A stretch of DNA of 58,057 nucleotides from Fluviicola chungangensis (GTDB lineage: Bacteria; Bacteroidota; Bacteroidia; Flavobacteriales_D; Crocinitomicaceae). A program made the translations under genes and the position numbers. The stretch covers positions 1 through 58,057 of the forward strand of contig NZ_VLPL01000013.1 of NCBI RefSeq assembly GCF_007558725.1, in the 5' to 3' direction. How positions within the stretch are numbered: the first letter of the stretch is position 1; each line of letters opens with the position of its first letter. Below, in pieces: positions 1 through 58,057 of this stretch. The notes beneath the pieces are model-generated. The model saw nothing but the letters and a program-made list of their open reading frames with translations. It searched no databases and had not been told where the DNA came from.

Positions 1-24
1 AAATCATCCACACAAATCTTTAGC

Positions 25-37
25 GGGGCAAAGCCCC
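25..37. other. short GC-rich hairpin
   Basis: A GGGGC/GCCCC inverted repeat with a 3-nt AAA loop stands in an otherwise AT-rich edge sequence. It may be the terminator stem of a gene lying left of the window, but no strong T-run follows. The rest of 1-105 shows nothing recognisable. Confidence 0.3.
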
Positions 38-127
38 TGGTTGTTTAAGGGAAGTAATAGATTGGAAAAAGTAAAACAGAATAATTATATTTAATCATTG
101 TCTGAAAACGGGGAAGGTTACAAAGTC

Positions 128-312
128 TCCGTGAGATTGACGTGGGTTTGCTTTCTACGAGGAAAGGTTCGTTGAATATTGACTTAAGTTCGTTTTCTAC
201 GAGCATAAGTTCGTTGGAGATTGGCGTAGGTTTGGTTTCTAAGAGTAAAAGTTTCCGTGAGATTGATGTGGGTTTGGTTTCTACGAGGAAAGGTTGGTTG
301 GAGATTGCAACT
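128..312. repeat. degenerate 42-bp tandem repeat (about 4.4 units)
   Basis: Four full units of 41-43 bp and a partial fifth run from about 128 to 312. Each unit begins near 'cgttgagattg' and ends near 'ctacgaggaaaggtt'. In the plus frame from 106 the unit is 14 codons and no unit contains a stop, so a repetitive peptide with a 14-residue period could be read (an open frame to 324). There is no ATG and no convincing ribosome-binding context; the first usable start would be a GTG at 142. The repeat abuts the stop of the methyltransferase gene on the other strand. It is most likely a non-coding satellite or the remnant of a repeat protein. Confidence 0.6.
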
Positions 313-313
313 C

Positions 314-1897
314 TTATTTCCTAGTTCTCTTTTCAATCAATTTATGTCTAATATTTTTAATCTTCTCAAGATCTTTTTTACTTAATCCGATTGTTCCATT
401 CAAAATTTCAAAATCGTTCATATCAAGAATTTGATTTATATTATCCTTTTTATTAAATGCCTTGGCAAAGTCTTGAAATTTTTCATTGTTTATTTCTAAA
501 TATGGAAGAGGGAGTTTTTTAAACTCACTTGGAGTTAATTCCAAGACTCCCCCTCCGTAATATCTACCTTCTATTTCAGAAAATAATAAAGTGAAAGAGT
601 TGTAAAAAGAGAATATAAAACTATTTAAATCAAAACCTTCTTTCATTTCAATTTTATAAGCTGAATCCGTAACTAAAGCTTGAGAGTCATTTTTCAAAAG
701 TTTTGGATACATATGACTACGCTTAAAGAAAAATGCTTCAGGCACAGTCGAAATATTAGGTATCACATACCAATTATTTCTAATACGGGACTTGTATCTT
801 TTAGGGATTTCTAATTCTTCTCCAATTAATAAATATTTTTTCAAGTCGGAAGATATCGTATCATCATTATTTAATTGAAGGAGCCTTGAAGGATAAGTTG
901 AATTTTCTAGGTTTAGAAAATCCTTTTGACTGAATACTAGATTACCGTTTACAAACTGACCTTTTTGGACTATAGGTTTTGTGTACTTCGATAAATTATA
1001 TTTTTCTTCTGTTTCTTTATTTATTATAAAAAATTTATTAGATGCTGTAACAATTCCGGGCTTAGATTCACAATAATGATTAACTAATTTCAACTTGGAT
1101 TTTACTTCATCTAAAAAAACTAATTCATCGGAGGTCAAAAAATGATGTGTCCATTTAATTCTTGATGATACTAAATTATTATTAGAATTTAGTTTAAATG
1201 AGTCGTCTACTAATTCTTGTTTGTCTACAATGTTTGTAAAAAACTCTCCTTTATCTAGAGACTTTTTGTAAGCAAACAAAACTATTGTGTCCTGTCCCTT
1301 ACATTCAAACATAAGATCATTAAATGTAAATATTTCAATTCTCTCAAATTGAGTTTTTAAATACTCTCTTATTTCTTCAGCGAACTTGACTTGAAGTAAT
1401 TCAGAGGGCAAAATAAAAGCTAGAACGCCATCATTTTTCAATAAGGTATTAGACTTTATCAAGAATGTGGTCCAAATATTTTTAACAGAAATCTCAGAAA
1501 GATTCTCTTGCGAATGAATCTCTTTACTCAATTCAATTTGCTGAGTGCTTAATCTATTCTTTTTTACATAAGGCGGGTTTCCGATAATAGCTGTAAACTT
1601 AGTTCTTGTTGAGAAATTTAAATAATCAATATTTTTGAATGTTGCTTTCCCCTTACCCCACTTTTTAGAAGCAATTTTTAATTCATTTTCATTAATATCA
1701 ATTGCTGTAAGTTTAAGCGAATTAATATCACAATTATTTAGAGACTCGATAAATGCCCCATCTCCTACGCTTGGTTCCAGTAAAGATAAATTTGATTTTG
1801 TCTCTATATAAGACAAAACTCTTCTCGACACGAAATCAGCCAGATATTTTGGAGTATAATATGACCCTGTATTTTTTCTATCCATTGTAAAATTCAA
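314..1897 (-). CDS. N6-adenine DNA methyltransferase (TaqI/Eco57I-like)
   Basis: This 527-residue class I SAM-dependent DNA methyltransferase would protect self DNA by methylating adenine N6. Motif X-like sequence (TGSYYTPKYLADFV) lies at about 10-23, the SAM-binding motif I (LEPSVGDGAF) at about 40-49, and the catalytic motif IV NPPY at about 106-109. The C-terminal half (about 250-510) resembles a TaqI-type target-recognition region, with the usual terminal signature around GRYYGGGVLELTPSEFKKLP. It is the last gene of the four-gene operon, overlapping the HNH gene by 20 bp. There is no fused nuclease domain, so restriction would depend on the upstream HNH protein. Methylated base and target are not deducible from sequence. 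It is too short and lacks the partners to be a BREX PglX. Confidence 0.88.
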   Translation of the reverse strand: MNFTMDRKNTGSYYTPKYLADFVSRRVLSYIETKSNLSLLEPSVGDGAFIESLNNCDINSLKLTAIDINENELKIASKKWGKGKATFKNIDYLNFSTRTKFTAIIGNPPYVKKNRLSTQQIELSKEIHSQENLSEISVKNIWTTFLIKSNTLLKNDGVLAFILPSELLQVKFAEEIREYLKTQFERIEIFTFNDLMFECKGQDTIVLFAYKKSLDKGEFFTNIVDKQELVDDSFKLNSNNNLVSSRIKWTHHFLTSDELVFLDEVKSKLKLVNHYCESKPGIVTASNKFFIINKETEEKYNLSKYTKPIVQKGQFVNGNLVFSQKDFLNLENSTYPSRLLQLNNDDTISSDLKKYLLIGEELEIPKRYKSRIRNNWYVIPNISTVPEAFFFKRSHMYPKLLKNDSQALVTDSAYKIEMKEGFDLNSFIFSFYNSFTLLFSEIEGRYYGGGVLELTPSEFKKLPLPYLEINNEKFQDFAKAFNKKDNINQILDMNDFEILNGTIGLSKKDLEKIKNIRHKLIEKRTRK

Positions 1898-2507
1898 TCA
1901 GTTCTTTATGATATAAAAAATACTCTAAACTATATTCTTGAGCTTTTGATTTAATAAGGTTATATCTACTTGATCCATTTATTTCTTTTGCTAGCAAAAC
2001 TACTAAAGCTTCGATTGCAATACGAGTTTGATTTAAATTCCAAAGCAATTTAATTGAATAATCTCGCTCATCAAAGCCGAAAGCTTTAGTAGCCATCCAT
2101 TCACCTAATTTAGTTTTCCACATAATCCCACCGTCAGATGTTCTGTAAAGATGAGTTGAATCATAAGCAATGTCACAAGGATCAACAAATCCCTCATCTC
2201 CCTTTGAGAAAACAGTTTCACTTTGACTTGGCCACTTATCTAATTTTTTATTATTACAAAATTTACAAGAATAGACTAAATTATCATATTGGCAATACCC
2301 AATCTTTCCCGATAACTCAAAAAAACTCTTTGGAATAAAATGATCCACTTCAAAATAAGTATGACGAAAACCATCATATGAACCACACCATCCGCAATGA
2401 GAATTGAAATCCTCCTTTAAATCTGGTTTATGCTCACTCCAGTTCTTACCAATTGGGTTTTTAGTTGGTGTTATTCTTCTAGTTGGTAATGGAATCCTTA
2501 CAGTCAT
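1878..2507 (-). CDS. HNH endonuclease, probable restriction enzyme of the operon
   Basis: This 209-residue protein carries a complete HNH (beta-beta-alpha metal) nuclease core. A CxxC pair lies at C38/C41, the catalytic VDH at D55-H56, an Asn at N76 and a second CxxC (C81/C84) followed by NNKK. The two CxxC pairs would hold a structural zinc. The remaining C-terminal 110 residues are helical and unrecognised, perhaps for DNA or partner binding. Its start codon overlaps the stop of the receiver gene (ATGA) and its end overlaps the methyltransferase start. Position between a regulator and a methyltransferase suggests it cuts unmethylated or modified DNA; that role is inferred. Confidence 0.85.
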   Translation of the reverse strand: MTVRIPLPTRRITPTKNPIGKNWSEHKPDLKEDFNSHCGWCGSYDGFRHTYFEVDHFIPKSFFELSGKIGYCQYDNLVYSCKFCNNKKLDKWPSQSETVFSKGDEGFVDPCDIAYDSTHLYRTSDGGIMWKTKLGEWMATKAFGFDERDYSIKLLWNLNQTRIAIEALVVLLAKEINGSSRYNLIKSKAQEYSLEYFLYHKELIEFYNG

Positions 2508-3163
2508 TTCTCTTCATTTTTTGAAATTAAAGACTTTAAAAACTCTTCAGCTTCTCTTCTTACTTTTGAAATATTTTCTAGCTGATCCAAAGAGATTAAT
2601 TGTTCGGGAAGCTCATTATTTTTAGTTCTATCCAACCCCTGTAAATCTCTTTGATTTTTTAGAAGAAGATCTTTTTCTATTGATGTCAATCCTTCTCTTT
2701 CTCCTTTTTCAAGGAGTGTCTTGATTGTATCCTTTTTCTTTTGAATATGACTCTTATATTGTTCTATACTTTTTTTTAATGTAGTAACAAAACGTTGTAA
2801 ACTATCATTGTCGCGTGTAACATCGTCCTTATCAAATATAATTTTCCAGTCTTCTACAAAATCTTCGGCATCAGGCACCCTACTTGTGAAAATAATATGT
2901 GGAAACAACGGTTTTTTCTCGTAAAACTCACTCTCAATTTTATCACCATTAAACGTTACGATTCCTTTATCACTAAGTTTATAATCTATCATTAATAAGT
3001 CAATTTCCGATTCGTAAATTTGATTCATTAAATTATCAAATTCAGTTCCTCTTGGAATTTTATATCCAATAACATTTAATCCATAGGGTTTAAGTCTTCT
3101 TTGAAAAAGCTGCACTTGCGCCTCATTTTCATCAACATAGCCAATAGTGTAAGTGGTATCCAT
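2504..3163 (-). CDS. receiver-domain response regulator without DNA-binding output
   Basis: Residues 1-120 read as a CheY-like receiver: acidic pair D11-E12, phosphoacceptor D60 at the end of LLMID, T93-S94 after a hydrophobic strand, and K112 in FDKDD. Residues 120-219 are rich in Lys/Glu and look like a helical or coiled-coil region, not a helix-turn-helix, so the output is more likely protein-protein control than transcription. It sits 3 bp after the GHKL/histidine kinase gene and overlaps the HNH gene by 4 bp. The likely role is to receive phosphate from the kinase module of its neighbour and gate the nuclease, which is inference. Receiver assignment is from motif spacing only, since overall similarity is weak. 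Confidence 0.7.
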   Translation of the reverse strand: MDTTYTIGYVDENEAQVQLFQRRLKPYGLNVIGYKIPRGTEFDNLMNQIYESEIDLLMIDYKLSDKGIVTFNGDKIESEFYEKKPLFPHIIFTSRVPDAEDFVEDWKIIFDKDDVTRDNDSLQRFVTTLKKSIEQYKSHIQKKKDTIKTLLEKGEREGLTSIEKDLLLKNQRDLQGLDRTKNNELPEQLISLDQLENISKVRREAEEFLKSLISKNEEK

Positions 3164-3166
3164 AAT

Positions 3167-5545
3167 TTATCGTTTTCTGAAAGGGAAATCAATTTTAACA
3201 GAGAACCCAATTTCGGGATCTAATATATCAATAGTTCCATTATTATCATCAATAGCTCCCTTGACTAAATACATTCCCAATCCTGTACCAATATCTTCAC
3301 CCTTTTTGTTTTTCTTTGAGGTAGTAAAAGGAAGAAAAATTTCTTCTTTTTCCACAAAAACATCAGATAAACCTGTTCCATTGTCCGAATATAAAATTTC
3401 AATAGAGTTAGAAATATTTAAATAGATCTTTACTTTTCTATCTCTAATTTCATTCAAATTACTAAAGGCATCAAGAGAGTTATTTATTAAATTAGTGAAA
3501 ATGGTATCCATATCCATTTCAAAGGCTCGAAATTTATAGTCTTCAGCAATTATACTTTCGCTAATTTCAAAATCAATGTTACGGTCTTTAAAAATTGCTT
3601 TCCAATTTTTGGATAATGATCTAAAATAATTTGAAAAATCTAACTGATTTCTTTTCCTTTTATCCTTCTTTACGGCCGTAAGCGAGTAATCTACCCAATG
3701 CCTTATTTTTTCACTGTCATCAATCAGCAATTTCATAATATTTGTCCCATCAACATAATCAGAAGACTTTTTAATATTATTTGGCACTACTCTTTTGAAT
3801 ATTTCTTCAAGAGATTTAATTTCAGTAGAATTATTCCTAACTTCTTTTAATTCATGTGCAAAAGATGAAACTATTAATCCTAAACTGGCTAAGGCCCTAA
3901 CTTGAACATTATCTTCGTTATCCTTTTCTAATTGTTCTTCATCAATTTGTTTAAAGGTTTCCTTAAATGCTTCTTCATAAGTCTTTCTTTCTTCCTCCTC
4001 TTTATGTTCTGCAAATAAGTCCTTAGATTTCTCTTCACCATAAATCTTTTCTTCAACAACCTTTCTTTCTTGAATTATTTTATCAGCTAGAGCCTTTGCA
4101 CGACGGTTAATTTCCTGTTCTTTTTTCTTTTCATCCTCTTCTTTTTTAAATAAGTAAAATGGATGCAAAATTCTAGATCTATCGGTCTCAAATTCGTTTA
4201 TTATTCCAGTAATTATTTTTTTAAATGTATCAAAAGCATCATTTTCAACGAGGGCACCTCTATCAGATTTATCGATTAACTGAGGATTAGTCTTTCGAGA
4301 AATTGTTATAATTCCAGCTGTAGATTCAGGATTAACTCTCCAATCCCCAATTCTTTGTCCTACACCAGCAGGACTTTGCGCTCTTCTAACACCAAGACTC
4401 AACCAATCATTTCCAGAATCACCATAAGGTCGTACCCGAAATGAATCACGATATATTTTAACCCCTCCAAACCTAAATAAAACCTCCCTTCTTTCTTGAG
4501 TATTGATCGATTTATATGGATACTCTTCTTTTTTAGAAACCGAATATTTTACATAGTAAAATGAAACTTCAAACGAACCAACGTCTTTTAATAGCTTTAA
4601 TGATTCTTCCGAAGATTTCCATTTTAAAACATTATGAACAGACTTAGAATAAGAAAACTCTTTCTGATTTAAAGTGGCTAAATCATATGGAGACTTTTTA
4701 TCATTAAATAAAAAAGCATACTTTTTATTTACAAGCGGCAAATCAAGTTCATTCCGAACAATTGTAAAATCAATATTTAAACTTTTCGCATCATAACTAG
4801 CTACTATTTTATAATCATAGTCATTAAAGAAAGCTGTCTCTACTAATCCAAATTCTTTTGGCTTTTGAACATGAAATAAGTTTACATCAAATGGTACATT
4901 TAATTCTTTTGGTGGAATTAAAGCTTCCAAACTTTTAAAAACGTTTTTTATATCAGCGTCTGACCATTCATCCTTTAAATTCGAAATCCTAAGTATAGTA
5001 CCATTTTCCCAATCAAGAATTGAACATATTTCTTCAACATTTGAATAAGGTAAATATCCTTTCAATAACGAATTGATATTAATCTTTTGAGGTTCTAAAT
5101 CTGCATTTATATCTGATATTGATTTATCAGAATCATCAAACTCTTTCCAATCCATTCTCCAAGTGTATCCTCCTCTATCCTTTTCTGTCTTAGAAAGCGT
5201 CCACATTTCAGAGGTAAAACCTAGCCGATCCAGAGCAAATCTACCAATACCCTTAGCACCAGTTTTTATTCTATTATCGGTCGAAACATAATCTTGTTCT
5301 TTATTACCAGTTCCAATTTTCATCCACTGATTTTCAATGGTGTCTAGATCCATACCATCACCATTATCAATAATAAAAATTGAACTGTCAGTTTTTTTTA
5401 TATCGAATACAACAATACATTTTTTAGCATCTGCATCATAGCAATTCTTCACAAGTTCAATGATTGCCCCTTCAGGATTGGAAAAGTTTTCTCTCCCTAA
5501 TAGTTTCCCCGCTCTTGCAGATACTTTAAAAGCTATTTTGGTCAT
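3167..5545 (-). CDS. MORC-like GHKL ATPase fused to a histidine kinase
   Basis: This 792-residue protein has two separate GHKL ATP-binding modules. The N-terminal module (about 5-390) is Hsp90/MutL/MORC-like: N-box ELVKN at 30-34, DNGDGM at 60-65, and the lid loop TGAKGIGRFA from 95. Residues about 455-550 are a charged coiled coil. The C-terminal module is a histidine kinase: H-box FAHELKEVRNN with H564, N-box NLINN near 686-690, G1 box DNGTGL from 721, F-box FLPFTTS and G2 box GTGLG from 753. The start was placed at the ATG at 5545 (MTKIAFK), because the conserved GHKL fold begins there; an ATG at 5617 would add 24 unlikely residues. No transmembrane segment is visible, so it is probably cytosolic. 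It heads the operon. Confidence 0.82.
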   Translation of the reverse strand: MTKIAFKVSARAGKLLGRENFSNPEGAIIELVKNCYDADAKKCIVVFDIKKTDSSIFIIDNGDGMDLDTIENQWMKIGTGNKEQDYVSTDNRIKTGAKGIGRFALDRLGFTSEMWTLSKTEKDRGGYTWRMDWKEFDDSDKSISDINADLEPQKININSLLKGYLPYSNVEEICSILDWENGTILRISNLKDEWSDADIKNVFKSLEALIPPKELNVPFDVNLFHVQKPKEFGLVETAFFNDYDYKIVASYDAKSLNIDFTIVRNELDLPLVNKKYAFLFNDKKSPYDLATLNQKEFSYSKSVHNVLKWKSSEESLKLLKDVGSFEVSFYYVKYSVSKKEEYPYKSINTQERREVLFRFGGVKIYRDSFRVRPYGDSGNDWLSLGVRRAQSPAGVGQRIGDWRVNPESTAGIITISRKTNPQLIDKSDRGALVENDAFDTFKKIITGIINEFETDRSRILHPFYLFKKEEDEKKKEQEINRRAKALADKIIQERKVVEEKIYGEEKSKDLFAEHKEEEERKTYEEAFKETFKQIDEEQLEKDNEDNVQVRALASLGLIVSSFAHELKEVRNNSTEIKSLEEIFKRVVPNNIKKSSDYVDGTNIMKLLIDDSEKIRHWVDYSLTAVKKDKRKRNQLDFSNYFRSLSKNWKAIFKDRNIDFEISESIIAEDYKFRAFEMDMDTIFTNLINNSLDAFSNLNEIRDRKVKIYLNISNSIEILYSDNGTGLSDVFVEKEEIFLPFTTSKKNKKGEDIGTGLGMYLVKGAIDDNNGTIDILDPEIGFSVKIDFPFRKR

Positions 5546-5719
5546 TAAATTTTTATTTAGAAGAAAAAAATCTTTTGTCGAAATTAACAATTTTGAGAAC
5601 AATATCCTTAATTGCATATTTGCCCTTAATATAATCTACTTTCTTGTATTTTCGCAAATAACTTTCAAGTTAATTCCCCTACCTTTACCCCATCCAAAAC
5701 TATTTGCTAAATTTATTCC

Positions 5720-6361
5720 ATGAACGTTCGGTTAACCAAGGATCAGAAGATACAAATCGCCAATTCGGATGATGTGTTTGGCATCATGCAGCAGATTTTA
5801 TTGCGTGAAAACAGGATCGGTAGGATCCAGGAGCACTTTTGGATCGTGGGGCTGGACAAAGCACACAAGATCCTGTTCATTGAATTGCTGGCTTTGGGTA
5901 ACGATAACCGCGTGCACATCAAAGCTCCGCAGGTATTCCGAATGGCGATCTATAAAAATGCGCCGAAAGTGATCTTGGTTCACAACCATCCGAGCGGAGT
6001 CATGAAACCCGGCGAAGATGATTTGAAAACGACCGACCGCTTGCTGAAAGCCGGGGAAATCATTGAGATCGATGTGATTGATCACTTAATCATTTCGGAG
6101 AAAACTTATTTCGGATTCAACCAAGCCGGACTTATTGAAGAACTGCGAAACAACGGTGCTTACCGCATTGTGGAGCGCGACCGTGCCGAATTGGAGAAAT
6201 GGCGTTTGGACCAGGAAAAGGAAAAAGGAGCGTTGGAAGAAAAGAAAACCCTCGCGAAGAAATTGCTTGCGCTCAATACCATGTCGGCAGAAGAAATCCG
6301 GAAACTAACGGGGTTGGGAATCCGGGAGATGAATAAGATTTTGAAAGAGCTGGAGAAATAA
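5720..6361 (+). CDS. radC: RadC-like JAB/JAMM-domain protein
   Basis: This 213-residue protein has a JAB (RadC-type) domain at about 15-135 with the metal motif HNHPSG and a following Asp in PGEDD, about ten residues on as in RadC. It lacks the usual N-terminal helix-hairpin-helix part of RadC (UPF0758) and instead carries a Lys/Glu-rich linker and a C-terminal helical segment (about 180-213, ending in an HTH-like SAEEIRKLTGLGIREMNKIL). It is divergent from the defence operon with 174 bp between starts. RadC-family proteins are often found in mobile and defence islands but their reaction is unproven. An imperfect -7 box (TAAATTTA) lies 4 nt before the ATG. Confidence 0.8.
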   Translation: MNVRLTKDQKIQIANSDDVFGIMQQILLRENRIGRIQEHFWIVGLDKAHKILFIELLALGNDNRVHIKAPQVFRMAIYKNAPKVILVHNHPSGVMKPGEDDLKTTDRLLKAGEIIEIDVIDHLIISEKTYFGFNQAGLIEELRNNGAYRIVERDRAELEKWRLDQEKEKGALEEKKTLAKKLLALNTMSAEEIRKLTGLGIREMNKILKELEK

Positions 6362-6394
6362 CAGTTCTCGGTTCAATACGCCACGCCACCTCCC

Positions 6395-6577
6395 TCTTCA
6401 CGAGCAGTGCTCGCTCTTCTCCTCAAGGAGGGAGATTCAATTCCCCCTTTGAAGGGGGATAAAGGGGGATGGCTTGTGTGGGCGTCCTACGCGAGATAGC
6501 CACCCCTCTCGGTCTCCCCTCAAGGGGAGAGGACTTGAGACCCTCCTTCTTTTAGCACTTATATTTTCAAAGGGGGA
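6395..6577. repeat. cluster of intergenic palindromes (MITE-like or dispersed repeats)
   Basis: Between radC and bioA there are perfect or near-perfect inverted repeats at 6401-6413 (CGAGCA arms), 6417-6433 (CTCCT/AGGAG), 6443-6458 (CCCCCTTTGAAGGGGG) and 6513-6530 (TCTCCCCT/AGGGGAGA with a 2-nt spacer). An inverted partial copy of the 6443 motif occurs at 6566-6576 (TTCAAAGGGGG). Base composition is much more C/G-rich than the flanks and no reading frame is credible. Short GC-rich dispersed repeats of this type are common in Bacteroidota intergenic DNA. It may terminate transcription from both sides, since the flanking genes converge. Confidence 0.65.
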
Positions 6578-6583
6578 AACAAT

Positions 6584-7864
6584 TCACAAACTATCCAAAA
6601 AATCCAGCAACACCACGTGTAATTTATCCAATTCCTCTTCTGAAATGCAATAAGGCGGATTTAAATACAGGATATTTCCCAATGGGCGGATCAAACACCC
6701 TTTCTCCAGGAAAAAATCATAGGCGCGGTCGCGGATGGAAGAGAAATAGTTGTTTCCCTCTCCTGTTTCCACTTCGAAACGAAGAATTGTTCCGCACAAA
6801 CCGATCTCTTTCACTTTCGGATGTGTTTTCAAGGCTTCAATGAAATACCGGTGGCGCTCTTCGATCCATTCGATGGAATCCCAGGTTTCCGGCTGTTCAA
6901 ACAAATCCAAACTGGCATTCGCTACCGCACAAGCCAAAGCACTTCCGGTAAACGAATGACCATGAAGCAAAGCCTTTGCTGTTTCGGGATGAAGGAACGC
7001 ATTGTAAATTTCGTCTGTTGCAACAGTCAATCCCAAAGGAAGGATTCCTCCCGTCAAACCTTTCGACAAACAAATGATATCCGGTTGCTGCTCACAGAAA
7101 TTATGGGCAAACAATTTACCAGTCCTTCCCCAGGCCGTCATCACTTCATCAAAAATGACCAGGGCATGGTATTTTCTTGCCAGGGAGACGAAGGCGTCCA
7201 GCCAGGCCGCATCGTACATGCGCATTCCAGCTGATCCCTGCACCAACGGTTCCACAATAATTGCAGCCACCTCGCCGGATTTCAGGATTTGCTCTGCTTG
7301 TATCAATGCCTGGCTTCTGGCATCGTCTTTGGGGAAATCAATGAAATCCACATCAAAGAACAAATGTTCGAAAGGTTTGTTAAAAGTTCCGCGCTGACCA
7401 ATGGACATCGCTCCGAACGTATCTCCATGATAGGCACCATCCAATGCAATCACTCGTTTTTTGGATTCATTTTTATTGTACCAGTATTGAAATGCCATTT
7501 TCAAAGCCACTTCTACTGCCGTTGAACCGTCATCAGAAAAGAATACTTTTTCCAGCTTTGCAGGAAGCAGGGAACTGATGCGCTCAGCAAGTTTGATCGC
7601 CTGCGGATGAGTAGCTCCTGCAAAGATGACATGATCAAGTTGTGAAAACTGCTCATTCAGGGCCTGAGCCAGGTAAGGATGACCATGTCCGTGGACATTG
7701 ACCCACCAGGACGAATTCGCATCAATGTATGTTCTTCCGTCCGAATCAAAGAGTGTAGTTGCTTCTGCCCGCACAATATGCAGCGGGTCTTTCGCTGTTT
7801 GCATTTGTGTAAAGGGATGCCAAACGTGTTTTTTGTCTTTTTCTAGTGCAGTTGTTCTATCCAT
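6584..7864 (-). CDS. bioA: adenosylmethionine-8-amino-7-oxononanoate aminotransferase
   Basis: BioA (426 residues) transfers the amino group of SAM to KAPA to make DAPA, the antepenultimate step of biotin synthesis. It is a class III PLP aminotransferase. The N-terminal HVWHPFTQMQ motif is diagnostic of BioA, GAYHGDT lies in the middle, FDEVMTAWGRTG contains the cofactor-contacting Asp, and the Schiff-base Lys is in CLSKGLTGG. Length is normal. The start codon overlaps the bioD gene by 22 bp, so bioD and bioA form a two-gene biotin operon transcribed leftward. bioB and bioF are not in the window. Confidence 0.96.
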   Translation of the reverse strand: MDRTTALEKDKKHVWHPFTQMQTAKDPLHIVRAEATTLFDSDGRTYIDANSSWWVNVHGHGHPYLAQALNEQFSQLDHVIFAGATHPQAIKLAERISSLLPAKLEKVFFSDDGSTAVEVALKMAFQYWYNKNESKKRVIALDGAYHGDTFGAMSIGQRGTFNKPFEHLFFDVDFIDFPKDDARSQALIQAEQILKSGEVAAIIVEPLVQGSAGMRMYDAAWLDAFVSLARKYHALVIFDEVMTAWGRTGKLFAHNFCEQQPDIICLSKGLTGGILPLGLTVATDEIYNAFLHPETAKALLHGHSFTGSALACAVANASLDLFEQPETWDSIEWIEERHRYFIEALKTHPKVKEIGLCGTILRFEVETGEGNNYFSSIRDRAYDFFLEKGCLIRPLGNILYLNPPYCISEEELDKLHVVLLDFLDSL

Positions 7865-8457
7865 AATTTGGCTGCTTGCTGTATGCTTTCTTTTGAAAAT
7901 TCGTTGATTTCAGGAATCGTTGTAATGGAAAGATCCGGGAAGTGTGAATGATATATCCGCTCAGAAGCAGCATTGCTGTCTCCGTTAACAATTAAACCGG
8001 CAATACGGATCTCGCGTGACATCAATGCGTTTAAAGTCAATAAAGTATGATTGATACTTCCCAAATAATGCTTTGTTACCACGTAAACAGGAAGTTCCCA
8101 CAGCTGGAACAGATCGATGTAGCACAATCCTGCATCATTCAATGGGACCATTACTCCTCCTGCGCCTTCAACAATGGTTTGTTTCAAAAAACGGGGCAGA
8201 TCAAAATCCGCTTCGGTCAGTTCAATCCCGTCCAATCTCGCTGCTTCATGCGGCGACATCGCATGATTCAACAATTTATTTGCGGGAATAATAGTTGTTT
8301 CAGAAGTATTGGATTTAACAAAATCGCTGTCCAAAGCATGTAAATCTCCGGCCTGAACAGGTTTCCAGTAATCTGCTTTCAATGCTTCGCACAAAACAGC
8401 ACTTACAACTGTTTTCCCCACTTCCGTTCCGATTCCGGTTACAACATATGATTTCAT
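7843..8457 (-). CDS. bioD: dethiobiotin synthetase
   Basis: BioD (204 residues) closes the ureido ring of DAPA with CO2 and ATP to give dethiobiotin. The N-terminal P-loop TGIGTEVGKT is the family signature, followed by the KPVQAG motif (about 32-37) and VEGAGGVMVPL (about 96-106), which binds substrate and metal. Length matches the family. It is upstream of and overlaps bioA. The 24-bp gap to the next upstream gene (8483) does not show an obvious promoter, so read-through from that secreted protein gene is possible. Confidence 0.95.
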   Translation of the reverse strand: MKSYVVTGIGTEVGKTVVSAVLCEALKADYWKPVQAGDLHALDSDFVKSNTSETTIIPANKLLNHAMSPHEAARLDGIELTEADFDLPRFLKQTIVEGAGGVMVPLNDAGLCYIDLFQLWELPVYVVTKHYLGSINHTLLTLNALMSREIRIAGLIVNGDSNAASERIYHSHFPDLSITTIPEINEFSKESIQQAAKLWIEQLH

Positions 8458-8482
8458 ATTTACTTTCTTTCCGGGATGAATA

Positions 8483-9031
8483 TTACTTAGAAATCAAATC
8501 CAAGACCGGTAGGCTTAAGATAAACCAATCACCACCAAGAACTATAACATCCGATTCACCAGTAACTTCTTTTACTTTTTCACCTACTTTGATCTCCATA
8601 TCCACTCGCACCCAAAATCTTTGATTAGGTACAGTTGCTGTTTTTGAGACCAGGTTAAACTTAACAATTGTCACCTTTTCGTATTGGTCCAATTGGGCCT
8701 GCAACAAATCTCCACGCCAGTATTGGGACATAACAACCTTTTCCCATAACTTGTCTTTACGTATCTGTGAAGCAAAAAAGTAGTTCACAACTGACTCGGG
8801 CGTCCTTTCATAAATCCCTTCATACGTCATAAAGTTCTTCGCATTTTGCGGAGTGATAACAATTGGTTGTTCTATAGCTGTCCAAACAAGGTTATTTTGG
8901 GGAACCGAAACTTTCGCGGTTTGAGGTTCTTCTTTCACAGGCACTGGAGCTAGCTCAATGGTTTCTTCCTGGGAAAAAGAAAACGCCGACAAAGCAACAA
9001 GCATAATCGTAAGAAATATTCTCATCTGCAT
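8483..9031 (-). CDS. secreted protein of unknown function
   Basis: This 182-residue protein starts with a signal peptide (MRIFLTIMLVALSAFSFSQ) cleaved after the FSQ typical of Bacteroidota exported proteins. A short Glu/Pro/Val linker follows, then a domain of about 130 residues with no family I recognise. Two ATGs (9031 and 9025) are possible; the first is preceded by an A-rich stretch. It lies between pheT and bioD on the same strand. Probably periplasmic or surface-associated. Confidence 0.7.
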   Translation of the reverse strand: MQMRIFLTIMLVALSAFSFSQEETIELAPVPVKEEPQTAKVSVPQNNLVWTAIEQPIVITPQNAKNFMTYEGIYERTPESVVNYFFASQIRKDKLWEKVVMSQYWRGDLLQAQLDQYEKVTIVKFNLVSKTATVPNQRFWVRVDMEIKVGEKVKEVTGESDVIVLGGDWFILSLPVLDLISK

Positions 9032-9054
9032 GTTTTTTTATTTTAAACTGCGCT

Positions 9055-9094
9055 AATCCGCCACGGCGGATTTCTATCGTCAGCCGCGGCTGAC
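9055..9094. repeat. two adjacent perfect GC-rich palindromes
   Basis: AATCCGCC/GGCGGATT (9055-9072, 2-nt spacer) and GTCAGCCGCGGCTGAC (9079-9094) lie immediately after the pheT stop codon. There is no T-run, so rho-independent termination is uncertain; they resemble short dispersed intergenic palindromes and could stabilise the pheT transcript end. Confidence 0.6.
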
Positions 9095-9096
9095 TC

Positions 9097-11529
9097 TTAT
9101 CTCAACTCAGCCCCCAATTGTTTCTCCAGTTCCGCCCGGATCGAATTCATGATTCCATCAACCTGACTGTCTTTCAACGTTTGTTCCGCATCCTGGAACG
9201 TAAATGAAACGGCATAGGATTTCTTTCCTTCCGGCAGGTTCTTCCCTTCGTACACATCAAACAAACCAACCTTTTGAAGGATCTTTCTATCCACTTTTTT
9301 GGCGATTTGCTCGATCTCAGCGAAGCGGACTTTCGAATCCAATAGCAAAGAGAAATCGCGACGAACCTCGAATGTTTTCGGTAATTCTTTGTACTGCACT
9401 TTTGCCAGTTTCAAGGAATTCAAAATAGCATCCCAATCCAGATCAGCCACAAAAACATCTTGTTTCACGCCAAAATGCTTCTTCACTTTCGGAGTTGCCC
9501 AGCCCAAGGTTCCAACTACGTTTTTCAAAATGCGAATCTGGTAACCATCTGCCAACACGTTTTGGTCAGGCAATGCTTCTTCCTGAATGAACGAAGCCAA
9601 ACCAAGACGCTCAAACACATTGGAAACCACTCCTTTTAAAGTAAACAAAGTCGATTTTTCTAATTTTTGAGCCCAGGATTCTTCTTGCTTATTTCCGGTC
9701 ATACAGATCAATAAACGCTTGTTCTCCATGTAATTACCATCCTCAAATGAATAGGTCTTACCAAACTCAAACAAACGCAAATCCGGATTCTGACGGTTCT
9801 GATTGTGCGCAATTGTTTCCATTGCCTGGAACAACAAACTTTGACGCATCACCGCCAAATCCTGGCTCAAGGGGTTCAGCATACGCACAGCCTTCTCCAC
9901 CGGAAACTGAGTTCCCCCAAGATTTTCGGCATATTGCGGACTGGTCAGTGAATTATTCATCATTTCATGGAAGCCCATTCCAGCCAAAACTTCTGCCAGG
10001 TTCACTCCCAAACGCTCCAGGTCCGGTTTTTCACTCACTACCAAAGAAGTATTTAACTTTTCCGGAAGCGGAATTTGGTTGAAACCGTAAATGCGCAACA
10101 CTTCTTCGATTACGTCGACCTCGCGGTCCACATCGATGCGATAATTCGGTACGGAAAGCTCCAATGCTTCACTGGTTGAAGAAAGCACCTCGAAATCAAG
10201 AGAGATTAAAATGTTTCGGATCACTTCCGGGGCAATTACATGGCCCAAAAGCTGGTTAATCCGATTATAACGAAGTGTAACCGTTCTTTTCTGAATTGGA
10301 TTCGGATACAGATCTACGACCTCCATTCCCACTTTTCCTCCGGCAACTTTCTGAATAAGCTGTACCGCTCGTTCCAAAGCATACGGAACTAAATCCACAT
10401 CTACACCGCGTTCAAAACGGAAACTCGCATCAGTAGACAAGCCGTGTCTTTTCGCTGTTTTACGCACGGAAACCGGTTGAAAATAGGCCGCTTCTAAAAA
10501 CACATCTGTTGTACTATCCGTAATTCCCGAATGATCTCCTCCAAAAACTCCCGCAATACACATCGCTTCTTTTTCGTTTGCGATCACCAGGTCTTTTTCG
10601 TTCAATTCACGCTCCACGCCATCCAGGGTAATCATCTTCTCTCCTGCTTTCGCAGTACGGACAATTACTTTTCCGTTCACAACAGAAGCATCAAATGCAT
10701 GCAAAGGAGTTCCCAATTCACGCATCACGTAATTCGTTACGTCCACCACATTGTTGATCGGAGATAAACCAACGGCTCTCAGTTTATTTTGCAGCCACGC
10801 CGGAGAAGCTTTCACTTCTACTCCGCTGATGGTGATCCCCATGTAGCGCGGGCATTTCTCTGTATTTTCTACCGAAACGGAAACAGGCAATTCTGCTTCT
10901 TTCACCGGCTTTTTCGTTTCTTTTAATTGCAATTTTGCCGTACTTCCTTCGTGGCAAGCCATATACGCCAACACATCGCGTGCAACACCTATGTGTCCCA
11001 TTGCATCCGCCCTGTTGGGAGTTAATCCGATCTCAATTTGCACATCGCTTTCCAACTCCAGGTATTCAGCAGCCGGTGTTCCCGGCTTTGCATTTGGATC
11101 CAAAACCAAAATTCCATCGTGACTTGTTCCCAAACCCAATTCATCTTCGGCACACAGCATTCCAAACGATTCCACATCACGGATTTTGGAAACTTTCATT
11201 TTTAACGGCTCATCCGGTTTCGGGTATAAAATGGCTCCAACCTGGGCCAGAATTACTTTCTGTCCAACGGCTACATTCGGTGCACCACAAACAACCTGGA
11301 GAATTTCTTTCCCATTGTTTACTTTGGTTACTTTTAGTCTGTCTGCATTCGGATGCTGCTCACATTCAATCACTTCGGCAACAACCACTCCTTCCAGACC
11401 ACCTTTTACGCTCTCGATGGTTTCAAACCCTTCCACTTCCAAACCTGTGTCCGTTAAAAGCTGATCTAATTCTTCGGGAGATTTATGAACCGGTAAAAAC
11501 TCGTGTAACCAAGCGGATGAAATTTTCAT
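9097..11529 (-). CDS. pheT: phenylalanine-tRNA ligase beta subunit
   Basis: The beta chain of the alpha2-beta2 phenylalanyl-tRNA synthetase is 810 residues from the ATG at 11529 (MKISSAWLHEFLP), which fits the conserved N-terminus; the ATG at 11553 would add eight unconserved residues. In order it has a tRNA-binding OB-like domain (about 40-150), B3/B4 editing domain (about 210-390, with PINNVVDVTNYVM and LDGVERELNE), B5 domain (about 405-475), a catalytic-like core, and a C-terminal FDX-ACB anticodon-binding domain (about 715-810, with ...FEVRRDFSLLLD). Length is normal. A perfect -7 box (TAAATTTG) lies about 23 nt before the start. The alpha subunit gene is not adjacent, which is usual in this phylum. 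Confidence 0.96.
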   Translation of the reverse strand: MKISSAWLHEFLPVHKSPEELDQLLTDTGLEVEGFETIESVKGGLEGVVVAEVIECEQHPNADRLKVTKVNNGKEILQVVCGAPNVAVGQKVILAQVGAILYPKPDEPLKMKVSKIRDVESFGMLCAEDELGLGTSHDGILVLDPNAKPGTPAAEYLELESDVQIEIGLTPNRADAMGHIGVARDVLAYMACHEGSTAKLQLKETKKPVKEAELPVSVSVENTEKCPRYMGITISGVEVKASPAWLQNKLRAVGLSPINNVVDVTNYVMRELGTPLHAFDASVVNGKVIVRTAKAGEKMITLDGVERELNEKDLVIANEKEAMCIAGVFGGDHSGITDSTTDVFLEAAYFQPVSVRKTAKRHGLSTDASFRFERGVDVDLVPYALERAVQLIQKVAGGKVGMEVVDLYPNPIQKRTVTLRYNRINQLLGHVIAPEVIRNILISLDFEVLSSTSEALELSVPNYRIDVDREVDVIEEVLRIYGFNQIPLPEKLNTSLVVSEKPDLERLGVNLAEVLAGMGFHEMMNNSLTSPQYAENLGGTQFPVEKAVRMLNPLSQDLAVMRQSLLFQAMETIAHNQNRQNPDLRLFEFGKTYSFEDGNYMENKRLLICMTGNKQEESWAQKLEKSTLFTLKGVVSNVFERLGLASFIQEEALPDQNVLADGYQIRILKNVVGTLGWATPKVKKHFGVKQDVFVADLDWDAILNSLKLAKVQYKELPKTFEVRRDFSLLLDSKVRFAEIEQIAKKVDRKILQKVGLFDVYEGKNLPEGKKSYAVSFTFQDAEQTLKDSQVDGIMNSIRAELEKQLGAELR

Positions 11530-11626
11530 TGTCGTTTTTTTTTCGAAGCTCAAATTTAAGAAAAAGCACAGAAAGCGAGGTTTAATTTGACATAAAAGCG
11601 TTAAATTCGTTCACACTAATTTTTGA

Positions 11627-14020
11627 ATGAAATCCCTTGTATTACAATTCTTGTTTCTATTGATTTTTTCCCTTTCCTGGGGACAGGAGAAAGCGACTAT
11701 CAGTGGGTATATTCATGAAGAAAGTTCGGGAGAGCCCATTATCGGCGGACAGGTTTTTGTTCCTTCTATTCAGAAGGGGGCGGTTACCAATGAATTCGGG
11801 TTTTATTCCTTAACGCTTCCCAAAGGTGCGCACCAACTCATTTACCGTGGCGGCGGATTTCCGAACGATACCCTGCAAATCAACTTAATGCAGGACACTA
11901 TGATCAGCACCGGCTTGGGTGAAACGATCAAAATCGATGAGGTAGAGATCAATGCAAAACGGGAAGATAACGTAAACTCAACGAAAATCGGCCAAATCGA
12001 ACTGGACATTAAATTGATCAAAAAGTTACCTGCTTTCCTGGGTGAAGTAGACGTCCTGAAAACCATCCAGCTACTTCCCGGTGTTTCATCGGTTAGTGAA
12101 GGCGGACAAGGATTTTATGTACGTGGCGGCGGACCGGACCAAAACCTGGTCTTATTGGATCATGCGCAAGTCTACAACGCTTCCCACCTGTTTGGTTTCT
12201 TCTCGGTTTTCAACCCGGATGCCGTAAAAAGTGTCAACCTAATCAAAGGAAGTATGCCGGCGAGTTACGGAGGAAGACTTTCATCCGTTCTGGAAGTAAA
12301 CATGAATGAAGGGAACAATAAAAAGTTCAAGGTAACAGGAGGATTGGGTTTAATTTCATCCCGTTTGACCCTGGAGGGACCGATCGTAAAAAACAAGGGA
12401 TCATTCATTGTTTCTGCAAGAAGAACTTACGTTGATTTGTTTATGAAAGCATTTATCAAGAAATCGAGTTCCTTCTACGGATCAAGCTATTATTTCTATG
12501 ATCTGAATGCCAAATTAAATTATCGCCTGGGGCCGAAAGACAAAATCTACCTCAGTGGATATTACGGAAAGGACCTGTTCAATTTCGGGAATAAAAAAGA
12601 CGACTTCAGTGTCAAAATGCCCTGGGGAAATGGAATTGCTGCTTTGAGATGGAACCACCAATTCAGCAGTAAATTATTCATGAATACGACCGCAACGCTC
12701 ACCGACTATCTTTTCAGTTTCGGGTCCGAGCAGGACCAGTTCAAATTTCAGCTAAAATCGGGAATCCGTGATTATGGGGGCAAGGTGGAGCTTTCCTATT
12801 TTCCGAACACGCGGCATTCTATCAAAATGGGAGTCGATTATTTATTTCACACCTTTACTCCTACCAGTGTTTCTGCTTCGCAGGACGATGTGGTTTTTGA
12901 TACCGGTCTGGCCCAGAAACTCTACGGTCATGAATCTGGTATTTACATCCAGGATGAAGTGGACATTGCTTCCTGGTTGCGCGTGAATGCAGGAATTCGG
13001 GTAAGCATGTACCAATTTACAGGTCCTTTCACGCGCTACTACAAAGGAATAACCGGGCACACCGATTCCACAAAAACATATAAAAAGGGCGAAATCATTC
13101 AATCGTACTTTGGATTTGAACCACGCATTTCCGCGCGCTTTCTTTTAAAAGATAAAAGCTCCATCAAAGCAGGATTTACTTACAACAACCAGTATGTGCA
13201 CCTGGCCAGCCTGAGCGCTGTTTCACTTCCGACAGACATTTGGTACCCGAGTACAGACAAAGCACATCCGCAAAAAGGATGGCAGGCAAGTTTGGGATAT
13301 TTCCGCAATTTCAATGATAATAAATGGGAGACATCCGTGGAAGTTTACTACAAAAAGATGCAAAACGTCATTGAATTTAAACAAGGAGCTTTGCCTTCCG
13401 ATAACGTCAATGACAATACCGATAACTTATTGGTTTACGGAACCGGATGGAGTTACGGCGCGGAATTTTTCATCAAACGAACATTTGGCAAATTAACCGG
13501 ATGGATCGGATACACCCTGGCCAAATCGGACCGTTATTTCCCGGATATCCAGGACACCAAATACCCGGCGAAATACGACAGGCGGCATGATTTGACCTTA
13601 GTCGGAACTTACGAACTGAACAAACACTGGACGTTCGGATTTTCATTCATTTACGCCTCCGGAAACACCTTGACCCTTCCGAACAGCTGGTATTTCAACA
13701 ACCAGGATTTGCTTTTCAATTACGGAAAACGAAATTCTACGCGCATGGCCCCTTATCACCGATTGGACCTTTCGGCAACCTGGTACGATAAACCTACCAA
13801 AACGAAAATCGATAAGAAGACGGGCGAAAAAACAGAGGTCGTGAAGAAATTCAGGCAAAATGTCGCTTTCTCGATCTACAACGTTTACAACCGCGCGAAT
13901 CCTTATTTTTTGTATATTGATAACGATGGAAGTATTCAATCGAACGATTTTAAAATTTCGGTCAAACAAGTGTCTTTATTTCCAATTTTACCCAGTGTCA
14001 CATGGAATTTCGAGTTTTAA
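11627..14020 (+). CDS. TonB-dependent receptor with carboxypeptidase-regulatory-like N-terminus
   Basis: This 797-residue outer-membrane receptor takes up a ligand with TonB energy. A signal peptide (1-19, ending SWGQ) is followed by a CarboxypepD_reg-like beta-sandwich (about 24-95), a plug domain (about 115-225, including QLLPGVSSVSEGGQGFYVRGG), and a 22-strand type beta-barrel to the aromatic C-terminus (VTWNFEF). It overlaps the following DUF4249 gene by 19 bp. TonB receptor plus DUF4249 lipoprotein is a recurrent pair in Bacteroidota. Ligand is unknown; there is no SusD-like partner, so it is not a standard glycan-uptake locus. Confidence 0.92.
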   Translation: MKSLVLQFLFLLIFSLSWGQEKATISGYIHEESSGEPIIGGQVFVPSIQKGAVTNEFGFYSLTLPKGAHQLIYRGGGFPNDTLQINLMQDTMISTGLGETIKIDEVEINAKREDNVNSTKIGQIELDIKLIKKLPAFLGEVDVLKTIQLLPGVSSVSEGGQGFYVRGGGPDQNLVLLDHAQVYNASHLFGFFSVFNPDAVKSVNLIKGSMPASYGGRLSSVLEVNMNEGNNKKFKVTGGLGLISSRLTLEGPIVKNKGSFIVSARRTYVDLFMKAFIKKSSSFYGSSYYFYDLNAKLNYRLGPKDKIYLSGYYGKDLFNFGNKKDDFSVKMPWGNGIAALRWNHQFSSKLFMNTTATLTDYLFSFGSEQDQFKFQLKSGIRDYGGKVELSYFPNTRHSIKMGVDYLFHTFTPTSVSASQDDVVFDTGLAQKLYGHESGIYIQDEVDIASWLRVNAGIRVSMYQFTGPFTRYYKGITGHTDSTKTYKKGEIIQSYFGFEPRISARFLLKDKSSIKAGFTYNNQYVHLASLSAVSLPTDIWYPSTDKAHPQKGWQASLGYFRNFNDNKWETSVEVYYKKMQNVIEFKQGALPSDNVNDNTDNLLVYGTGWSYGAEFFIKRTFGKLTGWIGYTLAKSDRYFPDIQDTKYPAKYDRRHDLTLVGTYELNKHWTFGFSFIYASGNTLTLPNSWYFNNQDLLFNYGKRNSTRMAPYHRLDLSATWYDKPTKTKIDKKTGEKTEVVKKFRQNVAFSIYNVYNRANPYFLYIDNDGSIQSNDFKISVKQVSLFPILPSVTWNFEF

Positions 14021-14955
14021 TTACCTTATGTAGTTTAATCCTGGTCCTTGGCAGTTGCACCAAGGAAGTCAAGATTGATATCCCGGGCTACGAAGAAAAA
14101 ATAGTCATCGACGGACGCATTGAAACCGGTATGCCACCGATTGTTCTGATTTCCAAAACTCAGGATATTTATTCCCCCACAACCCTGGACGCCTTTTTAA
14201 ACAGCTTTCAGTCGGGAGCAACTGTAACTGTTTCCGATGGCACAACGACGGTCGTCTTAGATCAGATTTGTTCCGACAATCTTCCACCCGGGACGGAAGC
14301 TATGGCCGCAGCTTTATTCGGAATCCCCGAAGATGAATTGGACAATTACCATTTATGTGCCTACTCTACTTTCAATACCGCCATTTGGGGACAAGTAGGA
14401 AAAACCTATTCATTAAAAGTAGAATTGAACGGCGAAGTTTTTACTTCCGTCACACAGATCGTTAATCCGACTCCACTGGATTCCGTTTTCTGGAAGCAAG
14501 ATCCCGGAGCCAATCCCGGATATGGCTATTCCTGGGCAACTTTGACAGACCCTCCCGGATATGACGCCTACCTGTGGGAAGTCAAACGCATCAATATGGT
14601 TGACGGAAACACCAAAGACCCGGCATTTAAAGCAACGTTCAGCCCGGTAATTGACGATGAATTCTTTGGCGGACAAACCTTTGATTTTTATTATGAAAAT
14701 CCGTTTACCTGGGACGATGAAACGGTTGCCGATAAAGACAAAGGATATTACAAAGCAGGAGATTCCGTTGTGATCAAGTTCTCTAAAATTGATGCCGCTG
14801 TTTACGAATTCCTGGAAAAGAAATACATGCAGCTTGGAACCGCTGGAAATCCATTTGCTTCACCCACGGTTATTCCATCCAATATCCAGGGCGGCGCGAT
14901 TGGTCTGTGGGCAGGATACTCTCCGACCTTTGATACCTTGTATTGTGTACCGTAA
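14002..14955 (+). CDS. DUF4249 family lipoprotein
   Basis: This 317-residue protein has a lipoprotein signal peptide with lipobox LGSC (Cys about 18) followed by the DUF4249 opening (IDIPGYEEKIVIDGRIE) and Ig-like or beta-sandwich sequence. It is probably anchored in the outer membrane and works with the TonB receptor encoded immediately upstream, whose gene it overlaps by 19 bp. The exact role of DUF4249 proteins is not established; a surface ligand-capturing subunit is a reasonable inference. Confidence 0.88.
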   Translation: MEFRVLITLCSLILVLGSCTKEVKIDIPGYEEKIVIDGRIETGMPPIVLISKTQDIYSPTTLDAFLNSFQSGATVTVSDGTTTVVLDQICSDNLPPGTEAMAAALFGIPEDELDNYHLCAYSTFNTAIWGQVGKTYSLKVELNGEVFTSVTQIVNPTPLDSVFWKQDPGANPGYGYSWATLTDPPGYDAYLWEVKRINMVDGNTKDPAFKATFSPVIDDEFFGGQTFDFYYENPFTWDDETVADKDKGYYKAGDSVVIKFSKIDAAVYEFLEKKYMQLGTAGNPFASPTVIPSNIQGGAIGLWAGYSPTFDTLYCVP

Positions 14956-14969
14956 CGAATTAAAAAGAC

Positions 14970-15575
14970 ATGTTGAAGTTATTTATTATATCTATTTTCA
15001 TATTTGTATCCGGAATACTACTAAGCTTCGCACAAACGAATCCATCTCATAAAATCTATCAATTTCATCAAAGTTTTAAAGAGCTGGAGGATTCTATCTC
15101 TCAAAAGATCAATTTAGAAAACAGTATCGTTTACAAAACTTGTGAGAATCATAGCTCCTTCTACTTGATTTTGGAGAACTCACATTGGAAGTGCTATTTT
15201 ATCAGAAACCTGGTTAGTGACGAACAATTTATGCCTGATGAATTCTACGGCACTGAATTAATCGTATTTGATGCCGACAGTCTTGTGAAAACATTGTTGA
15301 ATAACCACATTACAGACATCCAACAGTTAAGTGAAGAATCTATGTCGGAAAAACTGACCATTCGAAAAAAAAACAAGGTCATTAACCAAAACCTGCCACG
15401 TGCATCTCACGATTGCAATGGAACGGTTAGTATTTACGGACAAAAGAACATTTCTGCAACATACAGGGGAGCTTTGATTGAATCAGAAGAAATCCATGAT
15501 AAAATACCGACTCTCAGAATATTTTATGTAACAAAACATTTATTGATTGATTCAGTTAGATCATACTCCCGTTAA
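14970..15575 (+). CDS. secreted protein of unknown function
   Basis: This 201-residue protein has an N-terminal signal peptide (about 1-23, ending LLSFAQ). I recognise no domain. It starts 14 bp after the DUF4249 gene and could be the third gene of that transcript. The mature part is rich in Ser, Lys and Glu with three cysteines. The 132 bp that follow hold only the next gene's promoter. Confidence 0.6.
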   Translation: MLKLFIISIFIFVSGILLSFAQTNPSHKIYQFHQSFKELEDSISQKINLENSIVYKTCENHSSFYLILENSHWKCYFIRNLVSDEQFMPDEFYGTELIVFDADSLVKTLLNNHITDIQQLSEESMSEKLTIRKKNKVINQNLPRASHDCNGTVSIYGQKNISATYRGALIESEEIHDKIPTLRIFYVTKHLLIDSVRSYSR

Positions 15576-15674
15576 CAGGATAGTATTTATCTTCAATTTA
15601 TACCTGATTTTTGTTTCCAGTCTAAACTCTTAGTTATTCACGCCTCGTTGTTATTTCATTTTAACAATTTTAAC

Positions 15675-15702
15675 GTTGAACCAGCAGATAGATATTAACT
15701 TT
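15675..15702 (+). promoter_or_regulatory. promoter of the acyltransferase pair (leaderless geometry)
   Basis: TTG at about 15675, a 17-nt spacer and TAACTTTG form a Bacteroidota sigma-A promoter. The -7 box ends 4 nt before the ATG at 15708, so the transcript would start at or within a few bases of the start codon. Confidence 0.7.
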
Positions 15703-15707
15703 GTGCC

Positions 15708-16529
15708 ATGAAACAACAAGAAGATTTCATTAATGTCCGGAGATTGATCAAAAGTAAGAATCCACGTTTGATCAAATGGATTCCTGGTTTTATCATCCGT
15801 TACTTAGAGCGTATTCTTCATCAAAATCAAATCAACGAATTTCTGCGTACACACGATACTAAAAACCAGGATTTTTGTAGGGATGTATTGCAAGAAATCG
15901 GTGTGACTTATTCCATTTCAGGTATCGAGAATATTCCCAAAACCGGGAAATGTGTGATCGTTATGAATCACCCGCTTGGAGGAATGGATGCCATGGCCCT
16001 AGTCGATGGATTACGTGATCACCGCAGAGATATCAAGTTTATTGTAAATGACTTGCTTCTGAACCTGGAGCCTTTAAAGGACATTTTCGTCGGGATCAAT
16101 AAGCACGGTAAGACAAAAAGCAGTTCGCTGCTCCAGGTAAACAGTTTGTTTTCTTCCGACCAATTGGTTTGTGTATTTCCCGCAGGTTTGGTCAGTCGTA
16201 AAAAAAAGGGGGTTGTAAAAGATTTGGAATGGAAAAAAGCATTCGTAAAGCAAGCCCGTTTAAATGATCAGTTAATCGTTCCGGTGCATATTGACGGAGA
16301 ACTGTCGAACTTCTTTTACCGTTTGGCAAATTTTCGTAAATTTCTTGGAATAAAGGCAAATATTGAAATGCTTTACCTGGCAGATGAAATGTTTCGTCAA
16401 AAAGGAAAGCACATCCAATTTACAGTTGGCACACCCATTGAAGCCAAAACATTAGATACTAAGACTTCTGACGTAGAATGGGCCGAATGGTTCCGCAATT
16501 ACGTCTATACCTTGAAACAAAACGTATGA
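15708..16529 (+). CDS. lysophospholipid acyltransferase family protein (GlsA/OlsA-like)
   Basis: This 273-residue PlsC-family O-acyltransferase would add a second acyl chain to a lipid. The catalytic motif is MNHPLGGMDAM (about 85-95), with His and Asp in the NHP...D arrangement used by the hemolysin-like branch; a VCVFPAG motif near 155-161 matches the family's substrate-binding block. It overlaps the next gene by 4 bp (ATGA). The partner is an OlsB-like N-acyltransferase, the pairing seen in glycine-lipid (glsB/glsA) synthesis of Bacteroides. The head group cannot be read from sequence. Confidence 0.82.
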   Translation: MKQQEDFINVRRLIKSKNPRLIKWIPGFIIRYLERILHQNQINEFLRTHDTKNQDFCRDVLQEIGVTYSISGIENIPKTGKCVIVMNHPLGGMDAMALVDGLRDHRRDIKFIVNDLLLNLEPLKDIFVGINKHGKTKSSSLLQVNSLFSSDQLVCVFPAGLVSRKKKGVVKDLEWKKAFVKQARLNDQLIVPVHIDGELSNFFYRLANFRKFLGIKANIEMLYLADEMFRQKGKHIQFTVGTPIEAKTLDTKTSDVEWAEWFRNYVYTLKQNV

Positions 16530-17440
16530 AATCAATAATACCTGCTGTTGACAAAGAAATCCTGAAACGCGAACTGGCCCGGGTCGGACGAGCAAGAACT
16601 ACCCGTAAAGGAGACAATGAAATTTACATTGTGAATATTCACAATGCGCCCAATGTTGTTCGGGAAATCGGCCGTTTGCGTGAAGTGACTTTCCGCTTTG
16701 CCGGCGGCGGAACCGGTGAAGAATTGGACCTGGATGAATTTGACACGCAGAAGATTTGCTACCACCAGTTAATTGTCTGGTCGCCAGAAGACGAAGAAAT
16801 TATCGGCGGATACCGTTTTATTTTGTGTAAAGATGCCATTGATGAAAAGGGGGAGATTCATTTGTCTACTACCCATTATTTTGATTTTACGGACCGGTTC
16901 ATCAAAGATTACCTCCCGACAACCTGCGAATTAGGCAGAAGCTGGGTTCAACCCAATTATCAGCCGGCACAAAACCCGCGAAAAGGATTATTTGCATTAG
17001 ACAATATTTGGGACGGACTGGGTGCTTTGACCATCAGTTACCCGATGATCAAATATTTCTTCGGAAAAGTCACGATGTACCCGAATTACAACAAGGAAGC
17101 CAGGGATTTCCTCTTGCATTTCATGCACCATTATTTCCCGGATACAGAGAATCTGATGGTTCCTTATCATCCGCTGAAAACGGTATACGATACCACTTTT
17201 GTGGAGGAGCAGCTAAAAGGCCTGGATTTCAAAGACGGTTTTAAAGTGCTGAATACCTTTGTGCGTCAGCATGGAGAAAATGTTCCTCCTTTGGTGAATA
17301 TCTACATGCATCTTTCTCCAACCATGAAAACCTTTGGAACAGCGGTCAACCCGGATTTCGGAAATGTAGAGGAAACAGGGATCCTGGTAACAATTGCAGA
17401 TGTTTACCCCGATAAAAAAGAACGTCATTTAACCTATTAG
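16526..17440 (+). CDS. GNAT-fold N-acyltransferase (GlsB/OlsB-like, hemolysin family)
   Basis: This 304-residue protein resembles the OlsB/GlsB N-acyltransferases that link a 3-hydroxy fatty acid to an amino acid. Conserved pieces include REVTFR (the family's RxxVFR-like block, about 48-53), EEIIGGYRF (about 89-97) and CELGRSWVQPNYQ (about 130-142). The start was set at the ATG at 16526, which overlaps the stop of the upstream acyltransferase as ATGA; the earlier ATG at 16478 lies inside that gene. Coupled translation with a PlsC-like enzyme supports joint synthesis of an amino-acid-containing lipid. Annotation as a hemolysin would be misleading. Confidence 0.82.
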   Translation: MKSIIPAVDKEILKRELARVGRARTTRKGDNEIYIVNIHNAPNVVREIGRLREVTFRFAGGGTGEELDLDEFDTQKICYHQLIVWSPEDEEIIGGYRFILCKDAIDEKGEIHLSTTHYFDFTDRFIKDYLPTTCELGRSWVQPNYQPAQNPRKGLFALDNIWDGLGALTISYPMIKYFFGKVTMYPNYNKEARDFLLHFMHHYFPDTENLMVPYHPLKTVYDTTFVEEQLKGLDFKDGFKVLNTFVRQHGENVPPLVNIYMHLSPTMKTFGTAVNPDFGNVEETGILVTIADVYPDKKERHLTY

Positions 17441-17443
17441 AAA

Positions 17444-17893
17444 ATGAATCACGAATTTGCACGCTGTTTTACAAAAGACCTGGATTCTTTAGCCAAAGAA
17501 GTAGCACTTTGCGACGAAACAATTTTATGGCATGTTCCACCCGGAATTACGAATTCCATCGGTAATCTGACTCAGCACCTGATCGGGAACCTGAACCATT
17601 TCATTGGTGCAACGCTGGGTGAAACAGGCTATGTAAGAAACCGGGAAGCGGAGTTTTCCGAACACTATTTAACCAAAACCGAAATGATTTCCGAGCTGAA
17701 AAAAACAGCTTTGATGTTGGAAAAAGTGCTTGGTTCATTAACCGATGAAGACCTGCGAAAAATATATCCGCTTGAGCCTTTCGGCTATCAAATGACTGCA
17801 AACCACATGATCATGAAGCTTGCAAACCATTTAGGTTACCATTTGGGGCAGATCAATTACTTGCGCAGAATTGCGCAAGGTCCAAAAAGTTAA
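17444..17893 (+). CDS. DinB-family four-helix metal-binding protein
   Basis: This 149-residue DinB/YfiT-like bundle has histidines placed as in the family's divalent-metal site (NLTQHLIGNLNHF at about 40-52, and NHLGYHLGQINYLRR near the C-terminus). Many members are thiol-dependent S-transferases or have unknown function. It starts 3 bp after the N-acyltransferase gene, so it is probably in the same operon, though a functional link to lipid synthesis is not known. Confidence 0.8.
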   Translation: MNHEFARCFTKDLDSLAKEVALCDETILWHVPPGITNSIGNLTQHLIGNLNHFIGATLGETGYVRNREAEFSEHYLTKTEMISELKKTALMLEKVLGSLTDEDLRKIYPLEPFGYQMTANHMIMKLANHLGYHLGQINYLRRIAQGPKS

Positions 17894-17910
17894 AATGGTT
17901 CAAAGAGGTC

Positions 17911-17995
17911 AATGAATTGAAAATGGAAAATTTTAAAATTGAAAAGTTTTTTAAGTAATCCCTGTCTTATCAATTGTCCATTTTAAATTTTCAAT
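17911..17995. repeat. AT-rich inverted repeat between convergent genes
   Basis: Sequence around 17915-17946 (AATTGAAAATGG...) is imperfectly complementary to 17970-17995 (...CCATTTTAAATTTTCAATT). It lies between the convergent dinB-like and rnz genes and may act as a two-way terminator. It resembles the 'aattttcaatt' dispersed intergenic repeats common in Flavobacteriales. Confidence 0.5.
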
Positions 17996-18906
17996 TAAAT
18001 CAAATACGTTTCTCCGTCTTCCACCACTCTTACGTTCTCAAACACCGGAATAGCTTCTTCCAGGTGTCTGGCACTGTTTTCGTAGCGTGCGCTCAGATGT
18101 CCCAATAGAAGTTTTCCCACTTCTGCCTGTTTGGCAATTGTAGCAGCCTGTTGCGCGGTGCTGTGAAAGGTTTGTTTTGCGCGGTCAAGCTTATCGTTTA
18201 AAAAAGTAGCTTCGTGATACAACACATTCACTCCTTTAATGTAAGAAACGATCCGTTCGTCAAAAATCGTATCGGAACAAAACGCATATGACTTACTGGG
18301 TTTTGCCGCATAGGTGTATTCATCTGCATATATCACTTCTCCGGATTCCAGCTCTACGTCCAAACCTTGTTTCAATTTTGGGATGAGTGTCAGGGAAAGT
18401 CCGGTTTCTTCAAACCGGTCTGCATTTAGTTTCCGTTCCTTCGGCTTTTCTTTAATCAGGAAACCGTTAGTGGGAATCCGGTGATTCAAAGGGAAGGTCC
18501 AGATTTCAATTAATTTATCTTCAAAAATTAACCGGTGCTCCTGTCCGTTTAGTTTCACAAAATGCAAATCAAACCCCAATTTTGCTCCACCTACTTCCAA
18601 TTGTAAGCGGATGATCTGCTCCAATTCTTCCGGTCCGTAAATGGTCAATCCTTTGTCTCTTCCCAATAGATGCAAAGAGCTTAAAAGCCCCACCAATCCG
18701 AAAAAATGATCTCCGTGAAGGTGAGAAATTAAAATGTGATTGATTTTTTGAATATGCACATGGTACTTGCGCAACTGAACCTGTGTTCCCTCTCCGCAAT
18801 CAATTAGGATATGCCGATCGTTACATTGAATATATTGAGCAGTCGGATTTCTATTTGAAGTTGGCAGTGCAGCACCGGAACCCAATATGGTTACTTCAAA
18901 ATTCAT
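17995..18906 (-). CDS. rnz: ribonuclease Z
   Basis: RNase Z (303 residues) cuts tRNA precursors at the 3' end of the acceptor stem. It is a metallo-beta-lactamase-fold enzyme with the zinc motif HLHGDHFFGLVGLL (about 62-75), further ligands in YHEATF (about 211-216) and GHLSARY (about 269-275), and the N-terminal GSGAALPTSNRNP. Length matches the short bacterial form. It is preceded 3 bp upstream by a STAS-domain gene on the same strand, so the two are probably co-transcribed. Confidence 0.94.
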   Translation of the reverse strand: MNFEVTILGSGAALPTSNRNPTAQYIQCNDRHILIDCGEGTQVQLRKYHVHIQKINHILISHLHGDHFFGLVGLLSSLHLLGRDKGLTIYGPEELEQIIRLQLEVGGAKLGFDLHFVKLNGQEHRLIFEDKLIEIWTFPLNHRIPTNGFLIKEKPKERKLNADRFEETGLSLTLIPKLKQGLDVELESGEVIYADEYTYAAKPSKSYAFCSDTIFDERIVSYIKGVNVLYHEATFLNDKLDRAKQTFHSTAQQAATIAKQAEVGKLLLGHLSARYENSARHLEEAIPVFENVRVVEDGETYLI

Positions 18907-18909
18907 GCG

Positions 18910-19248
18910 TTAAATCAGCACTGATTTCGCTTCAGCCAAGGTTTCGGAAATATTCAGGACTTTATCCAGTTGGGCAATTCGGATCATTTTTGCAACATTC
19001 TCTTGTAAACCGCACAATACAAATTGGCCGTTGGTGTCTTTGCACAAGCGATTTGCGGTCAGTACGGCCGACAAACCCGAAGAGTCACAATATCGCGTCT
19101 TGGAAAGGTCTAAAATAATCGTATTTACTCCATTTTTATTCAAAAGGAGCAATTCACTTTTCAGATCAGGAGCATTGGATGCATCCAGTTTTTCAACTGA
19201 AGACTGAATGACTGTAAAGTTGTTATCTTGCGCAATAATAAAATTCAT
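18910..19248 (-). CDS. STAS-domain anti-sigma-factor antagonist
   Basis: This 112-residue single STAS domain has the phosphorylatable serine in TRYCDSSGLSAVL (about 54-66), as in SpoIIAA/RsbV. Such proteins bind a kinase/anti-sigma factor when unphosphorylated. Conserved beside rnz. A possible signalling partner class, a SiaB-like kinase, is encoded at 23995-24570, but no direct link is shown. A -7-like box (TACATTTG) lies about 17 nt upstream of the start. Confidence 0.88.
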   Translation of the reverse strand: MNFIIAQDNNFTVIQSSVEKLDASNAPDLKSELLLLNKNGVNTIILDLSKTRYCDSSGLSAVLTANRLCKDTNGQFVLCGLQENVAKMIRIAQLDKVLNISETLAEAKSVLI

Positions 19249-19312
19249 GTTGCCACGGTGTTTATCAAATGTAACAAAATATTCTTTCTTAGACTCCGAA
19301 AACAGAAAGACT

Positions 19313-20242
19313 TTAACGTCCGATCTTAGCAGCGAGCAAATAAATAACAGCCATTCTGACCGCTACACCGTTTTCAACCTGCTGAAGAATAATGGATTGC
19401 CTGGAATCTGCCACATCAGAAGTAATTTCTACTCCCCGGTTAATCGGACCCGGATGCATGACAATAATCTCTTTATCCAAACTATCCAGGATTTCTTTAT
19501 TCAGACCGTATTGCATGGAATATTCCCTCAAACTTGGGAAGTATTGAATATCCTGTCTTTCAAGCTGAATCCGCAGCATATTCGCTACGTCGCACCATTC
19601 CAAAGCTCTTCTGAGATTATGCTCTACCTTAATTCCTAAAGTATCTATGTATTTCGGGATCAAAGTAGTTGGTCCGCAAACCATCACTTCCGCTCCCAAT
19701 TTCTGAAGCGTATAAATATTGGATAAAGCCACACGGGAGTGCAGAATATCTCCTACAATGACCACTTTCTTCCCTTCAACAGAACCCAATCGTTCGCGGA
19801 TTGAAAAAGCATCCAGCAGACCTTGGGTCGGATGTTCGTGCGTGCCATCTCCGGCATTGATAACACAAGTATTTGTTCTTTCCGAAAGGAATTTTGCTGC
19901 TCCCGGATTCGGATGGCGCATCACCACCATATCCACTTTCATGGAGAGAATATTGTTGACTGTATCGATCAGGGTTTCACCTTTTTTTACGGAACTGGAG
20001 CTCGCTGAAAAATTAACCACGTCAGCAGACAAGCGTTTTTCGGCTAATTCAAATGAAAGCCTGGTCCGGGTAGAATTTTCAAAAAAGAGGTTGGCGATGG
20101 TAATATCTCGAAGTGAAGGAACTTTTTTGATCGGTCGATTAATAACTTCCTTAAAACTATCTGCAGTTTTAAAGATCAATTCGATATCCTGACGAGTCAA
20201 GTCACGAATTCCAACTAAATGATCAACACTTAAATGCTCCAT
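19313..20242 (-). CDS. pyrB: aspartate carbamoyltransferase catalytic subunit
   Basis: PyrB (309 residues) condenses carbamoyl phosphate with aspartate, the committed pyrimidine step. The carbamoyl-phosphate site FENSTRTRLSFE is at about 54-65, the HPTQGLLDAF motif near 137-146, and HPGPINRG near 270-277. Length is typical of the PyrR-associated class. It follows pyrR with a TAATG stop-start overlap, so the two are one operon. No regulatory-chain gene (pyrI) is present. Confidence 0.96.
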   Translation of the reverse strand: MEHLSVDHLVGIRDLTRQDIELIFKTADSFKEVINRPIKKVPSLRDITIANLFFENSTRTRLSFELAEKRLSADVVNFSASSSSVKKGETLIDTVNNILSMKVDMVVMRHPNPGAAKFLSERTNTCVINAGDGTHEHPTQGLLDAFSIRERLGSVEGKKVVIVGDILHSRVALSNIYTLQKLGAEVMVCGPTTLIPKYIDTLGIKVEHNLRRALEWCDVANMLRIQLERQDIQYFPSLREYSMQYGLNKEILDSLDKEIIVMHPGPINRGVEITSDVADSRQSIILQQVENGVAVRMAVIYLLAAKIGR

Positions 20243-20781
20243 TATTCGGGTGTATACAATACAATTTTATCTTTTCCTTCGCTATTCTTCCACTCTACGG
20301 TTACACGCTCGGAATCCAGCGTATCCACAGCTTTCCCAACATAATCCGCCTGGATTGGCAAATCCCGCTGGAATCTTCGGTCAATCAAAACCATCAATTC
20401 TACACGAAGCGGTCTTCCGAATGCCATCAAAGCATCCAATCCGGAGCGAATTGTACGACCTGTATAAAGTACATCATCGATTAAAACAACGTTTTTTCCT
20501 TCGATCGTAAAATCAATATTGGTGACGTTCGGGATCAGTGGTTTTTCTCTCCTTCTGAAATCATCCCGGTAAAAAGTAATATCCAACTGACCGCAGGTAA
20601 CCTTTTCTCCCCTTACATTTTCGAGGATTTCTTTGAGCCTTTCGAGCACAAAAACTCCTCTTGGTTGTAAGCCAATCAGTACGGTATTTGAGAAATCATC
20701 GTGATTTTCGATTAATTGATAAGCAAGACGGTTCATAGTTAACTGAACCTGCTGTTCATCTAAAATGACTTGCTTTTCCAT
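20242..20781 (-). CDS. pyrR: PyrR: pyr regulator / uracil phosphoribosyltransferase
   Basis: PyrR (179 residues) is a type I phosphoribosyltransferase-fold protein that, in Firmicutes, binds pyr mRNA and also makes UMP from uracil and PRPP. The PRPP loop VVLIDDVLYTGRTIRSG (about 95-111) and the N-terminal VILDEQQ are characteristic. It is directly upstream of pyrB with overlapping stop and start. I see no PyrR-type attenuator in front of it, and its promoter geometry leaves almost no leader RNA, so its regulatory role here is uncertain. Confidence 0.94.
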   Translation of the reverse strand: MEKQVILDEQQVQLTMNRLAYQLIENHDDFSNTVLIGLQPRGVFVLERLKEILENVRGEKVTCGQLDITFYRDDFRRREKPLIPNVTNIDFTIEGKNVVLIDDVLYTGRTIRSGLDALMAFGRPLRVELMVLIDRRFQRDLPIQADYVGKAVDTLDSERVTVEWKNSEGKDKIVLYTPE

Positions 20782-20786
20782 CGGAA

Positions 20787-20816
20787 CAAATTTAGCAAAA
20801 GGATTCGATAAGTCAA
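20787..20816 (-). promoter_or_regulatory. promoter of pyrRB (leaderless geometry)
   Basis: On the minus strand TTG (20814-20816), a 19-nt spacer and TAAATTTG (20787-20794) match the Bacteroidota consensus exactly. Only 5 nt separate the -7 box from the pyrR ATG at 20781. The rest of 20817-21110 shows no gene or recognisable RNA. Confidence 0.8.
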
Positions 20817-21110
20817 CCTTTTTTTCGATTTTCTACCTTCGAACTAAATCGTTTTTTGGCACATTCCTGCAGATTGAAGAGATTAAAAATCAATTTTTTA
20901 CCATTTAATCAATAAAGTGAATATTTTACTCATTTTTTATGGATTTAAGAAAAACTTAATGTACTTTTGAAACAGGATCGAAAGAATTTTCACATTTTTC
21001 TATTTTGATATTTAATTTGGAATCTTAGATGTCGGAAGATATTTACTTTTTCATAGGGTTGGTTATTGGTTATAAATTTTGAAACGTAAATCCGGCATCT
21101 AGATTCCATT

Positions 21111-21455
21111 TTATCCTCCTTTTCGTTTGGTTTTGTATCCTTCTTTTGTCAACAAATCAATCACTTTGTCTCTGAAGGATCCCTGGATAATGATTTCCCC
21201 GTCTTTTGCAGTTCCACCGACTCCACACTTGGATTTCAATGTTTTTCCCAGTTCTTTCAAGTCCTCGTCAGAACCGATAAACCCTTCAATTAATGTTACT
21301 TCTTTTCCTCCTCGCTGCTTTTTGTCTAATGAAACATACAGCAATTGTTTAGAGGGTTCCAATGTTTCGGGTGCTTCATTTTCTTCAAAATCATACGAAA
21401 AATCCGGATTGGTCGAATACACAATATTTACCCGGTCTTTATTTTTTTTGCTCAT
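21111..21455 (-). CDS. SUI1/eIF1-like translation initiation factor (YciH family)
   Basis: This 114-residue protein has an eIF1/SUI1 fold in residues about 40-110, with the Lys/Arg-rich QRGGKEVTLIEGF and KSKCGVGGTAKDGEIIIQG motifs. Bacterial YciH homologues are thought to influence start-codon selection. It overlaps the end of the upstream GDPD gene by 4 bp. A homologue may be of special interest in a genome that appears to use leaderless starts, but that is speculation. Confidence 0.9.
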   Translation of the reverse strand: MSKKNKDRVNIVYSTNPDFSYDFEENEAPETLEPSKQLLYVSLDKKQRGGKEVTLIEGFIGSDEDLKELGKTLKSKCGVGGTAKDGEIIIQGSFRDKVIDLLTKEGYKTKRKGG

Positions 21456-22252
21456 TTGTACTTTTCTATTAGTGTTGCTTTAATGTCATCTGTCAATAAA
21501 TAGTGTGGAATTTTCTCCAACGCAGATCGAATTCCATTCGGAGACCGAACATCGTAAATGATCACTTCCTTTCCAAGTGATTTCAGTGAATTTACGTCAG
21601 AAACCGCAATATCCGAATTTCTAAAAATGGCGCCATCAACTATAAAAGCTGTTGAGTAACTCCAAAATTGCAGCGCATTTACCACGTTATAATACACCCG
21701 GAATCCCAATCCTTTGATTGTCGGAATAAATCTTCGCGTATTGGTCACCAGTGCCAGATCTCCGTTGTAAAAATACTGCTTTGCTTCTTTCAATGCATCG
21801 ATTAGCTTCGTTGAATCTATTAACCCGTTGTCCGTTCCATCGGATTCTTTTAAATCAATGATCAGACGAATTCCTTTCAAATCTGCCGGCAGATCAGACA
21901 AACGAATCACGCGTTCCTTTTCAAGAGAAGAATAGTTTATCCCGGAAAGGTAAGCATCGTTCTTTTGTGGAACCGCCCCCGTTCCGGTTGATTCCACATC
22001 CAGTTCCGCATCATGAAAAAGCCACAAAGTTCCGTCTAAAGACAATTGGGCATCTACCTCAATCAAAGCCAGCTGTTCAAAACTTCGGGCATATTTGTAG
22101 GCTTCCAGGCTATTGTCGTGATAATTGCTGCTTGAAATGTGTAACCCCGCACAAGCATGTCCGCCGATAGCAGTATCCGGATACAGATCTTTGTGCTTCT
22201 TACACGAAAAAAGAAACAAGACGACACATCCTATGATCAGTTTAAAATGCAT
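21452..22252 (-). CDS. glycerophosphodiester phosphodiesterase family lipoprotein
   Basis: GDPD-family TIM-barrel enzymes hydrolyse glycerophosphodiesters to glycerol-3-phosphate. From the ATG at 22252 the protein is 266 residues and begins with a lipoprotein signal (MHFKLIIGCVVLFLFSC), which decides the start over the ATG at 22351. Catalytic elements are the GGH near the start of the mature protein, DNSLEAYKYA, IEVDAQLS with Glu/Asp metal ligands, and DGTLWLFHD. It overlaps the upstream beta-barrel gene by 11 bp and the SUI1 gene by 4 bp. Divergence from typical members is notable, so substrate is uncertain. Confidence 0.82.
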   Translation of the reverse strand: MHFKLIIGCVVLFLFSCKKHKDLYPDTAIGGHACAGLHISSSNYHDNSLEAYKYARSFEQLALIEVDAQLSLDGTLWLFHDAELDVESTGTGAVPQKNDAYLSGINYSSLEKERVIRLSDLPADLKGIRLIIDLKESDGTDNGLIDSTKLIDALKEAKQYFYNGDLALVTNTRRFIPTIKGLGFRVYYNVVNALQFWSYSTAFIVDGAIFRNSDIAVSDVNSLKSLGKEVIIYDVRSPNGIRSALEKIPHYLLTDDIKATLIEKYK

Positions 22253-22754
22253 GATAATAACCGATTTCCGCAAAATAACTCCAAAGGAAGAACTGATTTT
22301 GTCTTCCCTTGTAGGCATCGTATTTCCATTCAACCGCCGGACCAATTCCACTGGTAACAGCGATCCTGTTTTTTATCCCAAAATCCAACCTGCAGCCGAA
22401 AAAACTCTCCGTTAAATGAATATAAGGATGTTTTTGGGGAACTTTGGTACTTAAAAATGAATATGAAAGCCGGATTACCGGGGCAATGACAATCCAGTCA
22501 ATGAGTTTGAAACGGTATGTCAGGTCGTAGCCGATATGAGGCTTGAGCTGTCCCTGGAGAATTGTATTGTTGATCCCGAATCCTAGAAATACTTCGTGTG
22601 AAAGTTTTTTTTTGATGAGCTGACCGCGGACATGGAAAAAGAAATCCTGCGGATGATATTGAATATCTGCTCCTACTGAATATCTGGCAGAGTCCTGCGT
22701 TCTTCCCAAAAAAGGAATCAGGAATAACATCCAAAAAGCAAGTTTTCGAAACAT
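22242..22754 (-). CDS. small outer-membrane beta-barrel-like protein
   Basis: This 170-residue exported protein has a signal peptide (about 1-19, ending GRTQ) followed by alternating hydrophobic/aromatic segments (FFFHVRGQL, SHEVFLGFGI, HIGYDLTYRF, IAPVIRLSYSF) and an aromatic C-terminus, as in small outer-membrane barrels. I do not recognise the family. It overlaps the GDPD lipoprotein gene, so the two are probably made together. Confidence 0.65.
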   Translation of the reverse strand: MFRKLAFWMLFLIPFLGRTQDSARYSVGADIQYHPQDFFFHVRGQLIKKKLSHEVFLGFGINNTILQGQLKPHIGYDLTYRFKLIDWIVIAPVIRLSYSFLSTKVPQKHPYIHLTESFFGCRLDFGIKNRIAVTSGIGPAVEWKYDAYKGRQNQFFLWSYFAEIGYYHAF

Positions 22755-22758
22755 GCCT

Positions 22759-22766
22759 CAAAAATA
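22759..22766 (-). promoter_or_regulatory. -7 box 4 nt before the beta-barrel gene
   Basis: TATTTTTG on the minus strand matches TAnnTTTG and ends 4 nt before the ATG at 22754. No good -33 TTG is found; instead a CTTTAG/CTAAAG inverted repeat (22775-22792) occupies the upstream part and overlaps the stop codon of the preceding small gene. Confidence 0.5.
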
Positions 22767-22774
22767 ACCGATTG

Positions 22775-22792
22775 CTTTAGCTAAAACTAAAG
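22775..22792. terminator. hairpin at the end of the small Cys-rich gene
   Basis: CTTTAG and CTAAAG arms with a 6-nt loop lie within a longer imperfect CCGA...TCGG stem (about 22768-22798). It covers the TAG stop of the 46-residue gene and could end that transcript or form part of the next promoter. Confidence 0.45.
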
Positions 22793-22927
22793 TTTCGGAC
22801 ACTTTTTACAGTGATATCCTTTTCTTTTATACTTCTTGCAACAATCTTTCTTTTTATCGCAAGAACAATTACTGCAGGTGAATAGAGGTAAAATCGTTTG
22901 CTGAGAGGAAACTTCTTTTTTAACCAT
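22787..22927 (-). CDS. 46-residue cysteine-rich protein
   Basis: This short gene encodes MVKKEVSSQQ... with seven cysteines in the pattern TCSNCSCDKK, DCCKKYKRKG and HCKKCPKL. The Cys spacing suggests a metal-binding or redox mini-protein. I believe similar small Lys/Cys-rich proteins ending in CKKCPK occur in other Flavobacteriales, but I have not searched. It has its own perfect promoter (TTG-N19-TATCTTTG, 22950-22979) 22 nt upstream, which strongly supports it being real. Function unknown. Confidence 0.75.
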   Translation of the reverse strand: MVKKEVSSQQTILPLFTCSNCSCDKKKDCCKKYKRKGYHCKKCPKL

Positions 22928-22949
22928 TCTTATTTAGACTAATTCTAGA

Positions 22950-22979
22950 CAAAGATACGCCTAGAAATCAGAATACCAA
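22950..22979 (-). promoter_or_regulatory. promoter of the small Cys-rich gene
   Basis: TTG (22977-22979), a 19-nt spacer and TATCTTTG (22950-22957) on the minus strand match the phylum consensus exactly, with a leader of roughly 15-20 nt before the ATG at 22927. Confidence 0.75.
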
Positions 22980-23084
22980 GAATTGTTCATAATTATTTTG
23001 TTAAAGAACAAGTTCAAAAATCGTTCAAATAATAATTAGAGACGATATTGAACATTTGACCATTTTTATTTTTTGAACCTCAAT

Positions 23085-23993
23085 TTAGTTGGAAAACAAC
23101 TGGTGTGCCAATCGAAAGACATGCATGTGGGCATTCACAATATCACGGACATCTTTACTATATCCGCCTCCCATGCTGCAAACAACCGGAATATTCTTTT
23201 CCTTTGCTCTGTGGAGTACCCACTCATCTCTCAAACGAATTCCATTTTGAGTGACTTTCAGTTTCCCCAATTTATCTGATTCAAGAATATCAACCCCACA
23301 TTGATAAAAAATGAAATCGGGTTCGAATGATTCCATTACGGATCCCAATTCTCTGGTCAGGATATCGAGGTAAGCTTTATCGTCCAGGAAAGTTTCCAAA
23401 GCGACATCTTTATCTGATTTTTCTTTGTGTATGGGATAATTCGCAGCTCCATGCATACTGAAGGTAAAGACTTCCGCTACATTTTGAAAGATCTCCGCAG
23501 TTCCGTTTCCCTGGTGAACATCCAGGTCGACTATTAAAATCCGTTTGAATAATTGTTTGTCCAGCAGCCATCTTGCCGCAATTGCCTGGTCATTCAACAG
23601 ACAGAAACCTTCTCCCCTGTCCGTAAATGCGTGATGTGTCCCGCCTGCAATATTCAGTGCTGCACCGCCGTTTTTAACCATTTCGGCACACAACCTGGTT
23701 CCTTCCATGATTCTCAATTCACGCAGGATCAATTCATTCGTATGAACAAATCCGCTAACACGCTGTTCCCTGGGAGAGCAATTCAGCTTCAACAATTTTT
23801 CCAGGTATGCTTCCGAATGAACCCTGCGAACAATCTCAAGATCTGCTAATTCGGGTTTTAGGAAATCTGCTTTTTCCAGCATGCCTTCATACTGCAATTG
23901 CTGGTATAACAAACCGTACTTTTCCATCGGAAAGCGATGTGTACTGGGAACCGAATGAATATAAGAAGGGTGATAAGCAACAAAAAAAGACAT
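23085..23993 (-). CDS. histone deacetylase family protein
   Basis: This 302-residue class II-like HDAC fold enzyme is likely a zinc deacetylase acting on acetyl-lysine or small acetylated amines. Motifs are GGTHHAFTDRGEGFCLLND (His-His charge relay), IVDLDVHQGNGTAEIF (zinc ligands Asp and His), and CSMGGGYS with the catalytic Tyr. It follows the SiaB-like gene by 1 bp, so they are co-transcribed. Substrate unknown. Confidence 0.9.
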   Translation of the reverse strand: MSFFVAYHPSYIHSVPSTHRFPMEKYGLLYQQLQYEGMLEKADFLKPELADLEIVRRVHSEAYLEKLLKLNCSPREQRVSGFVHTNELILRELRIMEGTRLCAEMVKNGGAALNIAGGTHHAFTDRGEGFCLLNDQAIAARWLLDKQLFKRILIVDLDVHQGNGTAEIFQNVAEVFTFSMHGAANYPIHKEKSDKDVALETFLDDKAYLDILTRELGSVMESFEPDFIFYQCGVDILESDKLGKLKVTQNGIRLRDEWVLHRAKEKNIPVVCSMGGGYSKDVRDIVNAHMHVFRLAHQLFSN

Positions 23994-23994
23994 G

Positions 23995-24570
23995 CTATTG
24001 TGTTCTGTCTACATCTGTGGAAATTGTAAATAACATCAATTCATCATTAACCGGAATGAACTGGTAATTCAGCAGACTTTTTGATTTCATTCTCATGGTA
24101 ATAAAACCAAGACCAGCTCCTCCTTTGTCCGAAATCAATCCGTTATTCAACGTTTCCAGGTAAAATTCCTTTACCTCCTCTTCGTTCATTCCATTCAGGC
24201 GATCCAGGTAAGATGCCAATTTTTCTTTTTCAGAAATTTCGGTGAGATTCCCCAAAGCAATTCGGTAGGCTTTATCATTGAATGCAACAATAATCAAGGC
24301 TTGCTGTTCATTCTCCCATTTTTTACCATGAAGAAGAATATTCTGTAAGCCCTCAATTAAAATCGAAAAAACACGCTTTACCAATGTTTTTTTATCCCCG
24401 GCAGAAATCATGAAATCCTCTGTCGTGAGGGTAAAACTATTTACCAGGTCTTGATTTAAAGGGCCAAAATGAGCTACTTGAACCGAATTGAAATGACTGT
24501 CCTTAACGTCTTGAATCCAAGAGGCCAATATCATTTTGGGTTCTATGTGAAGCGTACCAGGTTGCATCAA
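23995..24570 (-). CDS. SiaB-like family protein kinase (HATPase-like)
   Basis: This 191-residue protein resembles the SiaB/DUF6272 family, whose Pseudomonas member phosphorylates a STAS-like antagonist. Residues about 70-85 (FSILIEGLQNILLHGKK) correspond to the N-box helix and GGAGLGFI (about 152-159) to the glycine-rich nucleotide loop. It is in an operon with the HDAC-like gene. A single-domain STAS protein is encoded at 18910-19248 and could be a substrate, but the loci are separate. Confidence 0.7.
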   Translation of the reverse strand: MMQPGTLHIEPKMILASWIQDVKDSHFNSVQVAHFGPLNQDLVNSFTLTTEDFMISAGDKKTLVKRVFSILIEGLQNILLHGKKWENEQQALIIVAFNDKAYRIALGNLTEISEKEKLASYLDRLNGMNEEEVKEFYLETLNNGLISDKGGAGLGFITMRMKSKSLLNYQFIPVNDELMLFTISTDVDRTQ

Positions 24571-24614
24571 CTGTTAACAGTCAGTAAATATAGCAAAGCA
24601 AAAAAGAACTTATC

Positions 24615-27600
24615 TTAATCAATGAGCAAATGAACATTTCCTTGCCACATTTTACCATCCGCAGTTATTAATTGGTAGAAATAAACACCATCTACCAATT
24701 TTTCTCCCGAAATGTCAATTCCTCCCCAATCGTTTTTGTAGTTATCTGATTCGAATACAACATTTCCCCAACGATTTTCAATAATCAATTTCGAATTCGG
24801 TTTCAAATTGGTAATATAAAATTCATCGTTTGTATGATCTCCGTTTGCCGTTACGATGTTCGGAATTTTAATTTCTCCCAGAATTTCGAACGGTTTGGTA
24901 ATGGAGTCGATACACCCGTCAACTGTTTCCACGATCAACGTCATTTGGTAGGTGGTTTCAACCTGTGAACTGAATGTTGCAGAAGAACCGGTACCGATCA
25001 ATCCTACTCCGGAAACCGTCCAGCTATAGTTTTGGAATGGCCCACCTGTACTTGTATTCGTGAAATCAATCGCTTCGCCAGGAGATGCAACCGGATTGGA
25101 AATCGTAAAATCAGCAACTGGCATTCCATCCGACCCGACAGTGATCGGCGTACCATTCGTAACACAACCGTTTCCGTCTGTCAATGTCAAAGTGTATACT
25201 CCCGCAGTCAGATTGGTGAGATTTAGGGATGTTAATGGAGTTCCCGTCCAGCTATAAGTAAACGGTGCATTTCCCGAAACCTGGATCCCGCTGATTGTTC
25301 CGTTATTTCCAACACAACTTTCATTGGTAACCACCACATTCGCCTGGTCAATTGTTGAAGGAGGTACAACTCCTACGAACAAGGTTGTTGAGGCCTGGCA
25401 ACCGCTATTATCCGTAACCGTTAAAGTATAGTTTCCGGTGGCCAGGCTGGAAGCATTTAAAGTGTTTTGAACGGGTGAACTATTCCACGAATAAGAATAC
25501 GGAACAGTACCTCCGGAAATCGTTATTCCGAAAATAGATCCCGATCCGACAGCACAATTATCGTTTGAAATAACTGCGTTGTTCGTATTGATGGTAAGCC
25601 CTGAAGTTGTTCCAACGTTAAAGGTTTGTTGAACAGAACAGTTTTGATCATCGCTTACCGTAATGGTATACGATCCGGCACCCAGATTGGAAATGTCAAG
25701 TGTTGTTGCACTTGTATTTGTCCAGGAAACTGTCGGGTTGATGCCTCCTGCAATTTGTAATCCGTTGATTGCACCTGTATTTCCCACACAACCTGTCGGT
25801 GTGATGACCAGCGAGCCTTGATTTAAGCTCAGCGGAACAACTGCATTCACAGTAAAAGGTCCGCCATTTACCGAACAACCGAAACCATCTGAAACGACAA
25901 CATTGTAAGTTCCCGGTGCCAGATTTGTTTGATTTAGTGTCGGACTCGCAACACCGTTCCAGGTGTATGTAAGTCCTGTTCCTGTAGTTGTCAGGCCGGA
26001 GATTGTCCCGTCATTCAACGCACATGTTTCCGCAGTAACCTGCACATTAGTTGCATTCAACGTCGGGCCGGCAATAGCATTTACTGTAAACGGTCCCGCA
26101 TTTGCCGTGCAGCCTAAATTATCCGTAACCTGCAGATTATATGTTCCAGCAGGAATATTCGAAAGGTTCAATGTATTGTATGCTCCGGCATTCCAGTTAT
26201 AAGTATATGCCGGTTGACCTCCCGAAACTGATAGTCCCGAAATGGCACCGGTTGACTGCCCGCAATGAGCATCCGTAATAGCGATCGAAGCGGAGTTAAT
26301 TACCGGGCTACTGGAAGCACCGATCGAAACTGGTCCAAAAGTAGAAGTACAATTGCCTGCATCAGTTACAACCAGAGTATAATTTCCCGATGCTAAATTG
26401 GTCTGATCCAGCGTTGCCGAACTGACACCGTTCCATTGATAGGTTAATCCTGTTCCGGTCGCTGTTATTCCGGTAATGCTTCCATTGTTTGCTCCGCAAG
26501 TTGTTCCGGTTACAACCATATTGGTTGTATTTATAGCAGGACCGGGAGATAACCCGACGTTAAAAGGCCCCGCAACAGCATTGCAGCCAAAAGCATCAGA
26601 AACTGCCAGGGCATAGGTGCCGCCTGCAAGATTTGTGTGATCTAAACTTGCACTTGGAACCAAATTCCAGTTATACGTTAATGTACCGGTTCCACTAGCT
26701 GTAATCCCGGTAATTGATCCGTCGTTCCCGGCACATGTTTCATCCGTTATGACGATGTTGCTTGTATTGATCACCGGACCAGCAATATCATTCACGGTAA
26801 AAGGACCGGCACTTGCTGTACAACCGAGGTTATCCGTAACTGTCAGATTATAATTTCCGGCAGGAATTGCATTCAGATTCAGTGTCGAATATGCTCCTGA
26901 ATTCCAGTTATACGTATATGCAGGTTGCCCACCTGAAACGGATAATCCAGCAATTGCTCCGTTCGATTGTCCGCAATGGGCGTCCGTAATTACTAAAGCA
27001 CCTGAATTGATAACCGGAGCAGTCGAAGCGCCGATTGCTATCGGTCCGACAGATGCCGTGCATCCGTTATTATCCGTAACCACCAAATTATAGTTTCCAC
27101 TGGTCAAGCCTGTAATATCCAATGTGGAAAATGCCCCGGTATTCCAGTTGTATGTCAAACCGGTCCCGGTCGCTGAAATTCCTGTGATGCTTCCGTTGTT
27201 GGTTCCACAAGTTGTTCCGGTTACAACCATATTGGTCGTATTAATTACCGGTCCGGTATTTTGTCCCACATTAATCGGCCCCAAAGAAGCTGTACATCCA
27301 TTATTGTCCGTAACGACCAGGTTGTAATTCCCTGTATTCAGTCCCGTAATATCCAAAGTCGAATAAGCTCCGGTATTCCAGTTGTAAGTCAAACCGGTTC
27401 CTGTTGCTGTAATCCCTGTAATCGAACCGCCACCGCCTAAACAGGAAGCGTTCGTTACCACCATGTTCGTAGAATTGATTGTCGGACCACCCGAACTTCC
27501 AATCACATACGGACCCGAAGTTGCCGTACAACCGATTCCATCCGTAACTGTTACGGTATAAGAGCCAGCAGCTGCATTGGTTAAATTCATAGTTGGTGCA

Positions 27601-29639
27601 GTCACACCATTCCAGGTAATAACCGGAGTAGGCGCACCTCCTGAAGTGGTTAAACCGGTAATGGAACCACCTGAAGAGCAGGTTGCATTTGTTACAGTCG
27701 CAGTACCTGAAATCGTTGGTCCGCCAACTGTAACCGTTACCGGAACCCTAAACGTTCCATTCGGACAAAAGCCAACGTAATAAGTTGTTGTTGCAGTCAA
27801 TACAGGAGTTGTAAATGTTAGTCCTGTTCCAACAGAAGTATTTCCGGTATAAGTCGTATACCAGGTAATGTTTGCATTGGTAATCGGTGCAGGTAAAGTA
27901 CCCTGAACAGTTACCGAAACGTTTGCAGTGTTTCCGCTGCAAATCGATGCATTATTCGCAATTAAGTTATAATATGTTTGAGGCAATGAGCTTTGCCCGT
28001 TTGCACCACCTGTTGCCCCGTTTGGAGGGAAATTTGCAACAATGTTCGTTGTTCCCACAACTGTTACCGTTCCATTAGCGCCACCGGCAACTGATTGAAC
28101 GGGTGTACCGGAAGTATACGCAATCATACCGCCACCGCCACCGCCACCAGGACCGTCAGCTTCTACTCCGGATGCAAAAGAACCAAATGAAAGGGCATTA
28201 TTTCCTCCGTTTCCTCCGATTGCGCTTAAAGTCAATGTAGCGGGAAGAGCTGTTCCATTGGAAATAATGATGGCACCGCCGCCGCCGGCTCCACCGGCTC
28301 CGTCAACCCCTAATTTAGCACTGGAAAAACTTCCGGGATTCGGGGCATTTGTCGGGTTCGAATTTTGTCCGTTTGCACCGTTTGCTTCAATAGTTCCGCT
28401 TCCTGTAATGCTTCCATAAGACTGGATAAAGACGATTCCACCACCAGCGCCACCGCTTCCTCCCTGATTTTGATCCATTTCTCCGGCACCGCCGCCGCCG
28501 CCCATGAATACACGGGTAGCATCATACGTTAATGGATGTCCTCCCAAACCACCTTCTTTTCTTCTGCTATCTCCGGACCACGCTGCATTATTGGGGCCAA
28601 CAACTGATTCGTCCTGATTATTTTGAGATCCTGAATATCCACCACGTCCACCACCGGAGCTTGGAGTTGTCGCCATACCGGCTGTTTCCAAGTTCCAAAA
28701 CGCATTGTAACCGGCAGTTGCAACTCCTTTTCCATTATACATACCGGTCCCAATGTTGGAACCACCTCCACCACCGGAGTTTTTGTAGTTTCCGCCACCA
28801 CCGCCATTAGCGGGTGCTCCGCAGCCGTATCGGGAATATAGCGTGGTATATTCTGAAGCTGCGGCACCTCCAATACCTTCTCCTTTTTCAGATCCTTCTG
28901 AAGCAGCACTGTATCCGGGCTTTCCTATATCTCCGGCAGCCCCCGGACCACCTGATGTATTATCCGTTACTCCTCCTCTAAAACCATATCCGGAAGCAAT
29001 GATCTTCGAATTCGTTCCGAAATTCAATGTTCCATTCACTTCCAAAGCAACAATCCCGCCCGTAGAACCATTCCATGCAGCAGGAACAATATTCGTACTC
29101 GCATTCAACGTCAAATTGCCAATTCTGGGAACACGAACAACCTGCACATGTCCCGAAGTGGTATATGCATTTTTCAACGCACATCTTACGTTAATTGTTC
29201 CGGCAGCAACCGAAAGCACTTCGGCATATTCATACTTCCCGGAATTATTGTAATTCGTAACAGTTCCCCAATCTTGCCGGTAGTTTCCCATATTCCCTAA
29301 ATCCCCCATCGCTGAGCTGGAAAGGGTATAATTTCCTCCCCATCCTCCAGAAGCAGTAGGAACCGCCGGAGTTGTAACAATATCCATATCTGCTCCCTGC
29401 ATCTGGATGATCAAAATAAGATCTCCCGCAGCCAGATTTGTACTAAAAAAACTATTGGTCAATGTATTGCTTGCCACTGAAATGGATGTCGCATTCACTG
29501 CAACGTTTGCCGTCACATTCGTATAGGCGTTTAACACCGTTCCGGCAGCTACAACGGTATAATCACCATCTTTGGCTTTTTGACTAAATCCGAAATTGCA
29601 GATTAGCAGTAGTAGTATGGAGAGAAGAATAGACCTCAT
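24615..29639 (-). CDS. giant SprB-repeat surface protein with T9SS type B sorting domain
   Basis: This 1674-residue secreted protein is probably a cell-surface adhesin exported by T9SS. A signal peptide (1-19, ending GFSQ) is followed by a beta-rich N-terminal region, a glycine-rich stretch (about 225-520) with runs of Gly, an Ig-like segment (about 560-640), and eleven SprB-type repeats of about 79 residues (about 640-1510). Each repeat carries a VVTNxxC...GSITGI...TYNWN...GNYNLVVTDNxGC pattern. A PKD-like domain (about 1510-1590) and the gliding-motility-associated C-terminal domain (about 1590-1674; NGDHTNDEFYI, RWGNVVFES, DGVYFYQL) close it. Repeats 3-5 and 6-8 look like a duplicated three-repeat block. 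It is a single gene with a stop 42 bp before the next. Confidence 0.93.
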   Translation of the reverse strand: MRSILLSILLLLICNFGFSQKAKDGDYTVVAAGTVLNAYTNVTANVAVNATSISVASNTLTNSFFSTNLAAGDLILIIQMQGADMDIVTTPAVPTASGGWGGNYTLSSSAMGDLGNMGNYRQDWGTVTNYNNSGKYEYAEVLSVAAGTINVRCALKNAYTTSGHVQVVRVPRIGNLTLNASTNIVPAAWNGSTGGIVALEVNGTLNFGTNSKIIASGYGFRGGVTDNTSGGPGAAGDIGKPGYSAASEGSEKGEGIGGAAASEYTTLYSRYGCGAPANGGGGGNYKNSGGGGGSNIGTGMYNGKGVATAGYNAFWNLETAGMATTPSSGGGRGGYSGSQNNQDESVVGPNNAAWSGDSRRKEGGLGGHPLTYDATRVFMGGGGGAGEMDQNQGGSGGAGGGIVFIQSYGSITGSGTIEANGANGQNSNPTNAPNPGSFSSAKLGVDGAGGAGGGGAIIISNGTALPATLTLSAIGGNGGNNALSFGSFASGVEADGPGGGGGGGMIAYTSGTPVQSVAGGANGTVTVVGTTNIVANFPPNGATGGANGQSSLPQTYYNLIANNASICSGNTANVSVTVQGTLPAPITNANITWYTTYTGNTSVGTGLTFTTPVLTATTTYYVGFCPNGTFRVPVTVTVGGPTISGTATVTNATCSSGGSITGLTTSGGAPTPVITWNGVTAPTMNLTNAAAGSYTVTVTDGIGCTATSGPYVIGSSGGPTINSTNMVVTNASCLGGGGSITGITATGTGLTYNWNTGAYSTLDITGLNTGNYNLVVTDNNGCTASLGPINVGQNTGPVINTTNMVVTGTTCGTNNGSITGISATGTGLTYNWNTGAFSTLDITGLTSGNYNLVVTDNNGCTASVGPIAIGASTAPVINSGALVITDAHCGQSNGAIAGLSVSGGQPAYTYNWNSGAYSTLNLNAIPAGNYNLTVTDNLGCTASAGPFTVNDIAGPVINTSNIVITDETCAGNDGSITGITASGTGTLTYNWNLVPSASLDHTNLAGGTYALAVSDAFGCNAVAGPFNVGLSPGPAINTTNMVVTGTTCGANNGSITGITATGTGLTYQWNGVSSATLDQTNLASGNYTLVVTDAGNCTSTFGPVSIGASSSPVINSASIAITDAHCGQSTGAISGLSVSGGQPAYTYNWNAGAYNTLNLSNIPAGTYNLQVTDNLGCTANAGPFTVNAIAGPTLNATNVQVTAETCALNDGTISGLTTTGTGLTYTWNGVASPTLNQTNLAPGTYNVVVSDGFGCSVNGGPFTVNAVVPLSLNQGSLVITPTGCVGNTGAINGLQIAGGINPTVSWTNTSATTLDISNLGAGSYTITVSDDQNCSVQQTFNVGTTSGLTINTNNAVISNDNCAVGSGSIFGITISGGTVPYSYSWNSSPVQNTLNASSLATGNYTLTVTDNSGCQASTTLFVGVVPPSTIDQANVVVTNESCVGNNGTISGIQVSGNAPFTYSWTGTPLTSLNLTNLTAGVYTLTLTDGNGCVTNGTPITVGSDGMPVADFTISNPVASPGEAIDFTNTSTGGPFQNYSWTVSGVGLIGTGSSATFSSQVETTYQMTLIVETVDGCIDSITKPFEILGEIKIPNIVTANGDHTNDEFYITNLKPNSKLIIENRWGNVVFESDNYKNDWGGIDISGEKLVDGVYFYQLITADGKMWQGNVHLLID

Positions 29640-29707
29640 GGTGTATATTTTGGATGTAAAGAGTTCTTTAAAGAGACGCCAAATTATACAAAAGGTTGTA
29701 ATTTTTG

Positions 29708-30190
29708 TTATATTTTTTTAGATATTTCCTTCATAATATAACTCACTGCCGGACAAACTTCCATGTTCTTTCTGGTCAGATCCAAAATCTGGTACATATT
29801 CTTCCGGTCCGTATGTGGGTATTCCCGGCATGCCAAAGGTCTGTCCTCATAAACGGAACAGTAATTATCCGATCCTAAAAAAGGGCACGGAGCAGTTCGA
29901 AGTACATAATCCTGATCTTCATCCACTCTTAAGTAAGTCTCAATAAATTTGCTTTCGGCTATGCGCAAGCGTTTGGACAAGCGTTTGATATCCACATCCC
30001 TGAAAATGGGACTGGTCGTTTTGCAACAATTTGCACAGTCCAAACAATCTATTTTCCGGAATACTTCGTGATGCAAAACGTGGAATTGCTCATCCAAAGC
30101 ACGGTTATTTGCCTTTTTGGCTTTTTTAATCCACTTCGTGTAAAATTCTTTCTCTGCCTTTCCGTAGTCGATCAATTCTTTCAAGTTCAT
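29708..30190 (-). CDS. YkgJ-family zinc/iron-chelating cysteine-cluster protein
   Basis: This 160-residue protein has the cysteine cluster of the CxxCxxCC family: DCLDCANCCK (about 48-57), PCPFL (Cys about 101), YCSVY and CREYPH (about 120-125), and a late Cys (about 145). The family is thought to chelate metal; function is unclear. The start ATG at 30190 is 4 nt after a perfect -7 box and it is divergent from the flavoprotein gene. Confidence 0.88.
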   Translation of the reverse strand: MNLKELIDYGKAEKEFYTKWIKKAKKANNRALDEQFHVLHHEVFRKIDCLDCANCCKTTSPIFRDVDIKRLSKRLRIAESKFIETYLRVDEDQDYVLRTAPCPFLGSDNYCSVYEDRPLACREYPHTDRKNMYQILDLTRKNMEVCPAVSYIMKEISKKI

Positions 30191-30194
30191 CCGA

Positions 30195-30202
30195 CAAAAT
30201 TA
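30195..30202 (-). promoter_or_regulatory. -7 box 4 nt before the YkgJ gene
   Basis: TAATTTTG on the minus strand matches TAnnTTTG and ends 4 nt before the ATG. No clear -33 TTG is found at 19 nt. Confidence 0.5.
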
Positions 30203-30255
30203 ATAGAAAGAGATGCTGAATTTTAAAGTATTGTTTAATTTAGTCCTGAAGACTT

Positions 30256-31749
30256 ATGGAAAAATATGATTTAGTTGTCATCGGTGGTGGACCAGCCGGT
30301 TATGCAGCAGCAATGCGCGGAATCGATTACGGCAAGCGCGTTTGCCTGATTGAAAAGGATCGCGTTGGTGGTGCCGGTGTTTACAACGGTGCGTTATCAT
30401 CGAAAACATTGTGGGAAATCTCCCAAAAAATTGCTTCTGTAAACGATACCATCGGTGGGAAGGGAAGAGAAAAATTTTACCTTTCCTGGGATGACGTAAT
30501 GGCAACCGTGGATGAAGCTGTCTTTGAACGCAAATTTCAATATTCCTGCCATCTAAAGCTTTTGCAAACAGAAACGATGGATAAGTTGCTTCGTTACGAA
30601 CGAGGCAGTGCAAGTTTTGTGAACGATCATGAAATAGAAATCGTTCAAAACGACGGACACCGAACCGTGGTTTATGGCGAAAACATCATCATTTCCAGTG
30701 GAAGCCGTCCACGTAAAATGAAGGATGTAAACGTTGACGAACAAACCATTCTAACAAGTGACGGCATCGAAAACCTGACCGATTATCCTAAAAGCCTGGT
30801 GATTGTGGGAGCCGGTGTAATCGGCTGTGAATATGCAACCATCTTTTCCAATTTTGGAAAAACAAAAGTATACCTGATTGATCGTGCTGATCGGATCCTG
30901 CCGTTTGAGGATACAGACATTTCAACCATCGTAAGCGAAAACCTGGAAGAAAAAGGAGTCACCATTCACCACAATGCCCAGTTGGAACGATTGGAGAACT
31001 TGGGCACGGAAGTCGAATACGAACTCAGTTATCCGGATGGATCAAGAGAAGTTATCCGCGTTGAAAAAGCATTGCTTTCCATTGGGCGGGTCCCGAACAT
31101 CGAAAGTTTGAAAATGGAAAACGCCGGTGTGCTCATGTCAAAGCGCGGACAGCATATCGGCGATGACGACACGGTTACAAATGTACCTCATATCTACGCG
31201 GTTGGGGATGTCTCCGGGCGCATTGCATTGGTCAATATGGGTGAAATTGAAGCACGGCATGCGGTCGAAAGAGCATTCGGAACAATCCGTGAACGCTTAA
31301 GTTACGACAATGTCTGTACCATCATGTTTCTTCAACCTGAAGTTGCCGCTGTAGGAATCAATGAAATGCAATGCCTTGAGAAAAACATCCCGGTAAAAGT
31401 TGTAAAGATTGATTACTCGGTAATTGCACGGGCAATCGCCATGCGGAAAACGGAAGGATTCTTCAAAATTATCGTGACCAATGACAGCGACATGAAAGTT
31501 CTTGGAATGCGTGCCGTAGGAGAACACGCTTCCACTGCGATTCAAACAATCGGACTGATTATGAAACTCGGGCTTCCGATCCATGTAATCGCAGAATTGG
31601 TCCATCCGCATCCCTCCATTGCCGAAGGTATCCAGGAATGTGTGCGAATGCTGTTAAACAGGTCCTTATTCAAATCTTCCGTGTTCAAAGACAAACTAGC
31701 TTGTTACTCGCTGGTTAACGGAGTGAAAACGCCTTTGGAACGCCTATAA
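30256..31749 (+). CDS. dihydrolipoyl dehydrogenase/transhydrogenase-like flavoprotein lacking the redox disulfide
   Basis: This 497-residue pyridine-nucleotide disulfide oxidoreductase-fold protein has an FAD site DLVVIGGGPAGYAAAMRG (about 5-22), an NAD(P) site VIVGAGVIGCEYATIFSNFG (about 181-200), and the FAD-contacting IYAVGDV (about 313-319). The position of the active-site CxxxxC reads GGAGVYNGALSSK (about 40-52), so both cysteines are replaced (Gly and Ala). The C-terminal dimer motif is HPHPSIAE, keeping the His-Glu pair. It therefore cannot do disulfide chemistry. It may be a SthA-like transhydrogenase, although E. coli SthA retains one of the Cys. Confidence 0.85.
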   Translation: MEKYDLVVIGGGPAGYAAAMRGIDYGKRVCLIEKDRVGGAGVYNGALSSKTLWEISQKIASVNDTIGGKGREKFYLSWDDVMATVDEAVFERKFQYSCHLKLLQTETMDKLLRYERGSASFVNDHEIEIVQNDGHRTVVYGENIIISSGSRPRKMKDVNVDEQTILTSDGIENLTDYPKSLVIVGAGVIGCEYATIFSNFGKTKVYLIDRADRILPFEDTDISTIVSENLEEKGVTIHHNAQLERLENLGTEVEYELSYPDGSREVIRVEKALLSIGRVPNIESLKMENAGVLMSKRGQHIGDDDTVTNVPHIYAVGDVSGRIALVNMGEIEARHAVERAFGTIRERLSYDNVCTIMFLQPEVAAVGINEMQCLEKNIPVKVVKIDYSVIARAIAMRKTEGFFKIIVTNDSDMKVLGMRAVGEHASTAIQTIGLIMKLGLPIHVIAELVHPHPSIAEGIQECVRMLLNRSLFKSSVFKDKLACYSLVNGVKTPLERL

Positions 31750-32003
31750 ACAAGTAGGTACGCGATTAATCGGAATATATGTATTATTCGCACCCAAACC
31801 ATTTTTTGATACAAAGCCAAGTGTAATTTTCCACAAATGCGCAAATGAATAGCTCGGCTACCGCACTCGCTTTTTTAGCAAAATCAAGAGTTTGGATATT
31901 TTAGAGGAAAAAGAGGCGACTGGTAAGCGCCTCCCAAAATTTGTGCATTTGTGGTAAAAAATAAAGTTGGGTGCTTATTGTGATTAATCGCGTACCTACT
32001 TGT
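31750..32003. repeat. 254-bp MITE-like element with long inverted arms
   Basis: A perfect 22-bp terminal inverted repeat (31750-31771 against 31982-32003, starting ACAAGTAGGTACGCGATTAA) bounds the space between the convergent flavoprotein and folD genes. Inside, GCACCCAA blocks (31790s and 31970s), CCACAAATGC at 31831-31840 against its complement near 31943-31954, and a central GAGGCG/CGCCTC hairpin (31913-31933) continue the symmetry, so the single strand could fold into one long imperfect hairpin. No ORF is evident. The ends match the palindrome at 33521-33556. It could be a MITE, a structured RNA or a two-way terminator. Confidence 0.7.
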
Positions 32004-32017
32004 TATTTTAATTATAA

Positions 32018-32896
32018 TTATTTCCCCTTCAATTCCATCGCCTTCAAGGTATTGATCATCAAAGATGCAATGGTCATTGGTCCTACCCCACCCGGAACTG
32101 GTGTTATCGCAGCCGTTTTCGGAGCAACTTCCTTGAAATCAACATCACCCGCTAACCTCCAGCCTCTTTCTCTTGTTGCATCTTCGACACGAGTTGTTCC
32201 CACATCGATCACTACCGCACCTTCTTTTACCATATCAGCCGTGATAAATCCCGGAATCCCAACTGCCGCAACCAAAATATCGGCTTGAGAACAAATTTCT
32301 TTAATATTTTCTGATTTGGAATGAACCAATGTTACCGTACAATTTCCCGGATTTGTGTTCTTGCCCAATAATAAACTCAAAGGAGTTCCAACAATATTAC
32401 TTCTTCCAACGACAACACAATTCTTTCCTGCAGTTTCAATCTTATAACGACGCATCAACTCAACAATTCCGGCAGGTGTTGCGGGAACAAATCCCGGAAT
32501 ATTCAGCATCATATTCCCCACATTTATCGGGTGAAAACCATCCACATCCTTTTTCGGATCAATGGTCAGTGTCACTTTCATTTCATCTATGTGGCTCGGA
32601 AGCGGAAGCTGAACAATAAATCCATCAATGCTTTTATCTTCATTCAGCGCTATTACCTTATTTAAAAGAACTTCTTCCGAAACAGAATCATCGTACCGGA
32701 TCAAGGTACTTTCAAATCCAATCTCTTCGCATGACTTCAACTTGTTGTTTACATACGTTACCGAACCACCGTCATTTCCAACCAAAATGGCCGCCAAATG
32801 AGGGATTTTACGACCTGCAGCTTTTCGTTCTTTTACTTGAATAGCCAATTCCTTTTTGATTATTTCAGCTGTTTCTTTTCCGTTAAGTATCTGCAT
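32018..32896 (-). CDS. folD: bifunctional methylene-THF dehydrogenase / methenyl-THF cyclohydrolase
   Basis: FolD (292 residues) interconverts 5,10-methylene-, methenyl- and 10-formyl-tetrahydrofolate in one-carbon metabolism. [22 protein letters not shown] (about 38-59) contains the Tyr and catalytic Lys, QLPLPSHID is at about 100-108, [15 protein letters not shown] (about 159-173) is the dinucleotide site, and [12 protein letters not shown] the C-terminal signature. Length is normal. A TATATTTG box sits 14 nt before the ATG. It converges with the flavoprotein gene. Confidence 0.96.
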
Positions 32897-33128
32897 ATCG
32901 ATTTTTTTTGCAAATATAAGCCTTACATCGATTTAGTTGCATGATTCATTCAATTCAAATTCGAATCATTTGTGAAATTTTACAAACATTCATTGATTTA
33001 GCAATAAAATAATCACGCTAAATCCCATTTCAATCAACGAAATTAGGAGTTTAATCAACGACTTATCTTTAAATCCAACCATTTGTGCTGTCGGCCGTCT
33101 TATTAATGAAACGACAAAACAAAATGTC

Positions 33129-33515
33129 ATGGAAAACAAACTCGCTAAGAAACGCTTTATTCAGACCTCTGCAATTCAGCAAATTAATGAAGCAACCATT
33201 GTTTTGAGGCATTTTATTGAATTGAGTGCCAAGTTATTGCCTTTTTTCAATGAATTATCTAAAAAGAATATCCTGCTGCCACAAGAGCAAAGTGATCGCG
33301 ATAAGATTATTGAAGTTTACAGAAATTACGGTTTCGACACAAGTACTTCGGAAATATTGATGGAATCAGATATTTTGGAGATTATTCAACAAACATTCAA
33401 AGCCATTGAAAAACGGACTCCCGGAAAAGATTCTAATTCCGATAAGCTCATGACAATCTTTCAAAATAAACATCACCAATTGATCCGCGATTGGAGATTG
33501 ACGGATATGAATTAA
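33129..33515 (+). CDS. small helical protein of unknown function
   Basis: This 128-residue protein has no signal peptide and looks all-alpha and charged. I do not recognise it. The 232 bp before it hold the folD promoter region and an AT-rich stretch with two 'aatcaacga' copies (about 33033 and 33054) but no clear promoter. A strong palindrome 6 bp after its stop would end its transcript. Confidence 0.55.
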   Translation: MENKLAKKRFIQTSAIQQINEATIVLRHFIELSAKLLPFFNELSKKNILLPQEQSDRDKIIEVYRNYGFDTSTSEILMESDILEIIQQTFKAIEKRTPGKDSNSDKLMTIFQNKHHQLIRDWRLTDMN

Positions 33516-33520
33516 CCAAA

Positions 33521-33556
33521 ACAAGTAGGTATCCGGGGTGGCGGATACCTACTTGT
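33521..33556. terminator. perfect 15-bp-arm palindrome, probable two-way terminator
   Basis: ACAAGTAGGTATCCG at 33521-33535 pairs exactly with 33542-33556 around a 6-nt loop (GGGTGG). It lies between convergent genes. The outer 11 bases are the same as the terminal repeat of the 31750-32003 element. Confidence 0.7.
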
Positions 33557-33612
33557 TCAGAGAAGACCGGATCGCGATTGGAATAACTTTATTCTGAAAA
33601 GATTCGGTTTTT

Positions 33613-34473
33613 TTACCCATCATTTTTAATCCAGCCATAAATCCAGGTTGTTGAGAAATTCGCCGGATTTATCACCTTGTTTTCCTCCACAACCGGCGCT
33701 CCATGCATCACGACAAAGCTCCATTTGCCTTTTTCGGCCAAAACAGAATAAATGGTCGAATCGGGGTAATGTGCAATGATGTTTTTTTCGGTTCTTCTTG
33801 GCCAGGCTCCCTGATCTATCACTTCAGGCGACCAATAGAGGCTTGTCTTTGCTTTTGTATGGTAGAACTTGCCGGAAAAAACAGACTTTTCAGGAAAAAA
33901 ATGCCCCTTCATCCCTCGATCTCTTCCAACAAAATACCGCATAACCAAGGTCATTCTATTATCGATTAAGCGCAAACGGTTTAAATTATGGGATGCATTT
34001 TCACAACAGGGATACTGATGATGGTATAAAAGGATTTCTTTTGTATTCGGATGAATTTTATACGCCAGCAAATGCCCTATTTTATTGTAAACAGGAACAA
34101 GTTCACCTTTTATCGTGGTAAAGATCTGCAGTTGTTCTTTTTCCCGTTCCTCCGTGCAGTAACCATTGAAAATAAGCTCCGGAATTTGATCATTGTTCAA
34201 ATCGATCAACTGGTATAAGGGACCAAACTGTTTATAGTAATTTACAAACAATGCTGTAGGATCATACGCTTTCGTCCCTATATGATCAATCATATCATTA
34301 TCAAAAAGAAAGGTGATCATTTTGACTTTAAGCGCCTCATTTTTTACCTGGATCTTCGTAAAGTCAGTTTCCGGATTTGCAATAAAGATCTTTGCATCCA
34401 CACGCGTCATTTCCACATAGCCGAATGACCAGGCAGAAAAACCCAAAAACAGAACAATCAATTTTGATTTCAT
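33613..34473 (-). CDS. secreted protein of unknown function with a calcium-loop-like motif
   Basis: This 286-residue exported protein has a signal peptide at about 1-18 (ending WSFG). A segment DLNNDQIPELIFNG (about 97-110) resembles the FG-GAP/VCBS calcium-binding loop. Residues about 140-250 include HHQYPCCENASHNLNRLRLI, found in periplasmic proteins that I cannot place. It has a perfect -7 box 4 nt before the start and lies just downstream of clpC but is separated by a palindrome. Confidence 0.6.
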   Translation of the reverse strand: MKSKLIVLFLGFSAWSFGYVEMTRVDAKIFIANPETDFTKIQVKNEALKVKMITFLFDNDMIDHIGTKAYDPTALFVNYYKQFGPLYQLIDLNNDQIPELIFNGYCTEEREKEQLQIFTTIKGELVPVYNKIGHLLAYKIHPNTKEILLYHHQYPCCENASHNLNRLRLIDNRMTLVMRYFVGRDRGMKGHFFPEKSVFSGKFYHTKAKTSLYWSPEVIDQGAWPRRTEKNIIAHYPDSTIYSVLAEKGKWSFVVMHGAPVVEENKVINPANFSTTWIYGWIKNDG

Positions 34474-34477
34474 AACT

Positions 34478-34485
34478 CAAAGATA
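34478..34485 (-). promoter_or_regulatory. -7 box 4 nt before the 33613-34473 gene
   Basis: TATCTTTG on the minus strand ends 4 nt before the ATG at 34473. At the -33 position the sequence reads TTA rather than TTG, and it falls within the 34490-34519 palindrome. Confidence 0.5.
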
Positions 34486-34489
34486 AAAA

Positions 34490-34519
34490 AGTAGGGGTGC
34501 GATTAATCGCACCCCTACT
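34490..34519. terminator. perfect 30-bp palindrome after clpC
   Basis: Fifteen bases at 34490-34504 (AGTAGGGGTGCGATT) are exactly complementary to the next fifteen. It follows the clpC stop by 23 bp and overlaps the promoter of the next gene. It shares AGTAGG and GCGATTAATCGC elements with the repeats at 31750 and 33521. It could stop clpC transcription or bind a dimeric regulator. Confidence 0.6.
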
Positions 34520-34542
34520 CTATTTAACAGATTTTTTTCAAT

Positions 34543-37059
34543 CTATTTCTTTGCAGCTTTCGTCTTTCCTTTTTCAATGGAAATCTTCAAGCCTGTATTC
34601 GCTTCATCGATATCTAAAACGATCGTATCTCCTTCATGCAGATTTGCTTTTATGATCTCTTCTGCCAAGGGATCTTCAATGTATTTTTGAATGGCTCTTT
34701 TCAGAGGTCTTGCTCCAAACTTTTCATCGTAACCTTTGTCTACGATAAAATCTTTTGCTTTTTCCGTCATGGAAGCGTGGTACCCCAATACAGCGATCCG
34801 ATCGAACAACTTCACCAATTCCAGGTCAATGATCTTGTGAATACTTTCTCTCGTTAACGAGTGGAAGATAATCATATCATCGATACGGTTCAGGAATTCC
34901 GGAGCAAATGCTTTTCTCAGTGCATTTTGGATTACAGTTTTCGCATTTTCATCACGCTGATCTGACTGGGATTTCGTTCCAAAACCAACACCGGTTCCAA
35001 AATCAGCCAATTGACGTGCACCAATATTGGAAGTCATGATCAAAATCGTGTTTTTGAAATCGATCTTACGTCCCAGCCCGTCAGTCATATGCCCGTCATC
35101 CAAAACCTGTAACAACAAATTGAATACATCCGGATGCGCTTTTTCGATCTCATCCAATAAGATGATCGAATACGGTTTACGTCTTACTTTTTCAGTCAGC
35201 TGTCCGCCTTCTTCATAACCAACATATCCCGGAGGCGCTCCGACCAAACGGGAAATTGAGAATTTTTCCATGTATTCCGACATGTCAATTCGGATTAACG
35301 CATCTTCTGTATCGAATAAGTATTTAGCCAATACCTTCGCAAGCTGTGTTTTACCGACACCTGTTGGTCCTAAGAAGAAGAACGAACCGATCGGTTTATT
35401 CGGATCTTTCAATCCGGCTCTGTTCCGCTGAATTGCTTTTACCACTTTTTCAACGGCTTCCTGCTGACCAATCACTTTCCCCTGCAGTTCTTCAGCCATG
35501 GTAGCCAATTTACCCATTTCGGTTTGCGCAACACGCGTTACAGGAATTCCACACATCATGGAAACAACTTCCGCAACATCTTCTTCAGTCACCACTACTC
35601 TTTTCGCTTTCGAATCTTCTTCCCAGCGTTTTTTAGCTTCTTCCAAACGATCCTGGAGCTTGCGTTCCGAATCGCGCAATTCTGCCGCCTTCTCGTATTG
35701 CTGCGATTTGATCACTTCGTTCTTTTGGTCTTTCAACTCTTCAATTTCCTGCTCGATATCAATAATATCCTGTGGAACATTGATGTTTGTTATATGCACA
35801 CGGGATCCCACTTCGTCCAATGCATCAATCGCTTTGTCCGGCAAATGACGATCCGTAATATACCGTTCGGTCAATTTGACACAAGCAGCAAGCGCTTCGT
35901 CCGTATACGTCACCATGTGGTGATCTTCGTAACGTTCCTTGATATTGTTCAGTATCTGAATGGTTTCTTCAATACTGGTCGGTTCGATCAATACTTTCTG
36001 GAAACGACGCTCCAGTGCCCCGTCTTTTTCAATGTACTGTCTGTACTCGTCCAATGTCGTAGCACCGATTGCCTGCATTTCTCCACGTGCCAAAGCCGGC
36101 TTGAACATATTGGAAGCATCCAGCGAACCACTCGCTCCTCCGGCACCTATAATGGTGTGGATCTCATCAATAAACAAAATAATATCCGGGTTCTTTTCAA
36201 TTTCGGACATCACCGCTTTCATTCGCTCTTCAAACTGGCCACGGTACTTGGTACCGGCAACCATAGAAGCCAAATCCAGGGAAATAATCCGTTTATTAAA
36301 AAGAACACGGGAAACTTTACGCTGTACAATACGCAATGCCAATCCTTCGGCGATGGCACTTTTTCCCACTCCGGGTTCTCCGATCAAAATCGGGTTATTC
36401 TTTTTTCTGCGTGACAAGATTTGAGAAACCCGCTCAATCTCCTTTTCACGTCCAACAATCGGATCCAACTTTCCGGCTTCCGCCATTTTTGTCAAGTCAC
36501 GACCGAAATTATCCAAAACCGGTGTTTTGGACTTAGGGTCACTTGCTTTTCGTTGGCTTGCCCCAAATGTTTGATCATCATCCTCCGAAGAAGACATTTC
36601 TGCTCTTGGTAATTTATTTTCGTCGACCATATTTTCTAATTCCTCGTGAACTGTATTATAATTTACTCCGTAGCGGTTCAAAACCCTGCAAACTACGGAA
36701 TCTTCATCCTTTAACATCGAAAGTAACAAATGTTCCGTTCCAATCATAGGGCTCTTGAACAATTTCGCTTCCAGATAGGTAATTTTTAACAAACGTTCCG
36801 CTTGTTTTACTAAAGGTATATTCGCACCAACAGGCGAATTCGATTTAGATGCCTCCAGCAATGGTTTTTCTAATTCTGCTTTTAACTTTTGAAGATCCAG
36901 GTTAAAACCCGTCAGGATCCGCACAGCGTTCCCTTCTCCTTCGCGCAAGATTCCAAGCAAGAAATGTTCTACCCCAATAAAGTCATTCCCCAAACGCAAA
37001 GCTTCTTCTCGACTAAAGCTAAGCACGTCTTTTACCCGGGGTGAAAATTTCGCTTCCAT
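34543..37059 (-). CDS. clpC: ClpC-type Clp/Hsp100 ATPase
   Basis: ClpC (838 residues) unfolds proteins for ClpP degradation. In order it has a double Clp N-domain (about 1-150), AAA+ module 1 with Walker A GEPGVGKS (about 227-234) and IILFIDEIHTIIGAG, a UVR-containing coiled-coil insert (QQYEKAAELRDSE, about 450), and AAA+ module 2 with Walker A GPTGVGKT and PGYVGYEEGGQLT. The UVR motif and length distinguish it from ClpA and ClpB. A TATATTTG box lies about 45 nt upstream of the ATG. It diverges from gyrA. Confidence 0.95.
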   Translation of the reverse strand: MEAKFSPRVKDVLSFSREEALRLGNDFIGVEHFLLGILREGEGNAVRILTGFNLDLQKLKAELEKPLLEASKSNSPVGANIPLVKQAERLLKITYLEAKLFKSPMIGTEHLLLSMLKDEDSVVCRVLNRYGVNYNTVHEELENMVDENKLPRAEMSSSEDDDQTFGASQRKASDPKSKTPVLDNFGRDLTKMAEAGKLDPIVGREKEIERVSQILSRRKKNNPILIGEPGVGKSAIAEGLALRIVQRKVSRVLFNKRIISLDLASMVAGTKYRGQFEERMKAVMSEIEKNPDIILFIDEIHTIIGAGGASGSLDASNMFKPALARGEMQAIGATTLDEYRQYIEKDGALERRFQKVLIEPTSIEETIQILNNIKERYEDHHMVTYTDEALAACVKLTERYITDRHLPDKAIDALDEVGSRVHITNINVPQDIIDIEQEIEELKDQKNEVIKSQQYEKAAELRDSERKLQDRLEEAKKRWEEDSKAKRVVVTEEDVAEVVSMMCGIPVTRVAQTEMGKLATMAEELQGKVIGQQEAVEKVVKAIQRNRAGLKDPNKPIGSFFFLGPTGVGKTQLAKVLAKYLFDTEDALIRIDMSEYMEKFSISRLVGAPPGYVGYEEGGQLTEKVRRKPYSIILLDEIEKAHPDVFNLLLQVLDDGHMTDGLGRKIDFKNTILIMTSNIGARQLADFGTGVGFGTKSQSDQRDENAKTVIQNALRKAFAPEFLNRIDDMIIFHSLTRESIHKIIDLELVKLFDRIAVLGYHASMTEKAKDFIVDKGYDEKFGARPLKRAIQKYIEDPLAEEIIKANLHEGDTIVLDIDEANTGLKISIEKGKTKAAKK

Positions 37060-37232
37060 AACTATCTTAATTTAAGATTCAGGTACAACAAGTACACCAT
37101 ACAAATATACAAACACATTAAATGTTAATAAGTACATCGAAATAGCATTTTTTCACCACTTTTTGTTAGTAAAAATCCATTTACCCCTCTTTTTTGTAGC
37201 TATAAAAAAGCTAATTTCGAAACTTGCTTTTA

Positions 37233-37249
37233 GCACGCAAATTTCGTGC
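37233..37249. promoter_or_regulatory. short inverted repeat upstream of gyrA
   Basis: GCACG/CGTGC arms around an AAATTT core sit 22 bp before the gyrA ATG, just after a -7-like TAATTTCG (37212-37219). It may be an operator, but no regulator is evident. Confidence 0.35.
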
Positions 37250-37270
37250 ATAATTTAAAACTATGACAAG

Positions 37271-39829
37271 ATGGCAGATGGAGAAAAGATAATCCAGATT
37301 AACATCGAAGATGAAATGAAATCGGCGTACATCGATTATTCGATGTCAGTGATTGTATCCCGGGCACTTCCTGATGTGCGTGACGGGTTTAAACCAGTAC
37401 ATCGCCGTGTACTATATGGTATGCAAGATTTGGGAGTTTATTCCAATCGACCATACAAAAAGTCAGCTCGTATTGTTGGAGAAGTATTAGGTAAGTATCA
37501 CCCGCACGGTGACAGTTCTGTGTACGACACCATGGTACGGATGGCCCAATCCTGGTCTTTGCGTTATCCGCTGGTTGACGGACAGGGAAACTTCGGATCT
37601 GTAGATGGTGACAGTCCGGCAGCAATGCGTTATACCGAAGCCCGTTTGCGCAAGATTGCTGAAGAAATGCTGGACGATCTGGATAAAGAAACGGTTGATT
37701 TCGCACCCAACTTTGATGACTCGTTACAGGAACCAACTGTTTTACCTTCCAAAATTCCGAATTTATTGGTAAACGGAGCCAGTGGTATTGCTGTTGGTAT
37801 GGCGACAAATATGGCGCCTCACAATTTAGGTGAAGTTGTCGACAGTATTATTGCATACGTTGACAATAAAGATATTGAAGACGAAGAATTATTGCATTAT
37901 GTCAAAGCACCTGACTTCCCGACGGGAGGTATCATTTATGGTGTAGACGGAGCCCGTGAAGCATTACTGACAGGCCGTGGCCGTGTAGTTATTCGTGGAA
38001 AAGCAGAAATCGAAGAGTCGGGAGGAAGAGAGCAAATCATTGTGACGGAAATCCCTTACCAGGTGAACAAAGCAGAAATGATCAAGAAAACTGCTGAGTT
38101 GGTAAATGACAAAAAGATTGAAGGTATTTCCGACATTCGTGACGAATCTGACAGAAATGGTATGCGAATCGTTTTCGAACTGAAACGCGATGCGATTCCG
38201 AACGTCGTTTTAAATAAACTCTATAAATATACCGCTCTTCAAAGTTCTTTTTCCATCAATAACATTTGTTTGGTGGATGGAAGACCTCGTTTGCTGAACT
38301 TGAAGGAAATGATTGCTGAATTCGTGAAATTCAGACACGATGTGGTGGTTCGCAGAACGAAATATGAATTGCGAAAAGCAGAAGAGCGTGCACATATCCT
38401 GGAAGGGTTAATCATTGCTTCCGATAATATCGATGAAGTAATTGCAATGATCCGCTCATCCAAAAGTCCGGAAGAGGCTCGTGAGCGTTTGATGGAACGT
38501 TTTGCATTATCCGATATTCAATCCCGTGCAATCGTTGAAATGCGTTTACGTCAATTGACAGGACTGGAGCAGGATAAACTGCGTGGTGAATATGCTGATT
38601 TGATGGCATTAATTACTGATTTGAAAGATATTTTGGAGCGCGAGGAACGCAGAATGCAAATTATCAAAGACGAATTGATCGATGTTCGTTCTAAATACGG
38701 TGACGCACGCCGTTCCCGCATTGAGTATTCCGCTTCGGAAATGAAGATTGAGGATTTGATCCCGGATGAAGAAGTAGTCATCACTATTTCTCACGCGGGA
38801 TATATTAAACGCACAAACCTGGATGAATTCAAGGTTCAAAGCCGTGGTGGAATGGGATCGAAAGGCTCCACTACCCGCGACAAGGATTTCCTGGAACACT
38901 TGTTTGTAGCTACCAATCACAATTATTTATTGATCTTCACGGAAAAAGGACGTTGTTTCTGGATGCGTGTATTTGAAATTCCGGAAGGAAACAAGACCGC
39001 AAAAGGAAGAGCAATCCAAAACTTGCTGAATATTGAGCAGGATGATAAGATCAAGGCATATGTGAAAGTCAAAGATCTGACCGATAAAGAATACGTTGAG
39101 AACAACTTCATTGTGATGTGTACCAAACAAGGTATCATCAAGAAAACTTCCCTGGAAGCTTATTCCCGTCCGAGAGCAAATGGTATCAACGCGATCACGA
39201 TCCGTGAGAACGATGAATTATTGGAAGCTCGATTGACAGACGGAACAAATGAGATGGTGCTTGCAACGAAAGCAGGACGCGCCATTCGCTTCAACGAAGA
39301 AAAAGTACGTCCGATGGGAAGAAATGCTTCCGGTGTGCGTGCAGTAACGCTTCAGAACGCTACTGACGAAGTCGTTGGAATGATCTGTGTGAAAGACAAT
39401 TCCGAGACCATCATGGTTGTTTCCGAGAAAGGTTACGGAAAACGATCCTTCCTGAATGATCCGGAAGATGGAGAACCGGTTTACCGTATCACCAACCGCG
39501 GAGGAAAAGGTGTTAAAACAATTTCGATCACAGATAAGACAGGTCCGCTTTTGGCAATCAAAACGGTTGCCGATGAGGATGATTTGATGATCATTACCAA
39601 GGCCGGGGTTACGATCCGCATGCATATTGATACCATCCGCGTGATGGGCAGAGCAGCTCAGGGTGTTCGCCTGATCAACTTAAAAGGTTCCGCAGCAATT
39701 GCAGCTGTAGCACGAGTTCCGCGTTCTGACGAGGATGAAGATGAGTTTGATGGTGAAGAAGGAACGATCATCGACGGGCCAACAGAAGAATTGTCTGATG
39801 AATCAGCAGAAACGAATTCCGAAGAATAA
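37271..39829 (+). CDS. gyrA: DNA gyrase subunit A
   Basis: GyrA (852 residues) forms the cleavage-religation subunit of gyrase. The catalytic Tyr is Y121 in [10 protein letters not shown]; the quinolone-determining segment [10 protein letters not shown] has Ser at 82 and Asp at 86 (E. coli 83 and 87), the drug-sensitive residues. The C-terminal beta-pinwheel includes the GyrA-box region around [10 protein letters not shown] (about 523-532). The acidic tail ([12 protein letters not shown]...) is typical. It diverges from clpC. Confidence 0.97.
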
Positions 39830-39912
39830 ATTATGGAAAATAGTGGTCTTTTGCATCTTTAAACCGGAAATGGCATAAAAGTTGGAAACAAGATCACACA
39901 AATAATTAAATT

Positions 39913-41025
39913 ATGAACTATTTGAACATGACTAAAGGAGCATTACTAGCGGGAATCTTACTGGTTTCTTCGTTTACTTTTGCTCAAAAAAAGATTGAAA
40001 CGGATGCTGCTTTAGCATTCCAGGCATACGAAAAGGCTTATATATCCCAGGATGCTGCGGAAATGAAAAAGCAATTATTGAAAGCAAAAGAAGCTATCGA
40101 CCAGGCTGCGGTTAACCCGGAAACAGAAAAAAGCCCGAAGACTTTGTTCTTAAGAGGTGAAATTTATGCTTCAATGTTTGCAAACCCTATGTTACTTACA
40201 GATGCAGAGTTTGTGAAAATGATTCCTGAAAATGCAAAAGAGGTAGCAATCAAGTCCTACAAGGAAGCATACGATTTGTCTAATAAATATGATTCCGATA
40301 TTGAAAACAGCATCAAAATCATCAGAGGACAATTCTATGATATGGGAAAAATGGCATTTGATGCCAAAATGTTTAAGGTTGCTTCTGAAGTTTTCGTTGC
40401 TATCAATGATTTCAGTGGTGTTTTGAATCAAATGGATACATTAGCTATTGAATATGCTGGTATCGCAGCAGAAAATGATTCCAACTATGTTCAAGCTGCC
40501 GAATTCTATAAGAAATGTGCGGAAGTGAATTACAAATCAGGTGAAATGTACCGTGCAACTGCGATGGCGTACATCAAAGCCGGTCAAAATGACAAAGCAG
40601 TTGAGTTTCTAAAACAAGCAATTGCCAAGTCTCCGAAAGACAAGCACTTATACTTTGCCCTGGGAACCATTGCAATGGAAATGAACGATGACAAGATGGT
40701 ATTGGAAAATTTGAACAAGGCCGTTGAAATCGATCCGCAATACGGGGATGCTTATTACAATTTGGGGAGTTATTTTTCCGGAAAAGGATTGGAACTGCGT
40801 CAAAAAGCAAGCAATTTGCCTCCGAATGCCAAAAAAGAATCGGATGAGCTACTTGCAAAAAGTTTAGAATTCTATGGTTTTGCAATGGATCCGCTTGAAA
40901 AATACATCGCTATCTCACCAAAGGATGTAGATGTTTTGAACAGCCTGGTTAAAATCGCAAGAGCTGTTAAGAATCCTGAAAAAGAAGCGAAATACAAGCA
41001 AATGCTTGATGCTGCGAAACAGTAA
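39913..41025 (+). CDS. exported tetratricopeptide-repeat protein
   Basis: This 370-residue protein has a signal peptide at about 1-24 (ending FTFAQ) followed by TPR-like helical repeats over the whole mature region, clearest at about 185-290 (YVQAAEFYKKCAEVNY, YRATAMAYIKAGQNDKAVEFLKQAI, HLYFALGTIAMEMNDD). It is probably periplasmic and serves as a scaffold; no catalytic domain. It follows gyrA by 83 bp and ends at a strong terminator. Confidence 0.85.
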   Translation: MNYLNMTKGALLAGILLVSSFTFAQKKIETDAALAFQAYEKAYISQDAAEMKKQLLKAKEAIDQAAVNPETEKSPKTLFLRGEIYASMFANPMLLTDAEFVKMIPENAKEVAIKSYKEAYDLSNKYDSDIENSIKIIRGQFYDMGKMAFDAKMFKVASEVFVAINDFSGVLNQMDTLAIEYAGIAAENDSNYVQAAEFYKKCAEVNYKSGEMYRATAMAYIKAGQNDKAVEFLKQAIAKSPKDKHLYFALGTIAMEMNDDKMVLENLNKAVEIDPQYGDAYYNLGSYFSGKGLELRQKASNLPPNAKKESDELLAKSLEFYGFAMDPLEKYIAISPKDVDVLNSLVKIARAVKNPEKEAKYKQMLDAAKQ

Positions 41026-41047
41026 TTCTTTCGAAGGATTTATATAT

Positions 41048-41077
41048 AAAGCTGTCCAAACTGGGCAGCTTTTTTTA
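41048..41077 (+). terminator. rho-independent terminator of the TPR gene
   Basis: AAAGCTGTCC (41048-41057) pairs with GGGCAGCTTT (41063-41072) and is followed by a run of T. Confidence 0.85.
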
Positions 41078-41081
41078 TTTG

Positions 41082-41158
41082 CCCGCAGATGGCGCAGAAG
41101 AGCGCAGATTTTGATTCATGTTTCACTGGTTATCTGCGAGACTAGCGAAATCAGCGGG
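41082..41158. repeat. dispersed 'CCCGCAGA...GCGGG' intergenic repeat
   Basis: CCCGCAGAT at the left and ATCTGCG...CAGCGGG at the right form nested inverted arms around GCGCAGA direct copies (41092, 41102). Repeats of this 'cgcagat / agcgaaatcagcggg' type are common between genes in Flavobacteriales. No gene is seen in 41078-41232. Confidence 0.6.
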
Positions 41159-41232
41159 AGGAATAAATTAACCAAATCTTAAAAACCTACTTATTATAAA
41201 ATCCCTATCTTAGCGACCCCAATAAAAACAAC

Positions 41233-42015
41233 ATGAAAAACATCCTTGTCGTAATTTGTTTCATTGCCGGACTGCAATCGCACGCACAGCTTAGTGCCGT
41301 AAGAGGAAAAACTTCTTACAATTTTTGGTTGAACCTTCCCGATTCAAGTACTTTAAACAACAATCCGCCGGTTTTAATTTTCCTTCATGGAAAGAGCCTG
41401 AGCGGAACGGATTTGAATCGCGTGAAAAAGTACGGGGTCATTCACGAAATCGAAAAAGGACGAAAAATTCCTGCTATTGTTATCGCTCCGCAAGTTGCAT
41501 CCGGATCCTGGAACCCGGACAAAATCCTGGAAGTTTTGGAGTACGTTCAGAAACAATATAAAACAGACACCAATCGCGTATATGTTTGCGGAATGAGCCT
41601 GGGTGGTTATGGAACTATGCATTTTGCAGGAAAGCATGCAGACAAAATTACGGCTGCCGTGGCACTTTGCGGAGGCGGAAATCCAAAAGATGCCTGCAAC
41701 CTGGCAAGTATCCCGATGTGGATTCAACATGGTAACCGGGATGAAGCTGTTCCTGTGCGCTATTCCAGGGAAATGGTCTCGGCAATTAAGAATTGTAATA
41801 ACGGGAAAAACCTGATCTATACTGAAATTGCGGGAGCAAATCACGGAGCGTTGGAACGGATTTTCCGCTCGGACGAAATGTATGACTGGTTATTTGCCCA
41901 AGTGCGTGAGGCTGCCGGAGAAGTCGTCATGGTTGCTGTTCCCAAAAAAACAGAAACCGGAGATCAGGCAAAAACGCCGGAGGATAAAACGGCAACCGGA
42001 GCGGGATCTCATTGA
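41233..42015 (+). CDS. secreted alpha/beta-hydrolase, esterase/PHB-depolymerase-like
   Basis: This 260-residue exported serine hydrolase has a signal peptide at about 1-19 (ending SHAQ). Oxyanion-hole sequence FLHGKSLSG (about 51-59), nucleophile Ser in VCGMSLGGYG (about 118-127), Asp in QHGNRDEAVP (about 166-175) and His in GANHGALE (about 201-208) complete the triad. The C-terminal 30 residues are a low-complexity Lys/Thr/Glu tail. A loose -7 box (TATCTTAG) is about 18 nt upstream. Substrate unknown. Confidence 0.85.
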   Translation: MKNILVVICFIAGLQSHAQLSAVRGKTSYNFWLNLPDSSTLNNNPPVLIFLHGKSLSGTDLNRVKKYGVIHEIEKGRKIPAIVIAPQVASGSWNPDKILEVLEYVQKQYKTDTNRVYVCGMSLGGYGTMHFAGKHADKITAAVALCGGGNPKDACNLASIPMWIQHGNRDEAVPVRYSREMVSAIKNCNNGKNLIYTEIAGANHGALERIFRSDEMYDWLFAQVREAAGEVVMVAVPKKTETGDQAKTPEDKTATGAGSH

Positions 42016-42042
42016 CTTTCCGCTTGCGGACAATGCGTTGAT

Positions 42043-43350
42043 TTATTTAAAACGGATCGTCGAGTATTTAAAGCTGATGATCATTTCATTAAACTGTTTG
42101 ATGAAATCTTGTCCGAGGTTCCCGTCAAAATCTGCATCCGTTTCTCCCACGCGATCTTTTCGGACCTGGACGTTGTGCAGGGTCGCCTCTGACTCCTCAA
42201 TTGCAATGGTTAATTTGGGTAAAACGTACCCTTCAAACTCAACCAACCCTCCTGCTCCACCGGATTTCAAGGTTTTCTTTTTACCTTTTTTATCGACCTT
42301 CTTTTTGTATTTTGTGTAATAAGCACTATTCAACGAGGTTTCAACAGCACCTGTATCAAATGAAAACTGCAGAGTGTCCGAATCATGAAGAACCTGAACA
42401 ATCGGCATAAATCCATTGAGGATCATATTGCTTTTTGCATACACTTCCGGCGTTTTGGGAATTATCAATTGATCGTCTTTGGTGATGCGAATCTCTTCCA
42501 GGCTGCGAATTACAGGAAATCCAATAATTCCCAGGATTGAATAATTCACTTCCGAAAAAGTAAGGTCTTTGTCATCAAAAACCAGGAACACCACGTTTTC
42601 ACAGATGAGATCTCCCATTTTCAACTCCTTCACAACCGCCAAATCACTTTTCACTTTCGCTCCTGTAATAGCTGACACATCAAATTGCACGGGAATTATT
42701 TCGCACCCCATTTCAAGAGCAACAGAACGCTGGATAACGGAAAAATTCGCTCCCGTATCAAATACGAAATTTTTCGTTTTCCCGGATACCGTCACCGGTA
42801 CATTGGCCAATCTCGCATTATCCCGCGACAGTTGAATTTTCACATCCACCGGACGGCGAATCAATTGTTTTCCCGAATTCTCCAGTCCTTTCCAGATCGT
42901 ACCCGTGTTGGCCAGGTCTGCAAGTTCGTCTTCCGTGCAAACATGACTAAAATTATTCAAAATGTACTGGTTGGTTAAATACGCATCTTTGTACTCAAAC
43001 AAATTCACTAAATTCAATTGTTTCACCATCAAAATCTCCTTGAAAAGGGAATCATTCTTCATAGCACCTGCCCCTTCCAGGAAATTTTCGATCGCTTCGT
43101 TTGATTCTTTGAAATTGGAAAAAGCGTTTTCAACCAAACTCCAATAGTAGAAATAAACTTCCTGATCGATTTGGGGTTTGTTGGCCATCAGCAGGTTTTT
43201 TACCTCAAAAAAGTTTTTCTTCTGAGCCAAAACCTCCAATTCCAAATAGAATTTACCTTCATCAAACGGTTGTTTTTTTTGAGCTTCCGAAAAGAAACTA
43301 AAGAAAATCAGGAGAATAACAAGTACGTTTTTCATAGGAATAACTTTCAT
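42043..43350 (-). CDS. retropepsin-like aspartyl protease, secreted
   Basis: This 435-residue protein has a signal peptide (ending SFFSEAQ) and two DTG motifs in the mature part, VFDTGANFSVIQ (about 194-205) and FSFDTGAVETSL (about 328-339), as in a single-chain two-lobed aspartyl protease. Each lobe has a following hydrophobic-Gly element (ILGIIGFPV). The N-terminal 150 residues are helical. Two starts are possible, 43350 and 43335; both keep the signal peptide. It follows the DoxX/thioredoxin gene by 8 bp. Confidence 0.82.
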   Translation of the reverse strand: MKVIPMKNVLVILLIFFSFFSEAQKKQPFDEGKFYLELEVLAQKKNFFEVKNLLMANKPQIDQEVYFYYWSLVENAFSNFKESNEAIENFLEGAGAMKNDSLFKEILMVKQLNLVNLFEYKDAYLTNQYILNNFSHVCTEDELADLANTGTIWKGLENSGKQLIRRPVDVKIQLSRDNARLANVPVTVSGKTKNFVFDTGANFSVIQRSVALEMGCEIIPVQFDVSAITGAKVKSDLAVVKELKMGDLICENVVFLVFDDKDLTFSEVNYSILGIIGFPVIRSLEEIRITKDDQLIIPKTPEVYAKSNMILNGFMPIVQVLHDSDTLQFSFDTGAVETSLNSAYYTKYKKKVDKKGKKKTLKSGGAGGLVEFEGYVLPKLTIAIEESEATLHNVQVRKDRVGETDADFDGNLGQDFIKQFNEMIISFKYSTIRFK

Positions 43351-43358
43351 TATTTGCG

Positions 43359-44513
43359 CTATTTCAGTTCAGACCACTTCTTTTGAACGATCTTTTTGAA
43401 TTCCTCCTTCTTAAATGCACGTTCATTTATTCCATCGTATTCTTTTACGATGTTTCCGTTCCACAGGTAAAAAACTCCCGGAGTATCTTTCGTTCCACCT
43501 AAAACCGTCCAGAAAGAACCTACATCTAAAATCTTGAATGGATATTTTTTTCCGGCAAAGGCAAAAAAGTCCGGAATTAACTCCGCTTCTTCATCCATAA
43601 AAACAATTTTCATTTCAGGAAAATCCGGATCTTTTGAAGCCAATTCTGTCAGTGCTTTTGCGGTTTCTTTGCAGTGATCGCATCCCGGAGCAAAGAAGCA
43701 CAAGATCTTTCTTCCTTTATCAATATCTCCGAATTGAGAGTTAAATCCGGATTTTTTAGCCTTCGGTTCATCAACAACCGGCTTTTCTTCTGCTTTCACA
43801 TTTTCTGTTACAGCTTTTGGATCTTTCGCTTTTACATCTGCATCATTCTGTTTTCCAGGCGTTTCAATCTTCGGATCAGTAGACTCAATTGTTTTTACGG
43901 AAGATTCGTCCGTATTTTCATCCTCGTTCATTTCCTGCATCATTTCCTCGACCAATTCATCACTGGATTTACGCTGGATCGGCCCGACCATAAACACGGC
44001 AAGAATCGCGGCAAATGTTATTGCGGCAAGGAATGAAAAATTCAAACGGTCGTCTTGCTTCGCTGTTTTTTGATAAAGAATGACCAACAACCCCATTCCA
44101 ATAATGTTCTTGATCAATGCCTGAACGGGAGTCATGGGCAACAAAGAGCCGAAGCATCCGCAGTTCCCGCTATTTCCGGTTGATGCAATTTCGTAACTCA
44201 AATGAACACTGAAAATAAAAAGCATCAAAAACGACATCGGGATTACCAACCGCTTCAGGTAATTCTTCTGAAGCAGCAAAATTCCCAAAGCCAATTCACA
44301 TCCGATTAAAATCCGTGAAAAGTAAGCGGCGCCTGTTTCACTGAATCCCATCGGGATTAATTGCTTCACTTCAAAAGTCGGTAAAGCCAGGTTGGGAGAA
44401 GGATACAGTTTCGCCACCGCAGAAAGCAGGAACATCCCTGCCATTATGCCTTTGATGATCATCGGGAGTTGTTTGTTCACAAAACCTTGTTTCTCTATTC
44501 CGGTAGTTGTCAT
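43359..44513 (-). CDS. DoxX/MauE-like membrane protein with a thioredoxin-like domain
   Basis: This 384-residue inner-membrane protein has four or five hydrophobic segments in the first 180 residues (about 20-40, 60-80, 85-105, 130-150, 165-180), with the CGCFG motif of MauE-type proteins near 117-121. An acidic Lys/Glu/Asp linker (about 190-265) leads to a thioredoxin-like domain with CDHC in FAPGCDHCKETA (about 270-281). It is likely a periplasmic thiol-redox protein. Adjacent to the protease gene in one transcript. Confidence 0.82.
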   Translation of the reverse strand: MTTTGIEKQGFVNKQLPMIIKGIMAGMFLLSAVAKLYPSPNLALPTFEVKQLIPMGFSETGAAYFSRILIGCELALGILLLQKNYLKRLVIPMSFLMLFIFSVHLSYEIASTGNSGNCGCFGSLLPMTPVQALIKNIIGMGLLVILYQKTAKQDDRLNFSFLAAITFAAILAVFMVGPIQRKSSDELVEEMMQEMNEDENTDESSVKTIESTDPKIETPGKQNDADVKAKDPKAVTENVKAEEKPVVDEPKAKKSGFNSQFGDIDKGRKILCFFAPGCDHCKETAKALTELASKDPDFPEMKIVFMDEEAELIPDFFAFAGKKYPFKILDVGSFWTVLGGTKDTPGVFYLWNGNIVKEYDGINERAFKKEEFKKIVQKKWSELK

Positions 44514-44594
44514 AACGCAATTTTACGCCTCTAAAATAATAGAAAGATGCGCGTATTCTCCCAATTTAGGAAAAGCTTAACAAATACTTTCCTG

Positions 44595-45545
44595 TTAAAC
44601 GCGGTCAATGATATAATCTCCAAACCAGGATTTGTGGTCTGTGAAGCGATGTTTTACGGACAATGGGGACTGATCAATGATCTTTTTCAAAATCGAATCG
44701 TTGTATTTCCGGGATATTTCCGTGTGGATCCGTTCGTTCTCCTCAAATTCAAATTGCTTATTAATCGCCCCGATCTCCACTGTCTGTTTTTTTGTGCTTT
44801 TCAAAAAACTTTTGGCAATTCCTTCTGATTCATGGTATTCCGGATCATGCACAAAGCTGTTCAGGTCGAAATTTGCATGCAGCTCACGGTTCATCCGTTC
44901 CAATAGATTTAGGTTAAAATCGCGCGTAATACCCGCGGCATCATTATAGGCCGGAAGTACCACTTCTTTTTCTTTGATCAAATCGACTCCCAAAACGATC
45001 TTATCTCCTTTATTGAGGTTTTTGCTCAGAGAAGCGATAAATGATGTTGCCTGTTCATCCGACATATTCCCGATATTCGAACCGAGGAATAAAATGATTT
45101 TCCTATTCGGTGACTTCTTGAGGTCACTAAGCATTTGAAAATAATCCCCGTGAAGGCTGTTGATTGCCAATTCCGGGATTTCTTCTTTCATCCGGTGTTC
45201 CAAACCGATCAGCGCATTGGAAGAAATATCAATCGGAATATACTTAAATGTTACCCGCGCGCGAATTAATTCGAACAGCAAATGAATTGTTTTGGTTCCA
45301 TCACCAGCTCCCAATTCCACCACTTCTATTTCCTCTCCTTTTTGGATATCAAAGCTGGAAATAATATCGGCCGATTGCTGCTGGAAGATTTCCATTTCCG
45401 AACGGGTCAGGTAATACTCCGGCATATTCATAATCTGCACAAATAGTTCATCTCCACGTTTATCATAAAAATACTTGGAAGGAATGTGTTTGGGTGTTTG
45501 AGAAAGCCCCAAATTTACGTCTTGTTTGAATTGTTCTAATATCAT
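44595..45545 (-). CDS. egtD: L-histidine N-alpha-methyltransferase, EgtD
   Basis: EgtD (316 residues) trimethylates histidine to hercynine using three SAM. The N-terminal PKHIPSKYFYDKRGDELF (about 17-34) is the family's signature, EVVELGAGDGTKTIHLL (about 74-90) is the SAM motif I, and FLGSNIGN (about 148-155) follows. It sits 1 bp after egtB, so hercynine and sulfoxide formation are encoded together. No EgtA, EgtC or EgtE gene is in this window. Confidence 0.93.
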   Translation of the reverse strand: MILEQFKQDVNLGLSQTPKHIPSKYFYDKRGDELFVQIMNMPEYYLTRSEMEIFQQQSADIISSFDIQKGEEIEVVELGAGDGTKTIHLLFELIRARVTFKYIPIDISSNALIGLEHRMKEEIPELAINSLHGDYFQMLSDLKKSPNRKIILFLGSNIGNMSDEQATSFIASLSKNLNKGDKIVLGVDLIKEKEVVLPAYNDAAGITRDFNLNLLERMNRELHANFDLNSFVHDPEYHESEGIAKSFLKSTKKQTVEIGAINKQFEFEENERIHTEISRKYNDSILKKIIDQSPLSVKHRFTDHKSWFGDYIIDRV

Positions 45546-45546
45546 T

Positions 45547-46695
45547 TTACTTTGCTAGTCTGATTCCTGAATATTGCCATTGAAAATGTGGGTGGAAAAA
45601 GTTTCGGTAAGTTTTTCTGCTGTGGCCCGGTGCGGTTGCAACGGATGCTCCGCGCAGCACCATTTGGTTAATCATGAATTTTCCGTTGTATTCACCAACT
45701 GCGCCAGCTGCGGTTTTGAATCCCGGATAAGGCAAATAAGCACTGTTTGTCCATTCCCAACGTTTGCCCCAATCCAGTAATTCGGAGGCTGCTTCCCACT
45801 CAAATTCAGTAGGTAAACGCAGTCCTTTCCAGCTTGCATATGCCTGTGCCTCGTAATACGATACGTGACTCAAAATGGCATCCGGATCGACTTCTTTTAA
45901 GCCTGCAAGCGTGAAATAATACCATTTCCCATTGATTTGATGCCAATAAAGCGGATGCGAAATTTTATTTTCGTTCAACCAACTCCAGCCTTCATCCAGC
46001 CAGCAATCGAAACGGGAATATCCACCGGCTTCCATAAATTCCAGGTACTCGCCGTTGGTAACCAGTGCGTGGGATATTTCAAAGGCATGCAAATAAACCC
46101 GGTGTTTATTCAACTCATTGTCAAAACAAAAAGCACCTCCGTCATGCCCGATTTCGTAAATTCCCTCTTCCATGGCAAGCCAACCGAAAGACGGATTGGA
46201 ATCTGCCAATAAATTGAATGATTCATCATAAACCGGAAAGGTTGGATTGTGTCCCAGAGTGTATTTTAAATCCGTAATCAATAATTCCTGGTGCTGCTGT
46301 TCGTGATTCAATCCCAACTCAATCAATTCTCTTAATTCCCCGGAAATTTCTTTTGATAACAACTCTGTCATTCCACGATCAACATAAGCACGGTATTCGT
46401 ACACTTCCGAAACTCCGGGTCTTGTTATATTCCCGCGGTCTGCGCGAAACGTTCGCTCACCGATTGTGTTATAATAAGAATTGAATAAAAAGCCGAAATC
46501 CCGGTGAAACTCAGTGTACCCCGTAAGATTCTTCTTTAAGATCATCTCCTCAAAAAACCAGGTAGAATGCGCTAAATGCCATTTGGGAGGACTTGCGAAC
46601 GGAACCGGTTGCGGAACGTAATCTTCCACGTGTAACGGTTTACATAAAGTTTCAGTTCTATTGCGTACTTGCAGGTATTTTTCTTTCAAATGCAT
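45547..46695 (-). CDS. egtB: ergothioneine-type sulfoxide synthase, EgtB
   Basis: EgtB (382 residues from the ATG at 46695) is the non-haem iron enzyme joining hercynine with a thiol and O2. An N-terminal DinB-like domain carries His in HLAHSTWFFEEM (about 40-51) and the pair in NHEQQHQE (about 133-140) that bind iron; a C-terminal FGE-sulfatase domain follows (GLRLPTEFEWEAA, about 293-305; YSGIRLA at the end). The upstream TTG at 46704 would add three residues; the ATG is preferred. It lies immediately after the DUF427 gene. Confidence 0.92.
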   Translation of the reverse strand: MHLKEKYLQVRNRTETLCKPLHVEDYVPQPVPFASPPKWHLAHSTWFFEEMILKKNLTGYTEFHRDFGFLFNSYYNTIGERTFRADRGNITRPGVSEVYEYRAYVDRGMTELLSKEISGELRELIELGLNHEQQHQELLITDLKYTLGHNPTFPVYDESFNLLADSNPSFGWLAMEEGIYEIGHDGGAFCFDNELNKHRVYLHAFEISHALVTNGEYLEFMEAGGYSRFDCWLDEGWSWLNENKISHPLYWHQINGKWYYFTLAGLKEVDPDAILSHVSYYEAQAYASWKGLRLPTEFEWEAASELLDWGKRWEWTNSAYLPYPGFKTAAGAVGEYNGKFMINQMVLRGASVATAPGHSRKTYRNFFHPHFQWQYSGIRLAK

Positions 46696-46704
46696 ACAAA
46701 TCAA

Positions 46705-46992
46705 TTAATCCTCAACTACTTGAACCCCTTTCCAAAAAGCAACTTTTCCCTCAATACTTTTAGCAAGCTCCGAAGCTTTCGGATAGTACCATGCAGAATC
46801 TTTATTGGTTTGACCATTGACTTCCAAGGTATAATAAGAAGCGATTCCCTTCCAGGGACAGGTTGTGTGCGTATCGGAATCTTTGAAATATTCTTTTTTG
46901 ATTGTCTCTGCCGGGAAATAATGATTTCCTTCTATTACGACTGTTTTCTCACTTTCTGCAACGACCGTATTGTTCCAAATTGCTCTTTTCAT
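46705..46992 (-). CDS. DUF427 domain protein
   Basis: This 95-residue DUF427 protein has the family core VVIEGNHYFPAETI, TTCPWKGIASYYTLEV and AWYYPKAS. Its biochemical role is not established. Its stop codon lies 9 bp before the egtB ATG, so it heads a DUF427-egtB-egtD operon. The 250-bp upstream region (46993-47240) shared with the divergent pirin gene has no obvious consensus promoter. Confidence 0.9.
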   Translation of the reverse strand: MKRAIWNNTVVAESEKTVVIEGNHYFPAETIKKEYFKDSDTHTTCPWKGIASYYTLEVNGQTNKDSAWYYPKASELAKSIEGKVAFWKGVQVVED

Positions 46993-47240
46993 TATTCAGT
47001 ATTTAGTAATCTTTCATGGGGTGTTTCGTCCGTAATCCGAAAACTCACCTCTTTCAAGGTACGAAAAGAAAGTGAATTTAGATTTGAAGATCCCCAAATT
47101 TAATTCCCGGTTAATCCAAAATTAGTACACAGAGAAGAATGAACAGTCGGATAACAAGCTATGGAAAAGTCTTCTCATTTTGTTCGGAATAAGCTGATAA
47201 GTTCTTAAATTTAGAATTCCCTTTGCTAAAAAACATCCAT

Positions 47241-48119
47241 ATGTCAAACATTGAACTCATTATAGAAGAACGCGCAGCAGATATCGGGAATTTTTTAGTC
47301 GGCCGCTTATTGCCTTTCCGTCAGAAACGTTCTGTCGGTCCATTTGTGTTCATTGATCATATGGGTCCGGCGAAATTGAGCAACCACCAAAATTTGGATA
47401 TCGGACCACACCCGCACATCGGTTTGTCCACACTTACTTACTTATTTGAAGGCGCCATGATGCACCGTGACAGTTTGGGCTCTGAGGTTGAAATTCAACC
47501 CGGTGCTGTCAATTGGATGACTTCCGGGAAAGGAGTCGTTCATTCGGAACGGACACCGGTATATTTGCGTCATTCGGAAAAAAACCTTCACGGATTGCAA
47601 ATTTGGGTTGCACTTCCGAAAGAACTGGAAGAAATGGAACCATCGTTTACCCACATTGAAGCACATGAAATCCCGGAATGGGTTGAAGGGACTGTTCATT
47701 ATAAATTGATTGCCGGAGAAGCTTTCGGAAAAAAATCTCCTGTTCCGGTCTATAGTCCGCTTTATTTCCTTGAGATCAAAAGCAAGGAAGCTGCCGAGAT
47801 CCAACTCGGAAATCAATTGTTTGGTGAGAGTGCATTGTATATCCTGGAAGGAAGTGTTTCAGACGGGGAAGAAACCTTCGGTCCGAAACAGATCCTGATC
47901 GCAAAGAATACGGAAATTTGTACATTCCAAATGGCTGAAAATACAACCGTATATATTTTTGGAGGCGAAGCATTTCCGGAGGAACGTTTCATCTTTTGGA
48001 ACTTTGTTTCATCGCGAAAGGAACGCATAGAAGAAGCAAAGCAGGCATGGATGGATCAAACCTTTCCTAAAATTGCTGGAGAAACAGGATTCGTTCCTTT
48101 ACCCGGACCTAAATTTTAA
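47241..48119 (+). CDS. pirin family protein
   Basis: This 292-residue bicupin from the ATG at 47241 (MSNIELIIEERAADIG) is preferred to a TTG at 47223. Iron-ligand histidines are in GPHPHIGLSTLTYLFEG (about 54-70) and the sequence VHSERTPV. Pirins are metal-dependent cupins with quercetinase-like activity or redox sensing; function here unknown. It is followed 24 bp later by a GNAT gene. Confidence 0.92.
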   Translation: MSNIELIIEERAADIGNFLVGRLLPFRQKRSVGPFVFIDHMGPAKLSNHQNLDIGPHPHIGLSTLTYLFEGAMMHRDSLGSEVEIQPGAVNWMTSGKGVVHSERTPVYLRHSEKNLHGLQIWVALPKELEEMEPSFTHIEAHEIPEWVEGTVHYKLIAGEAFGKKSPVPVYSPLYFLEIKSKEAAEIQLGNQLFGESALYILEGSVSDGEETFGPKQILIAKNTEICTFQMAENTTVYIFGGEAFPEERFIFWNFVSSRKERIEEAKQAWMDQTFPKIAGETGFVPLPGPKF

Positions 48120-48143
48120 TTAAACACATTGAATTTGAATACT

Positions 48144-48425
48144 ATGATAGAAGTAAACCAATTTGACAGAGAAACCAAAGGTTTTTTCAAAGCAACCGAA
48201 GATGGAAAAGAAGCCGGAAGAATGACGTATGCCTGGGTAAACGACGACCGGATTATTATTGATCACACAGAAGTGAACCCGGAATTCAGAGGCAGAAATG
48301 TTGGGAACTTAATGGTCCAGGCTGCGGTGGAATTCGCCCGAAAGGCAACCATTCAGATTGTCCCGCTTTGTCCGTTCGCAAAAAGTGTCTTTGATAAGAC
48401 TCCTGAATACCACGATGTGCTCTGA
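48144..48425 (+). CDS. small GNAT-family N-acetyltransferase (YjdJ-like)
   Basis: This 93-residue minimal GNAT domain from the ATG at 48144 has HTEVNPEFRGRNVGNLMVQAAVEFAR as the acetyl-CoA binding stretch and VPLCPFAKSVFDKTPEY at the end. The TTG at 48129 would add five residues and is less likely. Such small proteins usually have unknown substrates. Confidence 0.88.
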   Translation: MIEVNQFDRETKGFFKATEDGKEAGRMTYAWVNDDRIIIDHTEVNPEFRGRNVGNLMVQAAVEFARKATIQIVPLCPFAKSVFDKTPEYHDVL

Positions 48426-48440
48426 TTCAATCTGATTGCA

Positions 48441-48470
48441 AAATCAAAAGCCTTCTTCCTTTTGATTTTC
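48441..48470. terminator. two-way terminator between GNAT and PhnA genes
   Basis: AAAATCAAAAG (48441-48451) pairs with CTTTTGATTTT (48460-48470) across an 8-nt loop, giving A/T-tailed arms on both strands between convergent genes. Confidence 0.75.
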
Positions 48471-48480
48471 GCATTTCGAA

Positions 48481-49047
48481 TTACTTCTTAACAAATTGCG
48501 TAAGAATGTAAATGGATTGTCCGTCGATTTTTCCTTCGATAAGTGTCGGGTCGTCCTGAACCAAACGAATATTCCGTACAGCCGTTCCGCGTTTTGCGGT
48601 AATGGTAGAACCTTTCACATCCAGTTCTTTGATTAGAACCACGGTATCTCCGGCTTTCAAAACCGCACCATTGGAATCAATATGTTTTACTGCATCTTCG
48701 TCTTCCATTCCGGATTTTGCCCAAGAAAGCTCCTGGTCATCCAAATAAATCATTTCGAGTAAATCGTTTGGCCAGCCTTCTTCTTTCAATTTGTGCAACA
48801 TCCGGTAAGCAATGACCTTAACGGCAGGAACTTCGCTCCACATGGCATCATTTAAACACCTCCAATCGTTGGCAACAGGCTCTTTTTTCCCTTCCAATTG
48901 GTCCTTTAAATTCTGAGTAATCAAGATGAAATCGTCAGCAGAATTCCCTTCAGAGGGCTGTACCTGATAGGCTTCTAAATGATCGATTGATCCGCTTAAT
49001 TCACATTTTTCGCCACTGCGAAGATTCAATTGTTTTTCAAAATTCAT
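48481..49047 (-). CDS. PhnA-domain protein
   Basis: This 188-residue protein carries the C-terminal PhnA/YjdM domain (about 120-188; DSNGAVLKAGDTVVLIKELDVKGS, KRGTAVRNIRLVQDDP). The N-terminal part has a single CELSG rather than a full zinc ribbon. Named after the phn operon, but not shown to act in phosphonate use. A perfect -7 box (TACCTTTG) ends 4 nt before its ATG. Confidence 0.88.
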   Translation of the reverse strand: MNFEKQLNLRSGEKCELSGSIDHLEAYQVQPSEGNSADDFILITQNLKDQLEGKKEPVANDWRCLNDAMWSEVPAVKVIAYRMLHKLKEEGWPNDLLEMIYLDDQELSWAKSGMEDEDAVKHIDSNGAVLKAGDTVVLIKELDVKGSTITAKRGTAVRNIRLVQDDPTLIEGKIDGQSIYILTQFVKK

Positions 49048-49051
49048 GATG

Positions 49052-49059
49052 CAAAGGTA
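49052..49059 (-). promoter_or_regulatory. -7 box 4 nt before the PhnA gene
   Basis: TACCTTTG on the minus strand matches TAnnTTTG and lies 4 nt before the ATG at 49047; no TTG at -33. Confidence 0.5.
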
Positions 49060-49115
49060 ATAGAATCTGTTTAAGTGTGTAATCCTTAACAGGGTATTCC
49101 GATTATTAAAGCAAA

Positions 49116-49142
49116 AAGCCCCGACAACAATTGTCGGGGCTT
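49116..49142 (-). terminator. strong terminator of the 49164-52712 gene
   Basis: AAGCCCCGACAA and TTGTCGGGGCTT form a 12-bp stem with a 3-nt loop; on the minus strand it is followed by TTTTT. Confidence 0.88.
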
Positions 49143-49163
49143 CCTATTTATGTGTCTGTTAAC

Positions 49164-52100
49164 TTATTGAATCACTACACGATATACTTTTTCAGCGTGC
49201 TCGTTTGAAAGTTTAAAGAAGTAAGTTCCTCTTTGAACGTTCTTCAGATCAACTGTATTGATTCCGTTCGTAATGGAGTTACTTCCTGTTTCAACTACAC
49301 GTCCGTTGACATCTGTAATTACCAACTTGAATGATTCTGTGCTCAAAGTCGATTCAATGTAAACCAATCCCGTAGAAGGGTTTGGATACAAATTAACGGA
49401 CTCCAATGCGTTTTCATCCACTGACAACCAGTCACAGGTTCCAATAACTGTAATCACTACGCTAGAACTATCATCCGGACAAACACCGTTTCCGGTAATG
49501 TATTTGTAATTAAAATTACCCGGGAATGTTCCGGTAATTATTTGAGAATTCGGCAGTAAATCATTGGTCGGATTATACCAATCTCCCCCCATGTTAACCG
49601 TACCGCCTAAACCTGAGTACAAATCAACCGGTTCATTTTTACAAGCAGTTATTGATCCGTCTGTTCCGGCAGTTGAAGGAGGATAAATGGTCACTAACAC
49701 AGAAGCCGTATCAACTAAACATCCGTATGTTATATAATCCACACTTACAATCCCTGAAGGCACGAACTGAGGATTAAACATCGTATCGTTTACAATCGCA
49801 GCCGGGTTCCCGGAAAATGTCCAATTACCGTAAGAATCATTAATCGTAGCATGTTGATTCAAATCAACCAATCCATTAATCTGGCAAGCATCCACTGAGC
49901 TTCCTGTTCCGGCAGTGTTCGCACGTTCTACCAAATTGAAGTCGTCGAAAGACAATAAATAAGGACTGGAAGAACTGACCTTAACACCAAAAGTATAAAT
50001 TCCGGATGTCATTGGTGTAAAACAGAAGAATGCTCTTTGATAATCATCGGAACTAATATCTGCCGGAGCAATAAACGGTGTTCCAAGTGGAACCGCTCCG
50101 GTAGCAGATTGAGTACTATTGACAACTACTGAACCAGCCCAGCCATCATTTCCATCACCAGCCCACATGAAACTAAATTCATATTTCTTCCCTGCAATCA
50201 ACTGAAATTCAGGAGTCCATAAATGGTCAAAAGAACCGCCATAAATGGCCATGAAATTTGAAGGGGAATTCGCTATTCCTCCGGTATAATTTCCGTCATC
50301 TGAAATAAATTCACCATTCTCTGTTGCCCAGCAATAAGGAACCAAACCGTAATCCAAATCAGTCATTGCATCAAAATTTTCGGACCAAGGCACTGTATGA
50401 GGTGCACAAAGTGTTGTTCCACTTACCAATGTCCAATAAGAAGAATCGGTGGAGCTACAAGACGCCTGAACATAAACATCGTAATCAGTTGCTGAGGACA
50501 AACCGCCAATTGTAAATGACGCAGAAGAAGATTGTTGTGCAGAATCAATACCTGCTCCCGTTCCAGGAACAAATCCAGGAACTCCCCATTCGATATTCCA
50601 GTTTGTTTCACTGTCTCCAGGAGTCCAGGAAATATCCAGTGAATTAGCTGTTTCTCCATCAACATTCAAATCGGATACAGGCAAACAAGAAGGAATAGGA
50701 ACAACAACGAACGTATAATCTTCCGCTTCTCCTTCTCCTGAATTCAAGGTACACGCATCTGTTGGCGAATCGTTATAGTAATCTGCAACGACACGCATTC
50801 TGTAACTTCCAACAGCTACCCCTACCGGAACTCCGAATGATCCTGAAAAGTTATCTTCATATCCGAAAGACTGGAACATTTGTTCACTCGGTTCAAAGAC
50901 CATATTATTATTCCAATCTACCCAAATCCCCATTCCGAAGGTATACCAGTTTTGAGAACCGAAATTAGCCGTGAAATTGATATCCGGCCCACCTTCAAAC
51001 TGAGAAACTGTCATTGCAGTAGCATCTTGATATCCTCCAGCGGAAATTCCGGAATTTAAATTCGAAATATTGGATGTGGCACCACCGGTTGTAGAGAAAT
51101 TATTGATAAAGTAATCCGGGTCTGTTCCTACAAATTCACAGTATCCTGTGTAAGCCGTAATTGGTCCGATCCACATACTTTCGTCACCTCCACCGCAATT
51201 TGCTTGAACATAGAAATCATAGGATGTATTTGGAGTCAATGATCCTGCAGTAAATGCAGGTGTCACTGAAGCAGTCCCTGTCATTCCTGAACCTTGTGTA
51301 AAACCGCTTACTCCGTATTCAATGTTCCAATCGGTTTCTGAACCGGCAACCGTCCAGGAAATATCTGCCGAATTAGAAGTAGTTCCATCCAAAGTCAAAT
51401 TCATGATCGGCAAACAAGATGGTGGTGGAGTAACTTCAAATGTATAATCTTCCGCTTCCCCCTGACCAAATGCTAAAGTACACGCATCTGTCGGAGTAGA
51501 ATTATTATAGTCTGCCACTACGCGCATTCTGTAGTTTCCTACCGGTGTTCCGGAAGGAACTCCGAATGATCCTGAAAAATTTTCTTCATAAGAGGAAGAC
51601 TGGAACATTTGTTCACTCGGATCGAAAATCAGGTTGTTGTCCCAATCTACCCAGATACCTAATCCATAGATATAACCAGGAAGACCAAAGTCTGCATAGA
51701 AGTTAATATTGGGTCCGCCGGCAAAATGAGAAACTACCATGGATGTCGCATCCTCATAACCGTTTGTTGAGTACCCGGAATTCAAGTTGGAAATATTGGA
51801 AATTCCGCTTGTTGTAGAGAAGTTATTAATGAAGTAATCTGACCCCAATCCTTCAAATTCACAGTAACCTGTATAAATTGTGATCGGACCAGTCCAGAAG
51901 CTTTGATCACCTCCGCCGCAATCTGCCTGTACATAAAAATCATAAAACGTATCGGGAGTTAATGATCCGGCTGAAAACACAGCTGTTCCGGAAGCAGTTC
52001 CCGTCATTCCTGATCCTTGAGTAAATCCACTAACACCATATTCGATATTCCAGTCCGTTTCAGAACCTCCTGCTGTCCAGGAAATATCCGCCGAGTTGAA

Positions 52101-52712
52101 AGTTACGATATCCGAAACCAAACCAGTTACAGGAGCACATGTAGCTTCTTCAAGAACAACATTGTCCACTATCCAATACCAGGAATAATTACCCGTGTAT
52201 CTGAATCTGACTTTTGCGTTAACCGCACCATTTGCCAGGGAAGTAATATTGATGGAAGTATGTTCCGGATCCTGAGTATCATTATTATCGCTCAAGGCAA
52301 CGACCCAAGCAGTTCCGTTCCAAACTTCTACAAAATACTCACCTCCGGCGCCGCCACTCCCACTATCGTCATAAAAAGTATGGTCAAAAGACAATAAAAT
52401 AGTCCCTGTAATTACGCTTGCATCAAATGCCGGAGATTCCAAAGTAGCCTCTTCCGCAAAACCATTAGATCCATAGTAATCACTATCAAAGATAGCCGCC
52501 GGATCGGTAATGGGAGCATTTAACGTTTGACCTCCCGGGTTATCAAAAGCCCATACTTCACCGTTACCGGCAATATCTGTAGATGTCCATCCGCTTGGTG
52601 GCGTCGTACCCGTCGCTGTGCTAAAGTCTTCACTGAAGATGACTTGGGCTGATAAGTTGTTAGAGAGCTGCAAGAGCAAAATACAACCTAACAAAATGTA
52701 AATTTTCTTCAT
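49164..52712 (-). CDS. multidomain T9SS cargo protein with GEVED and fibronectin III domains
   Basis: This 1182-residue secreted protein has a signal peptide (1-22, ending NNLSAQ), a choice-of-anchor-J domain (about 25-190), then alternating fibronectin III and GEVED units, with two near-identical GEVED copies (YRMRVVADYxN...GEAEDYTF). A third fn3, a second J-type domain (starting SENFDAMTDL), two Ig-like segments and a T9SS type A sorting domain (about 1100-1182; NLYPNPSTGLVYIES, GTYFFKL) complete it. It is a paralogue of the next gene. Likely surface-attached or released; binding target unknown. Confidence 0.92.
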   Translation of the reverse strand: MKKIYILLGCILLLQLSNNLSAQVIFSEDFSTATGTTPPSGWTSTDIAGNGEVWAFDNPGGQTLNAPITDPAAIFDSDYYGSNGFAEEATLESPAFDASVITGTILLSFDHTFYDDSGSGGAGGEYFVEVWNGTAWVVALSDNNDTQDPEHTSINITSLANGAVNAKVRFRYTGNYSWYWIVDNVVLEEATCAPVTGLVSDIVTFNSADISWTAGGSETDWNIEYGVSGFTQGSGMTGTASGTAVFSAGSLTPDTFYDFYVQADCGGGDQSFWTGPITIYTGYCEFEGLGSDYFINNFSTTSGISNISNLNSGYSTNGYEDATSMVVSHFAGGPNINFYADFGLPGYIYGLGIWVDWDNNLIFDPSEQMFQSSSYEENFSGSFGVPSGTPVGNYRMRVVADYNNSTPTDACTLAFGQGEAEDYTFEVTPPPSCLPIMNLTLDGTTSNSADISWTVAGSETDWNIEYGVSGFTQGSGMTGTASVTPAFTAGSLTPNTSYDFYVQANCGGGDESMWIGPITAYTGYCEFVGTDPDYFINNFSTTGGATSNISNLNSGISAGGYQDATAMTVSQFEGGPDINFTANFGSQNWYTFGMGIWVDWNNNMVFEPSEQMFQSFGYEDNFSGSFGVPVGVAVGSYRMRVVADYYNDSPTDACTLNSGEGEAEDYTFVVVPIPSCLPVSDLNVDGETANSLDISWTPGDSETNWNIEWGVPGFVPGTGAGIDSAQQSSSASFTIGGLSSATDYDVYVQASCSSTDSSYWTLVSGTTLCAPHTVPWSENFDAMTDLDYGLVPYCWATENGEFISDDGNYTGGIANSPSNFMAIYGGSFDHLWTPEFQLIAGKKYEFSFMWAGDGNDGWAGSVVVNSTQSATGAVPLGTPFIAPADISSDDYQRAFFCFTPMTSGIYTFGVKVSSSSPYLLSFDDFNLVERANTAGTGSSVDACQINGLVDLNQHATINDSYGNWTFSGNPAAIVNDTMFNPQFVPSGIVSVDYITYGCLVDTASVLVTIYPPSTAGTDGSITACKNEPVDLYSGLGGTVNMGGDWYNPTNDLLPNSQIITGTFPGNFNYKYITGNGVCPDDSSSVVITVIGTCDWLSVDENALESVNLYPNPSTGLVYIESTLSTESFKLVITDVNGRVVETGSNSITNGINTVDLKNVQRGTYFFKLSNEHAEKVYRVVIQ

Positions 52713-53015
52713 AATTCGTAATTCTTGTAAATTTTGTATAGATTATTTCGAGCATAATATTAAAAAATAAAACACTTCATTAAAGACGCTTATTCCTGCA
52801 TTTTTGTTGCTTTAATGTATCAAAAGAATACTTTCTGTGATATTAGTCCGATCGATTACATCAATAATTGACAAAACAATTTACTTCTTATCTATTGACC
52901 TATCAGTGAAAAAACGCCTGACCTAAAAACCCCGGTTCAACTGAGAAATTTGAATACGTTTGTTATTCACAATGTTTAATTAATAACGGTTTTATCCTTT
53001 TTTAACACAAAAAAT
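52713..53015. other. AT-rich intergenic stretch
   Basis: About 300 bp upstream of the T9SS cargo gene contain no credible reading frame. AT-rich promoter-like sequence is present but no exact consensus. I see no RNA element. Confidence 0.5.
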
Positions 53016-53041
53016 AAACCCGATCGTTTTGGATCGGGTTT
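53016..53041. terminator. terminator of the 53068-55161 gene
   Basis: AAACCCGATC and GATCGGGTTT form a 10-bp stem with a 6-nt loop; T-runs exist on both strands. It is 26 bp after the stop of the second T9SS cargo gene. Confidence 0.85.
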
Positions 53042-53067
53042 TTTCATATTTTATCATTCAATGTAAT

Positions 53068-55161
53068 TTACTGAATTACTACGCGATAGATCTTTTCAGT
53101 ATGTTCGGTCGACAGTTTAAAGAAGTAAGTACCTTTTTGCACCTGACTCAAATTTACAGTATTCATTCCTGGCAGAACGGTGTTGCTTCCAACCTTGATC
53201 GTTCTTCCGTTCACATCTGTAATTTCCAGCTTGAAATTTCCTTCGGCAAATGAAGACTCGATATAAACCACCCCTGTTGATGGATTCGGGTATAAGCTTA
53301 TTTCTTCCAACGCATTTTCATCTACGGATAACCAGTTGCAACTCGTAACCGTAACAACAACACTGGATGTATCATCCGGGCAAAAACCATTTCCTGTAAT
53401 GTATTGGTAATTAAACTGCCCCGGGAAAGTTCCGGTGATTATCTGTGAACCCGGTACTAAATTATGGGTCGGGTCATACCAGTTCCCACCAAAATCAACT
53501 GTCCCTCCCAAACCTGACAACAAATCAACCGGCTCATTCTTACACGCTGTAATTCCTCCATCGATTCCCGCTGCTGACGACGGGTAAATTGTGATCATAG
53601 CCGAAGCAGTATCTTTTAAACATCCTGTTGTGATATAATTTACTGTGACAACTCCAGCGGGTACAAATTGAGGATTGAACATGGAATCATTTACAATAGC
53701 TGCAGGATTTGGAGAGAACGACCATTCACCGATCTCATCATCTTTTACAATTACGCTGTTCAAGTCTACCAATCCTTCTGTTTGACAAACGCTTACTGTT
53801 CCATCCGTTCCTGCTCCCGAACTTCTTTCAATTAAACTGAAATCATCTACCTGAAGGTAATACGAATTTCCATCTGAATTAATACTCAATCCGAATTTAT
53901 ATACTCCGGAAGTCGTTGGTGTGAAACACGTTAAATGACTTGTAAATTCGTCATTCGGAATTTCAGCAGGGGTAATGAATGTTCCGGTAGGTAACGTTTG
54001 AACAATTCCTGTTTGACTATCCAGAGAAACAACTTTTGCATCCCATCCGTCGGAGCCACCTTCCGTAGCGAAATAGAATTTGAATTCATAATTGGTTCCG
54101 GCAGTTAACTGGAATTCGGGAGTCCATAAAGTATCCGGAACATTCCAGGAGAACAATGCCATGTAGTTCATCCCTGAATATGCAGGAACTCCAAGTTGCC
54201 ACGAACCGTCATAATCAGAGAACCACATGTCTTCCGAGGCTGACCAGCAGTTTTGAAAATACCCAAATCCGAGATCCGTCATTGTTTCAAAGTCTTCAGT
54301 CCACGGAAGACTTACGATCGGAGCACAATCAGTAGTCCCGGAAACCAATATCCAATAAGATTCGGTACTTCCGCAATTCGCACGCACATATACATCGTAT
54401 GGCATTCCCGGATCCAATCCACTTAAAGTATACGGATTGGTTGTTACTGATTCGGAGCCCAATTCATTTCCTGTCCCAGGCGCAAAACCCGGCGCCCCAT
54501 ATTCAAGGTCCCACGCCGTTTCTGTTCCGTTAATTGTCCAGGAAAGATCAAATGAATTGGTTCCGGAATTATCGATCGTTAAATCTGAAACCGGTATACA
54601 GGTAACTTCTTCTACCAATACATTATCAACAATCCAATACATGGAATAATCTCCGATCCAGTGAAAACGAACTTGTCCATCGGAAGCCCCGTTCAAATCT
54701 GCCGTAATATCAATCAATATATGTTCCGGGTCATTCGCTGAGGTTACGAAAGAGGAATATACTTCTACCCACGTACTTCCGTTCCAAACTTCAACATATA
54801 TTTGACCGCCAAAATCTGCATCAAAATATTGGTCAAAAGACAGGTAAATGGGATTAGAAGTAACACTTGCATCAAACAGAGGCGTTTCCAAAGCACAATC
54901 TTCCGGAAGTGCGTCGCTTCCATAGTTATCACTATCAAAGATCGCAGCCGGATCAGAAATAGGCATTGTTAAGTTTCTTCCACCGGGATTATCAAATTCC
55001 CATATGTTTCCTCCGCCGTCTAGGTCATTGTTGGTCCAGTTGACGGGTGGTGTTGTTCCTGTTGCGGAACTGAAATCTTCAAATAATAGTACTTGAGCTG
55101 AAAGATTGTTCGATAACTGCAATAGCAAAGAACAACCCAACAAGAGGTAAAATTTCTTCAT
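53068..55161 (-). CDS. T9SS cargo protein, shorter paralogue of the 49164 gene
   Basis: This 697-residue protein from the ATG at 55161 was chosen because its signal peptide (MKKFYLLLGCSLLLQLSNNLSAQ) aligns residue for residue with that of the downstream paralogue; an ATG at 55191 adds ten residues. It has a J-type domain (about 25-190), one fibronectin III (about 192-285), a second J-type domain, two Ig-like segments and a T9SS type A sorting domain (SLYPNPSTGVVYIES...GTYFFKL). It lacks the two GEVED units of its paralogue. Tandem duplication is evident. Confidence 0.92.
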   Translation of the reverse strand: MKKFYLLLGCSLLLQLSNNLSAQVLLFEDFSSATGTTPPVNWTNNDLDGGGNIWEFDNPGGRNLTMPISDPAAIFDSDNYGSDALPEDCALETPLFDASVTSNPIYLSFDQYFDADFGGQIYVEVWNGSTWVEVYSSFVTSANDPEHILIDITADLNGASDGQVRFHWIGDYSMYWIVDNVLVEEVTCIPVSDLTIDNSGTNSFDLSWTINGTETAWDLEYGAPGFAPGTGNELGSESVTTNPYTLSGLDPGMPYDVYVRANCGSTESYWILVSGTTDCAPIVSLPWTEDFETMTDLGFGYFQNCWSASEDMWFSDYDGSWQLGVPAYSGMNYMALFSWNVPDTLWTPEFQLTAGTNYEFKFYFATEGGSDGWDAKVVSLDSQTGIVQTLPTGTFITPAEIPNDEFTSHLTCFTPTTSGVYKFGLSINSDGNSYYLQVDDFSLIERSSGAGTDGTVSVCQTEGLVDLNSVIVKDDEIGEWSFSPNPAAIVNDSMFNPQFVPAGVVTVNYITTGCLKDTASAMITIYPSSAAGIDGGITACKNEPVDLLSGLGGTVDFGGNWYDPTHNLVPGSQIITGTFPGQFNYQYITGNGFCPDDTSSVVVTVTSCNWLSVDENALEEISLYPNPSTGVVYIESSFAEGNFKLEITDVNGRTIKVGSNTVLPGMNTVNLSQVQKGTYFFKLSTEHTEKIYRVVIQ

Positions 55162-55330
55162 AATCTTTGGCATGTTTAAATACAAACACAATGATAATTA
55201 ATCTCACAATCAATTCCTTGTGTAATTTCTTAAGGAAACGTGGATTCCAATAACAAGCAAAAAATTCACTTTTTCCGAGCAAAGAGTTAAGTTTTCATTA
55301 CTTGATCTATCAATAATTGAACGGTTCATT

Positions 55331-55966
55331 TTACCTGGAACATGCCGTATGTTGCCATTGAATCCAATATTCCTGCAAACCTTCTTTTGTTTTGAACAAC
55401 CTGCTTATCCACAACCTTTTGTTTCGTACAATTTTGTTAGGACTGGAAAGCAAATCGAACTTTCTTTTTTTGAGCTCGGGTGTATGTCCCCAGCCGCCGC
55501 AATGATCAAAAGCCGTCATCGCCTGACTTTTAGGAACCCGTTTAAAAGGAATATACACTTTGTATTCCACGTAATTTGAATCGCCATTCATTCCTTTTGT
55601 AGAAATCCGGATGTGATTAAAATCGACTTTACTGTATAAACTGTCCCGATACAATTGTTTCAGTTTTTTTCCAACATACTCACAGATTTTGTTCGAATAT
55701 TGATGTGCTACATCCGTACCGTTCAATTTCAATTGATCGATATACCGTTCCGGCACAAACTCTACTCCCCGATACATTCCACTGCAGGCCGAATCAGTGC
55801 AAAACGGGGTATCGATCACGCAAATAAAAGGCAGATTATGCGATGAGTCCAAAATAAGTTCCTCCTGATTTTCAGTCGCATAAATCTGCCTGTTTCCATT
55901 GCTTTCGCACGAAAGGACAAATGTCAACAAACCAGTATAAGCAATAATCAGGATGGACTTATTCAT
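55331..55966 (-). CDS. lipoprotein of unknown function
   Basis: This 211-residue protein has a lipoprotein signal with lipobox VLSC (Cys about 20). The mature part has several cysteines (C49, C56, C60 in CVIDTPFCTDSAC) and no family I recognise. Near consensus -7 sequence TATTTTCG is about 20 nt upstream. It lies between the T9SS cargo and thioesterase genes on the same strand. Confidence 0.6.
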   Translation of the reverse strand: MNKSILIIAYTGLLTFVLSCESNGNRQIYATENQEELILDSSHNLPFICVIDTPFCTDSACSGMYRGVEFVPERYIDQLKLNGTDVAHQYSNKICEYVGKKLKQLYRDSLYSKVDFNHIRISTKGMNGDSNYVEYKVYIPFKRVPKSQAMTAFDHCGGWGHTPELKKRKFDLLSSPNKIVRNKRLWISRLFKTKEGLQEYWIQWQHTACSR

Positions 55967-56036
55967 GGGAATTTAATTCACAACCGAAAATAGGAAATAT
56001 TATAAAATAAGCGTGGCGCATGGAGTATTATCCGCA

Positions 56037-56426
56037 TTAATCTCTCAGAATCTTCACCGGGTGTTTGTTTTCATCTATTGCAACGAAAGTAAACTCACCT
56101 GTTACCGCTTTTTCACGCACATCCGAATACATGTGTTCGATAAAGATCTCTACCCGGATTTTCAAGCTGGTACTTCCCAGGTAGGTGACTTTACCAATCA
56201 GTTCGACGATCGTACCGGAAGGAATCGGTTTTTTGAAATCTATTTTATCACTGCTCACAGTTACCATTCGCTGCCGGCTGAAACGGGTTGCAGCAATAAA
56301 TGCTACTTCATCCATCAACTGCATGGCTGTTCCTCCGAAAAGGGTATCGTAGTGATTGGTTGTACCGGGGAAAACCGCTTTAAATATGCGCGTTTCTGCT
56401 TTTTGAATGCGTTCTTCTATGTTCAT
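56037..56426 (-). CDS. hotdog-fold acyl-CoA thioesterase
   Basis: This 129-residue YciA/BACH-type acyl-CoA thioesterase has the hotdog signature NHYDTLFGGTAMQLMDEVAFIAATRF (about 24-49), with the catalytic Asp in MDE, and VTVSSDKIDFKKPIPSGTIVEL. It follows the CWC gene by 30 bp, so it probably shares its cobalamin-riboswitch leader. Chain-length preference cannot be read from sequence. Confidence 0.9.
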   Translation of the reverse strand: MNIEERIQKAETRIFKAVFPGTTNHYDTLFGGTAMQLMDEVAFIAATRFSRQRMVTVSSDKIDFKKPIPSGTIVELIGKVTYLGSTSLKIRVEIFIEHMYSDVREKAVTGEFTFVAIDENKHPVKILRD

Positions 56427-56456
56427 TTATTCTGATTGATTACTATTTTCGAGTGC

Positions 56457-56702
56457 TCACAGGTTCTTCTTAAACAGTGTAGAAATACTGGAAAACCGCT
56501 GTTCCAGTAATTTGGTGTTGTACTCCTTTTTCAACTCAAGCATACAGGCCGTACACAAACATTCTTCGTAATTGTCACAGATGTATTGACTTTCATCAAC
56601 CGTTAGATTTACCAATGTACACTGACAGAGGGAAATGGACCCGACTTTACATTCGAAACCGGAATTACATCGTGGACAAACCACTTGTTCATGATTACTC
56701 AT
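56457..56702 (-). CDS. cysteine-rich CWC family protein downstream of a cobalamin riboswitch
   Basis: This 81-residue protein from the ATG at 56702 (MSNHEQVVCPRC) has the cysteine-rich CWC pattern: CPRC, FECK, CQC and CDNYEECLCTAC. An ATG at 56714 or a TTG at 56783 would extend it with less conserved sequence. The leader upstream holds a cobalamin riboswitch and a 33-codon open frame ending at this start. CWC function is unknown; the many Cys suggest metal binding. Its B12-controlled context is unusual and is the best clue to function. Confidence 0.78.
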   Translation of the reverse strand: MSNHEQVVCPRCNSGFECKVGSISLCQCTLVNLTVDESQYICDNYEECLCTACMLELKKEYNTKLLEQRFSSISTLFKKNL

Positions 56703-56796
56703 AAGCTCTTTCATTTGATGTTCTGCGCTCCGAAAAAAGAAGAAAATGGAAAGGAAGATTGATCCCCGGCAAAAAGGAAACAAACAACCTTGACAT
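56695..56796 (-). CDS. 33-codon open frame in the riboswitch leader (possible uORF)
   Basis: ATG at 56796 opens a 33-residue frame (MSRLFVSFLPG...) whose TAA (56695-56697) overlaps the first codons of the CWC gene. It is hydrophobic and has no known relatives to me. The stop-start overlap would allow translational coupling, but it may be chance. Confidence 0.3.
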   Translation of the reverse strand: MSRLFVSFLPGINLPFHFLLFSERRTSNERAYE

Positions 56797-56864
56797 GAGC
56801 TTCAAATCGCGAAAGCTTGGTCAATTCTGCCCACTACCGAATTGGTAACAACAGATGAGAAAAT

Positions 56865-56972
56865 GGCAGGTATCTGACTTCTCCGATGAAGCTCGGAATT
56901 ACAGTTGCGCGACAGTTCGTGATTCACACACGATTCCCTATTATTCCGTTTGTGTTAGCGAAACAGAACCTT
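56865..56972 (-). promoter_or_regulatory. cobalamin (B12) riboswitch
   Basis: Read on the minus strand the segment has the conserved cobalamin-riboswitch order: GGTTCTG (56964-56970), AATAGGGAATC, GTGTGAATCAC, ACTGTCGCGCAACTGTAATT and the B12-box-like GTCAGATACCTGCC ending at 56865. Downstream, CAATTC...GAATTG arms (about 56821-56843) around GGTAGTGGGCA could be the regulatory hairpin. Adenosyl- or methylcobalamin would be expected to reduce expression. It reads into the CWC gene, not the divergent gene at 57064. Confidence 0.92.
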
Positions 56973-57051
56973 TTTCCGGATATTGATTACTTAAAGAACG
57001 TTTGGTAAATGTAAGGATAGTTTTTCACATCGTGATTACATTCACTTTTCA

Positions 57052-57059
57052 TATCTTTG
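57052..57059 (+). promoter_or_regulatory. -7 box 4 nt before the 57064 gene
   Basis: TATCTTTG ends 4 nt before the GTG start at 57064. No TTG at the -33 position. Confidence 0.5.
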
Positions 57060-57063
57060 CCTT

Positions 57064-57444
57064 GTGAAAAAGGTGTTCGTAATCATTCTGTTACCCATTT
57101 TTATGTTTAACAGTGCTCTTGGAGAATTATTCAAGTTGCCCGACTTTCTCATTCATTTCTCAGAACACCGCACACAGGATAAAAGTATTGGAATTTGCGA
57201 CTTCATTTATATGCATTATGTTGGTTCCGATCAAAACGATTCGGACCAGGACAAAGACATGCAATTACCTTTTAAAAAGGTGGAGGATCCTTTTTCCTTT
57301 CAAATAGCCGTTTTTTCAAATTCCAACTTCATTTCGGAGAATCAGTTAGAGTTCATTGACGCCTATTTACAAATCATTTTCAAGAATTCCCAACCTCAAA
57401 CCCCTCCTTTGGCTGAATTATTCAGACCTCCCTGTTGCGCTTAA
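57064..57444 (+). CDS. small exported protein of a Bacteroidota family, function unknown
   Basis: This 126-residue protein starts at GTG with a signal peptide (about 1-19, MKKVFVIILLPIFMFNSALG). The mature part has ELFKLPDFLIHFSEHR, a DFIYMHYVGS segment and a Cys-Cys C-terminus (FRPPCCA). I recall similar small proteins in Bacteroidota near metal or TonB-linked genes, but cannot confirm this. The GTG start follows a -7 box by 4 nt; no ATG start is available upstream. Confidence 0.65.
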   Translation: MKKVFVIILLPIFMFNSALGELFKLPDFLIHFSEHRTQDKSIGICDFIYMHYVGSDQNDSDQDKDMQLPFKKVEDPFSFQIAVFSNSNFISENQLEFIDAYLQIIFKNSQPQTPPLAELFRPPCCA

Positions 57445-57547
57445 TTAAGCCAGGTAACTATTATTCCATTTTTTTAATCTCAAACGCATTTATTGAGGGA
57501 TGAATTCGCATTACTGACATTCCCCTATTCCGGTGTCTAATCATATT

Positions 57548-57970
57548 ATGATGAAACAAATGCTTTTAATTTTTAGTTTGTGTTGCTCCATAGCTCCGGT
57601 ATTCGGACAAAACTGGACAGGAGCAATCGATTCCGATTGGAATAATCCTTCCAATTGGTCCACTGCTCCTTCAAACGGAGACGATATCGTGATTGATCCG
57701 GCAAATTATACCGGTGCCATGGCTCAACCGATTATCAGCTCGAACTCCAATTTCACTCCTGCTGAAATGCTGGTCCAAAACGGAGCTCATCTGACCATTT
57801 CCGCAACATTAAACACTACTGATCGTGTAGAGGTCATCGGAAACGGAACCATGATCACACTCACAAACTCGGGAGCTTTTTCTTTAATTGGAGGCGGAAA
57901 CAACGCCCGTCTGATCTTTGTGGATGATTCCCACGGTGTAGTCCTGAAATCACTTTACAGTAAAAAGTAA
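57548..57970 (+). CDS. short secreted beta-rich protein, possibly truncated
   Basis: This 140-residue protein from the ATG at 57548 has a signal peptide (about 1-20, ending VFGQ) and the motif WTGAIDSDWNNPSNWSTAPSNGDDIVIDP seen at the start of long T9SS surface proteins. The C-terminal part predicts beta strands but ends VVLKSLYSKK with no sorting domain. It could be a truncated gene or a small secreted protein. A GTG at 57533 is an alternative start. Confidence 0.6.
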   Translation: MMKQMLLIFSLCCSIAPVFGQNWTGAIDSDWNNPSNWSTAPSNGDDIVIDPANYTGAMAQPIISSNSNFTPAEMLVQNGAHLTISATLNTTDRVEVIGNGTMITLTNSGAFSLIGGGNNARLIFVDDSHGVVLKSLYSKK

Positions 57971-57974
57971 AGTT

Positions 57975-58057
57975 ATGTCTTATCAATGGAACTCAAAATA
58001 CAGTATTGAAACAGCAATTGAAGTTGCAAGAAAAATTGATAGTGGTGAATTATCATA
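57975..58057 (+). CDS. partial gene cut by the window end
   Basis: A frame opens at the ATG at 57975, 4 bp after the previous stop, and encodes MSYQWNSKYSIETAIEVARK and a few more residues before the window ends. Lys/Ser-rich, AT-rich, not recognised. It may share a transcript with the upstream gene. Confidence 0.5.
   Translation, partial: MSYQWNSKYSIETAIEVARKIDSGELS

Follow-up and report, generated by a model that had tools for sequence, protein, structure and literature searches.

A four-gene operon of Fluviicola chungangensis that joins a MORC-like histidine kinase and a receiver to an HNH nuclease and an adenine methyltransferase

Restriction is usually regarded as constitutive. The contig of Fluviicola chungangensis analysed here (58,057 nucleotides, the whole of which is called the window) raises the question of whether a nuclease and its methylase could be controlled by a two-component relay encoded beside them. 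The original prediction, made from the sequence alone, placed in one operon a GHKL/histidine kinase fusion (HK), a receiver (RR), an HNH nuclease and an N6-adenine methyltransferase (MTase). We found all four genes where they had been predicted, on the minus strand and in the order HK, RR, HNH and MTase (Table 1).

Table 1. Positions in the window of the four genes (operon, 314-5545) and of the upstream region
Feature	Position	Strand	Basis
N6-adenine DNA methyltransferase (MTase), Eco57I/BseCI type	314..1885	-	PF22837 (M_Eco57I_C) E 2e-34, PF07669 (Eco57I) E 3e-17
HNH nuclease (D55 H56 ... N76 ... N85)	1878..2507	-	PF01844 E 3e-6; conserved catalytic residues
Stand-alone receiver (RR; D11, E12, D60, T93, K112) with long C-terminal helices	2504..3163	-	Alignment, model, PDB matches
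HK, MORC/paraMORC-type GHKL + S5-like ATPase module (~1-460) and histidine-kinase core	3167..5545	-	Pfam, motifs, model, PDB matches
Upstream region of the operon	5546..5674	none	Same-genus synteny ends at 5674

The four genes and their products

The G+C content of the operon is 0.302 as against 0.419 for positions 5700-58057, and it lies below that of all 189 equal-sized segments elsewhere (minimum 0.389), which bears out the claim of an AT-rich block. The predicted overlaps of 4 and 20 bp stood only for the first: RR and HNH overlap by 4 bp, while 20 bp between HNH and MTase is obtained only with the TTG at 1897, which opens the MTase ORF. The in-frame ATG at 1885 aligns with position 2 of the family profile and is the likely start judging from the sequence; the HNH/MTase overlap is then 8 bp, as it is at loci L026, L029, L099 and L124, and this length is the more likely one. 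The HK ORF opens at 5617, and its start was set at the ATG at 5545, where its relatives begin (792 aa).

The Pfam scan of HK returned HATPase_c_3 (E 9e-21) and HATPase_c (E 2e-14) and no HisKA or DHp model, so that, of the profiles named in the original prediction, those for HATPase_c, HNH and N6-MTase matched and that for HisKA did not. In the predicted structure, long helices join the ATPase module to a core with H564 and a CA domain (~633-792). Comparison of the model with PDB structures showed that the N-terminal half resembles MORC2, MORC3 and Hsp90 and the C-terminal half HK853 and ZraS; a Z score alone cannot separate MORC from Hsp90 kinship, because common ATPase folds abound in the Foldseek and VIA-align results. 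The ATP motifs of the GHKL and S5-like module are intact, as expected of the MORC/paraMORC type. H564, which lies within an H-box-like FAHEL stretch, was kept in 26 of 26 aligned rows; E565 is replaced by D in two rows and by H in one, and single-row changes occur at each of E30, N34, D721 and G725. HK is accordingly modelled as a MORC/Hsp90-type ATPase module with a histidine-kinase core: the predicted fusion is upheld by both Pfam matches, the modelled core and the invariant H564, and the proposed MORC/paraMORC link by the fold of the model.

RR (219 aa) was modelled with a pLDDT of 84.7 and matched receiver domains of the PDB from E 3e-5. D11, D60 and T93 were identical in all 26 rows and K112 was replaced by F in one; in sequence and model, the D/D/T/K residues of RR and the phospho-accepting histidine in the core of HK are those of a two-component pair. 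The Pfam scan and the model agree with the original prediction that RR has no DNA-binding domain, only helices being found beyond REC, and a classic transcription factor was rejected on that ground. In distant cassettes, RR is fused to a further domain (at L117, and at L039 and L110 through sub-cut-off Pfam Response_reg matches), which argues for output at the protein level.

The HNH protein (209 aa) matched HNH families and, weakly, T1RH-like_C in Pfam, with no receiver. Residues H56, N76 and N85 were unchanged in 26 of 26 rows; C38, C41, C81 and C84 are perhaps zinc ligands, and C41 and C84 are present in 23 of the 26. MTase matched the PADLOC profile MTase_II (E 1e-143) and, over residues 3-215, the BseCI methylase (E 9e-27), and its NPPY motif was invariant in 10 of 10 sequences. 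These matches and those of Table 1 agree with the nuclease and the methylase as they were predicted.

Conservation across loci

Loci with a kinase score above 300 bits (n = 27) were compared. HK, RR and HNH lay on one strand in this order at 26 of them, and a chance gene cluster was rejected on this basis. The carriers are Bacteroidota, Alphaproteobacteria, Deinococcus, one Cloacimonadota MAG and viral contigs; the original prediction, which depended on a gene order conserved elsewhere, thus holds on this point. An adenine methyltransferase was present at 25 of the 25 loci where the contig permits a check, and was swapped or relocated at six: 19 are homologous and downstream (one of them, at L024, seen as 44 aa only at a contig end), two, at that same position, belong to other Eco57I types and four are Eco57I types upstream. 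The pairwise distances of the four proteins agreed at 16 loci (r 0.78-0.96, 0 of 2000 permutations each). Near a close kinase relative on a Rhizobium phaseoli plasmid (L112), with the kinase split over two ORFs, neither RR nor HNH nor MTase had a match up to ~4.8 kb away.

The distribution is patchy, a kinase or HNH of close type being found in 5 of 395 genomes of the phylum. All five strong HNH matches in these genomes lay inside the operon with both HK and RR, and the score fell from 199 bits to 42 at the next match. These results bear on an ordinary type II restriction-modification system, in which HNH and the adenine methylase would cut alone while HK and RR tune expression or shield the host in the manner of a control protein. 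The methylase is of the same kind as in type II systems with Eco57I/BseCI-like methylases, HNH and MTase could by themselves make up such a pair, and the more distant MTases of the family had no kinase match nearby at eight of eight fetched loci. However, the nuclease here is an HNH protein accompanied by a kinase and a receiver, HNH and MTase without HK and RR were not seen in the 395 genomes, MTase was swapped while HK, RR and HNH remained linked, and RR has no DNA-binding domain in Pfam or model, so that we consider this explanation unlikely.

Comparison with known systems

Besides recognising MTase, the PADLOC 2023 profiles gave partial matches for the GHKL part of HK and for HNH; no single named system unites all four proteins among the matches listed, which are profile matches and not system rules. 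The HNH domain matched Septu PtuB (E 1e-11) and, below cut-off, the TIGR02646 HNH nucleases (E 7e-4). No PtuA was among the matches listed for HK, RR and MTase (for MTase, the best 25 of 30), and a Septu or retron HNH was rejected, as no partner genes were among the matches listed.

Detocs is likewise a phage defence built from a two-component system, with a receiver domain fused to the effector. No such fusion was found in our HNH protein by Pfam, and no Detocs name was among the PADLOC matches listed, from a release that may be without Detocs models. The best-described Detocs effector is a PNP that cleaves ATP (PMC11249213), whereas in the present operon the effector role falls to a stand-alone HNH protein, encoded together with a MORC-like kinase and a methylase, in agreement with the predicted difference from Detocs. 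Our literature search found no description of Detocs combined with restriction and none matching a phosphorelay-based defence of this kind.

The set had been thought undescribed, which agrees with the PADLOC matches listed, but the theme itself is in print: the available text of Bellieny-Rabelo et al. 2021 (PMC8011034) describes a soluble double-GHKL kinase (HEF_HK, PF19191) followed by a receiver (Response_reg_2, PF19192) with methylases adjacent, beside restriction-modification genes, and the operon is therefore less new than was assumed. It has the same layout, HATPase_c_3 N-terminal and HATPase_c C-terminal with an adjoining receiver gene, and hhalign aligned the two kinases over their full length (probability 100, E 1e-42, 704 columns). 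HK did not match PF19191 at E<=0.1 (0 matches in its own genome), nor did RR match PF19192 at E<=0.1, the profile-profile match of RR to Response_reg_2 being weak (probability 40, E 3e-4, 74 columns); as both Pfam models miss, strict membership was rejected. The kinases of eight fetched HEF_HK loci are 966-1001 aa and the receivers 525-575 aa, as against 792 and 219 aa here, and at L060, where one upstream gene was tested, it encodes a C5 methylase, whereas our operon encodes an N6 methylase together with a separate HNH protein. Our kinase falls in its own HNH clade, apart from HEF_HK, and by sequence comparison the operon is a separate HNH branch of the known kinase/receiver-beside-restriction theme. 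The paraMORC families of restriction operons (Iyer, Abhiman, Aravind 2008, PMC2292703) also have a GHKL and S5-like module encoded with methylase and sometimes HNH genes, but the main text of that article is without the words 'receiver' and 'two-component', and its relevant passages do not mention fusion of the module to a histidine-kinase core.

Across a putative wider family of cassettes (methylase, MORC-kinase and receiver), the effectors may be of several types: HNH, HEPN-like, caspase-like, metallo-beta-lactamase and a TPxCD domain fused to the receiver. The HEPN-like and caspase-like proteins or domains, which we take to be such from their motifs, with no significant Pfam match, would suit killing effectors at this place, and Detocs can work by abortive infection (PMC11249213). 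A phage-triggered relay that frees HNH against host and phage DNA, with the methylase as guard or immunity part, is nevertheless doubtful, since the methylase accompanies the nuclease at every checkable locus, which better fits self/non-self discrimination.

Genomic setting and proposed mechanism

The setting of the operon is mobile and defence-like. The results of blastn against a same-genus genome (G403, locus L119) showed that positions 5674-13762 are collinear at 79-84% identity, that the match stops at 5674 and that different cargo occupies the site of the operon. Relatives are carried on viral contigs, where phage genes flank the operon (L100-L104), and on plasmids; on a Salipiger plasmid, Tni-type transposition genes lie ~6 kb upstream with IS66 in between. 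A search of phage records gave two partial matches only. Proximity to known defence genes, raised in the original prediction, was not borne out by a PADLOC scan of 10 flanking ORFs (E<=0.001), of which seven had no match and three had scattered ones (a PDC-M54A candidate, a short SEC-C-end match and a DEDDh match), with no consistent known defence neighbour. A role outside defence, in the control of DNA methylation or repair, is improbable: Iyer 2008 (PMC2292703) mentions possible repair roles for some MORC relatives, but the patchy distribution, the AT-rich block with its synteny break and the carriage on viral contigs and plasmids speak against it.

We give an even chance to the reading that this is a restriction-modification operon of phage-defence type, in which the two-component relay encoded with the nuclease controls it, so that restriction is gated by phosphate transfer. 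MTase, from its family, would mark host DNA. MORC proteins dimerise on ATP and clamp DNA, and the MORC/Hsp90-like module of HK may, given its fold, dimerise on ATP and clamp or sense DNA or a sign of invasion, which could be unmethylated DNA or that of a phage. The long helices would relay this change to the core, H564 would be phosphorylated and the phosphate would pass to D60 of RR, as the invariance of these residues suggests. RR would then bind and switch the HNH nuclease directly rather than through transcription, because its output consists of helices only and its gene abuts or overlaps that of HNH. HNH would cut unmarked DNA, by recognition of the methylase site or by broader degradation. 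More tentatively, it is possible that a MORC-type DNA clamp fused to the kinase detects DNA that is foreign or unmethylated and licenses the nuclease by phosphotransfer to the receiver, and that the operon is a branch of a broader family of relay-gated defence cassettes with exchangeable effectors.

If true, restriction would be under phosphorylation control by a bacterial MORC ATPase relative, the function of prokaryotic MORC/paraMORC proteins would be tied to a readable output, the phosphorylation of a receiver, and a single signalling cassette would serve several effectors. The set of 26 loci is a source of operons for direct testing.

Operon layout and genomic setting

The four genes, coding for a kinase (HK), a receiver (RR), an HNH protein and an adenine methyltransferase (MT), lie in the stretch from the contig start to a RadC-type gene; the window is contig C5 from base 1 (58,057 bases), in a genome of 4.27 Mb and 19 contigs. 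The intergenic spacings are, in operon order, 3 bp, -4 bp and -8 bp (-20 bp with the TTG start). Of the overlaps in the original prediction, that of 4 bp between RR and HNH was borne out, while that of 20 bp between HNH and MT holds with the TTG start but is reduced to 8 bp with the start at 1885. The AT-richness that the original prediction noted for the block was also found, with a G+C of 0.302 for the operon versus 0.419 for the rest of the window and no value below 0.389 among 189 equal-sized windows elsewhere.

Genes of the operon and their coordinates in the window
Gene	Coordinates	Strand	Product
HK kinase	5545-3167	minus	792 aa
RR receiver	3163-2504	minus	219 aa
HNH protein	2507-1878	minus	209 aa
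Adenine methyltransferase	1885-314	minus	523 aa; 527 aa with TTG start at 1897

Near the contig start (133-307) a 42-bp unit is repeated 4.2 times; a stretch of another contig of the genome (G000:C12:477603-477747) resembles this array at 76%.

Positions 5674-13762 are collinear with G403, a genome of the same genus, at 79-84% identity, and this collinearity ends at 5674, leaving 129 bases of upstream sequence before the kinase start. The G403 contig (L119) continues for ~1 kb beyond the break, with a different AT-rich ORF and then an end whose last ~70 bases we take to be sequencing adapter, creating a false ORF start. A search of 14 genomes from this genus gave a single further close kinase (42%), that of G407, encoded in a separate HK>RR>HNH operon that carries a different Eco57I-type methylase. 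The kinases of G406 and G403 are distant ones only and, judged by eye, follow C5 methylases. A close kinase was found in 5 of 395 genomes of the phylum, the window's own included, and strong HNH-family matches in the same five.

Conservation of gene order and residues

Kinase relatives were collected from the 395 phylum genomes (15 matching at E<=1e-20), from genome contigs (7 loci), viral contigs (13 loci) and the same genus, and from plasmids (9 records, 8 of them fetched). Twenty-five loci scoring >300 bits to the kinase profile, L112 included, together with the window and L124, made up a set of 27. The order HK>RR>HNH on one strand was kept at 26 of these 27 loci, which confirms the gene-order conservation that the original prediction had proposed for checking. 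The exception, L112 (a Rhizobium phaseoli plasmid), has a kinase split in two ORFs (7620-10247) and no receiver, HNH or methylase match within ~4.8 kb of it. A homologous methylase lies directly downstream at 19 of the 26 ordered loci (cut by the contig end in L099 and visible as 44 aa only in L024), a different Eco57I-type methylase takes the downstream place at two (L032 and L124), and an Eco57I-type methylase is located upstream instead at four (L028, L103, L104 and L116). L101 ends at HNH. A predicted methylase is present at every locus that can be checked.

Among the named hosts are Tamlana, Polaribacter, Dyadobacter, Bacteroides finegoldii, Ensifer adhaerens, Salipiger profundus and Deinococcus gobiensis; among the MAG hosts are some filed as Flavobacteriaceae, Aureispira, Lentimicrobiaceae and Cloacimonadota. 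Of ten ORFs examined beside seven viral-contig operons (L100-L106), eight had a match to a phage family whose category is known, weak in one case (E 1e-5); tail proteins, two integrases, a replication initiator and a CII-like activator are among them. Of the other two, one matched families of unknown function only and one matched none.

In the alignment of 26 rows, RR residues D11, E/D12, D60 and T93 were present in 26/26 and K112 in 25/26, and HNH residues D/E55, H56, N76 and N85 in 26/26. In the HK core, H564, N685, N689, G723 and G753 were found in 26/26 and D721 and G725 in 25/26, while E30 and N34 of the N-terminal GHKL were each kept in 24/26 (a gap in one row, a change in another). The putative catalytic residues of the set are intact. 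Pairwise distances at 16 loci were correlated for HK/RR (r 0.96), HK/HNH (0.90), HK/MT (0.90), RR/HNH (0.91), RR/MT (0.84) and HNH/MT (0.78), each value reached in 0 of 2000 permutations. The four proteins therefore travel together, HK and RR most tightly, and, judged from sequence, form a linked set.

Predicted structures and the wider kinase family

The RR model (pLDDT 84.7) showed a REC fold, in which D60 follows strand 3 and T93 lies where strand 4 ends, and long helices after this fold. It matched 99 PDB chains at E<=0.001, the best 50 of which we take, by title or entry code, to be receiver-containing entries. As originally predicted, the putative receiver has no recognised DNA-binding domain. 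The HK model was of moderate quality (pLDDT 75.7, pTM 0.57; <50 in the helix right before H564) and comprised a GHKL domain, an S5-like domain, helices 436-586 bearing H564 and a CA domain. Foldseek placed MORC2 first and ZraS second; with VIA-align, HK ~9-464 gave tied matches to Hsc82 (19.2), TRAP1 (18.9) and Morc3 (18.9), and HK 566-791 matched HK853 (18.6).

HK gives end-to-end alignments with eight kinases of the HEF_HK type described in 2021 and with 14 other double-GHKL kinases (E 3e-89 over 679 columns for the latter). At 20 of 21 distant loci with such kinases the next downstream ORF starts with a receiver-like acidic motif, judged by eye, the exception being L067; L042, truncated at its contig end, was not counted. 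A profile confirmed the receivers of L117 and L038, and sub-cut-off Pfam Response_reg matches supported those of L117, L039, L110, L111 and, weakly, L125; the others were assigned by eye alone. Pfam identified the upstream gene as a C5 methylase in L033, L037, L043, L110 and L111 and as an N6-type methylase in L038 and L109, and that of L115 carries a cytosine methylase annotation. Inspection without Pfam identified no methylase directly upstream in L040, L067, L068, L108, L117 and L118. In L035 a PAPS-reductase-family gene (Pfam; 11122-12249) lies upstream of the kinase, perhaps a link to DNA sulfur.

Other candidate effectors were seen at these loci. The receiver-like proteins encoded downstream of the double-GHKL kinases of L033, L034, L036, L037, L043 and others have a C-terminal part in common, which contains a TPxCD-like motif and had no Pfam match in those tested (L033, L036, L040, L043 and L117); a similar CD pair is invariant in HEF_HK receivers. 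The L043 cassette (7275-12058), a second one in the window's own genome (G000:C1), encodes a C5 methylase of 413 aa, a double-GHKL kinase of 805 aa and a protein of 429 aa that begins with receiver-like sequence and contains a TPxC motif. Proteins of ~220 aa that follow kinase and receiver (L125_10, L126_8, L111_10 and L115_8) keep HG and C residues and had no significant Pfam match; by motif they are presumably caspase/CHAT-like. Receivers in L039 (9625-10554) and L110 (8280-9185) carry a fused C-terminal part that we take, from its RNxxAH motif, to be HEPN-like. In L038 the order is N6 methylase, kinase, receiver and a metallo-beta-lactamase-fold protein (7284-8264).

In a kinase tree of 54 rows, the 25 HNH-type kinases were set apart from the others by one branch (96/90; present in 94% of 200 bootstrap trees) and the eight HEF_HK kinases by a separate branch (100/100); several long branches leave the deeper forks unsure. 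The TPxCD, caspase-like and HEPN-like labels needed 4, 3 and 2 changes, respectively, and effectors are therefore not strictly sorted by clade.

Relation to published work and proposed mechanism

A 2021 paper (PMC8011034) reports kinase/receiver linkage and a HATPase_c_3+HEF_HK+HATPase_c kinase architecture. In its data C5 methylases are conspicuous, no endonuclease domain is better represented than HNH_2, and the gene-family network includes N6/N4 methylases. The original prediction knew of no described system with exactly this set; our literature search, with most subscription journals and all preprints outside its scope, found no other paper on the four genes among those listed, but the theme of a kinase and receiver beside restriction-modification genes is already covered by the 2021 paper.

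In the mechanism that we propose, the MORC-like module of HK would sense DNA, phosphotransfer would take place within the HK/RR relay, the receiver would activate HNH directly, and the outcome would be restriction.
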